Source: Oscillospiraceae bacterium (GTDB lineage: Bacteria; Bacillota; Clostridia; Monoglobales; WRAG01). From it: 44,999 bases of DNA. Numbering within the stretch: position 1 is the stretch's first letter; the number at the start of each line of letters is the position of its first letter. This document shows, piece after piece, positions 1 to 44,999 of the stretch. The translations under genes were made by a program, and so were the position numbers. Under the pieces are notes generated by a model. It made no database searches. It was not told the DNA's origin and was given only the letters and a program-made list of their open reading frames with translations. Where the stretch lies: positions 1-44,999 of the forward strand of contig WRAG01000021.1 in NCBI GenBank assembly GCA_009780345.1, given 5' to 3'.

Positions 1-74
1 CAAACGGATTGGCAAGCTTCCTTTCCCCCGCTCATTCCGATTATGATAATCAAGGCCGACCTCATCAACAACAT
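1..74 (-). CDS. Possible small hydrophobic peptide, 5' end only (runs off left edge)
   Basis: On the minus strand an ATG at 74 is preceded by a near-perfect Shine-Dalgarno (GGAGGTG at about 83-89, 8 bases away). It opens a frame with no stop before the left edge. The first 24 residues are hydrophobic in the middle (ALIIIIGM). The strong ribosome binding site is the main argument for a real gene. The product is not recognised, and a short membrane peptide is only a guess. The plus strand is also open over 1-114, so the call is weak. Confidence 0.25.
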   Translation of the reverse strand, partial: MLLMRSALIIIIGMSGGKEACQSV

Positions 75-153
75 CTCCGCATCACCTCCCGTTGGTGATT
101 CCCGAAAGGGGTAAGCAGTAGTATGTAGAAAAATATGTAGAAAAACCGGATCA

Positions 154-187
154 AAAGAAGCCCTCTCAAACAGGGCTTCTTTTTTGT
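154..187. terminator. Rho-independent terminator
   Basis: A perfect 9-bp stem (AGAAGCCCT/AGGGCTTCT) with a short loop is followed by a run of six T on the plus strand; the minus strand also has four T after the stem. It probably ends transcription entering from the left and insulates the sugar dehydrogenase unit. Confidence 0.8.
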
Positions 188-196
188 GAAAAAATG

Positions 197-225
197 TTGA
201 TTTTTTGTGAAAATTGTTGTACAAT
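197..225 (+). promoter_or_regulatory. Sigma-A-type promoter of the exopolysaccharide unit
   Basis: TTGATT at 197-202 and TACAAT at 220-225 are separated by exactly 17 bases. They lie about 70 bases before the first gene and just after a terminator, which is where the promoter of this two-gene unit should be. Confidence 0.65.
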
Positions 226-297
226 AAAGGTGTGCAATAAAAGTATATCGAAAAACGTACTTATAAACACAATAAATATGTGAAAGGTGTGTGGCGT

Positions 298-1620
298 ATG
301 AAAAATTTATATGAAAAACTTAGAAACAGAGAAGAAAAGTTAGCGGTAGTTGGGTTGGGTTATGTTGGTATGCCGCTTGCCGTGGCTTTTTCAAAAAAAG
401 CAAACACCATAGGTTTTGACGTAAACGAAGAAAAAGTGCATACATATCAGCAGGGCATAGACCCCACCAAAGAAGTGGGCGACGAGGCAATCAAAAACTG
501 TGCGGTTGAATTTACTTCTGACGAAGCAAAGTTGAAGACATCAAAATTCCTTATAATCGCAGTACCGACGCCAATTTCCAACGACAATTCGCCGGATTTG
601 GAATATATCATTTCGGCAAGCGAATTAGTTGGACGAAACCTTACAAAGGGCTCTATTGTTGTATATGAATCCACGGTTTATCCCGGAGTTACAGAAGATA
701 TTTGTATTCCTATATTGGAAAAAGCATCCGGACTTAAATGTGGTGAGGATTTCAAAATCGGCTATTCTCCCGAACGGATTAATCCCGGCGACCATGTACA
801 TACAGTAGAAAACATTGTAAAAATTGTTTCCGGGATGGACGCGGAAAGTTTGGACGAAATCGCGAAAGTCTACGAATTAGTAGTGGAAGCCGGAGTGCAT
901 AAGGCGGGTTCCATCAAAGTCGCCGAAGCCGCCAAAGTGGTTGAAAATTCTCAGCGGGATGTTAATATTGCCTTTATGAACGAGCTCGCCATGGTGTTCG
1001 ACAAAATGGGAATTGATACGAAAGATGTAGTAGACGCTATGAATACTAAGTGGAACGCGCTTGGCTTCTCGCCGGGACTTGTCGGCGGGCATTGTATAGG
1101 CGTTGACCCGCATTATCTTATCTATGAGGCAGAGAGATTAGGTCAGCACAGTCAACTAATCCTCTCCGGCAGAAGAATTAATGAAAACATGAGTGCTTTT
1201 GTTGACGAGGCCATTATCAAACAGCTTATACTCGCGAATAAAGCGGTAAAGCAGGCAAAAGTTGCGATTTTAGGGTTAACTTTTAAAGAAAATTGTCCTG
1301 ATATTCGTAATTCGAAAGTAATGGATCTAATCGAACATTTGCGCGATTACGATATAATCCCATATGTCGTTGATCCTGAAGTTTCTCCGGAAGAAGCGGA
1401 GCATGAATTAGGCATAAAACTTGTGTCTTTAGATGATTTGCACGATATGGATTGCGTGGTGTTCGCGGTGGCGCACGACGCGTTTAAAGATATAGACGTG
1501 GTGAAGTTAGAGGCGCTATTCGGCGATTTTCCAAATAACGAGAAGATAATTATTGACGTGAAAAGTATGTTAGATAAGGCTGAAATTGAACGGCAAGGTT
1601 ATCGTTATTGGAGATTATAA
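298..1620 (+). CDS. UDP-sugar 6-dehydrogenase (UDP-GlcNAc/UDP-Glc dehydrogenase family)
   Basis: Cytoplasmic NAD-dependent enzyme that oxidises C6 of a UDP-sugar to the UDP-uronate. Seen in the 440-residue protein: the Rossmann motif GLGYVG at residues 19-24 with an acidic residue at the end of the second strand (GFD, 39-41), the SPERINPG block near 157-164, the active-site loop GGHCIGVDPHYL with the nucleophilic Cys at 266, and a C-terminal half with TFKENCPDIRNSK (329-340). That last motif is, from memory, closer to the TviB/WbpO group acting on UDP-N-acetylhexosamines than to plain UDP-glucose dehydrogenase. An upstream in-frame GTG at 280 exists, but the ATG at 298 has AAAGGTG about 8 bases before it and gives the normal N-terminus. 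The stop overlaps the next gene's start by one base, so the two are translationally coupled. Family is certain; substrate is not. Confidence 0.93.
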   Translation: MKNLYEKLRNREEKLAVVGLGYVGMPLAVAFSKKANTIGFDVNEEKVHTYQQGIDPTKEVGDEAIKNCAVEFTSDEAKLKTSKFLIIAVPTPISNDNSPDLEYIISASELVGRNLTKGSIVVYESTVYPGVTEDICIPILEKASGLKCGEDFKIGYSPERINPGDHVHTVENIVKIVSGMDAESLDEIAKVYELVVEAGVHKAGSIKVAEAAKVVENSQRDVNIAFMNELAMVFDKMGIDTKDVVDAMNTKWNALGFSPGLVGGHCIGVDPHYLIYEAERLGQHSQLILSGRRINENMSAFVDEAIIKQLILANKAVKQAKVAILGLTFKENCPDIRNSKVMDLIEHLRDYDIIPYVVDPEVSPEEAEHELGIKLVSLDDLHDMDCVVFAVAHDAFKDIDVVKLEALFGDFPNNEKIIIDVKSMLDKAEIERQGYRYWRL

Positions 1621-3176
1621 TGGACAACCGTTTCGATGAATTCGCCGGGCGGTGCGAAACCTGTAAAAACGCGACCGCACTTAACGTTACCGGCGATTAT
1701 TTGTGCGAAAAGCACGGCGTTGTAAAAAGCAACCATGTTTGTAAAAAATATATGTTTAATGAGTCCATGTATGGCTCCCCTAAATCTAGCATCATAGGAG
1801 GTGTCTATATGCCTTTGGGTGTTATTGAAGAAAAGAAATTATATGAAAAATATGATACAAATACTGCAACAATAAATCCTGCCCAAGTTAAAAAGATGAA
1901 TCGTGCTTTTACTCCTTTGGGAAAGATTGCTTCAATTTTGCTTATACTGATATGCGTTTTCGCAATTTGGCAGTTCACGTTAAGGATGGAATATTGGTAC
2001 TTCCTTGGCGGAATCATGTTTGCTTTTTTAGCGATTAAAGATGTTTTCGCATTGTTTTATGTGCCTTGCAAAAAAGAGCTTACCAAAGAATATAAGGTGT
2101 CGGTTATTCTTACCTGTTTTAATGAAGACCCTGCGTCGATTGTATCAATATTTAAGAATGTTTTGGCGTTAGACTATCCGGTGCATGAGATTATATTTCT
2201 TGACGATGGAAGCGCGGACCCGTTGGCGTTCAAGGTCGCAAAATCGTTTGCCGAAGATCATCAGGATAACCTGAATAATACTAAATTTAAAATTCTGCGT
2301 TTTGAGGAAAATCGAGGCAAACGCGAAGTGATGATCGACGGATTTTTGCAATCAAGCGGCGATTATTTCTTTATGCTGGATTCGGATAGCAAGATCCTGC
2401 CCAACGCTTTAACCGAGCTTTTGCGCCCATTTGAAAAAAAGAAAACCACATCCGTTGTAGGAGATATCGGCATACTTAACAGGAAGGAAAACTTTCTTAC
2501 GATGCTACAATCCATCTCATACTTTGGCGCTTTCCAATTCGGAAGAGCGGCGCAATCGGTAACCGGCGATGTGGTAGTTTGTAGCGGTGCGTTTTCCGTA
2601 CATAAAAAAGATTTTATTATGGAAAATTTAGAAAAATTCAGAGAAAGCACTCCATTCGGCATACACGTTTCGGCGGGAGATGATCGCTCGCTTACAATCC
2701 TTTCCAAAATGTCCGGCGGAAAAACGCGATACCAAAGTACGGCATACTGCGAAACCATTGCGCCGAATACTTGGAAAAAATTCCAAAAACAGCGAAGAAG
2801 ATGGCAACGATCAGGATATATTTGTAGTTTAGAGGCAATAAAGGATACATTTCCCAAACATTTGTGGTATTCATTTTGGGCGTTTAACGAAGTTTATCTT
2901 TGGCTGATTGCTACCGTCATCTTTATCGTATCAATAATTACGAGAGGTCTTTATATAAATTGGATAGATGTTGTTTTGTATTTTATTATTATCACTTACA
3001 AACATAACATTTTTTACTCCCTCTATCGACCTATACGCTTTTTATTGGTGCCGCTTTATTTCTTAGTATATGGGTTTTCTTTGACTTTTACGCGTATTCA
3101 CGCCGCTCTTACAATCACAAACGATGATTGGGGCACAAGAGGCGGCAAAGAAGAGCAAAAAGAGCAAGAAATCTAA
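1620..3176 (+). CDS. Hyaluronan/cellulose-synthase-like processive glycosyltransferase (GT2) with N-terminal Cys-rich segment
   Basis: Membrane glycosyltransferase that most likely polymerises and exports a UDP-sugar-derived polysaccharide. In the 518-residue protein the GT-A domain has DDG at 195-197, DSD at 254-256, GDDR at 353-356 and QRRRW at 391-395; the GDDRSLT form resembles hyaluronan synthases. Two transmembrane segments (about 103-148) precede the catalytic domain and several more follow it (about 405-490), the usual synthase topology. Residues 12-43 carry an added segment with Cys12, Cys15, Cys29 and Cys41 plus two His, which looks like a small zinc-ribbon or Fe-S-type site and is unusual for this family. 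ATG at 1620 (GGAG 7 bases upstream) is preferred over the in-frame TTG at 1608. Coupling to the uronate-forming dehydrogenase suggests a hasA/hasB-like pair. Product sugar unknown. Confidence 0.88.
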   Translation: MDNRFDEFAGRCETCKNATALNVTGDYLCEKHGVVKSNHVCKKYMFNESMYGSPKSSIIGGVYMPLGVIEEKKLYEKYDTNTATINPAQVKKMNRAFTPLGKIASILLILICVFAIWQFTLRMEYWYFLGGIMFAFLAIKDVFALFYVPCKKELTKEYKVSVILTCFNEDPASIVSIFKNVLALDYPVHEIIFLDDGSADPLAFKVAKSFAEDHQDNLNNTKFKILRFEENRGKREVMIDGFLQSSGDYFFMLDSDSKILPNALTELLRPFEKKKTTSVVGDIGILNRKENFLTMLQSISYFGAFQFGRAAQSVTGDVVVCSGAFSVHKKDFIMENLEKFRESTPFGIHVSAGDDRSLTILSKMSGGKTRYQSTAYCETIAPNTWKKFQKQRRRWQRSGYICSLEAIKDTFPKHLWYSFWAFNEVYLWLIATVIFIVSIITRGLYINWIDVVLYFIIITYKHNIFYSLYRPIRFLLVPLYFLVYGFSLTFTRIHAALTITNDDWGTRGGKEEQKEQEI

Positions 3177-3210
3177 GAACCATCGGAAAAAATTGAATTG
3201 TAATATCTTA

Positions 3211-3246
3211 GGGCAACTATCATAAAGCGATAGTTGTCCTTATTTT
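3211..3246 (+). terminator. Rho-independent terminator after the glycosyltransferase
   Basis: A 10-bp stem (GGCAACTATC, 3212-3221, with GATAGTTGTC, 3229-3238) is followed by a T-rich tract, 35 bases after the glycosyltransferase stop. Confidence 0.8.
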
Positions 3247-3262
3247 ATAATTAGGCAGTAAA

Positions 3263-3288
3263 AAGTCCGCATTTCACGCGGATTTTTT
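3263..3288 (+). terminator. Second, short terminator-like hairpin
   Basis: GTCCGC (3265-3270) pairs with GCGGAT (3278-3283) and is followed by six T. It lies directly behind the first terminator and before the next promoter, so it may be a back-up terminator. The stem is only 6 bp. Confidence 0.5.
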
Positions 3289-3326
3289 GCATTTTGAAAT
3301 ATTTGCCTCATTTTACAAAAAATGTA

Positions 3327-3355
3327 TTGACAACCATTTCCATTTGTTGTAAAAT
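3327..3355 (+). promoter_or_regulatory. Sigma-A promoter with a long untranslated leader
   Basis: TTGACA at 3327-3332 and TAAAAT at 3350-3355 are 17 bases apart, a near-consensus promoter. It leaves a leader of about 155 bases before the ATG at 3517. The leader holds a GGGGGGTGATG stretch near 3386-3396 but I recognise no riboswitch or clear hairpin in it; a long stable leader is common before highly expressed surface genes. Confidence 0.8.
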
Positions 3356-3516
3356 GTAAATACTTTCAAAATAATGGTGAAATTTGGGGGGTGATGCTGT
3401 GTTCGTTTGACGGAGTTGTGACATCGTTGCTTCAATACTTAAATTGAATTCGGAACTTACTATAGAAATGTTATATTAAATTAGGGAAAAACAAAAAGAT
3501 GAGAGGTGGTTTTAAA

Positions 3517-6500
3517 ATGGAAGGTACGAAAATTTCAAGAAAAATGATTTCGATGTTAATGGCTTTGGTTATGGTATTAGTTTGCATTGGATTTATGCCC
3601 GCCACCGCAAGTTCGCCGCGACTTAACGCGCTTAATGTAAGTGCGCCTGTTAATCTTGGTTCCCCATTCCCGGCAGGAGCGGCAGTTAACACTTTTATGT
3701 CCGCGACAACACGGCAAGGCACCGGCGACATTTTGCTTACCGTTGCGTATGGTTCACCTAATTCAATACTTAATGTTATTTGCATAAGCAATCCGCTTTC
3801 TCCGAGAGTTTTGGAAACGCATAACGTACAGACCGGAACCACTTGGGAATATGCGATAGATTCGCTCGGCAGAGTCTATTTCGCCGGATTCGGCAACCCG
3901 GAAACGACTCGTATTTACAGATATTCGCCGAATAATCCCGAAGGACAACGGCTTCAATTTTTTACAATGAACGGCCGCGGCGCCGTCACGGGAATGGCGG
4001 TTGACAGCAGTAACAACGTGTTCTTCACAAACACAAGAACTAACAGAATTTTAAGATTTAACGCAAACAACAATACATTCACCGATTTCGGCGTGATTTT
4101 TCCGACTTCGGGGCGTATCAGAAGTATCGCGTATCACAACGGATTTCTCTACGGCGGTGAAGAAGGCACACTCGCGCGGTTTTTCAGAATGAACGTGAAC
4201 ACTCGCGCGGTTAATTTTATTCCCGCGCCGGCAGGCGTTACTAACATCTCACATTTTTATTCCATGAGAGTTGTGGGCAACTTCTTGTTTACCCTAATTC
4301 GTCCGTCCTGGAGCATGGGGATTTTCGATTTGACGACGCAAACGTGGGTTGCAAACCCTGCGTCGTCAGGACGCCTGCCGACAGGAAATATCAACGGATT
4401 TGTTTACTTCACTCGCGCTGATCGAGGTTTCCAGCGTTTTAATCTTTCAACTCGGCAAATCGAAAGCCTTGGCGCGACTCCTGCGGCATTTCCGAACCAC
4501 GGAATTCAAGGAATGGGGCTTGCGAATATCACGCATTCCAATCCAAACCTAAACGGGCAGATTTTCGTGTCCATACAATCGGGAAGCCGGCATATTGACT
4601 TTATCAACTTCGCAACAAGGACGAGAACGCGCGTAAATGATATTATAGTCGGCGCTCAACCGTCGGTACAACTTTTGAAATTTGCGGGCGATTATTTCTT
4701 TGCAAGCTCGTATATGGGCGGCTCGCAAGGATTTTCACGAACGAATGTAAGAACAAACGCGCGCACCGTGCGACAAATGGGGCAGCTTGAGGGAATGACA
4801 TTCTATAACGACAGATTATATCTTGGCGCGTACCCCGCCGCCGTGATTCACGAGCTTAATCCGGCGAACAATCAGTCGATTCAGCTGTATACAACGGGGC
4901 ACAGGCAAGACCGACCGTTCACAATGCACGCGCAAAACGGAATGCTACTTGTCGGAACGGTAGGCAATTCAGGGAACAGAAATGGCGCTCTTACCATACA
5001 AGAGCTCGGAGCCGGCGGACAGCGTTGGACACACCACGTTATCGACCGAAGCGTTACCGGAATCGCTTATCGGGACGGACGAGCTTACGTTGCGGCAAGC
5101 ATTCACGGCGGACAAGGCACAACGCCGAACCAAACGCGAGCATTGCTGTTCATTTACGACATTGCTCAAAGAAGAGTTATAACCGAAGCAACTCCGCTTG
5201 CGGTTCCGCATATCGGCGAACTTGCTTTCGCGCCGAACGGACGGCTTTGGGGAATAGCCGGAGGAACGATTATCGAAATAAATCCGACAAATCTGTCAAT
5301 AATTTCTCAAACGCAAATAAATACAGGCGGAAACGACGGAAATTGGCGTCCTCGTTATATGTATTTTGATAGCACCGGGATTTTATACGCAAATCCGGGC
5401 GGAACGCTTGTCGCATTCGATACGGACACGCGTCAATGGCGAAATCTCGCGTCGGGCGTGAATGTTCGCTCGTTTTCGGTAAACGCCGCAGGGGATAGAA
5501 TTGTTTATACGAACACCACGAATCGCGCGGCAGTGTTTAGGATTGATATTTCAAACGGCAATCCGCTTTGGGTTCCCCCGCCACCACCGCCGCTTGGAAT
5601 GAGGATTACGAATGTTTCTCAAACGCAGTTTGGAGCGAATAGCTCGGTTACCGTTAATCTTACCGGAAGATTGCCGCAAAACGCGAACTTGGTTCTTACA
5701 TCTTTCGACCGTAACCAAATGCTTGATACGATAGTGTCGCCAATTACGCAATTGGGATCTGTAACCATCGGTGGTTTGAACGTTCCGCTGAACACTACAA
5801 GGGTTACGGCAAGGGTCGAGAACGCGCAGACGGGCGAAATTATTGTTCCCGACGAAACATTTACTATGCAAGCGCGGGAAGCGCATGTTGTAACGACGCA
5901 TTCAACCCACTTCTTAGATTGGGACGCAAGTGGACGAAATAGACTTGTTACACCGCTTGCAGGCAGTAATCTCGTGCTCGACTCGCGAGGTATCACAAAC
6001 AATATTCCAAGCGTTGGTGGCAGACACAGGATGTTTTTCCTGACTTTCGATGTGTCGGAATTTATTGACACGATAAATTATGTTGAAGAAATCAGGCTCG
6101 TCACGCATACGACCGGTGATGGCGGCGCAAATACTGCTAACAGCGAGTTTAACGTATATCTTTTAAATCAGCAGATGGCAAATCACATTCTAGAAGGGCA
6201 TATGCCGACAAATGGCGCGGCTTTGGATTTAGGTTTCTACAATGTCAATCAGAATGCGGTTTGGCAACATCGCGGCGGCCTGCTTGTTAACACAACATAC
6301 GAATCGCCTGATATTTTGCCGCAAATTCGAGCGTATTTGCAGCAAAATCCGAGTGCGACAACGGTTGCGCTGAAAGTTCGCGGAACAAATTCGTTGGGGT
6401 CTTTCCTATCTCCCGCTCATACAGGTTCGGATAGCCTCGGACGCCCGCATCAACAGCATTTGCGAATTACAATGCCGCGAATATTAAAGGATGTTGTAAC

Positions 6501-7083
6501 AACGCAATCGACCCACTTCTTCGATTGGGGCAACAGGGACAGCGTAGTTGCACCGCTTGCGGGAAGCAATCTTGTGCTTGATTCGCGGAATATCAACAAC
6601 AATGTTCCGAACGTTAACGGCAGACATAGGATGTTTTTCCTGACTTTCGATTTGTCGGAATATGTTGACATCATAAACTATGTTGATGATATTAGGCTTG
6701 TGACGCGCACAAACGGCGATGGCGGCGCAAATAGCGCTAATAGTGAGTTTAACGTATATCTTTTCACTCCACAGATGGCAAATCATATTTTGGAAGGACG
6801 CGTGCCAACTAACGGCGCGGCTTTGGATTTAGGATTCTACAACTTTCGTCAAAATGCGGTTTGGCAACATCGTGGCGGACTGCTTGTTAACACAACATAC
6901 GAATCGCCCAACATTTTGCCTCAAATTCGTGAGTACTTACAGCAAAATCCGGGCGCGACAACGGTTGCACTTAAAGTTCGAGCGACAAACGGGTTGGCTG
7001 GCTTCCTATCTCCCGCTCATACAGGCTCGGATGACCTCGGACGTCCGCATCAACAGCATTTGAGGATTACAGCTCGGTGGTAG
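3517..7083 (+). CDS. Secreted propeller-like protein with two C-terminal repeated carbohydrate-binding-like domains
   Basis: Exported protein of 1188 residues; function not known. A signal peptide covers about residues 1-31 (Lys/Arg start, hydrophobic core, ATA/ASS cleavage region). Residues of about 40-680 form many short beta-rich units with recurring patterns such as 'DSLGRVYFAG', 'DSSNNVFFTN' and 'FAPNGRLWGI', typical of beta-propellers of the SMP30/NHL kind. A Pro run (about 687-692) leads to an Ig-like segment (about 693-785), then two copies of a domain of about 195 residues (about 791-985 and 993-1185) starting 'VVTT.STHF.DW' and containing 'GRHRMFFLTFD' and 'GDGGANTANSEFNVYL'. The same domain is at the N-terminus of the lyase encoded at 18735-24092. 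No SLH domain or LPXTG motif is seen, so it is probably released. ATG 3517 is chosen over in-frame ATG 3499 because AGAGGTGG lies just before it. Confidence 0.8.
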   Translation: MEGTKISRKMISMLMALVMVLVCIGFMPATASSPRLNALNVSAPVNLGSPFPAGAAVNTFMSATTRQGTGDILLTVAYGSPNSILNVICISNPLSPRVLETHNVQTGTTWEYAIDSLGRVYFAGFGNPETTRIYRYSPNNPEGQRLQFFTMNGRGAVTGMAVDSSNNVFFTNTRTNRILRFNANNNTFTDFGVIFPTSGRIRSIAYHNGFLYGGEEGTLARFFRMNVNTRAVNFIPAPAGVTNISHFYSMRVVGNFLFTLIRPSWSMGIFDLTTQTWVANPASSGRLPTGNINGFVYFTRADRGFQRFNLSTRQIESLGATPAAFPNHGIQGMGLANITHSNPNLNGQIFVSIQSGSRHIDFINFATRTRTRVNDIIVGAQPSVQLLKFAGDYFFASSYMGGSQGFSRTNVRTNARTVRQMGQLEGMTFYNDRLYLGAYPAAVIHELNPANNQSIQLYTTGHRQDRPFTMHAQNGMLLVGTVGNSGNRNGALTIQELGAGGQRWTHHVIDRSVTGIAYRDGRAYVAASIHGGQGTTPNQTRALLFIYDIAQRRVITEATPLAVPHIGELAFAPNGRLWGIAGGTIIEINPTNLSIISQTQINTGGNDGNWRPRYMYFDSTGILYANPGGTLVAFDTDTRQWRNLASGVNVRSFSVNAAGDRIVYTNTTNRAAVFRIDISNGNPLWVPPPPPPLGMRITNVSQTQFGANSSVTVNLTGRLPQNANLVLTSFDRNQMLDTIVSPITQLGSVTIGGLNVPLNTTRVTARVENAQTGEIIVPDETFTMQAREAHVVTTHSTHFLDWDASGRNRLVTPLAGSNLVLDSRGITNNIPSVGGRHRMFFLTFDVSEFIDTINYVEEIRLVTHTTGDGGANTANSEFNVYLLNQQMANHILEGHMPTNGAALDLGFYNVNQNAVWQHRGGLLVNTTYESPDILPQIRAYLQQNPSATTVALKVRGTNSLGSFLSPAHTGSDSLGRPHQQHLRITMPRILKDVVTTQSTHFFDWGNRDSVVAPLAGSNLVLDSRNINNNVPNVNGRHRMFFLTFDLSEYVDIINYVDDIRLVTRTNGDGGANSANSEFNVYLFTPQMANHILEGRVPTNGAALDLGFYNFRQNAVWQHRGGLLVNTTYESPNILPQIREYLQQNPGATTVALKVRATNGLAGFLSPAHTGSDDLGRPHQQHLRITARW
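5887..6471 (+). repeat. Direct repeat, copy 1 (C-terminal domain of the propeller-like protein)
   Basis: Encodes the first of two adjacent domain copies. The two copies share long identical DNA stretches, for example around 'AGGATGTTTTTCCTGACTTT' at 6028-6047 and again at 6628-6647, so the duplication is fairly recent or kept similar by conversion. Confidence 0.85.
6493..7071 (+). repeat. Direct repeat, copy 2 (C-terminal domain of the propeller-like protein)
   Basis: Second copy, two codons shorter than copy 1 near its start (DASGRNRL against GNRDS). It ends one codon short of the protein's last two residues. Confidence 0.85.
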
Positions 7084-7125
7084 ACGGTAGGAAAGAATGC
7101 ATTTTTAAGAAATAGCACGTAGAAA

Positions 7126-7159
7126 AAGAAGCTCGCTTTATAAAGCGAGCTTCTTTTTT
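7126..7159 (+). terminator. Strong rho-independent terminator
   Basis: A perfect 15-bp palindrome with no spare loop bases (AAGAAGCTCGCTTTA/TAAAGCGAGCTTCTT, 7126-7155) runs into T residues. It closes the propeller-protein transcript. Confidence 0.9.
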
Positions 7160-7191
7160 GCTTTTTTAGTAATAAAGACTAAAAATTTAGA

Positions 7192-7220
7192 TTGAAACAA
7201 CAAGGTTTTTATGTTATACT
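7192..7220 (+). promoter_or_regulatory. Sigma-A promoter of the M28 peptidase gene
   Basis: TTGAAA (7192-7197) and TATACT (7215-7220) with a 17-base spacer, about 85 bases before the start codon and directly after a terminator. Confidence 0.75.
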
Positions 7221-7306
7221 AAATGCAGATTAATTGTTAGCGCCGTAATGTATAAATTAATGTTTCGCCGTGATGAATTTTATAGTTTTAACATAGGAGA
7301 AAAGTG

Positions 7307-9196
7307 ATGATTAAACGAATTATAATTATCTTATTAATAATCGCACTATTATTGCTTTTGCATGCGCCGATAACCGGATTTACGACTGAATTTAAGGCGG
7401 AAATTTTGTCGGTTATCCCGGTTGCAAGAGAAGAAGTTAGGGTGAGCTTCGCTTTGCCTGCGGATGAAACCGCCGTTCTTATCGTGGCGTCTTTTGACGA
7501 TGATTTGAGGCTAACTATGGTTTCTCACGAAAATATAACCATACAAACCGAAGTAAATATGACGGTGTCCCCAAATTTTTACATGGCTAAAGCTATGCTA
7601 TGGGACGGATTTAATAAGATGCGTCCGATAAGCAATGTTTACAACTTACTCGCTTCGCAAATTTGCAGTGATATCAGAGCTATATCTCTTGTGTGCGTTG
7701 AACGCACGATGGACAGTATTCGATATTTGACCGTAGACATCGGCTCGCGTGTTGCCGGAACGGAAAACGAAGAAAGATCGATTGATTGGTTGATATCCGA
7801 GTTTGAAAAAATTGGTTTAGAAACCGAAAAACACGAATTTTATATAAGTGCCGCAGGGCATCCGCAAATGACAATCATCGGAAACATCACCATACATGAC
7901 GCGGAAAGATTTCACGGAATTGGTGCATTCACAGTGTCGGACAATTTCGGAATCAGACACGGCGGCCCGTTTATGGAATTTCACGGAGACGTTTGGGAAA
8001 CCGGCGCGGCGGGAAGAGGATCGATTACAGGCAGTGACTTCTATGTTACGGGAGATGTGCTGTACTTTGAGTTGCCGGAACTTGCGCCGATATTCACTTG
8101 GGCGGAAAGGGTCAAAGAGGCGTTGGAAAACACATATCTCAACGGCAAAACATTGCTGATGAGAGAAATAAATTTCTTTCTGTTTGGAATGTGTCCAATT
8201 GCTACAATCGCAAATATCGCAGCGGATGAAGGCGCCGTCGCGGTGATGATTTATTCCGGAGTGGGTTGGCTCGGCAGCTTCGGACAAGCCTTTAACCCGA
8301 ATATGACAGCCCAAGCAACCATTCCGGTATTAGGGCTCGCGTTTTGCCATGGCGAATGGCTAAAGGCAATGGTGCGAGAAGACACGGTTACTGTTGATAT
8401 TCAGACTGCGATACACGACACCACGCGTTCTTGGAACGCAATCGGCGTAAAACCTGCGGAAAATAATCCTGACTATGCTCCTATTCTTATGGTTATCGGT
8501 CATATTGACTCGGTCGTCGGAACTCCCGGCGCAAACGACAACGCAAGCGGTACAGCTGTTGTGTTGGAATCCGCGCGAGCTTTAATGTTTCTTGACACTT
8601 CTGACGTAGAACTTCGTTTTATCGGCTTCGGAGCCGAGGAAGTAGGCTTAGTCGGCGCAATACGTTATGTCGCTCGAATGTCTTCGGAGGAACGCGCTCG
8701 CGTCAGAGGAGTGTTCAATTTAGATTTAATCGGGTCGGCAGATGAAATTCAGACACTTTTGGCAATCGCAACGGTGAACGGCATGCCGAACCTTATCTCC
8801 GAAGCCGCTATTGCCACGGCTAATCGCCTTGGATATGGAGAATATGTTGAATTGGTTCAATTTAGCTCAAGTGACCATGTTCCTTTCCACAACGCAGGAA
8901 TGCCCGCTATTATGGGATCTTGGATGGGCAGAGCGCGCGCGGGTATGATAACACCAAGCAATTTTACCATGGAGCGCTACATTCATACGCCACAAGATAC
9001 AATAGAGGAAAATATTTGTAAGGATCGTTTGCGAATTGGCTTAGAAATAGCGACGGCCACCATATATTATATGGCATTGAATTATAGAAATTTGACGGCA
9101 ACCCCTGTGAACGCTTATATTATTGCTTCGGAATATCCGGATATTAACGAAATTAACGGCTCTTGGCGCGAACTTCAAAGGGGAACTAATTTTTAA
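7307..9196 (+). CDS. Secreted M28-family zinc metallopeptidase with PA-like insert
   Basis: Probable exported aminopeptidase or carboxypeptidase of the two-zinc M28 clan. In the 629-residue protein: hydrophobic signal peptide or anchor at residues 3-20, a beta-rich N-terminal domain (about 38-115), a PA-like region (about 200-370, including AVAVMIYSG), and the catalytic domain with GHID (His399, Asp401), the GANDNASG block (Asp411), FGAEE (Glu444 and Glu445, general base and zinc ligand), NLDLIG (Asp473), SSDHVPF (521-527) and YIHTPQDT (His560). All expected metal ligands are present, so it should be active. The N-terminal domain resembles the tail of the protein at 27089-29773. AGGAG at 7295-7299 fits the ATG at 7307 better than the GTG at 7304. 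It stands alone between its own promoter and terminator. Confidence 0.9.
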   Translation: MIKRIIIILLIIALLLLLHAPITGFTTEFKAEILSVIPVAREEVRVSFALPADETAVLIVASFDDDLRLTMVSHENITIQTEVNMTVSPNFYMAKAMLWDGFNKMRPISNVYNLLASQICSDIRAISLVCVERTMDSIRYLTVDIGSRVAGTENEERSIDWLISEFEKIGLETEKHEFYISAAGHPQMTIIGNITIHDAERFHGIGAFTVSDNFGIRHGGPFMEFHGDVWETGAAGRGSITGSDFYVTGDVLYFELPELAPIFTWAERVKEALENTYLNGKTLLMREINFFLFGMCPIATIANIAADEGAVAVMIYSGVGWLGSFGQAFNPNMTAQATIPVLGLAFCHGEWLKAMVREDTVTVDIQTAIHDTTRSWNAIGVKPAENNPDYAPILMVIGHIDSVVGTPGANDNASGTAVVLESARALMFLDTSDVELRFIGFGAEEVGLVGAIRYVARMSSEERARVRGVFNLDLIGSADEIQTLLAIATVNGMPNLISEAAIATANRLGYGEYVELVQFSSSDHVPFHNAGMPAIMGSWMGRARAGMITPSNFTMERYIHTPQDTIEENICKDRLRIGLEIATATIYYMALNYRNLTATPVNAYIIASEYPDINEINGSWRELQRGTNF

Positions 9197-9221
9197 GAAT
9201 AGGCAAAATGCACAAAAATAA

Positions 9222-9335
9222 TTCAAAAACTTTGTTGAACATTCATTGGTCGGAAGCAACAGCGAGGACAATATCGAAATTATTCACATATTTGATATGT
9301 CGAATGAAATGTGGTTAAAAATGTCGTCGGATTGA
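9222..9335 (+). pseudogene. Coding-like remnant without a start codon
   Basis: An open stretch of 37 codons between stops whose translation looks protein-like (for example 'VGSNSEDNIEIIHIFDMSNE'), without an ATG, GTG or TTG placed behind a ribosome binding site. It sits in the 304-base gap after the peptidase gene and may be the decayed 3' end of a lost gene. Apart from this and the terminator at 9375-9409, nothing else is seen in the gap. Confidence 0.3.
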
Positions 9336-9374
9336 TGAAATAGTGAGTATAATTTGGGGCATCCACTACGAATT

Positions 9375-9409
9375 AAAAAAAGCTATCGACTGAATTCGAT
9401 AGCTTTTTT
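9375..9409. terminator. Bidirectional terminator between convergent units
   Basis: AGCTATCGA (9381-9389) pairs with TCGATAGCT (9396-9404), flanked by an A run on the left and a T run on the right, so it can stop transcripts from both sides: the peptidase from the left and the four-gene nucleotide operon from the right. Confidence 0.85.
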
Positions 9410-9500
9410 AAATTCACAGTATTCTTATAGAATTTTCCGACAAACCTAATAAAATTAATAATTACAACTTAGTCAATAAGCAATATTTACGATTGAAATA

Positions 9501-11087
9501 CTATTCTATAAAAAAACAAGATAAAATTTCATCATATTCTTCTTTGGTAACAATTTGAGATGATATAGAATATACGGAACATATTGCATGATCAGGTGTT
9601 GCGTCATCTCCAAGGCGTTTGTTGATTAGCAAGTTGATTCTTTGACACTCGTTATTATCTAAAAATCTAAAATTAATAATATTTCCCAGCTTTTTCTGAT
9701 GAATTTTTGTTAGCTTGCCTTCTTTTTGCGGGAAAATATCAACAACTTTAGTTAAGTTAAAGTGTTTGAAAGGATCATTGATTAAAGATTCTACTTCCTG
9801 TGAACAAACCTGATGAGCTAATAATAATTCTTTAAAAGCGTTAAGTATATTGCCATTTTCAATTATATTTTCACCTAAATCCAGCCAGTTAGAACCTTCC
9901 GGTGCTGTGAAGTAATGTTCCATAATTTCATTAAAAAATTTCAGAATTATATCCTTTTGTTCACTAATACCTCTTAGATCAAATTTTGGTAATATATCAT
10001 TTTTCATTATACATATCGCTTCGCATAATTCTAAATAATTACCTACAGTGCTTCCGTTAGGTTGTTCCATATCAATAAGGCTATTAATTACGTCGAATCC
10101 TTCAAGTTTTAATATATGGTTTATATGTTGTGTTAATTCTATTGCATCATCTCTTTCAAAAAAAGCTCCTTCGCCATAGCGTACATCTAAAAGCAGCAAA
10201 TCAGCGGGGCAAGCAATCTGTTTAGACGCAATACTGGAAACCGCCAATGGTATAGAATTTACAGTTCCTGTATTACTTCTAAATCCATATAATATTCTAT
10301 CAGCAGGGCATAAATCCTCTTTTGTAACCGTCATTGCAATATTACATTTTTTTAAAACTTCCATTGTTTCTTCCCCCGGATTGGGGAAACGAAATCCTTC
10401 AATTACGCCTAGTTTGCTCCAAGTACCGCCTGTGAAACTTAATGATTTCGCAACAACAAATGTGGAAATAAGCGGGAAATCTTTAGACATATATGCCAAC
10501 ATGCTTGGCAATATTAAAGCCACCTTTTCGGATAACGCGCCTGTTGGATATCTTCTTATAATTTTTTTGTTGTCAAAAAATTTTCTGTAATCGTATATTT
10601 TTCCCGAATTTTTCATAGAAATTGTCAAATCATATAAATCATCTTGACTCAAACCATTTATATATATCATAATCAAAAATAAACCGATAAATTCAGTATC
10701 CAAATCATGATTAATTAATTTGGTAATTACATACTTAAAATTATCCATTCCTACTTGTGATTTATTAGACAGAAGGTTTAAAACATTTGATAATTGCGGC
10801 TCAATTTCATAAATGATGTGTGCGGGTTTCAAATTCAAGTTTAATTCGTCGATAGAATTGACGGAAGATAAGTATTTATAAATTTTAGGATAACGGTTGA
10901 TTAACTCCGTAATTACGGCACAAGTTTCTGACATATCAAACAAATTTGATTTTTTTAGAATTAAATATGACATGATAGTGCATTGACAAGGATCTAAATC
11001 ATCCAAAATATTAAAGACCCTATCTATACATATTTTTCTTTCGTTTAAAGCATCGTCCAAAAATGAAAAATAATTATACACACACAT
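9501..11087 (-). CDS. Divergent thymidine/pyrimidine-nucleoside phosphorylase-fold protein
   Basis: Last gene of the four-gene nucleotide operon; 528 residues against about 435 in the family, with an N-terminal extension of roughly 100 residues. Family features: LSQDDLYDLTISMKNSG (146-162, the helical domain), SLSFTGGTWSKLGVIEGF (215-232, matching the family's HTGGT.DKLE.IPGF), PADRILYGFRSNTGTVNSIP (261-280) followed by SSIASKQ (284-290), which supply the base-contacting Arg270, Ser and Lys289, then DVRYGEGAF (301-309). The phosphate/catalytic loop, KHSTGGVGDK in thymidine phosphorylase, reads RRYPTGALSEK (178-188): the catalytic His is Tyr and the following Ser is Pro. So the base pocket looks kept while the phosphate side is changed; it may use another phosphate-bearing substrate or not be a phosphorylase. 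ATG at 11087 is preferred over GTG 11090; it overlaps the Nudix gene by 14 bases. Confidence 0.7.
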   Translation of the reverse strand: MCVYNYFSFLDDALNERKICIDRVFNILDDLDPCQCTIMSYLILKKSNLFDMSETCAVITELINRYPKIYKYLSSVNSIDELNLNLKPAHIIYEIEPQLSNVLNLLSNKSQVGMDNFKYVITKLINHDLDTEFIGLFLIMIYINGLSQDDLYDLTISMKNSGKIYDYRKFFDNKKIIRRYPTGALSEKVALILPSMLAYMSKDFPLISTFVVAKSLSFTGGTWSKLGVIEGFRFPNPGEETMEVLKKCNIAMTVTKEDLCPADRILYGFRSNTGTVNSIPLAVSSIASKQIACPADLLLLDVRYGEGAFFERDDAIELTQHINHILKLEGFDVINSLIDMEQPNGSTVGNYLELCEAICIMKNDILPKFDLRGISEQKDIILKFFNEIMEHYFTAPEGSNWLDLGENIIENGNILNAFKELLLAHQVCSQEVESLINDPFKHFNLTKVVDIFPQKEGKLTKIHQKKLGNIINFRFLDNNECQRINLLINKRLGDDATPDHAICSVYSISSQIVTKEEYDEILSCFFIE

Positions 11088-11460
11088 CACCGCCCTTTAA
11101 ATAATCTAAAGCCTTTACAATGAAATTATCATAATTAGCAAATTCTGCCGGCAATATGTAATTATAATTTATACTTTTTTCTTCTTTGAGCTTTATGCTT
11201 CCCTTAACATTTTTAGTTATAAAATAATATCCCATCCATCTTTCGCCGTTAATAGCAAAAATGTTTTTAAAAAGGAATTTAACATCATTAATTATAAGAT
11301 TTGTCTCTTCGAAAACTTCTCTTATGCAAGAACTGACTATCGCTTCGTCTTTCTCCACTTTTCCTCCGGGAAAATTCCATAAATTTTTCGAACGCTTTTC
11401 CTCAATTATTAAATATGAGTCGTGCTCATTAGCTATTAAAACTCTAACAAATTTTTTCAT
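11074..11460 (-). CDS. Nudix hydrolase
   Basis: Single-domain Nudix protein of 128 residues, which would cleave a pyrophosphate linkage in a nucleoside diphosphate derivative. The Nudix box is at residues 33-55: G33, E39, then REVFEET (47-53), matching GX5EX7REUXEEXGU except that the conserved Gly near the end is Asn54. The order of strands and the WNFPGGK entry (28-34) fit MutT-like housecleaning enzymes. Its ATG overlaps the stop of the upstream kinase by four bases (ATGA), so the genes are translationally coupled. Substrate cannot be read from the sequence. Confidence 0.88.
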   Translation of the reverse strand: MKKFVRVLIANEHDSYLIIEEKRSKNLWNFPGGKVEKDEAIVSSCIREVFEETNLIINDVKFLFKNIFAINGERWMGYYFITKNVKGSIKLKEEKSINYNYILPAEFANYDNFIVKALDYLKGGDVCV

Positions 11461-12089
11461 AATAACTCCTCTAATTTATCCTTTATTTTAGCTGCCATCG
11501 TTTCTGCCGAGCTATCTTCCTGTTTAATAATCAAAAGTTTTTTGCCAAATTCATCAGCATACTGCTTGCAAGCGTCTTTCATATGCTTTTGCGAAAGAAA
11601 ACATTTTTTCAAAAAACTAGAATTCTGATCTAAACTCCGATTACGCTTTTTTAAAAACGACTGCCATAAACTTTCCTCTATTTCAAAGAAAATAACTATA
11701 TCAGCATTTGGCAAGACATCGTAATCCGTTTTTGCCAATTCCTGAGTCAAATCATAATATATATCGTTTTTAGGGACAAGCCACTCCATTCCCGGCTTAT
11801 CTAAATATTTGTATATCAATTTGTCATAATAAGAATCCACAAAAGCTATTTTCCCGTCCAATGCTAACTTTTGAGCTTGATATAAATAAGGCACTCTGAC
11901 AGATCTGAACCAAGAAATGCCCGTAAAGTATCCATACGCTTCTCGTTCGTTAACGGCGTCAGGCCATTCGGATTCTTCCGGCTCACAAAAAGCTTTGACT
12001 TCGTACAATTCCGCTAAACGTTTAATAACCGAAGACTTGCCGCAGCAAGGAATGCCCATCGCAACAATAAATTTGCCATAGTCAGTCAT
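11457..12089 (-). CDS. P-loop nucleoside/nucleotide kinase-like protein
   Basis: A 210-residue single-domain P-loop protein with Walker A GIPCCGKSS (residues 12-20) near the N-terminus, a FVDSYYDK segment (83-90) in the place where deoxynucleoside and thymidylate kinases carry an acidic-Arg/Ser motif, a hydrophobic strand ADIVIFFEIE, and a basic lid-like segment KKRNRSLDQN after residue 145. Size and layout fit the deoxynucleoside kinase/thymidylate kinase group. The ribosome binding site AAGGAGG overlaps the end of the upstream HD gene (11-base gap), and the stop overlaps the Nudix start. Likely role: phosphorylating a nucleoside or nucleoside monophosphate handled by its operon partners. 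Family moderately sure, substrate unknown. Confidence 0.75.
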   Translation of the reverse strand: MTDYGKFIVAMGIPCCGKSSVIKRLAELYEVKAFCEPEESEWPDAVNEREAYGYFTGISWFRSVRVPYLYQAQKLALDGKIAFVDSYYDKLIYKYLDKPGMEWLVPKNDIYYDLTQELAKTDYDVLPNADIVIFFEIEESLWQSFLKKRNRSLDQNSSFLKKCFLSQKHMKDACKQYADEFGKKLLIIKQEDSSAETMAAKIKDKLEELL

Positions 12090-12100
12090 CTTAATCCTCC

Positions 12101-13372
12101 TTAATATTGGAACGATTCAGTATAAAATTCAATGAAAAACTCTTTCACATCCACTCCGGATATCTTATTAGTGCGCATATATTTTTTTGTAAGACCGGCT
12201 ATGCCGTCTTGTATTTGCTTTGATGTAATACCATGATCTCTGGATTTAGTAGCTTCCATAAACGCGGCAACGTCATCGCAAACTTTTATCAATCGTCCGT
12301 CTACTAAATCATAGATATTTTCATTATAAATTTTATTAACATTAGTTTTATCATTTAATTTTTCAACTTTATTATTTCTGATTATCCTATTGCAAAATTC
12401 GTCATCAATTTCCGGCAAATCTCCCATCAAATATTTCAATCTAGGAAGAAAATTGGGAAACATATGGTCCGGAAACTTAGGATATAGTTCTTCATCACAT
12501 ATTTTCTTTTCTATCTCTTTTATAATTTTAGGAAAATTATCAGTTGCTTGTTTAACAGGAGAAATAATATCCCTTGTCACGCTTTCGGGCAAATCATGAA
12601 ATAAAGCCGCAAAAAAGTTATTAACCAACCTTTGCTTGCAAGCGCCTAACTTTTTGCTTAAAAAATACATTAATAACGCCACATACATTGAATGACCCAG
12701 CACGCTTGTTTGCGGTATTCGCGGTGTTTGGCTCCATCTAACTTGATAACGCAGTTGTTCGATCAAACACATTGCGTTAAATAAAGTGCGATTTTCTTTA
12801 TCTTCAAGCATTGATATAGCTTTTAGATGCTTAAACTCTTCTACTTCTTCATTAAGCGTTTTCTCAATTATATCTATTCTGGGGAAAGAATCATTTGCTC
12901 GTTTAATAATATCAAACTCTCTTTTTGAGGAATATTTATGAGCGGCTTTTAAAATTGATAATTCTAATTTAACGTTTTCTGAATCGTTAATCAAAAATTC
13001 TTCAAATTTTTTCAAAACATTCTCATCTTCAATAAATTCTTTATATTGTTCTACCACCCATTTATTAAGTTCTTTATAGTCATCAGGATAGTCAGATTTT
13101 ATTTTGCTTATTACAGTTGATTTAATATCTGAAAGAACAATATTTTTAAGCAATGCAAATACAATGCCATCCACGATATATTCCCAGTCTATTGGAGTGG
13201 CTTCTTTGTCTTCCATAGACGCTATTACAAATGCTAAAACAGCTTTATGAGCTTGTTTGTCCATTTCCACTAAGTTAATAGGTCTTATTCTGTCATTCCA
13301 ACGATAAATGGAAAAAGCGTCAAATAGTTTGTTTGCCAACTTGCGACTTATCAATAATATCACCGCTTTCAA
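12101..13372 (-). CDS. HD-domain phosphohydrolase (YfbR/HDDC2-like) with degenerate N-terminal HD-like half
   Basis: First gene of the nucleotide operon; 423 residues. The C-terminal half has a complete HD site: Arg212, VLGHSM (His227), ALFHDLPES (His259, Asp260), TRDIISPVK (266-274) and CDDVAAF (Asp366/367). This is the layout of 5'-deoxynucleotidase YfbR-like HD enzymes, which remove phosphate from deoxynucleoside monophosphates. The N-terminal half repeats the pattern in weak form (RWND, AHKAV with His42, then FALLKNIVLSDIKSTVISK aligning with FAALFHDLPESVTRDIISP), but HD is KN, so this half cannot bind the metal. The family is normally about 200 residues, so this protein is double length. 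The TTG at 13372 has no clear ribosome binding site; GTG at 13363 is an alternative start. Adjacent promoter at 13417-13445. Confidence 0.82.
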   Translation of the reverse strand: MKAVILLISRKLANKLFDAFSIYRWNDRIRPINLVEMDKQAHKAVLAFVIASMEDKEATPIDWEYIVDGIVFALLKNIVLSDIKSTVISKIKSDYPDDYKELNKWVVEQYKEFIEDENVLKKFEEFLINDSENVKLELSILKAAHKYSSKREFDIIKRANDSFPRIDIIEKTLNEEVEEFKHLKAISMLEDKENRTLFNAMCLIEQLRYQVRWSQTPRIPQTSVLGHSMYVALLMYFLSKKLGACKQRLVNNFFAALFHDLPESVTRDIISPVKQATDNFPKIIKEIEKKICDEELYPKFPDHMFPNFLPRLKYLMGDLPEIDDEFCNRIIRNNKVEKLNDKTNVNKIYNENIYDLVDGRLIKVCDDVAAFMEATKSRDHGITSKQIQDGIAGLTKKYMRTNKISGVDVKEFFIEFYTESFQY

Positions 13373-13416
13373 ATTAAGCTTTTTAAAATATGTATTATGA
13401 TAATCTTCAGAATATT

Positions 13417-13445
13417 ATTGTAACATATCACTTATAGATTTTCAA
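13417..13445 (-). promoter_or_regulatory. Sigma-A promoter of the four-gene nucleotide operon
   Basis: On the minus strand TTGAAA (13445-13440) and TACAAT (13422-13417) are separated by exactly 17 bases, about 45 bases before the HD gene. It is the only strong promoter seen for the operon, and supports one transcript for all four genes. Confidence 0.75.
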
Positions 13446-13495
13446 CATTTTTAATCAAATATAATGTTTCTGTAACAATTTAAATTGCGTAATAT

Positions 13496-13536
13496 ATAAA
13501 AATGTTCTTATAGGACTTGAATCCTATAAGAACATT
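13496..13536 (-). terminator. Rho-independent terminator of the S-layer operon
   Basis: A perfect 15-bp stem (13501-13515 with 13522-13536) and a 6-base loop; on the minus strand it is followed by five T. It lies about 60 bases past the last SLH gene and directly before the nucleotide operon promoter. Confidence 0.88.
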
Positions 13537-13569
13537 TCTAATTGTCTAAGCGACATGATTTGAATTTGC

Positions 13570-13596
13570 GCTAACTTGAATCACGATCAAGTTAGC
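13570..13596 (-). other. Hairpin abutting the stop codon
   Basis: GCTAACTTGA/TCAAGTTAGC, a perfect 10-bp stem with a 7-base loop, begins one base after the TAG stop. No T run follows, so it is not a normal terminator. It may protect the mRNA end from exonucleases. Confidence 0.6.
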
Positions 13597-13597
13597 A

Positions 13598-16500
13598 CTA
13601 TAACAAATCAAGCGTTCTATAAATTATAATCGCCATTTCTGCGCGAGTTATCTGCGCGGTTGGGTTAAAGTTTCCATTTTCATCGCCGCCGATAATACCT
13701 AACGCACGGAATGCGCTAACGCTGTTTGCCGCGTAATCGGCAATGTTAGCTGCGTCCGCAAACGCTTCCGCATAGCCTGCTTCATCAATCATACCCATGT
13801 TTGTGAGCATTCTGTAAAGCAGAACCACCGCGTCCTGACGCGAAATATTCAAACCGACGCCAAAGTTTCCGGTTCCGTCGCCGAGTGAAATCCCGTGGTC
13901 ATACATTGCTGAAACAGCGCCAAAATACCAGCTTCCGAGTTGTGCGTCGTTGAATGGCAAGTCGTCATTGGTGCGTTCAAGGTCAAACGCGTTGACAATG
14001 ATTGTCGCCATTTGCTCGCGGGTCATTGCCCCGGTCGGATTGAACGTATAAGGCGCGACACCGCTTACGATTCCTTGCTCAAAGAGCGAAATTATATATT
14101 CGCTCGCCCATGGCACGGCGTCAAGGTCATCGAAAGCTTCGGGCGCTTGCCAATCAGGGTCGGGAGGAGGTGGTTGCGGTGTTATATCGTGGATATTGTC
14201 GATGTGAACTTGGTTCGGCGGGCGGAAGCCTGGGCCTGAAGGTCCGGAAGGTCCGCTTGGGGCACCCGGGCCACCCGGACCGCCCGGCTGTTGCGGAAGG
14301 CGAGGAACATGCGTTTGTCTGCTTCCGGTTTGTGCTACGCCGTTTACGTCAACGGTGGCGGTTAAAGTTACCGTTCTGTCGTTTGTTTGCCGCGTAACTC
14401 TTGCCCAGTTGCCGTCTATGCGGATAACCGTCGGAGCGCCGCTAACCCAGCTAGTTACAGGATATCCCGCGATAGTCATAGGTAATTGGAAGTCAGAAAT
14501 TGCTTCAGAAGGCAGTTGGAGCGAGGCAAAAATCCCTTGTCCGGGACCGCCGTCTGCCGCCGTTGTGCTGTAACCGCCTATAAATCTGACTCCGGTAACG
14601 CCGGCAGGGAACGTAAAACGCACAAATCTGTTGTATGCTTGATTTTGCAGTCTTATAAGATTTGATACGTTAGGATTTATCACGCCTGTTGTGTGTACGG
14701 TTTGCCAACCGATACCGTCGTTGGAAGTTTGAATTACAAGTCCCGAAACGGGCGTGCCGTCATATACAACGTTGAATTCCGCAAGAACTACATTTCTTCC
14801 CGCGTCAATGGAAATAGTTCTGTCGTTGCCGATTATTTCCCACGCGGTATTTACCGTGTCGTTAATCGCCATACGTTTGGTTCGAGCGGCATTTTCGTCA
14901 GTAATGGTTCTGTTTGCCAGATGATCGTTCGCAATAGGGCGAAGCACATTAAAGAAGAAGTCTCGAGTCACTCTTGTTCCTTGATTATCAATAACCGCAG
15001 TCATTCTCGCGTTTATATCGCTATTTCCGGAGCGGGTAACTGTTACATTGGCAATATTGCCGCTCAACGTGCCGATTCTTGTAACGTTCGGGTGAGACGC
15101 TTCCCAATTAATTGTCAATTGAGTGTCGGGAAGGCGCACAGGAACGGTGAAATTGTTAGTAACAACCATTCTCTCGAACGCGATAATGTTTAGAATTTCT
15201 TCAAAGTAAGCTTCGTCTGAATTGCGTCCGAACGCGACAACATTTACGGTTCTTGTGACAGAAACGCCGCCTGCGCCGGTTATGGTAGCGGTCAAAGTAA
15301 CAGGTGTATTTTCGTCAGGACGAGTAAGTGCGCCTGATGACGAAATAATTCCGGCGGGAGATGAGGACCAACTGATGTTTACATTCGGATATCTTGACGT
15401 TGTAAACAGATTCAAATTAGTGCGAACCCTGTCGCTGCGTCCCGGATATATAGCCGCCGCGGTGATTGTGTCCGCGACCTCATTTACGGCGTTTTGGGCA
15501 GTAGGAATGATTATAGCCGGACGCAAATCGTCGGTTACCGCCGCGTTCGCGCCGTGGAATACACCTAAACCAATTGTAACTGTTATGTTTCCGCCTGCGC
15601 CGAGCGCGGGTCTGATGTCTCCCAAATAAATACTGCCTGAATCATCAAGCTGACCCGAGAAAGTTGTTCCGCCAACGTTGATTGAAACGTTGGCTTCGGA
15701 AGCGTTGCGACCGTTAATCGGAACCAACCTCAACCATGCCGAATCAGCGCCGGCAATGTCCGTCACGTTAGCAGTTATGGTAGAGCCTGCTGTAACCGTT
15801 ACACCGCCACCCGCGTTTGCGGGAGTGGTATAGCTCGCTTGAGACGGATTCGCGCGATTTGCAAGTACTGTCAAGTCATACGTTTCAACGCGAGAGTGTT
15901 CTTCGTAAGAAAAAGTTGCCGTAAGCCTGACATTCTTGTCGTTTTCACCGAAAGCAGGGCGGTTAACCGCACCTGTCGCTGGGTTTATAACACTTTCGTC
16001 AGATGACTGCCAGCTTATAGCAACACCATTAGGCATTAAAGTTGGAAGATTTACATCTCTTGATATATTTGCGCTGTCTTCTGTAGAAATTTCAAGGCTT
16101 TCGATAGCGTTTTCCACGTTTATAATAGCGCGGGTTTTGTAGCCGACTCTCAAAATCGCCTCGCCGGGAGCATTGGTTCGCCCCGTCATGTTCCAAGTCG
16201 TTCTGCCCGCAGTATGCGGATTTCCGATACGATTGCTTGCGGTGCCGGTGCCTGTAACAGCCATGTGTCTTGTTATCTTCAAAGTTATATATCTTTCGTT
16301 CGGATATCGTTCTAAAAATTCACGAAGCCCCATGGTATATGTTATACCGCCGCCGTTACTTTGAAGCGTATTTCTAAGATTCCAAAAATCGCCGGTAAGC
16401 AAAGGAGCAACCTCAGCCACCGTAAAAACTGACATCAGATACGTGGCGTCATTCCTCATTGTGGTCCCTGTTGTGGGGTTTGTAACGTTTACGCTATGAC

Positions 16501-16948
16501 GTCCGCCGTTAGCGTTTCCGGCAAGCAAAAGCTCGTCCCAGTTTCCGTCTTCGGTGTCAAACATAGTTTGGAAAGACGGCGGCAATAAGTAAAGCCCCAC
16601 CGCGTTTGTCGCGATTCTGTTGGTTACGTTTATTTTCATCATAACCTCTTGAATTACGATTTCGCCTGACCTGTGCCTGTCTATGTAGTCTCCGATGTAA
16701 AACTGTGAATATGCGTCCCTTATTGCCGAGCCGCCACCCGCGTCAATCGCCCAACCCGCCCTTGTCATCTGGTCGCCGGTTTCGCGAACATATGCCGCTT
16801 GGTGCAGTCGAATAGTGCCCCATTCCCAGTTTTGATTTTCTCTATAAGGTGTTTCGTCTTCCATTGCCGCTGCGGTCATAGGCGCAACCAACGGCAAAGT
16901 TAGCAAAATCATAGAGAGTATAACAACCAAAGAAATAAACTTTTTCAT
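13598..16948 (-). CDS. SLH-anchored multidomain surface protein (Ig-like and discoidin-like domains)
   Basis: Exported, cell-wall-bound protein of 1116 residues, last gene of the surface operon. Signal peptide about 1-28. An N-terminal region (about 35-275) contains a beta-rich domain of unknown type. Next come bacterial Ig-like units with the 'ISWSSSP..I' and 'INWEASHPN' pattern (near 285-370, 490-575 and 580-670), then a discoidin-like region (about 680-800; 'RFVRFTFPAGVTGVRFIGGY'), and another Ig-like piece. A Gly/Pro/Ser linker near residues 885-910 leads to three SLH domains (about 935-1116) that should bind pyruvylated secondary wall polymer. The last ~540 residues are homologous to the neighbouring gene at 16979-18661. 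No catalytic domain is recognised; the role is likely structural or ligand binding. GGAGG lies 8 bases before the ATG. Confidence 0.85.
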   Translation of the reverse strand: MKKFISLVVILSMILLTLPLVAPMTAAAMEDETPYRENQNWEWGTIRLHQAAYVRETGDQMTRAGWAIDAGGGSAIRDAYSQFYIGDYIDRHRSGEIVIQEVMMKINVTNRIATNAVGLYLLPPSFQTMFDTEDGNWDELLLAGNANGGRHSVNVTNPTTGTTMRNDATYLMSVFTVAEVAPLLTGDFWNLRNTLQSNGGGITYTMGLREFLERYPNERYITLKITRHMAVTGTGTASNRIGNPHTAGRTTWNMTGRTNAPGEAILRVGYKTRAIINVENAIESLEISTEDSANISRDVNLPTLMPNGVAISWQSSDESVINPATGAVNRPAFGENDKNVRLTATFSYEEHSRVETYDLTVLANRANPSQASYTTPANAGGGVTVTAGSTITANVTDIAGADSAWLRLVPINGRNASEANVSINVGGTTFSGQLDDSGSIYLGDIRPALGAGGNITVTIGLGVFHGANAAVTDDLRPAIIIPTAQNAVNEVADTITAAAIYPGRSDRVRTNLNLFTTSRYPNVNISWSSSPAGIISSSGALTRPDENTPVTLTATITGAGGVSVTRTVNVVAFGRNSDEAYFEEILNIIAFERMVVTNNFTVPVRLPDTQLTINWEASHPNVTRIGTLSGNIANVTVTRSGNSDINARMTAVIDNQGTRVTRDFFFNVLRPIANDHLANRTITDENAARTKRMAINDTVNTAWEIIGNDRTISIDAGRNVVLAEFNVVYDGTPVSGLVIQTSNDGIGWQTVHTTGVINPNVSNLIRLQNQAYNRFVRFTFPAGVTGVRFIGGYSTTAADGGPGQGIFASLQLPSEAISDFQLPMTIAGYPVTSWVSGAPTVIRIDGNWARVTRQTNDRTVTLTATVDVNGVAQTGSRQTHVPRLPQQPGGPGGPGAPSGPSGPSGPGFRPPNQVHIDNIHDITPQPPPPDPDWQAPEAFDDLDAVPWASEYIISLFEQGIVSGVAPYTFNPTGAMTREQMATIIVNAFDLERTNDDLPFNDAQLGSWYFGAVSAMYDHGISLGDGTGNFGVGLNISRQDAVVLLYRMLTNMGMIDEAGYAEAFADAANIADYAANSVSAFRALGIIGGDENGNFNPTAQITRAEMAIIIYRTLDLL

Positions 16949-16978
16949 TTAAATACCTCCGTTTTGTACAGGTTTGTG

Positions 16979-18661
16979 TTACATTTCTAATTCCAACAAT
17001 CGCAATATAACCGTCGCCATTTCTGCGCGGGTTGCGGTATTTTGCGGAACATAATTTCTATCCATTATGGAATCAACCAAATCTCCGACGTAACGATACA
17101 GAATTAACCCCATTTGCTCGCGGGTAATGGACGCGTGCGGCGCGAAATATCCATAACTTACGCCTGTTACAATGTTATTTTGCATAGCCCAAACCACGGC
17201 AGATGTGTACCAAACATTAAGCGGAACATCAACGAACGAGTCAACGGTGTCCACCTCAGGTTCGCCCGCCGCACGCCAAAGAACTGTCACAAACATCGCG
17301 CGAGTCGTTGCCACGTCGGGCGCAAACTCGTCGTCGCCAACGCCGCTCATAATTCCGCGGTCGTAGAGCTCTATGATATAGTCTTCTGCCCAATGCCCTT
17401 CAATATCGGTGAAAATCGCCGACGGTTGCCAATCGGGGTCCGGTTGAGGCGGTTGTGGGGTTATTTCCTGGATATTATCGATATGAATTTGGTTTGGTGG
17501 GCGGAATCCGGGGCCTGACGGGCCTGAAGGTACGCTCGGACCACTTGGCCCACTTGGCCCACTCGGGCCGCCCTGTTGTTGCGGCAGTCGGGGAACCAAA
17601 AACGGATGCAAGAACGATATAATGTCTCCGTCAGCGTCAATTGTGCCGGTTACGTTTATCGTTCTGTTATCATTCTGTCTTGTAGGTGTCGCCGTCAAAT
17701 TGTTATCTATTCTTATAACTGACGGAGTCGGCGACGTCCAAGTTATTGGAAAATTGCCCAATGGCGTGTATTGTGGAAGTTCTATAGGCGCAATTAGTTC
17801 GTGTGGCAAGTTAATTCCGTAAAAAACGTCGCGTCCTTGACCGGGAGCGTACTCCGCCGTGTCATAAGCGCCTATAAACCATACAGATTCAACTCCTGCC
17901 GGGAACACAAAGCGAATATATCTCGCGTATACAGGAAAATCCAACGGAATATGATTCGCGACGTTCGGATTTATTGTACCTGTTGTGGTAACAGGCCTCC
18001 AAGCATGGGTGTCGGAAGAAGAATAAATCCTGACTCCCGAAACGGGAGTACCGTCAAACACCACCATGAATTCGGCGAACACTCGCAATCTGTTGCCGCC
18101 GAATCTTGCGCCGGCATCAATAGAAATTGTTCTGTCATCGCCGATTATTTTCCATACAAGAACGTCTTCGTCGCCGATTACCGACCAAGTTCTGTGCGTA
18201 GTGTTAATGAGAGCGTCACGCTTGGTCAAATCAGCGTTATCATCGATGGCGGTTCGGTTTGCGAAAAGATTATTTTCATGACTACGAATTATGTTGAAAG
18301 AAAAATCACGGCTGACGGTTACATCGTCTTCGCTTATAACTGCGGTGATTCTCGTTGTTATATCCCTTGCTCGAAGAGGCGTGACGGTTACATTTACATA
18401 GTCATCTTCGGATCCTTCCGAGATAGCAGTCAAATGCGAGTCTTCCGCAGTCCAGCGAATTGTCACATCGCTGTTCGGAAAAGTGGTCGGAAGAGTAAAG
18501 TTTCCGACAACCACGGTTCTTGCTAAGGTTATGCTATTAAGCAACGCTTCGAAATAAGGATTGCCTCCCTCATCTGACGCTTCGTTTGTAACGTCGGCCA
18601 CAACGGGCAGCGATACAAAAATCATTGTTAGGATAATTAATAAAGCAATAATTTTTTTCAA
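16979..18661 (-). CDS. SLH surface protein, shorter paralogue of the next gene
   Basis: Exported protein of 560 residues. Signal peptide about 1-26, an Ig-like unit (about 30-130), a discoidin-like region (about 140-280; 'ARYIRFVFPAGVESVWFIGA'), a second Ig-like unit, a Gly-Pro-Ser triplet linker (about 365-390), then SLH domains. Two SLH domains are complete; the third is cut to about 32 residues (it lacks its N-terminal helix and starts near 'VPQNTATRAEMATVIL'). Start is TTG at 18661, with GGAGGG 7 bases upstream and a normal MKKIIALL leader. It is colinear with the C-terminal half of the following gene (30-base gap), so the pair arose by tandem duplication. Function unknown; likely binds to the S-layer wall polymer. 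Confidence 0.83.
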   Translation of the reverse strand: MKKIIALLIILTMIFVSLPVVADVTNEASDEGGNPYFEALLNSITLARTVVVGNFTLPTTFPNSDVTIRWTAEDSHLTAISEGSEDDYVNVTVTPLRARDITTRITAVISEDDVTVSRDFSFNIIRSHENNLFANRTAIDDNADLTKRDALINTTHRTWSVIGDEDVLVWKIIGDDRTISIDAGARFGGNRLRVFAEFMVVFDGTPVSGVRIYSSSDTHAWRPVTTTGTINPNVANHIPLDFPVYARYIRFVFPAGVESVWFIGAYDTAEYAPGQGRDVFYGINLPHELIAPIELPQYTPLGNFPITWTSPTPSVIRIDNNLTATPTRQNDNRTINVTGTIDADGDIISFLHPFLVPRLPQQQGGPSGPSGPSGPSVPSGPSGPGFRPPNQIHIDNIQEITPQPPQPDPDWQPSAIFTDIEGHWAEDYIIELYDRGIMSGVGDDEFAPDVATTRAMFVTVLWRAAGEPEVDTVDSFVDVPLNVWYTSAVVWAMQNNIVTGVSYGYFAPHASITREQMGLILYRYVGDLVDSIMDRNYVPQNTATRAEMATVILRLLELEM

Positions 18662-18681
18662 ATTATTTCCCTCCTTGGAAT

Positions 18682-18730
18682 TGTAGAGGCGATCGCGGTC
18701 GCTTGCGCGCCGAAAACGACCGCCTATACA
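18682..18730. repeat. G+C-rich REP-like imperfect palindrome between two operon genes
   Basis: TGTAGAGGCG...GGTCG on the left and CGACCGCCTATACA on the right are inverted copies with a small offset, enclosing CTTGCGCGCC. It is the only non-coding sequence of note in the 73-base gap between the lyase and the next SLH gene and is much richer in G+C than other gaps here. Confidence 0.5.
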
Positions 18731-18734
18731 TGTT

Positions 18735-21700
18735 TTAATCTCTCAAATCAAGCAATCGGCTGATAACAACCGTGGCTTGCGCGCGCGTCGCAGAAGTTCG
18801 CGGCGAAAATTCGCCGTTTCCGATGCCGCTCATAAGTCCCGCGCCAACTGCGCCGCTTGTTGCGTTATACGCCCAATCGGCAATAGACGAAGCGTCGTTA
18901 AACGAGCTTAAATCAGCGTAATTATCGTTCTCAAACCCCATATATTCTAGCGCCGTCATAAGCATAATTGCCATTTCCTGCCTCGAAACCTCGTCGTTCG
19001 GACGGAAATAGCCGTTATATCCGCGAATCAGTCCTACGTTATACGCCGCGGCAACGGCAGACGCGAACCAGTCGGTTCCGTTTACGTCGGTGAATATGTC
19101 GCCGTTGTTGCTTTCGGCATTAAGAGGGATTCCAAGCGCTCGAACCAAAATTGCGGCAAATTGAGCCCTTGTAATATTATAATTCGGCGCAAATTGACCG
19201 TTGCCGACGCCGTTTACGACGCCTTGCGCATACATTTCGAGAATTTCATCTCTCGCCCAGTGGTTTGCGATATCGTTGAACACGTTATTGTTAACATCGT
19301 TGCCGTTACCGGGATCAGTCGGGCCTATTGGTCCAACAGGGCCGCCTGGCCCGCTCGGGGCGCTTGGTCCACTCGGAGGAGCGGAAGGATTTGTAGGTCC
19401 TTGCGGTATATTGTCGGGTGGTCCTTGGGGAGGCGGGCGCTCAATGATGTCGCCGTCATCGCCGGAAAACGGCGTGCCGTTGGTTGAAATTATACCGTTC
19501 ACCTGTGTAAACTGAATTCGTCGACCGTTTAGGTATACACGGTCTATTGCTTGATGCCTTGAATCAATTTCAACTCCGTTGCCGAGCAAGTTATGCCTTA
19601 AAGGCGGCTCCCAAACGGCGATTAAGCCCTCAGGGAATTGTCGCGTGTTGAAATCAAGCACGTCGACTGAAAGTTCCAACGTTCGCGCGCTCCATTGTAT
19701 GCCTAAATCGGGCAATCTGTCGTCGGAAGTCACCAACGGAGTTCCGTCACGATCGATAAACGACGCTTTGGTTAAAGCAATCATAACGGGGTTGCCTTGT
19801 CCGTTAACTTCAACGTAAGCCATTTCTGCGTCGGTCGTAAATTCATCAAATGAACGCGTGCGTAACAATCCCGCCGCTTGCCATTCGGGCATGCCGTTCC
19901 ATGGCGGTCCTGGTTGACCGTTCCATGTGGGGCGCACAAGTCTTTGACCTCCGGGCGGGTCAACGCGCGGAACGGGGAATCCTGCTTGCCAGTCATTCGA
20001 TGAATAGTAAAATCCGGTGTTAAATCCGATATTAATTCTAAGAGCGGTCGCCTCGTGCCTTGGCACATAAACTTCGGGCGTTGCAACATCAGTAACCGCA
20101 AGCCTGCTAACCGACACGGCGGTTTGCTCTCCCTCGCGTTCAGGGAAGAGAATGGTGTCAAATGTCGCGGGGCCGACATGTGCTTCACGCATATAAGAGA
20201 CAAATGGAGCCGCTTCTATTCCGTAATGTCCGCGCATATCGCCGACTTCTCTAACAGCGGTAAGTTCGTCCGGATCTGCCGGAATAATTTGCAAATTAGC
20301 TCCTGACGCAAAGTTTGTTCTCATAATTAACGTGTCGGGGTCAATCGTTAGGTTATTTCTTTGGTCGGGGCGCCAAATTTGTCTGTACAAATGAGGAGCG
20401 GGCGTTCTTTCGGGATGATTGGGATTATTATAGTCATCCGGTAAAATGAAGTCTGAAACAATCCAAAAACGATTGTGAACAAACAAAACTTTTCGGTTTA
20501 CTTCAAATCCTGTATGCCAGTTTCCGCCCGGATCTTCAAATCTTGGGAAAAGGTTTCTGGAACCCGCTTCCATAAAGTCAAACAAGCTGTTTGTCGACAA
20601 GAATTGCTTTTGTGGCTGATTAACATTTAGAACTCCGAAGTCGAAACCTCTTTGGTTTCTTCTGTTGATTTCCACCGTGTTATGGTGGAAGGTTGAGCTG
20701 AACCCTTGCCCCGCTTCAATTAGCAAAGATCTGCCATACGCAAATATGTCAAGCGACAAATCGTCGCCGTGCGAGTGAGTTCCGCCAAATTTTGAACCCA
20801 TAAACGCGCTATAATCATAAGGTCCCCAACCGCTTCGAAGCATCGCGACGGATTTATCGGGATAGTGGATAGATGTCCAGTAAGGTCTGGTTCCTCGCGC
20901 GCCTCCGCTGTAAACATACTGATAGAACCCAAGCGGGTCAACGGCGGGGAATTCAATGGAATGGACATTTGCTCTTTCAAAGTTAGGGAACCTATGGCCG
21001 CTTCCCCACGGCACCGTATATCCCGAGTTCATGGTCAAATTAAACATATACCTTGTAAGAGTTACAAAATATTCAAATAATGTTCGGTAATGCGGGTCTT
21101 CCATACCATCAACCATTGAAATCAGCTCAAGAACTCTTTGAAGTTCAATCAAAACAAGGTTAATATAACCTGTTGTTCCTTCAGTATAACTTCCGTCAAT
21201 ATTAATTTGTCTGTTAAACAAATTCACTTGTGAAGTTTTCGCTTGATTCCATCCGCCCAAAGTTTGGATTTCAGGGAAGTATGCCATAATTCTGATGGCG
21301 CCTGTCAATTGCGCCATAACCTGATTAAACGCCGCGCCTATACCAACGCCGGGCAATGATGGATGTATATTACCGACGTGAAGGTGAATATATTTTAACA
21401 TCGCAGTCGCGATTTCCGGCGTCATAAGTTCACTTTCTAAAGTTCCGAAAAACAGTACGCACAACCACTCGGTTCGCCAGCCCGCTTCAAGCGGCCTTGG
21501 AAAATGCGGCTGGGGTTGCTGACGAAACTGTTCCATCATGAAATGCATGGCTGTCCATGCGAATATTTCGTCTCCTGTTTCGTGATAGCGGTCAATCAAC
21601 GGACCAAGCGGATACATTCGAGTGATCGAGTTTAAGAACTCGAAATGCCCGCCCCACAAACCGTTTATTGCGGCTTCGTATACAAATCCGATTTCTTTAT

Positions 21701-24092
21701 GGTTGATAATGTTTGGCGTATGATCTCCCCAAACAAACGTATTCTCGTTAAACGTTTGAACATGCCCGGTACTGAAAAGAAATACGCGTTTATCGTCTTG
21801 ATTATCGCTTCTCGCGAAAATATTTAATTGCATTGAAGTAACATTTCCTACGGCGTTCGGAATATCAAAAAGTAGATAAGTTCGAGCGGTATTTGTTCCG
21901 AAAGGCATAGGGATTCCGCCCGGGAAGTTGTTGGTTATTGTGGTGGTGGGATTACCCGCCGCTTCTCGAACAAGCAGTATTTCTTCACTTCCGAAATTTC
22001 TTTGAATATTGTCTCCCGCGCTTATAAATGTATCTCCAACGACAGGGAAAGTTCTTCTAACGCCGTCTGCAACAATTTCGATATACGCGGCGTATTGTCC
22101 GTTTCCAAATTCACGGCTTCGTATTTCAACCGCGCTTCCGTCCATGTCGGAATCAAGTATCATAACTGAGTTTGACATATTATCGCGAACAACTAAATCA
22201 ATAGAGTGCCAACCCCATTCAGGGCCAATCACGGCTTGCGCAAGCGGTTCGTCTACCTGAACCCAACCATGAATCTGTTGAACATACATATCTGCCGCCA
22301 ACGGATTGTGGCGGTTTCTCGGTCTGAATTCACGTACGGTGTCGCGATTTCTGTAGTATATAAGCAACGCTTCGCGCGCCGCCGGATAATCACCGCGACG
22401 CACGGCGGCTTCAACGTGACGGAGCCCCGGTTTTAAGTCATATCTCAAAATCGGAGTGACAGACCAGCCTTGATGCGCTTGATTCCAAACGCCGAAGAAA
22501 GCTTCGTCAGATATGTGCATAGGATCAAGTATTTCAGGAAAAACTTGACCGCCGTCTTGTCTTAAAATAGTTATCGCGAATATATGCTGGAACGTAAATC
22601 CTCCGACTTGACCGACTGCCGCCAGCTGAACATTCGCATTAGGTTGCCAGCTAAACGGACGGTCTACTCGTCCGGTGTCAGACAAAAATTCGGGGTTTAA
22701 GGAACGCCAAATTATCTGAACTCCTTGAGATTCAGACGGTAATGTCATATCCGAGACTATCGCGCTTGTGTCGCCTAAATCTATTGCGTTTAACGCATTG
22801 ATAATGTTTCTAAGTTCGTTGTCGATGCCGTCGAGTATAAATGTTTCGTCGCTTTGTCTAAAAGTGCCGTTTATCGCTTCAAGCGTGAAGTTTGCCGAAG
22901 TTCCGCTAACAAAATCCGAAACGTTTACATCGGTAAAATCGCCCATAGTACTCATAGGAAACGTTGATATAAGCTCGCCGGTTGCCGAAAGCAGCCTATA
23001 ATTGTTTCCGCGCGCAAGATAACTGCTCGGAATACGAAGAACATACCCAGCGTGAGACGAAATGTTATCGAAAGAAATGCTAATCTCTCTGGTTGCCACG
23101 AACGGAGTGGTTCCTAAGTAACTTCCCTCACGAAGAACCCTTACATAATAGGCGAAAGTACGAATTACCGTTCCTAAAGTGACGGTTGCCTCAAGTCGAA
23201 CCGTTGTTGTGTTATCATGAAACACCGGTCGGGTGACGGTTCCGTCATTAGCTATTAAATCCGGTCGAGAGCTGCTCCATGAAATATTCATCGCCGGAAC
23301 TTGCGACAAACCTGTCGGCAAAGTAATATTGCTGTAAGTAACGCTTGGAATCATGCTCGCCAATATTTCGTTTGATTCAATAACCTGCCATAACTCAGTT
23401 CCGGCAGTAATTTGAAGATGCGGTCTGTGCGAAAACCCTTGAGAACAGAATCCTGAAGCGACAGCAGGGTAAAACGCCGCCAAATGATTGGTTCCTTGAG
23501 CCTTTAACGCGACAAATCGCGCAAGCGGATTCGCCGCCATATAATCTTCTATGTATGGCAAGAGGTCAGGCGAATTTAGCCGTGTATGCGGCACTGAGCC
23601 GACTTGATTCCATACAATGTTTTCGCGATAGCTAACAACTCCGGCATCCAGAGCCTCGCCAAGCGTCGAAATTCGTCCTTGTGAAAGCTCTTCGGCATGT
23701 TCTGCCGACATAAGATATACATTAAATTGGCTGTTAGCTGTATTCGCGCCGCCGTCACCTGATGTAAATAGTGATAACACTATCTCATCTAAATAATTCA
23801 TCTCATTTCTGAAGTCCGACAAATCGAATACCAAAACAAAAAATCTGTGCCTGCCTGCGTTGTTCGGTATGCCGTTTGCGCCCATAGCTCGAGAATCTAT
23901 TACAAGCTGATTATTGCCTTGCATAGGTACGATGCTCGTGCCTCTGTCACCCCAGTCAAGAAAATGAACTGAGTGAGTAAATAATGCCTGCCTTTCTTGC
24001 GCCATTACCGGACTAGCCGTAAAGCTAGGTATAATGGTAAATAACATTGTAAAAATCAAGACTAAATATAACGGTCTTATTCTTCTTAACAT
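18735..24092 (-). CDS. S-layer-anchored heparinase II/III-type polysaccharide lyase
   Basis: Largest complete gene, 1785 residues; an exported enzyme held on the wall, predicted to cleave a uronic-acid polysaccharide by beta-elimination. Signal peptide about 1-31. Residues about 36-228 are the same domain found twice at the end of the protein at 3517-7083 ('HFLDWGDRG', 'GRHRFFVLVFD', 'GDGGANTANS'). Two Ig-like units follow (about 235-325 and 425-510). The lyase begins near 520 with a helical toroid, is interrupted by a DNRLRE/CBM96-like beta domain (about 690-790), continues with DGSYTEGTTGY (about 962-972), and ends in a beta-sandwich with GGTHSHGDDLSLDIF (about 1102-1116), the characteristic His/Asp motif of heparinase II/III-like lyases. 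A Gly/Pro linker (about 1550-1590) precedes three complete SLH domains (about 1602-1785). The exact PL family and substrate cannot be read; heparin itself is not implied. Confidence 0.87.
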   Translation of the reverse strand: MLRRIRPLYLVLIFTMLFTIIPSFTASPVMAQERQALFTHSVHFLDWGDRGTSIVPMQGNNQLVIDSRAMGANGIPNNAGRHRFFVLVFDLSDFRNEMNYLDEIVLSLFTSGDGGANTANSQFNVYLMSAEHAEELSQGRISTLGEALDAGVVSYRENIVWNQVGSVPHTRLNSPDLLPYIEDYMAANPLARFVALKAQGTNHLAAFYPAVASGFCSQGFSHRPHLQITAGTELWQVIESNEILASMIPSVTYSNITLPTGLSQVPAMNISWSSSRPDLIANDGTVTRPVFHDNTTTVRLEATVTLGTVIRTFAYYVRVLREGSYLGTTPFVATREISISFDNISSHAGYVLRIPSSYLARGNNYRLLSATGELISTFPMSTMGDFTDVNVSDFVSGTSANFTLEAINGTFRQSDETFILDGIDNELRNIINALNAIDLGDTSAIVSDMTLPSESQGVQIIWRSLNPEFLSDTGRVDRPFSWQPNANVQLAAVGQVGGFTFQHIFAITILRQDGGQVFPEILDPMHISDEAFFGVWNQAHQGWSVTPILRYDLKPGLRHVEAAVRRGDYPAAREALLIYYRNRDTVREFRPRNRHNPLAADMYVQQIHGWVQVDEPLAQAVIGPEWGWHSIDLVVRDNMSNSVMILDSDMDGSAVEIRSREFGNGQYAAYIEIVADGVRRTFPVVGDTFISAGDNIQRNFGSEEILLVREAAGNPTTTITNNFPGGIPMPFGTNTARTYLLFDIPNAVGNVTSMQLNIFARSDNQDDKRVFLFSTGHVQTFNENTFVWGDHTPNIINHKEIGFVYEAAINGLWGGHFEFLNSITRMYPLGPLIDRYHETGDEIFAWTAMHFMMEQFRQQPQPHFPRPLEAGWRTEWLCVLFFGTLESELMTPEIATAMLKYIHLHVGNIHPSLPGVGIGAAFNQVMAQLTGAIRIMAYFPEIQTLGGWNQAKTSQVNLFNRQINIDGSYTEGTTGYINLVLIELQRVLELISMVDGMEDPHYRTLFEYFVTLTRYMFNLTMNSGYTVPWGSGHRFPNFERANVHSIEFPAVDPLGFYQYVYSGGARGTRPYWTSIHYPDKSVAMLRSGWGPYDYSAFMGSKFGGTHSHGDDLSLDIFAYGRSLLIEAGQGFSSTFHHNTVEINRRNQRGFDFGVLNVNQPQKQFLSTNSLFDFMEAGSRNLFPRFEDPGGNWHTGFEVNRKVLFVHNRFWIVSDFILPDDYNNPNHPERTPAPHLYRQIWRPDQRNNLTIDPDTLIMRTNFASGANLQIIPADPDELTAVREVGDMRGHYGIEAAPFVSYMREAHVGPATFDTILFPEREGEQTAVSVSRLAVTDVATPEVYVPRHEATALRINIGFNTGFYYSSNDWQAGFPVPRVDPPGGQRLVRPTWNGQPGPPWNGMPEWQAAGLLRTRSFDEFTTDAEMAYVEVNGQGNPVMIALTKASFIDRDGTPLVTSDDRLPDLGIQWSARTLELSVDVLDFNTRQFPEGLIAVWEPPLRHNLLGNGVEIDSRHQAIDRVYLNGRRIQFTQVNGIISTNGTPFSGDDGDIIERPPPQGPPDNIPQGPTNPSAPPSGPSAPSGPGGPVGPIGPTDPGNGNDVNNNVFNDIANHWARDEILEMYAQGVVNGVGNGQFAPNYNITRAQFAAILVRALGIPLNAESNNGDIFTDVNGTDWFASAVAAAYNVGLIRGYNGYFRPNDEVSRQEMAIMLMTALEYMGFENDNYADLSSFNDASSIADWAYNATSGAVGAGLMSGIGNGEFSPRTSATRAQATVVISRLLDLRD

Positions 24093-24130
24093 TTAAAAAC
24101 CCCCTTTAATATGTATACTTTCAAACAAAC

Positions 24131-26827
24131 CTAATCCCTGATAATTACTAACATTCTTGTGCGTTCTCTGGTGTTTCTCACTATAAATACAACAGACGAA
24201 TCGGTCATACTTCTGTTATATGGTATAACGTCATTTATACTCGCGGGTGTAACCGTGTTCAAAAATCTGTCGAAAATATAATAATCATTAAATTGGCGAT
24301 TTCTGTCCTCGGTATTTACGGTAAGCGCGTCTATATTTACCATTACCATATCGTTAAAGCTTGTTGTTGTACTAACTTGAAGCTGATGTATCAAGAATCT
24401 TTCGTTATTTACAATCGCCGAACGCCTTAACATCATCGCGTTAGCGAAAATCATTTCGTTTGTCGACATATCACCTATGCGATAGAAGTCGGTTTCCGGA
24501 TCCAAGCCGCTCAACGATTCCATGCGTACAATATTAACGATCTGGTTATTAAAATTCGTATTAAAACGTATTACATCACCTATTCTTAAAGTTTGCATAA
24601 CGCTTATAACGCTTCCGATTTGAGCCGCGGTGTAGCGGAATGGCTCGCCTTCCGAAAATCCTTCGATAAAGAATGTTGGTTGGTCGTTTCTGTCCAACAT
24701 TTGTCCAACACGAGATACTATTCCTATCGGCGAGTTATCGTCAAACCTGCCGGCAAGTTCGTCGGTATCAATGGTTACAACAACAACTCCGACATATTCG
24801 GTGTCAAGATCGAACTCATACGCTTGCGTGGTGTATGAATCTCCGTCTTCAAAGTTCGGACTAATTCCAAAATCTTCAATATACCTGTTTTGAGGAAGGA
24901 TAAAGAACAATGTTTCGGGGTTAAATTTAAACGCCACGTCAAGTTGCCCTAAAATCTCGTTGCCGGCGGCGTCTTGTCTTAATCCGTCGTTAAACGCGTT
25001 AACGTAGCTACGGAATGTTCTCCGCGCCGTGCCGCCGTATGGCGTTGCGCGTGTAATTTCTCTTACTCTTCCGTCAGCTGCTACAACCACATTTGCAACG
25101 GTGTTTACAGGAATGTTCTCAAAGGCTGTGTCCGCTTCTCTGTATACCGCGCCGTCAATAGAGACACGCGCGTCAACTTCTAAAATGCTTAATCCGCTGT
25201 GATTATCAAATGTTCTTATTCTTATGGTTGAATCAAACCCACCGCTTATACTTTTGTCAATTATATATACAAAATCCAACATACTTGGTTCAAACCTAAA
25301 TATATATCCGTTTTCGTTTACGAAAAATCTGCCAAGCACACCAAGTTCAGCATTATCAAGCTGACTTGTCACGTAAAATCGCTCATAATTTATGATAAGC
25401 CACTCACCTGCGTGCATTTCGCTTATTCTGCCTACGATTGGCTCGGGAAGCAATATTATTTCAAGATAAAATCTGTCAGCAGACTCGATAATCGAAATCG
25501 CGCTTCCTTCCTCTATATCGCGCCAATCTACTGCTTCGCCGTCAACCGTTCGAACGCTGACGATTCTGTCCGCGCTTTCGCGCATACTAACTGACGCGCT
25601 TCCGTTAAATGTTGCGCCGCCCGCAAGATATATAAATTCGTTCGGCTCGCTTATTCCGCCTGTTACAAAGCTTCTCGAACTTGTCCATCTTACCACATTT
25701 ACCAATCTGTCGCTGCGCAAATTATTGCTTATCAACGTAACACCGTCGGAAAAATCAATCATCTCCGGCGTCACGGTCATTAGCATTCGGTTATTATGTA
25801 TAAATATTGCGTTCGGGTCAAGCCTAAGCTCTCTGGTTCTTCCTGTGCTTGCGTCATAAAACTCAACTCTATCGCCCCTAAAAGTCGGAAAACTTGAGCG
25901 AGTCAAATGCGTAACCGAATTGTTTCTTGTAACACGGAATCGAACCAATGTGCCGATTGTGTCGGTGCTTGCTTGTCTGGCGATATATTGAATTTCATAT
26001 CCGATAAAATCGTTTAAATCCATGTCGCCGGTGTTAAGTCTTGTTCCGCCGATTATAACTTCATTGTCTCTTAATTGCTCACGACTTCCGATAGTGGTGC
26101 GCTCGGTCGCTTCAACAATCCCGGTCACCAAAACGTAATCATTATTTCGCAAAAATTGGTTTTCCAACGTTAAGCCAACATCAGTTTGGAAGGTGATTCC
26201 GTCAGTTCCGGGCGTAAACACTACGCCTCTTGAGATCGGTATGCTAAACGCGTTATAAAGCATTATCGCGAAGTCTAATCTTGATATCGGCTGATTATAC
26301 TGAGTGACATTCATTCCGTTAAACAACCTAATTTGAGTTCCGGTAACCAAATAGCCTTGCGGCCACCCGCCGTTCACTTGCGCACGAGCATCATAGCCCA
26401 AAGCGCCGATAATCATCCTTGCCGCTTGCAAAACGGTAGCATCCTCGCCGAATTGCAGCATTCCGCCCGGTTGACCGGTTAATATTCCAACCGCAACGGC
26501 GTATGCGACTATATCCGCGAACGGATCGTTGGGACGCAGGTCGCTAAATCCTGTAAAAAAAGAGAAGCTTCTCGCGAAATCGTATTGCCCATGCGATCTG
26601 ACAGTTAAATCCGCCACTTCTCCTCTTGTGATTGTTTCATCATGAGTGAAAGATGAAGCGTCTTCCTCGTCAATTATTCCTAACATGACAAGATAGTATA
26701 CTAACTCTTCGTTTCGGTCCATTTGTGAATAATCAATTGTTGACACTCCCGCCGAAACTATAGTAATTTGTGTAAAAGCGAATACAAACACCACAATCAA
26801 CGAAATCAACTTCATATTCTTTTTCAT
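24131..26827 (-). CDS. S-layer-like protein with N-terminal SLH repeats, first gene of the surface operon
   Basis: Exported protein of 898 residues. Signal peptide about 1-26. Three degenerate SLH repeats are at the N-terminus (about 33-78, 92-145, 150-195; 'TITRGEVADLTVR', 'VLQAARMIIGALGYD', 'ISRLDFAIMLYNAF'), unlike the three downstream genes, which carry SLH at the C-terminus. The rest (about 200-898) is beta-rich with repeating 'I..IS..R.GE.L.IN' segments and no recognised enzyme. It may be an S-layer building block or a scaffold for the lyase encoded next. GAGGAG about 9 bases upstream supports the ATG; the gap to the lyase gene is 38 bases, so one transcript is likely. Confidence 0.82.
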   Translation of the reverse strand: MKKNMKLISLIVVFVFAFTQITIVSAGVSTIDYSQMDRNEELVYYLVMLGIIDEEDASSFTHDETITRGEVADLTVRSHGQYDFARSFSFFTGFSDLRPNDPFADIVAYAVAVGILTGQPGGMLQFGEDATVLQAARMIIGALGYDARAQVNGGWPQGYLVTGTQIRLFNGMNVTQYNQPISRLDFAIMLYNAFSIPISRGVVFTPGTDGITFQTDVGLTLENQFLRNNDYVLVTGIVEATERTTIGSREQLRDNEVIIGGTRLNTGDMDLNDFIGYEIQYIARQASTDTIGTLVRFRVTRNNSVTHLTRSSFPTFRGDRVEFYDASTGRTRELRLDPNAIFIHNNRMLMTVTPEMIDFSDGVTLISNNLRSDRLVNVVRWTSSRSFVTGGISEPNEFIYLAGGATFNGSASVSMRESADRIVSVRTVDGEAVDWRDIEEGSAISIIESADRFYLEIILLPEPIVGRISEMHAGEWLIINYERFYVTSQLDNAELGVLGRFFVNENGYIFRFEPSMLDFVYIIDKSISGGFDSTIRIRTFDNHSGLSILEVDARVSIDGAVYREADTAFENIPVNTVANVVVAADGRVREITRATPYGGTARRTFRSYVNAFNDGLRQDAAGNEILGQLDVAFKFNPETLFFILPQNRYIEDFGISPNFEDGDSYTTQAYEFDLDTEYVGVVVVTIDTDELAGRFDDNSPIGIVSRVGQMLDRNDQPTFFIEGFSEGEPFRYTAAQIGSVISVMQTLRIGDVIRFNTNFNNQIVNIVRMESLSGLDPETDFYRIGDMSTNEMIFANAMMLRRSAIVNNERFLIHQLQVSTTTSFNDMVMVNIDALTVNTEDRNRQFNDYYIFDRFLNTVTPASINDVIPYNRSMTDSSVVFIVRNTRERTRMLVIIRD

Positions 26828-26874
26828 ACAACACTCTCCTCTTTGTAATTAAAATTCATAACTTAATATATCAT

Positions 26875-26904
26875 AATATATCACATTTTTATCTATGTTG
26901 TCAA
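26875..26904 (-). promoter_or_regulatory. Sigma-A promoter of the S-layer operon
   Basis: On the minus strand TTGACA (26904-26899) and TATATT (26880-26875) with an 18-base spacer, about 48 bases before the first SLH gene. No other strong promoter was seen in the three short gaps downstream. Confidence 0.7.
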
Positions 26905-26997
26905 TATTTTTTTGGAAACTATGGCTAAAAAATTTTGATTAATTTCGTGCTTTTCAACTAAAATGCCAAAAAAAATAAAAAAATTTTCGAATATTTA

Positions 26998-27026
26998 TTG
27001 ACAAAAAATAAAGATTTTGCTAAAAT
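26998..27026 (+). promoter_or_regulatory. Sigma-A promoter of the secreted repeat protein
   Basis: TTGACA (26998-27003) and TAAAAT (27021-27026) with a 17-base spacer. It is divergent from the S-layer operon promoter, with about 95 A+T-rich bases between the two -35 boxes; no clear operator palindrome was noticed between them. Confidence 0.78.
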
Positions 27027-27088
27027 AGCATTATATGTTTTCTATATAAATAATGTAAGTTGATATTATAATTTTGGAGGGGAATGTT

Positions 27089-29773
27089 ATGAAAAAAAGT
27101 TTATTGGCTTTATTTATTGTTATGGCAATGATTGCGTCTATTATTCCGGCAAACGTTGCTGCAGCTTCTGAAATGTCGGAATCGGGGATTGTCGCTTTTG
27201 ATCAGGATTCTTATATCGTTGAGTTTGTAACTTTTCCGGGAACCGCCGTCGCCTCTTTGACTTTGTCGGCGATAGGAACGATTGCGCGTCCTGCCAACGA
27301 CCCGACCAGAAGAATGTATGCTTTCGCGGGTTGGTATACCGATAATACATTCTCAACCCTGTGGAATTTCGCAACTCAACAAGTGACTCAGCCACTTACA
27401 AGAATTTATGCGCGGTGGGAATATGTCGGCGCTATTATCGCTCAGACTATCACGCCTGCTGCACTTAGTTGGCACGCGAGACTTAATACAACTCACTATA
27501 ATCATGGTTGGGCGAATGTTGACTCCGGTTTTGGCGATAATCTTGTTCAATACGCCGAATCGTTTATAAGATTTAACTTAAGTTACGATGATGTATACGC
27601 GATAAGAAATGACGCTACATTTTCTGCTGTGTTTGCGGCTAATGCCAACGCTCATGTAGCGGGTATACAGTTCAGGCTATTGGCAAATCCGGGCGAGAGA
27701 TTACACTATTTTGCCACTCAACCTCAAATAGGCGGAAATCAGCCGTGGCTTGGCGGCACAACTTTGGCCGGCACCGACTTAAATTACCGCATGCCCGGCG
27801 CGGGTTCGCTTTCCGGTAATTTCACTTCCGAGCAATCATCTGCGCCGTCGGCAGTATTGCCTCATGGTTGGTCGCCTCAAGAAATTGATGTAACCGATTT
27901 ATTAATTGATTATTTTGATAGCGAGTACGTTATTAATAACGACCTTACGGATATAGGCTTTACAGTAGTTATAGAAGAACGAATGACCGGTAGCAATGGT
28001 CGCGTGCAAATGAATGAAATGCGTTTGGTTATAACCTCTCATTTCGCGGACGACCGTCCTGCCGAAGAATTTGTGATTGGCGAGGCTGAAACGTATGTTG
28101 ACGCCGACGGATTTAGAGCGGTATCAATAGAATTAGAAGGAATAGTTGAAACCGACACTCTTACAGTTGGATTTGCGTCAGCTGGCAATACTGCAACGGT
28201 GTCCAATGCTCATATCGTGCGTCACTCTGATAATATATCAATGCGAATTCCGTGGATTGTCGGAAATGACGATAATTATCAAATTATTGTTACTGCAAGA
28301 AACGCAATCGGCGAATTTTTGGTAAGCAATGACGGCGTAGGACATAATGAACCGCCGATAGAACTTAATACAGCTTTGAGAAGAGTAATATTTAACGCGA
28401 CAGGCGGAAACCCTGTTCCCGAACCCCGTTTTGTGGCGGCTAACTCTTTGCTTGGAGTAAGTCCGACGCCTTCAAGAAGCGGTTACGACTTTGCAGGTTG
28501 GTTTACAAATTCTGCGGCGGCTTACACGCTTAATACTGACTACGAGTGGGATTTTGCCGTGGATATAATAGGCGATGTGCTAACAACTACTCTTTATGCA
28601 GGGTGGGAAGATACGTTACCGGTTCAATTTACGCCGATAAACACCACTTATGCCAATCCTATTTGGCACAACAGACTCGCTACCGGCTATGCTCATGGCT
28701 GGGGCGGAGTTGACTCTCGGTGGGACGGCAACGCCGCTATATACGCCGAATCATTTGTAAGATTTAATTTATCCACGGCGGAAATACAAGCGGCAAGGAA
28801 TGACCCGAACTTTTTTGCTGTGTTCGTGGCTGATGCTAACGCTCATTCAGCGGGCGCGCAGTTCAGAGTATTGGCAAACCCGGGCGAGAGACTACATTAT
28901 TTTGCTCAGATTGAAAATCCTCCAAACGCTACTCAGCCATGGCTTAGCAGCGCGGCTATGATTGCCGCAGGATTAAATTATCGCAGATTTTATGATGGCG
29001 CGGTTTCCGTTACAGATAATTTCACTCCCGCACAATCGTCTCTGCCGTCGGAACCGTTTTACAGCTGGATGCTTCACGAGATTGATGTAACCGCTTTATT
29101 AGTTGATTATTTCACCAGTCAGTATGTTGTTGACAACGGCCTTACAGGCATAGGCTTTACCATTGTTTTAGAAAATCAAATGCCCGGTGTTGGACGTTTG
29201 CAAATGATGGACATCCGTTTGGTAACAAGCTTATATGAAGATTTTAGACCCGACGGATACGTTGAAGTTGACGTTGTAGAAGGGGATGGATATATCACCA
29301 TAACTACAGATGGTGCAAACAGATATGACAGCGTTGAAGTTACCTTCGAAACATCAGGCGAAACAGTTGTTTTGACATTCGACTATAACGAAAACGAGCC
29401 GTTTGTGGTTTTTGTTCCTTGGATTTCCGGAACTGACGGTGAATTTGATATTATCGTTAGAGTTCTTAACTGGGGTGGGAAAGAGTTAGTTTCTTGCGAA
29501 ACTTCCATGACGCTTGCCGCTATCCCTATTCTGATATCGAATGTTAACGCAAGCGACGGAGCAAATGCTCAAGCCGTAATCGCGCTTTATAATGCAAACA
29601 ATCGGTTCGCGGGTTCTTATATTACGCCGCCGGTGACAGTTATGAATGGTCAGGCAATAGTTATGGTTCCGGTAAGCTTCGAAATTCCTAGCGGATATTC
29701 GGCAAAGGTAATGATGTTCGACGACTTTGCGACGTTGCGACCACTATTGCCTGCGCCGTATGAGATTATATAA
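27089..29773 (+). CDS. Secreted protein with two large repeats and InlB-like units
   Basis: Exported protein of 894 residues, function unknown. Signal peptide about 1-26 (MKKSLLALFIVMAM, cleavage after NVAAA). Architecture is two rounds of an InlB B-repeat-like unit ('YAFAGWYTD...IYARWE' near 77-111; 'YDFAGWFTN...LYAGWE' near 465-507) followed by a domain of about 200 residues (near 122-324 and 516-716) sharing 'HGW..VDS', 'YAESF.RFNL', 'LANPGERLHYFA' and 'EIDVT.LL.DYF'. The repeated domain is beta-rich and may be a binding module. The last about 85 residues (VIALYNANNR...AKVMMFDD) resemble the N-terminal domain of the M28 peptidase. No SLH or sortase signal, so it is probably released. GGAGGGG supports ATG 27089 over the TTG at 27074. 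Confidence 0.78.
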   Translation: MKKSLLALFIVMAMIASIIPANVAAASEMSESGIVAFDQDSYIVEFVTFPGTAVASLTLSAIGTIARPANDPTRRMYAFAGWYTDNTFSTLWNFATQQVTQPLTRIYARWEYVGAIIAQTITPAALSWHARLNTTHYNHGWANVDSGFGDNLVQYAESFIRFNLSYDDVYAIRNDATFSAVFAANANAHVAGIQFRLLANPGERLHYFATQPQIGGNQPWLGGTTLAGTDLNYRMPGAGSLSGNFTSEQSSAPSAVLPHGWSPQEIDVTDLLIDYFDSEYVINNDLTDIGFTVVIEERMTGSNGRVQMNEMRLVITSHFADDRPAEEFVIGEAETYVDADGFRAVSIELEGIVETDTLTVGFASAGNTATVSNAHIVRHSDNISMRIPWIVGNDDNYQIIVTARNAIGEFLVSNDGVGHNEPPIELNTALRRVIFNATGGNPVPEPRFVAANSLLGVSPTPSRSGYDFAGWFTNSAAAYTLNTDYEWDFAVDIIGDVLTTTLYAGWEDTLPVQFTPINTTYANPIWHNRLATGYAHGWGGVDSRWDGNAAIYAESFVRFNLSTAEIQAARNDPNFFAVFVADANAHSAGAQFRVLANPGERLHYFAQIENPPNATQPWLSSAAMIAAGLNYRRFYDGAVSVTDNFTPAQSSLPSEPFYSWMLHEIDVTALLVDYFTSQYVVDNGLTGIGFTIVLENQMPGVGRLQMMDIRLVTSLYEDFRPDGYVEVDVVEGDGYITITTDGANRYDSVEVTFETSGETVVLTFDYNENEPFVVFVPWISGTDGEFDIIVRVLNWGGKELVSCETSMTLAAIPILISNVNASDGANAQAVIALYNANNRFAGSYITPPVTVMNGQAIVMVPVSFEIPSGYSAKVMMFDDFATLRPLLPAPYEII
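27451..28059 (+). repeat. Internal repeat, copy 1 (about 200-residue domain)
   Basis: First of two homologous coding segments in the secreted repeat protein; similarity is clear at protein level and partial at DNA level (for example TTGGCAAATCCGGGCGAGAG near 27679 against a one-base variant near 28871). Confidence 0.7.
28633..29235 (+). repeat. Internal repeat, copy 2 (about 200-residue domain)
   Basis: Second copy, preceded like the first by an InlB-like unit; more diverged at DNA level than the repeat pair at 5887-7071, so it is an older duplication. Confidence 0.7.
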
Positions 29774-29804
29774 TAAATAGTATTTGATTATTCGAAATTG
29801 AATA

Positions 29805-29845
29805 AAATCCCCAACCTTTGCCCTTTTTAAAGGTTGGGGATTTAT
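29805..29845 (+). terminator. Rho-independent terminator
   Basis: AAATCCCCAACCTTT (29805-29819) pairs perfectly with AAAGGTTGGGGATTT (29829-29843). It separates the secreted repeat protein from the fucose genes. A TATAAT overlaps its 3' edge (29843-29848) but has no good -35 box, so the promoter of the following operon is unclear. Confidence 0.85.
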
Positions 29846-29883
29846 AATATTGACTTGAGATTTATGAACTAAACGGAGGCAAA

Positions 29884-31443
29884 ATGTTGAATAAAAACAA
29901 GCTTTACCTCGGCATAGAATTGGGTTCGACGCGTATTAAGGCGGTGCTGATTGACGAATGTCACACATCGATCGCCACCGGTAATTTCACGTGGGAAAAT
30001 CAGCTGATTAATGGATTTTGGACATATTCATTAGACGATGTTTGGCGCGGAATTCAAGCGGCGTACAAAGAGTTGGCGGCTAATTTCGAGAATAAGCACA
30101 ATTCTAAGCTTACAACTCTCAACGGAATCGGAATTTCCGCTATGATGCACGGATATTTACCTTTCGATAAGGACGGAAATCAGTTAGCGGCATTCCGAAC
30201 ATGGCGCAACACCACAACAGGCGCGGCGGCGGAAATGCTTACAAAAGAGTTCGGATTTAATATTCCCGAACGATGGAGTGTCGCGCATTTGTACCAAGCG
30301 ATATTAAACGGCGAAGAACATGTTGCAGATATCGCATACATCACCACGTTAGCGGGATACGTACATTTAAAGCTTACAGGCGAGAATGTTTTGGGTGTCG
30401 GCGACGCGTCGGGAATGTTCCCGGTAAACGGAGAAAAGTATAATTCCCGTATGTTAGAGCAGTTTGCTAACCTTGCGAAAGAGAATAATTTCGCATGGAA
30501 AATCGAGAATATTTTTCCGAAAATCCTACTCGCCGGCGAGCAAGCGGGATTTCTTACCGTAGAAGGTGCAAAAATGCTTGATCCATCGGAGAATTTGCAA
30601 CCCGGCATACCATTTTGTCCTCCCGAGGGAGACGCGGGCACAGGAATGGTTGCAACCAACTCCGTCGCGCCGCGAATAGGAAACATTTCGGCGGGAACGT
30701 CGATTTTTTTCATGATTGTGCTTAAAGAAGACCTTCTCGGAGTGTATCCCGAAATCGACATCGTAACGACGCCGTGCGGAAACCCTGTCGCAATGGTTCA
30801 TTGCAACAACTGCACGTCCGACATTGACGCGTGGGTGAACTTTTTCGACGAAATTTTGCGAAACTTCGGTGTAACCGCTGATAAATCAGCGCTTTATGAA
30901 ACCTTGTATAACGTTTCACAATCGGCGGACGAAGATTGCGGCGGCTTGCTTTCCTACAATTACTTTTCAGGCGAGCAAATCACTAAAATTAAAAACGGTC
31001 GCCCGCTGTTCGCACGAATGCCGGATAGTAAGTTTACGTTGGCGAATTTTATGCGAAACTTGCTGTTTTCCTCCGTCGCGACGCTTAGAATCGGCATGGA
31101 TATTCTTGAAAAGGAAAATGTTAAGCTTGATCGATTGGCGGCGCACGGCGGGCTTTTTAAAACCCCGAATGTCGGGCAAAACATAGTTGCCGCCGCGCTT
31201 AACACCGCAGTTTCGGTGTCCGATTCGGCCGCCGAGGGCGGCGCGTGGGGAATTGCGGTTTTGGCGGCGTTTGCGCAAGCTGATTCAAGCGAAAGTTTAG
31301 GCGAATATTTGGAAAACGTGTTCGTCAACGATAACGCCGTTATTGCCGAACCAAATCCGGAAGATATCAAAAATTTCAAGTTATATATGAAAAAATACAA
31401 AGCGGGAATCGCGATTCAACGCGCCGCAGAGGAGAATTTATGA
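29884..31443 (+). CDS. FGGY-family carbohydrate kinase (likely L-fuculokinase or ribulokinase-like)
   Basis: Cytoplasmic sugar kinase of 519 residues, the usual FGGY length. Seen: the N-terminal phosphate-binding strand [28 protein letters not shown], the catalytic Asp in [11 protein letters not shown] with the following SAGTSIF, and a late Gly-rich adenosine loop [24 protein letters not shown] kinases phosphorylate ketoses or polyols. Directly followed by fucI with an ATGA overlap, so the expected substrate is the isomerase product: L-fuculose, or D-ribulose if the input is D-arabinose. GGAGG 4-5 bases before the ATG fits; a TTG codon follows immediately. It does not match closely any single kinase I can recall by heart, so the exact sugar remains open. 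Confidence 0.85.
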
Positions 31444-33221
31444 AAAACGAAATGTCAAGCCAAAAATATCCCGCAATCGGCATAAGACCTACAATCGACG
31501 CGCGAGTCGGCGTTTTGAATGTGCGAGGTTCGCTGGAAGAGCAGACCATGAATATGGCAAAATCCGCCGCAAAATTGCTTAGCGAAAATATAAAATATCC
31601 TAACGGTGAGCCTGTGCGAGTTGTTATAGCGGATACTACAATCGGGCGGGTTGCCGAATCCGCTGCAGTTGCGGAGCAATTCCGCGAGCAAGGTGTTGCG
31701 ATAACTCTTACCGTAACGCCTTGCTGGTGTTACGGTGCGGAAACGATGGATATGGATTCACAAACAATCAAGGGTGTTTGGGGGTTTAACGGAACCGAAC
31801 GCCCCGGCGCGGTGTATCTTGCGTCGGTCTTGGCGGCACACGCGCAAAAGGGGCTTCCTGCGTTCGGTATTTACGGCAAAGATGTTCAAAATGCTGATTC
31901 TTCCCATATTCCTGTCGATGTTGAGGAAAAATTGCTTCGCTTCGCGCGCGCGGCAGTTGCGGCGGCGTGCTTGCGGGACAAAAGCTATCTGCAAATCGGT
32001 TCGGTTTCAATGGGAATCGGCGGTTCGATCATTGATTCCGACTTTATGGAAGATTATCTCGGTATGCGGGTTGAATCAGTTGATATGACCGAGGTTTTTC
32101 GCCGAATTTCGCAGGGGATTTACGATAAGGATACATATGAGAAAGCACTTTCGTGGACGAAAGCGAATTGCAAAGAGGGGCTTGACAAAAACCCGCCACA
32201 CGCGCAAAAGGATAGAGCGGAAAAAGACGCCGATTGGGAATTTGTCGTGAAAATGGCGCTTATATTCAAAGATTTGATGAGCGGGAACCCTAATCTCCCC
32301 GACGGTTGCGAGGAAGAGCGATTGGGACACAACGCAATAGCCGCAGGCTTTCAAGGGCAGCGGCAATGGACGGATTTCTATCCCAACGGCGATTTCGCGG
32401 AGGCGATATTAAATTCAAGCTTCGACTGGGACGGCGCGCGCGAACCGTATATCTTGGCAACTGAAAACGATGTTCTAAACGCGGTGACAATGCTTTTCGG
32501 TAAAAATCTTACCCAAACCGCGCAACTATTTTCGGACGTTCGCACGTTTTGGAGCGCGGACGCGGTGAAAAGCGCCACCGGCTATTCTATCCACGGCAAA
32601 GCCGCAGAATCAGGTGGGTTTTTGCATTTGATAAACTCAGGCTCGGCTTGTTTAGACTTTGCGGGCGACGGCGTTGTAAAACCTTGGTTTGACGTCAATC
32701 AAACCGATCAACAACGTATGCTTGACGCGACAACGTTTTGCGCCGCTGACAACGGCTACTTCCGCGGCGGCGGATATTCGTCAAAATTTGAAACTGCATC
32801 CGAAATGCCGGTAACCATGATGCGGCTCAATTTGGTAAAAGGAATCGGCCCCGTTCTGCAACTCGCCGAAGGATATACGATAACTCTGCCGCACGAAGTT
32901 TCGGACGTTTTGTGGAAGCGCACCGACTATACATGGCCTTGCACATGGTTCGCGCCGAGGGTTACAGGCGTCGGAGCATTCAAATCCGCATATGATGTGA
33001 TGAATAATTGGGGCGCGAATCACGCGTCAATCTGCTATGGTCACGTTGGCGCGGATATCATCACGCTTTGTTCAATGCTGCGAATTCCTGTGAGTATGCA
33101 CAATGTTTCGGAAGAGCAAATCTTCCGTCCGGCAAGCTGGAACTTGTTCGGCATGGATAAAGAGGGGCAGGATTATCGTGCTTGCGCCAACTACGGCGCA
33201 TTGTACGGCAAAATACGATAA
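31440..33221 (+). CDS. fucI: L-fucose isomerase
   Basis: Cytoplasmic Mn-dependent ketol isomerase converting L-fucose to L-fuculose (the family also takes D-arabinose). At 593 residues it matches the E. coli enzyme's length and is colinear with it: [10 protein letters not shown] at the start, [98 protein letters not shown] and the end [15 protein letters not shown]. The catalytic pair is kept: Glu in ATENDVL and Asp in SDVRTFW, 24 residues apart as in the E. coli protein (Glu337/Asp361). It overlaps the kinase stop by 4 bases and is followed 37 bases later by the hydrolase-like gene. No fuculose-phosphate aldolase is in the window. Confidence 0.96.
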
Positions 33222-33258
33222 ATAAATAAGAATTAAATAATAACAGGAGGAGATTAAC

Positions 33259-35352
33259 ATGATAACGCAAAAAAACGACGGCAAAATAATTAGTTTTGAA
33301 AACGACAATACCGGGTACAGTTTTGAATTGTCATCCGGCAAACTTGTGAATGTTTATTCAAAGTTAACAGGGTGGAACATGATAAAACGCCCCGAGCTTG
33401 GAAAATCATTCGAGATGATGATTCCGCTTGACGGACGAAGAAATAATAACGTCAAAGGCGGAACGCCGTCGAGCGTAAATGTCACCGACAATTCTGTCGA
33501 GTTTGTTTACGACACGGTTACGTCACAATTCGGTGGTGAACATCCGATAAAAGTCGTGACTAAATTTGAAATTGACGAGGAGATCGGAACTTTCGATTGT
33601 TCCATCGACAATCAATCCGACTTAATCGTCGAAGATGTTCGCTATCCGATTGTCGACGATTTTACAAAACCTGCGGACGAGGAGAAAATCGACCAATATT
33701 ACTTCGGATACGCGAATTTGGATAAACAATCTATATATCCGTTTATAAGAAACGACAGTTATTGGGGAACCGACAGTCCGACGCAATACCTCAGCGATAC
33801 TTCGCCGAACGCGCCGTTTTATATGCTTATGGGCGAGAAACAAGGCGTGTATATAGGCGCGGCGAAAAAAAGTACTGATTTAATCGTTTGGAAAGTCCAA
33901 CTGTTCCCCGGCTACGACAACGCAATGGCGCCAACACCCGCCGGAGCATGGATTCCCGAAATGGACGAAATTTCGGGCAAGAAGGTACACTTGTGCGTAA
34001 CCGCGGCGCAACTGCCGTTTGTTATGCCGAAAACAAGCGGACAAATTGTTCCGATTGCGATTAAAGCGTTCGCCGGAACGTGGCACAAAGGCGCGGACAT
34101 TTACAAAAACTTGACGAAAAGATGGAATCTGAAACCAATCAAGCCGCCGGCGTGGATAAGCGAACCTCATTCGTGGTTGCAACTTCACATTAACTCGCCG
34201 GAAGACGAACTTCGTTATAAATACACCGAACTTGTTGATGTCGGTCGCGAATGTGCGAAACACGGCATTAAAGCAATCCAACTTGTCGGCTGGAACGACG
34301 GCGGACAGGACAGAGGAAACCCGTCGCATAGTCACGACCCAAGACTCGGCACATTTGAAGAACTAAAACAAGCCATTGCCGAAATTGAAGCGATGGGCGT
34401 AAAAATGATACTGTTCTCAAAATTTACATGGTCGGATATAAGCACCGAATGGTACAAAGACGAACTTCACGAATTGACGGCGAAAAACATGTGGGGCGAT
34501 TGTTATTCGTGGCCCGGCTATAAATATCAAACAACATCGCAAATGGTTGGGCTTTCTTCGCGCCGCTTGGTAACCATGTGTATGAACAGCGAGAAATATC
34601 GCAAAATTTGTGATAATGAGATTAAAAAGATAGTTGACCTCGGCGCGTCAGGAACTCTTTTCGACGAAAGTCAACATCACGGGCCGGGACTTGCCTGCTT
34701 CGATATGTCGCACGGGCATAAATACGGCGCAAGTACCTACGACAGCGATAACAAGCTTATCGAGGGATTCCGCAAAGTTTCGGCGGCGGAAAACCCCGAT
34801 TTCTTATACGCGGGCGAGGCGTGCTATGACCTCGAATTCGAGCAATATGACTTGGCATACATCCGAACCAAGGTCGAATATGTCATACCGGTAAGACGAT
34901 ACACGTTTCCAAACGTTGCTTATATGACAGCGATTGTAGGGTTTAACGACCGAAATATGATTAACCAGTGCTTGATGTATAAGTATATCATAAGCTATGA
35001 GCCATATAATTTCAAAGGACGCCCCGGCGATTATCCGATTACGTTGGAATACGGCAAGAAAATGGACGCGCTTCGAACCGGATTGCGCGAATATTTCTGG
35101 GACGGCGACTTTTTGGATACGACGGTCGGAAGCGTTACATCTGATGGTGTAGCTCACGAAAAATGGGCGGGATATAGGAGCGATGACGGGAAACTCGGTG
35201 TGGTAATTTGTAATTTTTCGAAAGAACCGATAAAAGTGAAGCCGAAGTTTGACGAAACGCTTACAAAATATCGCTTTGTTGACGGTAACGATTATATTCC
35301 GTACACCGAAGAGATAGAAATTCCGCCGCAATCGGCGATAGTTATAATTTAA
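33259..35352 (+). CDS. Glycoside-hydrolase-like TIM-barrel protein (resembles DUF6259 family)
   Basis: Cytoplasmic protein of 697 residues without a signal peptide. An N-terminal beta-sandwich (about 1-265) with aldose-epimerase/galactosidase-like strands leads to a central barrel: LQLVGWNDGGQDRGNPSH (about 340-357), MGVKMILFSKFTWSD, GTLFDESQHH (465-474, with adjacent Asp469 and Glu470) and LYAGEACYD (516-524), then a C-terminal beta domain. The acidic residues at strand ends (Asp469, Glu520) are candidate catalytic residues, by analogy with GH36/GH101-like barrels. I associate this pattern with DUF6259 from memory; no reaction is established. Position in the kinase-fucI operon suggests it releases the sugar that these enzymes consume, from an imported oligosaccharide. 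AGGAGG lies 6-7 bases before the ATG. Confidence 0.7.
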   Translation: MITQKNDGKIISFENDNTGYSFELSSGKLVNVYSKLTGWNMIKRPELGKSFEMMIPLDGRRNNNVKGGTPSSVNVTDNSVEFVYDTVTSQFGGEHPIKVVTKFEIDEEIGTFDCSIDNQSDLIVEDVRYPIVDDFTKPADEEKIDQYYFGYANLDKQSIYPFIRNDSYWGTDSPTQYLSDTSPNAPFYMLMGEKQGVYIGAAKKSTDLIVWKVQLFPGYDNAMAPTPAGAWIPEMDEISGKKVHLCVTAAQLPFVMPKTSGQIVPIAIKAFAGTWHKGADIYKNLTKRWNLKPIKPPAWISEPHSWLQLHINSPEDELRYKYTELVDVGRECAKHGIKAIQLVGWNDGGQDRGNPSHSHDPRLGTFEELKQAIAEIEAMGVKMILFSKFTWSDISTEWYKDELHELTAKNMWGDCYSWPGYKYQTTSQMVGLSSRRLVTMCMNSEKYRKICDNEIKKIVDLGASGTLFDESQHHGPGLACFDMSHGHKYGASTYDSDNKLIEGFRKVSAAENPDFLYAGEACYDLEFEQYDLAYIRTKVEYVIPVRRYTFPNVAYMTAIVGFNDRNMINQCLMYKYIISYEPYNFKGRPGDYPITLEYGKKMDALRTGLREYFWDGDFLDTTVGSVTSDGVAHEKWAGYRSDDGKLGVVICNFSKEPIKVKPKFDETLTKYRFVDGNDYIPYTEEIEIPPQSAIVII

Positions 35353-35356
35353 AACA

Positions 35357-35396
35357 CAAAAGCGGTTAAGATTTTTAAATCTTAACCGCTTTTTAG
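35357..35396. terminator. Bidirectional terminator between convergent genes
   Basis: AGCGGTTAAGAT (35361-35372) pairs with ATCTTAACCGCT (35379-35390), with T residues on the plus side and A residues on the other side, so it serves both the hydrolase operon and the regulator gene that ends at 35404. Confidence 0.85.
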
Positions 35397-35403
35397 CATT
35401 ATT

Positions 35404-36603
35404 TTACACATTTACCACGACGGGCTCCTTATCGCCCAATCTCTTTACCGTTTCTCCGTCAACCATGGTTACCGGAACCTTTATATGTTGAACTTTTTGC
35501 TTTTTCCCTTCAATATGCCGCACGACAAGCTCGGCGGCTTTATATCCCATTGTATAAAAGTCTTGGTCTATCGTAGTAAGTTTTTTATTTAAATCATACT
35601 GAATTTTATTGTCATACCCCACAATCGATACGTCGATCGGAACGTTTATGCCGCACTTTTCCAAAAGCGCGCAAACTCCGTTCGCCACGTCGTCATTATT
35701 GCATACAAAAGCAGTCGCGCCGTTGTTGCAAAGCTGTAAAATCTCATGCTTATATTGGGTTTGAAGCTGATTATAAAGATGTATCCTATGGCTTGAATAG
35801 ACGTTATCCGTTCCAATGTTTTCGTTATTTATGCTTTTGTCAGAGTCGATAAATATGCTGATATTCCCGTCGATTCCGATGGAATAATCTTTAAGCGCGT
35901 TGCAATATCCCAAATAACGCTCGCGAACCGATGTTGCTTTTGCAATAGGCACGTCTGCCATGTAAACTATCTTTTTGTGTCCCGCTTTTAAAAGATATTC
36001 GGTTTGCATATATCCGCCGGCGTAATTGTCTGATGTAACGCTGCTTATCGGAATAGCGTCGTAAGTTTTATCAATAGCGACGACCGGAATTCCGTTTGTT
36101 GAAATCGCAATTATTAAATCGACATTTTCAGAACTGATGTGAGGATACAAAATAATGCCTCCCATTTTCTTTTCGGCAAGCGATCTTAAGACTTTACCCT
36201 CAATACTACTGTTGTTAGAGGTGACGCAAACGTTCATTTCATAGTTCTTGTCGGCAAGAAAGTCGTTGATACCGTTTATACAATGTTTCGTACCCGACCA
36301 CGAAACTTCAACCGGGACAACGAAAGTAACGGTTTTGTTTAAAGCAGGGAATTTATGCACATTCGACTTTTCTTCATTTATAAAATCAGAAGCTTTTACA
36401 TAGCTTCCGCTGCCACGACGCCTGTATATAAGATTTTGATGAGTAAGTTCGGTAAGCGCGCGTTTTGTTGTAATAGAGCTAACATTAAACATTTCGGCAA
36501 GCTCGCGCTCGGACGGAATTTTCATATCTGCCGTCCACTTGCCCGAGTCAATGTTGTCTTTCACATATTTCACTATTTTTTTATAAAGCGGCGCATTTTT
36601 CAA
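35404..36603 (-). CDS. GntR-type HTH / LacI-type sensor transcriptional regulator (AraR-like architecture)
   Basis: Sugar-responsive DNA-binding protein of about 399 residues. The N-terminal winged helix (about 5-75) reads IPSERELAEMFNVSSITTKR followed by the wing RRRGSGSYV, typical GntR. The rest is a periplasmic-binding-like sensor of the LacI/GalR type (VTFVVPVE, GIILYPH, IPVVAIDK, SVTSDNYAGGY, AFVCNNDDVANG, VSIVGYDN). The same order is found in AraR. The TTG at 36618 lacks a ribosome binding site; the in-frame TTG at 36603 has GGAG 9 bases upstream and gives the usual GntR start MKNAPLYKK, so it is preferred. It lies between and points away from GH172-GH88 and towards the fucose operon; it probably controls one or both, and itself. 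Ligand unknown. Confidence 0.9.
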   Translation of the reverse strand: MKNAPLYKKIVKYVKDNIDSGKWTADMKIPSERELAEMFNVSSITTKRALTELTHQNLIYRRRGSGSYVKASDFINEEKSNVHKFPALNKTVTFVVPVEVSWSGTKHCINGINDFLADKNYEMNVCVTSNNSSIEGKVLRSLAEKKMGGIILYPHISSENVDLIIAISTNGIPVVAIDKTYDAIPISSVTSDNYAGGYMQTEYLLKAGHKKIVYMADVPIAKATSVRERYLGYCNALKDYSIGIDGNISIFIDSDKSINNENIGTDNVYSSHRIHLYNQLQTQYKHEILQLCNNGATAFVCNNDDVANGVCALLEKCGINVPIDVSIVGYDNKIQYDLNKKLTTIDQDFYTMGYKAAELVVRHIEGKKQKVQHIKVPVTMVDGETVKRLGDKEPVVVNV

Positions 36604-36646
36604 ATCAAACAACTCCAATCTAACATATTTACGAAATCGAATAAAA

Positions 36647-36674
36647 GCCGCTCTTTAAAAATAAAAAGAGCGGC
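36647..36674 (-). promoter_or_regulatory. Leader hairpin of the regulator gene (possible attenuator or operator)
   Basis: GCCGCTCTTT/AAAGAGCGGC, a perfect 10-bp inverted repeat with an 8-base loop, lies inside the predicted 5' leader of the regulator mRNA and is followed on that strand by TTTTATT. It could be a weak terminator (attenuation) or, as DNA, a dyad recognised by a dimeric regulator. Confidence 0.5.
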
Positions 36675-36749
36675 AATAAACAGAGGGCGAAATTTATAAA
36701 ATGCAATTTTGAGATGAAAAATCATTGCATATAAATTTCATTTAATGTT

Positions 36750-36778
36750 AGAATAAACTAACTTTTCGAATTTGTCAA
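36750..36778 (-). promoter_or_regulatory. Sigma-A promoter of the GntR/LacI-type regulator
   Basis: On the minus strand TTGACA (36778-36773), 17-base spacer, TATTCT (36755-36750). It gives a leader of about 130-140 bases that includes the hairpin at 36647-36674. Confidence 0.72.
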
Positions 36779-36881
36779 GTATTTTTTTACAAAAACATTG
36801 AAAATTTAAGATAATAACTTGATTTCGCCATAATTTTCAAGGATTTTATCGGCTTATCTCAAAATAAAGTTAAAATACTTA

Positions 36882-36910
36882 TTGACATTTACAAAATGAT
36901 AATGTACAAT
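36882..36910 (+). promoter_or_regulatory. Sigma-A promoter of GH172-GH88 with overlapping imperfect dyad
   Basis: TTGACA (36882-36887) and TACAAT (36905-36910), 17 bases apart, 40 bases before the GH172 start. The same stretch is an imperfect inverted repeat: ATTGACATT at 36881-36889 faces AATGTACAAT at 36901-36910, one base out of register. An operator inside the promoter would suit repression by the divergent regulator. The rest of the 346-base divergent gap is A+T-rich with nothing else recognised. Confidence 0.72.
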
Positions 36911-36949
36911 TTCAACATATGATTTCATTACGTTTTAAGGAGTGGTAAG

Positions 36950-38038
36950 ATGTTTAACGGTCTTGGTATGAATATGGGCAATTTGTCTTATCTTTCGAAA
37001 GCGAAGACGCGTTCGATAAGCCCCGAAAATTTTACGGGGGAAAAGGGGAAAGGCGGAATGTCGGTTGACGGTCCTGCCGCAAGTTGCGCTCGCGATTTGG
37101 GAGTTGGCTGGAAAATATCTCCTTTCGTTAAGATTCAAGCGGGCGAAACGTTTGAACTTGCCAATATAGACGGCTCCGGCGCGATACAGCATATTTGGCT
37201 CACTCCTACAGGAGTTTGGAGAAAAACAATTTTGCGTATTTACTGGGAGAACGATAAATTTCCATCTGTCGAATGCCCGATCGGAGACTTTTTTGCAAGC
37301 GGATGGCAGAATAATGATTTTGTAAAAGATTTCGCGCCGGTGAATTCGCTGGCGGTGTGCGTAAATCCCGGATCGGCATTTAACTGTTATTGGGAAATGC
37401 CTTTCCGAAAAAATTGCCGAATCACCGTGGAAAATATGGCTGACGAAGAAATGGTGCTGTATTATCAAATTGATTATGTTTTAACCGATGTTCCCGACGA
37501 TTGCGCATACTTTCACGCGCAGTTTCGGAGGGTGAATCCGTTGCCGTACAAGGAAAACTACGTTATTTTGGACGGCGTAAAAGGACATGGTCAGTATGTC
37601 GGAACCTACATGGCTTGGGGCGTGAACAACGCCGGATGGTGGGGCGAGGGCGAGATAAAATTTTACATCGACGGCGATAAAGAGTTCCCGACGATATGCG
37701 GAACAGGAACCGAGGACTATTTCTGCGGTTCGTATAACTTTGACGCAAACGGACGATACACCGAGTTTTCCACGGCGTATGCGGGAATGCCGAAAGTGAT
37801 TCGTCCCGACGGTTTGTACAACTCGCAGCAGAGGTTTTCGCTTTACCGATGGCATATTTGCGACCCGATTCGGTTCGAGGAAGACTTAAAGGTTACGATT
37901 CAGGCGTTAGGCTGGCGCAGCGGCGGCAGATATTTGCCGTTGCAAGACGATATATCATCTGTGGCGTTTTGGTATCAAACTTTACCGTGTGCGCCGTTTC
38001 CGAAATTACCCGACGCTGACGAATTGGAAGTAATATAA
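36950..38038 (+). CDS. Glycoside hydrolase family 172 (DUF2961) protein
   Basis: Cytoplasmic protein of 362 residues, the normal single-unit length for DUF2961/GH172. Markers: an early ANIDGSGAIQHIWLTP (71-86), NCYWEMPF (145-152), WWGEGEIKFYIDGD (230-243) and GTGTEDYFCGSY (251-262). The Glu residues in the last two motifs (233/235 and 255) correspond in place to the catalytic pair known for GH172. Characterised members act on alpha-D-fructofuranosides or D-arabinofuranosides. AAGGAG sits 8 bases before the ATG. It is first in a two-gene unit with GH88 (23-base gap), both probably controlled by the divergent regulator. Actual substrate unknown. Confidence 0.88.
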   Translation: MFNGLGMNMGNLSYLSKAKTRSISPENFTGEKGKGGMSVDGPAASCARDLGVGWKISPFVKIQAGETFELANIDGSGAIQHIWLTPTGVWRKTILRIYWENDKFPSVECPIGDFFASGWQNNDFVKDFAPVNSLAVCVNPGSAFNCYWEMPFRKNCRITVENMADEEMVLYYQIDYVLTDVPDDCAYFHAQFRRVNPLPYKENYVILDGVKGHGQYVGTYMAWGVNNAGWWGEGEIKFYIDGDKEFPTICGTGTEDYFCGSYNFDANGRYTEFSTAYAGMPKVIRPDGLYNSQQRFSLYRWHICDPIRFEEDLKVTIQALGWRSGGRYLPLQDDISSVAFWYQTLPCAPFPKLPDADELEVI

Positions 38039-38061
38039 TTTATTTATAAGGAGAAATCACA

Positions 38062-39210
38062 ATGTTAGATATTGTAAATAAAGAACTACAAGGCGCAGTT
38101 GAGAAAGTTAATAAAAATATGCCGATTTACGGCAATAAACTCCCTAACGTAAGTGCAACTTTGAAGTTTAGCGAACGACTTAGCGATGACGGCGATTGGA
38201 CAGGCTCATTTTGGACTGGTATGGTTATACTTGCGGGGGTTGTTACAGGAGAAACATATTCGGTGGAAGATAAATATAGAGATTATTTAGACAGTTTTTA
38301 CGGTATATACGAAAGAAGATTGAAAACGGGTTGGAAAGACCATGATTTGGGGTTTTTGTATACTCTATACGCCATGAACGCGTATCGGATAACGAATGAC
38401 CAAAAATATATGGATATGACAATCGCCGCCGCGAAAGCTTTAATGTGTCGCTATAACCCTAAGGGCGGATATATTCGCGCGTGGAACCTTTTGATTCGTC
38501 CCGAGCGGCGAGAAAAGCTTATAATCGACTGTCTTATGAATCTTCCGCTTTTATTTTGCGTTGCGAAAGTTACGGGCAACGAATATATGAGCAAAGCCGC
38601 GGAAAACCACGCGCGCGCGACTTTGAATAATATTCGCGAAGACGGATCGACCTATCATACGTTTGATTTTGACTATGTGACAGGCAAACCGCTCAAAGGC
38701 GAAAGCGAGGGAGCGTTTGATGACACATCCTGCTGGTCGCGTGGGCAAGGTTGGGGGATTTACGGATACACTTTGGCGTATTTGCACACTTTGGATAAGG
38801 AATTTTTACAAGCGGCGACAAAAATTGCCGACCATTTTATATCAAAGCTTGACGAAAGAAAGGTTCCGGCGTGGGATTTTGCGATAAAGGCCGCAAATGA
38901 AGATGCGGTCGACACATCCGCGGGCGCGATTGCGGCAAGCGGGCTATACGATTTGGCGTTATGTGTTGACGAGGAAAAAGCTGAATTTTATCGCAAAACG
39001 GCGGACGATATTTTGCTTGCGTTAATCAAAAATCATTCGCACACGTTTGATGAAAATTCTGAGGCGTTGCTGGATTGCGCGAACTGCGGATTGACTCATA
39101 AGGACGGTAAAATATTTGTTAATCAATGGGCGTCAATTTTCGGGGATTATTATTATATGGAAGCGTTGGTGAAGCGCAGCGGGCTTCATGTAAATATGTG
39201 GGATTTATAA
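38062..39210 (+). CDS. Unsaturated glucuronyl hydrolase (GH88)
   Basis: Cytoplasmic enzyme of 382 residues that hydrates and removes the 4,5-unsaturated uronic acid left at the non-reducing end of oligosaccharides by polysaccharide lyases. An alpha/alpha barrel with HDLGFLYTLYA (94-104), IIDCLMNLPLL (154-164), DDTSCWSRGQGWGIYGY (220-236), DTSAGAIAASGL and a C-terminal GDYYYMEAL. Asp95 and Asp156 are 61 residues apart, exactly as the catalytic Asp88/Asp149 pair of Bacillus GL1 UGL. Tight GH88 motifs favour this family over GH105. It is the natural partner of the surface lyase encoded at 18735-24092. AAGGAG precedes the ATG; a terminator follows. Confidence 0.94.
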   Translation: MLDIVNKELQGAVEKVNKNMPIYGNKLPNVSATLKFSERLSDDGDWTGSFWTGMVILAGVVTGETYSVEDKYRDYLDSFYGIYERRLKTGWKDHDLGFLYTLYAMNAYRITNDQKYMDMTIAAAKALMCRYNPKGGYIRAWNLLIRPERREKLIIDCLMNLPLLFCVAKVTGNEYMSKAAENHARATLNNIREDGSTYHTFDFDYVTGKPLKGESEGAFDDTSCWSRGQGWGIYGYTLAYLHTLDKEFLQAATKIADHFISKLDERKVPAWDFAIKAANEDAVDTSAGAIAASGLYDLALCVDEEKAEFYRKTADDILLALIKNHSHTFDENSEALLDCANCGLTHKDGKIFVNQWASIFGDYYYMEALVKRSGLHVNMWDL

Positions 39211-39232
39211 AATGACGGATGAAGTTTATTGA

Positions 39233-39270
39233 AAAAACACTACAAATTTTTAAATTTGTAGTGTTTTTTT
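39233..39270 (+). terminator. Rho-independent terminator after GH88
   Basis: ACACTACAAATTT and AAATTTGTAGTGT form a 13-bp stem flanked by A and T runs; the plus strand continues with seven T. Confidence 0.88.
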
Positions 39271-39311
39271 ATAATTTGCTTCCAAACGTATATATTTATA
39301 GTAGTGTTTTG

Positions 39312-39320
39312 TGTTATAAT
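39312..39320 (+). promoter_or_regulatory. Extended -10 promoter of the ECF sigma operon
   Basis: TG, one base, then TATAAT (39315-39320) is a perfect extended -10 element; no -35 box at the right distance is seen. It leaves a leader of about 115 bases before the sigma factor gene. The leader is A+T-rich and nothing in it is recognised. Confidence 0.5.
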
Positions 39321-39441
39321 CTATAATAATAAAAATTTTTTGAAATTTTGCCAACCTTTTTGAATTGTAAATTGTCTAATGTTATAGAGCGCTTAAAAAT
39401 ATTGAAACTTAAAATGTGTACGTAAGGGAGGTGGGGTTAAC

Positions 39442-39969
39442 ATGTCGATAGAACTCATAGAGCTTGCCAAAATGGGCGACAAGCCCGCTTTTGATGAAGT
39501 TATCCGCAATTGTGCTCCTGATTTATATAGAATAGCGATGTCTATTTTGAAAAACAAGGACGATGCTGACGACGTTGTTTGTGATACGGTGGTGAAAGCC
39601 TATGAAAATCTATACAAGTTAAAAGATTGCGGTTTTTTCAAAACGTGGATTATACGCATACTTATCAATCAGGCTAACACCGCGCATAAACGCCGTAAAA
39701 AGATTATTTTCCTAAGTGATGCTTCGCAAGAACCTCAATATGAAGATGTTTACAACTTGGGGAACGAGGATTTAAGTATGGCTGTTGCCAATCTCAATTT
39801 TGAATTTAGAACGGTTATATCACTTTACTATTTTCAAAATATGAAAATTAAAGAGATTGCGAGTGCGTTGCAAATTCCTGCGGGCACAGTAAAGTGGCGG
39901 TTGTCAAAAGCAAAATCAATTTTGCAAAAAGAATTAGTAAAGTTTAGGGAGGGATTGGCAAATGTATAA
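39442..39969 (+). CDS. ECF-family RNA polymerase sigma factor
   Basis: Alternative sigma factor of 175 residues, the usual ECF size. Region 2 spans about residues 8-75 (YRIAMSILKNKDDADDVVCD, AYENL, FFKTWIIRILINQ), and region 4 about 115-168 (FRTVISLYYFQNMKIKEIAS, then LQIPAGTVKWRLSKAKSILQ), which reads the -35 element. Region 3 and region 1 are absent, as expected. GGGAGGTGGGG precedes the ATG. The next gene overlaps by 8 bases and encodes a membrane anti-sigma factor, so the pair should respond to an envelope signal. Regulated genes are unknown; the large adhesin immediately downstream is an obvious candidate. Confidence 0.94.
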   Translation: MSIELIELAKMGDKPAFDEVIRNCAPDLYRIAMSILKNKDDADDVVCDTVVKAYENLYKLKDCGFFKTWIIRILINQANTAHKRRKKIIFLSDASQEPQYEDVYNLGNEDLSMAVANLNFEFRTVISLYYFQNMKIKEIASALQIPAGTVKWRLSKAKSILQKELVKFREGLANV

Positions 39970-41110
39970 AAATATTGATGATATGCTAAATTGTGCAAAT
40001 AAAATAGATGTTCCGAGCTCTACCCTTGAAAAGGTAGATCATGTATTAAAAAATATTGAATACAGAAAGGTTGATAATAATATGAAACAAAAATCCGGAA
40101 AACGTTCACTTTTCCGTCCGATAGTTGCGTTCGCAACCATGGCGGCGGTAGTATGTTTGTTTGTATTCGGAGCTTTGCCTCATTTAAATGGCGCAGATTT
40201 GTCAAACAACTCGTTCACGTTACAGGCATTTGCGATGGAGATTGAAACAAGTGACCCTGTTGCAGTTAATTTAGCAGATTTGATTGACGAATCTAATCCC
40301 GAGGCGCTTCTTGTGGTTACAGTCGACTCTGCGGCGGTGGAAGTTCGAGGTTCGGGCGATAATCCGTTTACGCTTGCGGATAATATCGCGGTTCTTCGAT
40401 TTGACTTGCGCTCTTGGGGGGCGAACATCGAGAAAGTAGAATATATCCTAGACGACGGGTTTTTCGTAGACGGAAGATTCCATACGGAAATGGGAGGCGT
40501 CGAGATATTAGGGAGTGAAATCGTAATCACCGGAGACGAATTAGGCGATGATTTTTCGTTAAATTTCGGAATGAGACTTCCCGACCTGCACTCAGGTCAA
40601 ATAACAGTTAGCGCAACATCTACATTCACCGACGGCACTCAAGCCGAGCGTATCATTATCATTGAAATGGCAGAGGTCGCAGCATTGGTTGGTCTGGACG
40701 GATTCGTGGACACCAATTGGGTAGAGCCGGCGGATTGGTTTAAGGTTCATGATACTATAAATGCTACAATGAGAAGCATGCTTGCTCCGGGCGGTCAATT
40801 TGCGCACTTGGGCGTGGAACTTACCGATCTCTTTTTCTTTAGAGAAATGATTTGGAATCCGAATACTAGTTCGGTGGATTTCGAGTCTTTTACTGATTTG
40901 AACATGGCCAATGGCGAAAGCCAAATTTGGTATATTCAGATTTGCACAATAATAAATGATGTAGATATGGAAAACGGCGGATTCCTTTTCGAAATTTCAA
41001 GAAACAATGATGAGTTTACAGTTCGCTTTATGAGACATATAGATTATAATTTCACTCCGCCAACTCGAGAAGAAATTTTCGCCGAAAGCAACACAATCGA
41101 GAGAATATAG
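39962..41110 (+). CDS. Membrane anti-sigma factor with large extracytoplasmic domain
   Basis: Protein of 382 residues with a short cytoplasmic N-terminus (1-52, probably the sigma-binding part), one transmembrane helix at about 53-74 (VAFATMAAVVCLFVFGA) and an extracellular beta-rich region of about 300 residues. This topology and the 8-base overlap with the ECF sigma gene identify it as its anti-sigma factor. The N-terminus has no HxxxCxxC zinc motif, so it is not a ZAS-type anti-sigma factor. The extracellular part has no recognised sugar-binding or RsgI-type domain. Start supported by GGGAGGG just upstream within the sigma gene. Confidence 0.82.
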   Translation: MYKNIDDMLNCANKIDVPSSTLEKVDHVLKNIEYRKVDNNMKQKSGKRSLFRPIVAFATMAAVVCLFVFGALPHLNGADLSNNSFTLQAFAMEIETSDPVAVNLADLIDESNPEALLVVTVDSAAVEVRGSGDNPFTLADNIAVLRFDLRSWGANIEKVEYILDDGFFVDGRFHTEMGGVEILGSEIVITGDELGDDFSLNFGMRLPDLHSGQITVSATSTFTDGTQAERIIIIEMAEVAALVGLDGFVDTNWVEPADWFKVHDTINATMRSMLAPGGQFAHLGVELTDLFFFREMIWNPNTSSVDFESFTDLNMANGESQIWYIQICTIINDVDMENGGFLFEISRNNDEFTVRFMRHIDYNFTPPTREEIFAESNTIERI

Positions 41111-41149
41111 AAGGATTTAATAATTAATTCATCAAATAACACATATTTT

Positions 41150-41182
41150 AACACAGCAATGTCGAATTGCTGTGTTATTTTT
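41150..41182 (+). terminator. Rho-independent terminator after the anti-sigma gene
   Basis: AACACAGCAAT (41150-41160) pairs with ATTGCTGTGTT (41166-41176) and is followed by ATTTTT. Confidence 0.85.
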
Positions 41183-41272
41183 GTGTTATTATAAGAAATG
41201 TGTTAAAATTTCAAAAAACAATCTACACTTTTCGGAAAAATTTACTACTAGAACTGAATGCGGCATGTACTA

Positions 41273-41278
41273 TATAAT
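41273..41278 (+). promoter_or_regulatory. Possible -10 box of the adhesin gene
   Basis: A perfect TATAAT lies 31 bases before the ATG. No sigma-A -35 box is found 16-18 bases upstream (AGAACT, GAACTG), so either it is a weak or activated promoter or another sigma factor is used. Confidence 0.35.
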
Positions 41279-41308
41279 ATAAAGTAATTTATTAGGAGGA
41301 TGAGAGAA

Positions 41309-44300
41309 ATGGAGAGAGTGAAAAGAGGGCAACTAAATAAAATTTTAGCATTGATGGTGGTTTTTGCAATGCTAATTTTGGTTGTGCCAGTTACGGCAAG
41401 CGCTGATACATATGAGGTTTTTGACGAATCATATGAAAGTGCTTTGTCGTATGAGACTGAATTCATTTGGGACGATAATGATTTATTTAATTATATAGAT
41501 ATTGAGGCAAGTTATATAGGTATAGTGCCCGCTTCCGGTGTTAATCCAGCGGTGAGGGTTATTGCCGGTACCGGTTGGTCGCCTTCTTCCGGTGTTGTGC
41601 CGGGGACGACTTTCACCTGGGTTGGACCACGTGCCAACTCCGGTCGTGCATCTGGTCAGAGCCTTGGTCCCGGCTTTACGCAGAACGCTCAAGGGTGGAT
41701 AGTTGGGACTGCGGGTTCGGGAAATCTTTCCTGGGGCGGCACGTTTGTTGGGGTAACGTTCTGGCCGATTGGTAATCCATTGACTGTAACTCCAACAACA
41801 GTAGGAAGCCACTCGTTTATTTGGTCGGGGTATACAAGCACTCCAACGGCTGGCTGGATCACCTCAGTTACGTTGGGTTCCGGAGACGCTTTGACGCCAT
41901 TGCGGTTGCCATCTGACAACGGCTCCATTCAAAGAAACGTTCAACCGCCGCAGGCAACGCCGGCGCCTCCAACTATGAATAGCAGAGCCGCTGCGGGAAC
42001 TAGCATTACATTAGCCCCGGTCTCGAATAGTGTTGTAAGCGGCGTAACATGGATTAACCAGTTTCGCCATCGTCCGCAAGGCGGAACATGGGGAGATTGG
42101 ACTACAGCCAATGTGCGTACAGGCTTAACTCCCGGAGGAATGTACGAATTCCAAAGAAGATGGGTTGCGGGTGCAAATACCGGGGGAAATAACGCTACAT
42201 ACCACTCTAACGAGAGTAATGCGGCTCAGTTTCGTGCGGTTCCCGCCGCGCCTGACGCTCCGACTATGACGAATAGATCGACGACAAGTGTTACGATTAG
42301 CGCCGCTCCTTTGACAATATCACAATTTGTGCCGCAGCGCGAGCGAAGAATTTTCACTCCGGGTACAGGTTGGTCAACTTGGGCTGTGTTTACAGGAGAT
42401 ACGATTAATGTTACAGGACATGCGCAAGGAGTATATGTCGAAGTTCGACAACGTCACGCGCGTGGAACAGATGTGGCGCATAACGTCGATTATGACGGTC
42501 CGTGGTCGACAGCGAATGCGACAAACGGAAGATTTAGGGCGGTTCCGGTTACTCCGACGCCGACGGCATACGCAAGTACGCATAATACTATAACGATTGC
42601 CGCGTTGCCTACCGTTACGCAATTTACGGCGGTTCAGGAGTGGAGATTGTATCCTGCCGGCACTTTTGTGGCGGTTCCGGCGAATCGAGTGATTAGTGTG
42701 CCGGAAGGCGCAGAAATTGAAGTTCGGCAACAATATGTGCGTGGCGCGCCGCCGTTTAATGTTGACTTTGATTCTGAGTGGGCATACGCGACGTTAAAGC
42801 ATATACCCCCCACCTTCCAAATCTGGAACTGGGCGGATTTGGCGCAAGTGATGGAAATGCAAAATGATCATGACTACACTCACTTCGTGCTTATGCAAGA
42901 TCTTGGCATACCCAACGACCCGACTACATTCGGCGATGGAGCCGGGCTTATGGCTTCGCAATTAACTACCACCCACCAGGGCAACAGAAGATACGGCTGG
43001 TTCGGGTTCCAAGGATTCGAAGGGCTTCCGGGCGGAGATGTTAGCGGTTTTAGTTCCGGCTATCTTGGTAATTTGCACGGTTGGCAAGGCGCGCAAGGTT
43101 GGACGCCGATAAGCACAGGTGCATGGCCGAACATGAATCCATTTGCCGGAAACTTTGACGGGCAAAATTTTGAAATCAGCGGTTTGTGGATGAATAGAAC
43201 ACAACACGTTTCAGGTCTGTTTGGATATGTTTTAAACGCAACGATAGCCAACCTTGGCGTAAACATTTTGGAAGATGAAGCTGTAAGAGGTACTGTTTAT
43301 GTTGGCGGCTTTGTAGGGATCCTTACAAACAGCAATATATCGAACAGTTTTGTCACCGGCGATGTAAGCGGTACAAGCAGCGCTGTAGGCGGCTTTGTCG
43401 GAAAAATGAACGATAGCGAAGTAACAGATAGTTTCGCTACGGGTGATGTGAATGGTTTTGGGGAAATCGGCGGATTTGTCGGATGGCTTGAAAGCTCCAC
43501 TATAATAGATAGTCACGCTATCGGTGATGTAACGGGTCTGTTTACGGTCGGCGGCTTTGCCGGATATGTTGAGAACGGAAGCGAAATAATAGACAGCTCT
43601 GCAACCGGCGATGTAACCGGGAATCTCATCACAATTGGCGGATTTGTCGGATGGCTTGAAGGCTCCACTATAACAGATAGTCACGCCACCGGGGCTGTGA
43701 TGGGTCAATCTTCTGTCGGCGGTTTCGTAGGACATGTTTACAATAGCGAAGTGTCAAACAGTCATGCAATCGGTTATGTAACGGGTAGCCAAGATGTTGG
43801 CGGCTTTGTCGGAAAGCTCGAAATAGGTATATTTGAGGATAACTATGCAACCGGTGATGTAACAGGTAGCTATTATGTTGGAGGATTTGCCGGAATTGCC
43901 GGCGGCTTTGGTGGAGGTTTCGGTGATATCACTATAACAGATAGTCATGCCACAGGCAATGTGATAGGAGAAACAAATGTTGGTGGTTTTGCCGGCACGC
44001 TTCATGAAACCAATGTCACAAACAGCTATGCAACCGGCGTTGTGGAAGGCAATACTGAAGTCGGCGGCTTCGCGGGTGCTATTGTGCAAAGCGAAATAAC
44101 AGACAACTTTGCCACAGGCGATGTAAGTGGACGTGACAATATCGGCGGCTTTGCCGGAGCTACTAGTGGTGGCGAAATAACAAACAGCTTTGCAACCGGC
44201 GATGTTACAGGGGAATTTAATGTCGGCGGCTTTGTTGGAGATGTTGGATTTGGCGAGATACTAAACAGTTATGCAACTGGTAATGTCGCAGGAGAACGTT

Positions 44301-44999
44301 CTATTGGTGGATTTGTGGGGCACCTTAATGGTGGCAATATAAAAGGAAGTTTTGCACTTGGTGATGTGACAGGAGTTGATGAAGTCGGCGGTTTTGCCGG
44401 GATTCTTGGATGGGGTGAAATAACAGGCAACTTTGCAATCGGTAATGTCACAGGAGTGGACGAAGTCGGCGGATTTGTGGGGGCGATTCATGGCCCTTCT
44501 CACATAACAAATAGCTACGCCACGGGCAGAGCAACGGGAAATACTAACGTAGGCGGATTTGTGGGGCGTATATTTTCTTATGTTGCCATCATTGCTGACA
44601 GTTATGCGGCGGTAACCGTAACCGGCGATATGGATATCGGCGGATTTGTAGGTTGGAATCTAGGTTCAACGGCCTTTACCAACATTCACTTTGATGAGGA
44701 TGTCGCGGGCGTTGGTGACAATTACGCGATAGCGCAAGCAACCGACTTTATGACAAGCGCGGCGTTCGCGGCGACGCTTGGCGGCGCGTTTGTATATCGA
44801 ACCGAAGAATTCGGTGAATTCCGTGGCAGACATGGAAACATCACTCCCGGAATCGATGGCGATTGGACATTCTATCCGCAGCTTGTGGCATTCGCGCCTG
44901 TTGGCGGTGAATTGGCGGACTTATACACCGGCAACGCCTGGACGGTTAGAAACAGATGGTCAATCATAAGCGTAATCGTGTTTGACGAGCCTGATGGCG
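41309..44999 (+). CDS. Large secreted GLUG-repeat adhesin-like protein (3' end outside the window)
   Basis: Reading frame open from ATG 41309 (AGGAGG 9 bases upstream) to the right edge, at least 1230 residues. Signal peptide about 1-31 (ALMVVFAMLILVVPVTASA). Residues about 55-200 are Gly/Thr/Ser-rich with Trp repeats; about 210-490 contain three fibronectin-like or Ig-like units each opening with a Pro-rich 'AP..PTM' or 'TPTPTA' stretch and including 'WSTW', 'VRQRH' and 'VRQQY'. From about 500 (QIWNWADLAQV) begins the lead-in domain that commonly precedes GLUG arrays, then about 17 repeats of the GG[FL][VA]G type (residues about 665-1116), and a post-repeat region. Such arrays form a long beta-solenoid stalk and are found in surface adhesins. 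An SLH or sortase anchor, if any, would lie beyond the window. Possibly under control of the ECF sigma factor encoded just upstream. Confidence 0.88.
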   Translation, partial: MERVKRGQLNKILALMVVFAMLILVVPVTASADTYEVFDESYESALSYETEFIWDDNDLFNYIDIEASYIGIVPASGVNPAVRVIAGTGWSPSSGVVPGTTFTWVGPRANSGRASGQSLGPGFTQNAQGWIVGTAGSGNLSWGGTFVGVTFWPIGNPLTVTPTTVGSHSFIWSGYTSTPTAGWITSVTLGSGDALTPLRLPSDNGSIQRNVQPPQATPAPPTMNSRAAAGTSITLAPVSNSVVSGVTWINQFRHRPQGGTWGDWTTANVRTGLTPGGMYEFQRRWVAGANTGGNNATYHSNESNAAQFRAVPAAPDAPTMTNRSTTSVTISAAPLTISQFVPQRERRIFTPGTGWSTWAVFTGDTINVTGHAQGVYVEVRQRHARGTDVAHNVDYDGPWSTANATNGRFRAVPVTPTPTAYASTHNTITIAALPTVTQFTAVQEWRLYPAGTFVAVPANRVISVPEGAEIEVRQQYVRGAPPFNVDFDSEWAYATLKHIPPTFQIWNWADLAQVMEMQNDHDYTHFVLMQDLGIPNDPTTFGDGAGLMASQLTTTHQGNRRYGWFGFQGFEGLPGGDVSGFSSGYLGNLHGWQGAQGWTPISTGAWPNMNPFAGNFDGQNFEISGLWMNRTQHVSGLFGYVLNATIANLGVNILEDEAVRGTVYVGGFVGILTNSNISNSFVTGDVSGTSSAVGGFVGKMNDSEVTDSFATGDVNGFGEIGGFVGWLESSTIIDSHAIGDVTGLFTVGGFAGYVENGSEIIDSSATGDVTGNLITIGGFVGWLEGSTITDSHATGAVMGQSSVGGFVGHVYNSEVSNSHAIGYVTGSQDVGGFVGKLEIGIFEDNYATGDVTGSYYVGGFAGIAGGFGGGFGDITITDSHATGNVIGETNVGGFAGTLHETNVTNSYATGVVEGNTEVGGFAGAIVQSEITDNFATGDVSGRDNIGGFAGATSGGEITNSFATGDVTGEFNVGGFVGDVGFGEILNSYATGNVAGERSIGGFVGHLNGGNIKGSFALGDVTGVDEVGGFAGILGWGEITGNFAIGNVTGVDEVGGFVGAIHGPSHITNSYATGRATGNTNVGGFVGRIFSYVAIIADSYAAVTVTGDMDIGGFVGWNLGSTAFTNIHFDEDVAGVGDNYAIAQATDFMTSAAFAATLGGAFVYRTEEFGEFRGRHGNITPGIDGDWTFYPQLVAFAPVGGELADLYTGNAWTVRNRWSIISVIVFDEPDG
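43301..44655 (+). repeat. GLUG-type repeat array (about 17 units of about 27 codons)
   Basis: Each unit codes for [VI]GGF[VA]G, a variable loop, then '.I..S.ATGDV.G'. Seventeen GGF[VA]G motifs can be counted. Units differ in DNA sequence and slightly in length (one has an insertion rich in Gly near 43895-43930), so it is an old protein repeat and not a recent microsatellite. Confidence 0.88.

Follow-up and report, generated by a model that had tools for sequence, protein, structure and literature searches.

The window, i.e. the whole stretch of DNA analysed (44,999 nucleotides), is an entire 45-kb contig of a genome of 2.05 Mb (96% complete) and contains four adjoining genes for nucleotide-type enzymes, which raises the question of what these genes do together. 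They lie on the minus strand in the order HD hydrolase (12101-13354), P-loop kinase (11457-12089), Nudix hydrolase (11074-11460) and a protein with an altered thymidine phosphorylase fold, termed TP' here (9501-11090). All four open reading frames were present as the first-pass annotation had given them, with a gap of 11 bases between the HD and kinase genes (12090-12100), a 4-base ATGA overlap of the kinase and Nudix genes (11457-11460) and an overlap of the Nudix and TP' genes of 14 bases if TP' starts at ATG 11087 or of 17 bases if it starts at GTG 11090. Its reading of a single operon under one good promoter is supported by a sigma-70-type site on the minus strand (13445-13417, TTGAAA-N17-TACAAT), which matches the consensus at 10 of 12 positions and is the only one with an extended TG among the promoter-like sites listed, sites that are overall no more frequent than in shuffled sequences. 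Terminator-like inverted repeats are found on both sides, as had been claimed: one 3' of the TP' gene (9365-9420; 25-nt arms, 88% complementary, 6-nt loop) and one between the operon promoter and the upstream gene for an SLH protein (13497-13540; 19-nt arms, 95% complementary); neither is in the list of a simple terminator scan. A check of third codon positions, run gene by gene, showed that the operon is richer in A+T than its surroundings, since GC3 was 0.253 for TP', 0.271 for the Nudix hydrolase, 0.370 for the kinase and 0.270 for the HD hydrolase (overall GC of the four genes, 30-37%) and 0.38-0.53 in the rest of the window's open reading frames of at least 110 amino acids. This composition, together with a patchy distribution, supports the transfer of the operon that had been suspected. 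We also considered a boundary of a prophage or mobile element within the window and found no support for it: a tRNA scan of the window found none, no convincing repeats flank the operon, and TP' and the kinase have no viral relatives.

Family, profile and fold matches bore out the assignment of the four proteins to their families. The HD hydrolase is YfbR-like and has 417 amino acids from TTG 13354, a start that is likelier than the earlier one at 13372 because homologues begin there. It matched HD_3 (2e-23) and the YfbR-like family (3e-19), and its HDxxExxxxD motif has the spacing found in E. coli YfbR, a 5'-deoxynucleotidase, but the window protein carries a region of about 190 residues N-terminal to the HD domain that YfbR lacks, and its score with the equivalog NF003009 (33 bits) is below the cut-off of 122 bits. 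The Nudix hydrolase (128 amino acids, NUDIX 1e-14) has a complete Nudix box GX5EX7REUXEEXGU except for the last Gly, which is Asn. The kinase (210 amino acids) gave weak family matches as a single sequence (Pfam dNK, 15.5 bits versus a cut-off of 27), but a profile of eight sequences found the deoxyguanosine kinase chains 2jas and 2jaq (3e-6) and the deoxynucleoside kinase 8puu (1e-4), and the closest fold to its AF2 model (pLDDT 91) was again 8puu, the deoxyadenosine kinase of Giardia (7e-9), followed by thymidylate kinases. Profile and predicted fold thus settle its placement in the dNK/TMK superfamily, with which it shares the fold, the P-loop and the EP..W substrate motif. Unlike 2jas, 8puu and TMK, however, it reads D-S-Y-Y-D-K at the catalytic DRS/DRY-type motif and has a conserved WFR motif of its own, and identity is only ~17%.

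TP' (529 amino acids from GTG 11090, 528 from ATG 11087) is clearly related to the NP-II phosphorylases. It matched the pyrimidine-nucleoside phosphorylase family with 4e-62, although its TIGR02644 score of 210 bits is far under the cut-off of 409 bits; a TP' profile found the pyrimidine-nucleoside phosphorylase 1brw (3e-74), and so did a Foldseek search with its AF2 model (pLDDT 86.5; 2e-25). The whole fold, the glycine-rich TGGT loop and the base-binding residues are common to TP' and 1brw, 1azy and human thymidine phosphorylase (TP), whereas about 100 extra residues at the N-terminus are peculiar to TP', as are the RRYP and TGGTW motifs, which are new and invariant in this group. The signature RRYPTGALSEK (residues 179-189, 10524-10556, minus strand) takes the place of the DKHSTGGxGDxx phosphate/catalytic motif. 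Of the residues of thymidine phosphorylase in question, K84, S86, S95 and S113 are presumably the phosphate ligands. For a residue census, eight TP' were aligned with 28 canonical enzymes encoded elsewhere in the phylum. It revealed, in E. coli numbering, the substitutions D83R, K84R, H85Y, S86P, S/T95A, S113V/I, D172S and K191Q/H in eight of eight TP' as against 28 of 28 canonical enzymes, nearly all of these columns being invariant within each group. R171, S186, K190 and T123, on the other hand, are invariant in both; the first three correspond to R271, S286 and K290 of the window protein (10221-10280, minus strand). Arg171, Ser186, Lys190 and His85 are the residues named for E. coli TP (PMC5238616), and their equivalents in the human enzyme, R202, S217, K221 and H116, bind the base (PMC2719695).

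The first-pass annotation had called this fold altered, which the loss of the phosphate site and of the catalytic His in every member confirms, but the glycosidic phosphorolysis that it also named is unlikely. Since all eight TP' have other residues at the phosphate-binding and catalytic positions and the pyrimidine-binding residues are invariant, ordinary phosphorolysis appears unlikely, and TP' should, judged by its residues, still recognise uracil or thymine. The base site that TP' has kept suggests U/T nucleotides as the probable substrate of the operon. We therefore rejected, on the residue census, an identity of TP' as an ordinary thymidine phosphorylase. Ordinary pyrimidine salvage by a divergent enzyme of this kind would fit the unchanged fold and base site and a host genome with no other match to TP', but it has to accommodate the replacement of K84, H85, S86, S/T95, S113 and K191 in eight of eight proteins and the lack of measurable activity in the human mutants H116F and H116K (PMC2719695); we regard it as very improbable. 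Most genomes of the window's phylum have a canonical pyrimidine-nucleoside phosphorylase. In the window's own genome, TP' was the sole match to its sequence at 1e-10 and no canonical enzyme was seen.

How far TP' has spread was assessed with a hand-made DNA pattern for [FY]TGGTWxK(L/F) in 84,980 species genomes, a scan that misses members without the motif. The pattern gave 35 matches, and tblastn identified true TP' in seven genomes besides the window's, from about six phyla: Deltaproteobacteria (L055/L098), TM6 (L058), Pseudomonadota (L068), Phycisphaerales (L069/L099), Nitrospiraceae (L070/L096), Mucilaginibacter segetis (L080/L097) and Chlamydiia (L084/L095). No further TP' was found in 101 genomes of the TM6 phylum or 256 genomes of Nitrospirota. 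TP' forms one clade apart from the canonical enzymes (SH-aLRT 100), with some long branches. A kinase homologue was present in six of the seven genomes and always adjoined TP', even though the search pattern was independent of the kinase, and a Nudix gene was found at four of the seven loci. Elsewhere the kinase is rare: outside the window's own genome it was absent from 398 genomes of the phylum and from 100 relatives, and of 251 genomes of the Mucilaginibacter family only that of L097 showed it. In Chlamydiota, 4 of 151 genomes have kinase homologues without an adjacent TP'. The proteins of the window, L096 and L068 cluster in the TP' tree (support 92) as well as in the kinase tree (83/84), which, at this moderate support, is consistent with a joint transfer of both genes. 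Scans of viral_contigs with TP' and the kinase, as single proteins, with the TP' motif pattern and with both alignments, yielded no relatives; tblastn against plasmids and phages found no kinase and, for TP', distant phosphorylases only (< 40% identity).

Conservation of the linkage therefore stood in part. Kinase, Nudix and TP' genes are kept together in unrelated genomes, but the HD gene is outside the fixed set. Of 99 relative genomes, 18 have a near full-length orthologue of the window HD and one more gave a weak, partial match, the gene contexts varying and the other three operon genes being absent from them; the HD genes at other TP' loci are not orthologues of the window HD. A fixed four-gene set was accordingly rejected, other TP' loci having a different HD subfamily or none. 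At L098, an ABC-3C pair and a SAMHD1-type HD accompany kinase-Nudix-TP'; L096 has BREX3 genes, a recombinase, TP'-Nudix-kinase and then a divergent SAMHD1-type HD; L068 has kinase-Nudix-TP' followed by Mrr; L095 has two kinases and TP'; and L058 has Nudix-TP', with no kinase match in the genome. In L097 the order is kinase-TP'-TMK-membrane protein, and in L099 kinase-TP' is convergent with a TMK-membrane protein pair; the two pairs are homologous (36% and 41% identity). What recurs is the kinase with TP'; Nudix, HD, or TMK together with the membrane protein vary from locus to locus. The HDs of L096 and L098, two of the seven other loci, match solved dNTPase structures and, weakly, the PADLOC dGTPase model. 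From counts of HD-domain genes per genome, with ~950 genes per Mb and independent placement assumed, the chance of a directly adjoining HD gene at three or more of eight loci is ~2e-5, a value biased by inclusion of the window, which prompted the finding; without the window (two of seven) the chance is about 1e-3 in order of magnitude (at least two of eight: 1.5e-3). Known or candidate defence genes (BREX type 3, ABC-3C or Mrr) lie beside three of the seven other loci; the window has no defence neighbours. The models matched were BrxC, BrxF, PglX, PDC-M68 and Mrr, besides matches to DndA/SspA and RmrA whose gene of origin was not traced. A control of 161 kb from the same genomes, small and unmatched for neighbourhood, gave helicase-type models only (such as SNF2 and UvrD homologues) among the families listed (25 of 65).

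From these comparisons the core of the system is a dNK-like kinase plus TP', often with a Nudix gene between them, which HD nucleotidases or dNTPases of differing subfamilies join at some loci. We read the operon as a putative instance of an accessory module, rare and moving horizontally, that acts on U/T nucleotides. This reading is supported by the residue census, the literature on the base site and the single TP' clade, by the adjoining kinase in six of seven genomes that is rare otherwise, and by SAMHD1-type HDs at two of seven loci, unlikely by chance. Its role may be anti-phage defence, which we tentatively prefer at somewhat less than an even chance, ahead of salvage or detoxification and of analogue synthesis, because of the patchy distribution, the composition, the dNTPase partners and the BREX3, ABC-3C and Mrr genes next to three of the seven loci, compared to helicase-type models among the control families listed. 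The HD enzyme would strip phosphates from (deoxy)nucleotides, as a YfbR-type enzyme in the window and as a SAMHD1-type enzyme elsewhere, and the kinase and Nudix hydrolase would add or remove 5'-phosphates of the same pyrimidine nucleotide. TP' would bind the U/T nucleotide via R271, S286 and K290, its new Arg pair R179-R180 may face a more anionic group, and it might either cleave or transfer the glycosidic bond with no need of inorganic phosphate, or act as a nucleotide sensor; defence, suggested by genomic context, would work through a change or a read-out of the U/T nucleotide pool. Against this stand the low number of loci (eight), about half of which have no HD gene, the window itself without defence neighbours, the small and unmatched control, the Chlamydiota kinase homologues without adjacent TP', and the fact that simple pool depletion needs no kinase.

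The kinase's membership of the dNK superfamily would suit a pathway that salvages or detoxifies a modified pyrimidine nucleoside or nucleotide, in which Nudix and HD would dephosphorylate an unwanted (d)NTP or (d)NMP, TP' would remove or exchange the base and the kinase would re-phosphorylate the useful product. Every enzyme thereby gets a metabolic step, and one kinase homologue in Chlamydiota has thymidylate synthase, Ham1 and LOG-type genes as neighbours. However, the module is very rare and patchy, has defence neighbours and no adjacent transporter or catabolic genes, and has lost the phosphate site, so that we consider this possible but doubtful. A nucleotide-signalling immune system appears unlikely, though the interchangeable partners could be its effectors (SAMHD1-type dNTPase, YfbR-type nucleotidase, or thymidylate kinase plus DUF5919-like membrane protein) and the kinase-TP' core could make or read a non-canonical uracil or thymine nucleotide; if so, TP' would be a phosphorylase turned nucleotide receptor or a phosphate-independent glycosyl enzyme. 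More unlikely still is the synthesis of an inhibitory nucleotide analogue, either antiviral, cf. prokaryotic viperins, or a secreted antibiotic. Base exchange by TP' would yield the nucleoside, the dNK-like kinase would phosphorylate it, at two loci with the thymidylate kinase homologue, and Nudix and HD would protect the host. The sequential kinases at L097 and L099 and the sanitising enzymes in the other subtype agree with it, and OxsA, the HD of the oxetanocin pathway, is the top PDB hit for the window HD, but that match is weak (E 6e-4) and no radical-SAM or tailoring enzymes were seen beside the loci.

A full-text literature search, with most subscription journals and preprints outside its scope, found no described system with these parts, in line with the first-pass annotation, which named no four-part system of this kind. 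The individual folds are known, but in the literature searched we found neither the TP' branch nor its kinase partnership nor the recruited HDs. With dNTP-depletion defence (dCTP deaminase, dGTPase) the preferred defence module has HD dNTPase partners and defence neighbourhoods in common, but it has a kinase, Nudix and TP' and no cytidine deaminase, and a PADLOC search with E up to 1 gave no model for the window HD. Kongming (KomABC), which signals with dITP, likewise links nucleotide chemistry and kinases to a possible immune signal; there, in contrast, the kinases are supplied by phage and host (PMC12948488), and the families of the KomA deaminase, KomB and KomC are absent from the four window genes. 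TP', with base recognition kept and the phosphate site uniformly lost, is a test case for an NP-II enzyme changing its reaction or becoming a sensor, and the linkage to a rare kinase in about six phyla, the HD recruits and the nearby defence genes make the module a cheaply testable candidate for nucleotide-based defence.

Some further observations concern the partners. The window HD is matched over its whole length by phrog_30941, a phage family of unknown function, and a Helicobacter pylori phage record contains a full-length homologue (35% identity over 98%); in relatives this HD protein is mainly chromosomal. The TMK and two-part membrane protein (weak DUF5919 match) occur in two phyla, at L097 11805-13257 and L099 1005-2601, and the TMK homologue resembles the PADLOC candidate PDC-M51B. 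At L096 (11221-13069), beside the BREX type 3 genes, the SAMHD1-type HD gene is followed by one for a 177-aa protein without a Pfam match, which we take to be reminiscent of YwgA. In Chlamydiota, the kinase homologue without TP' at L107 (7647-12134) is in a row with genes for a member of the thymidylate synthase family, an unknown protein of 196 aa, a histidine phosphatase, a LOG-type protein and a Ham1 pyrophosphatase; together they may be a further cluster that modifies nucleotides. Several Chlamydiota kinase homologues (L095 9334-10176; L107-L110) have an apparent N-terminal signal peptide or membrane anchor, which is odd for a nucleotide kinase.
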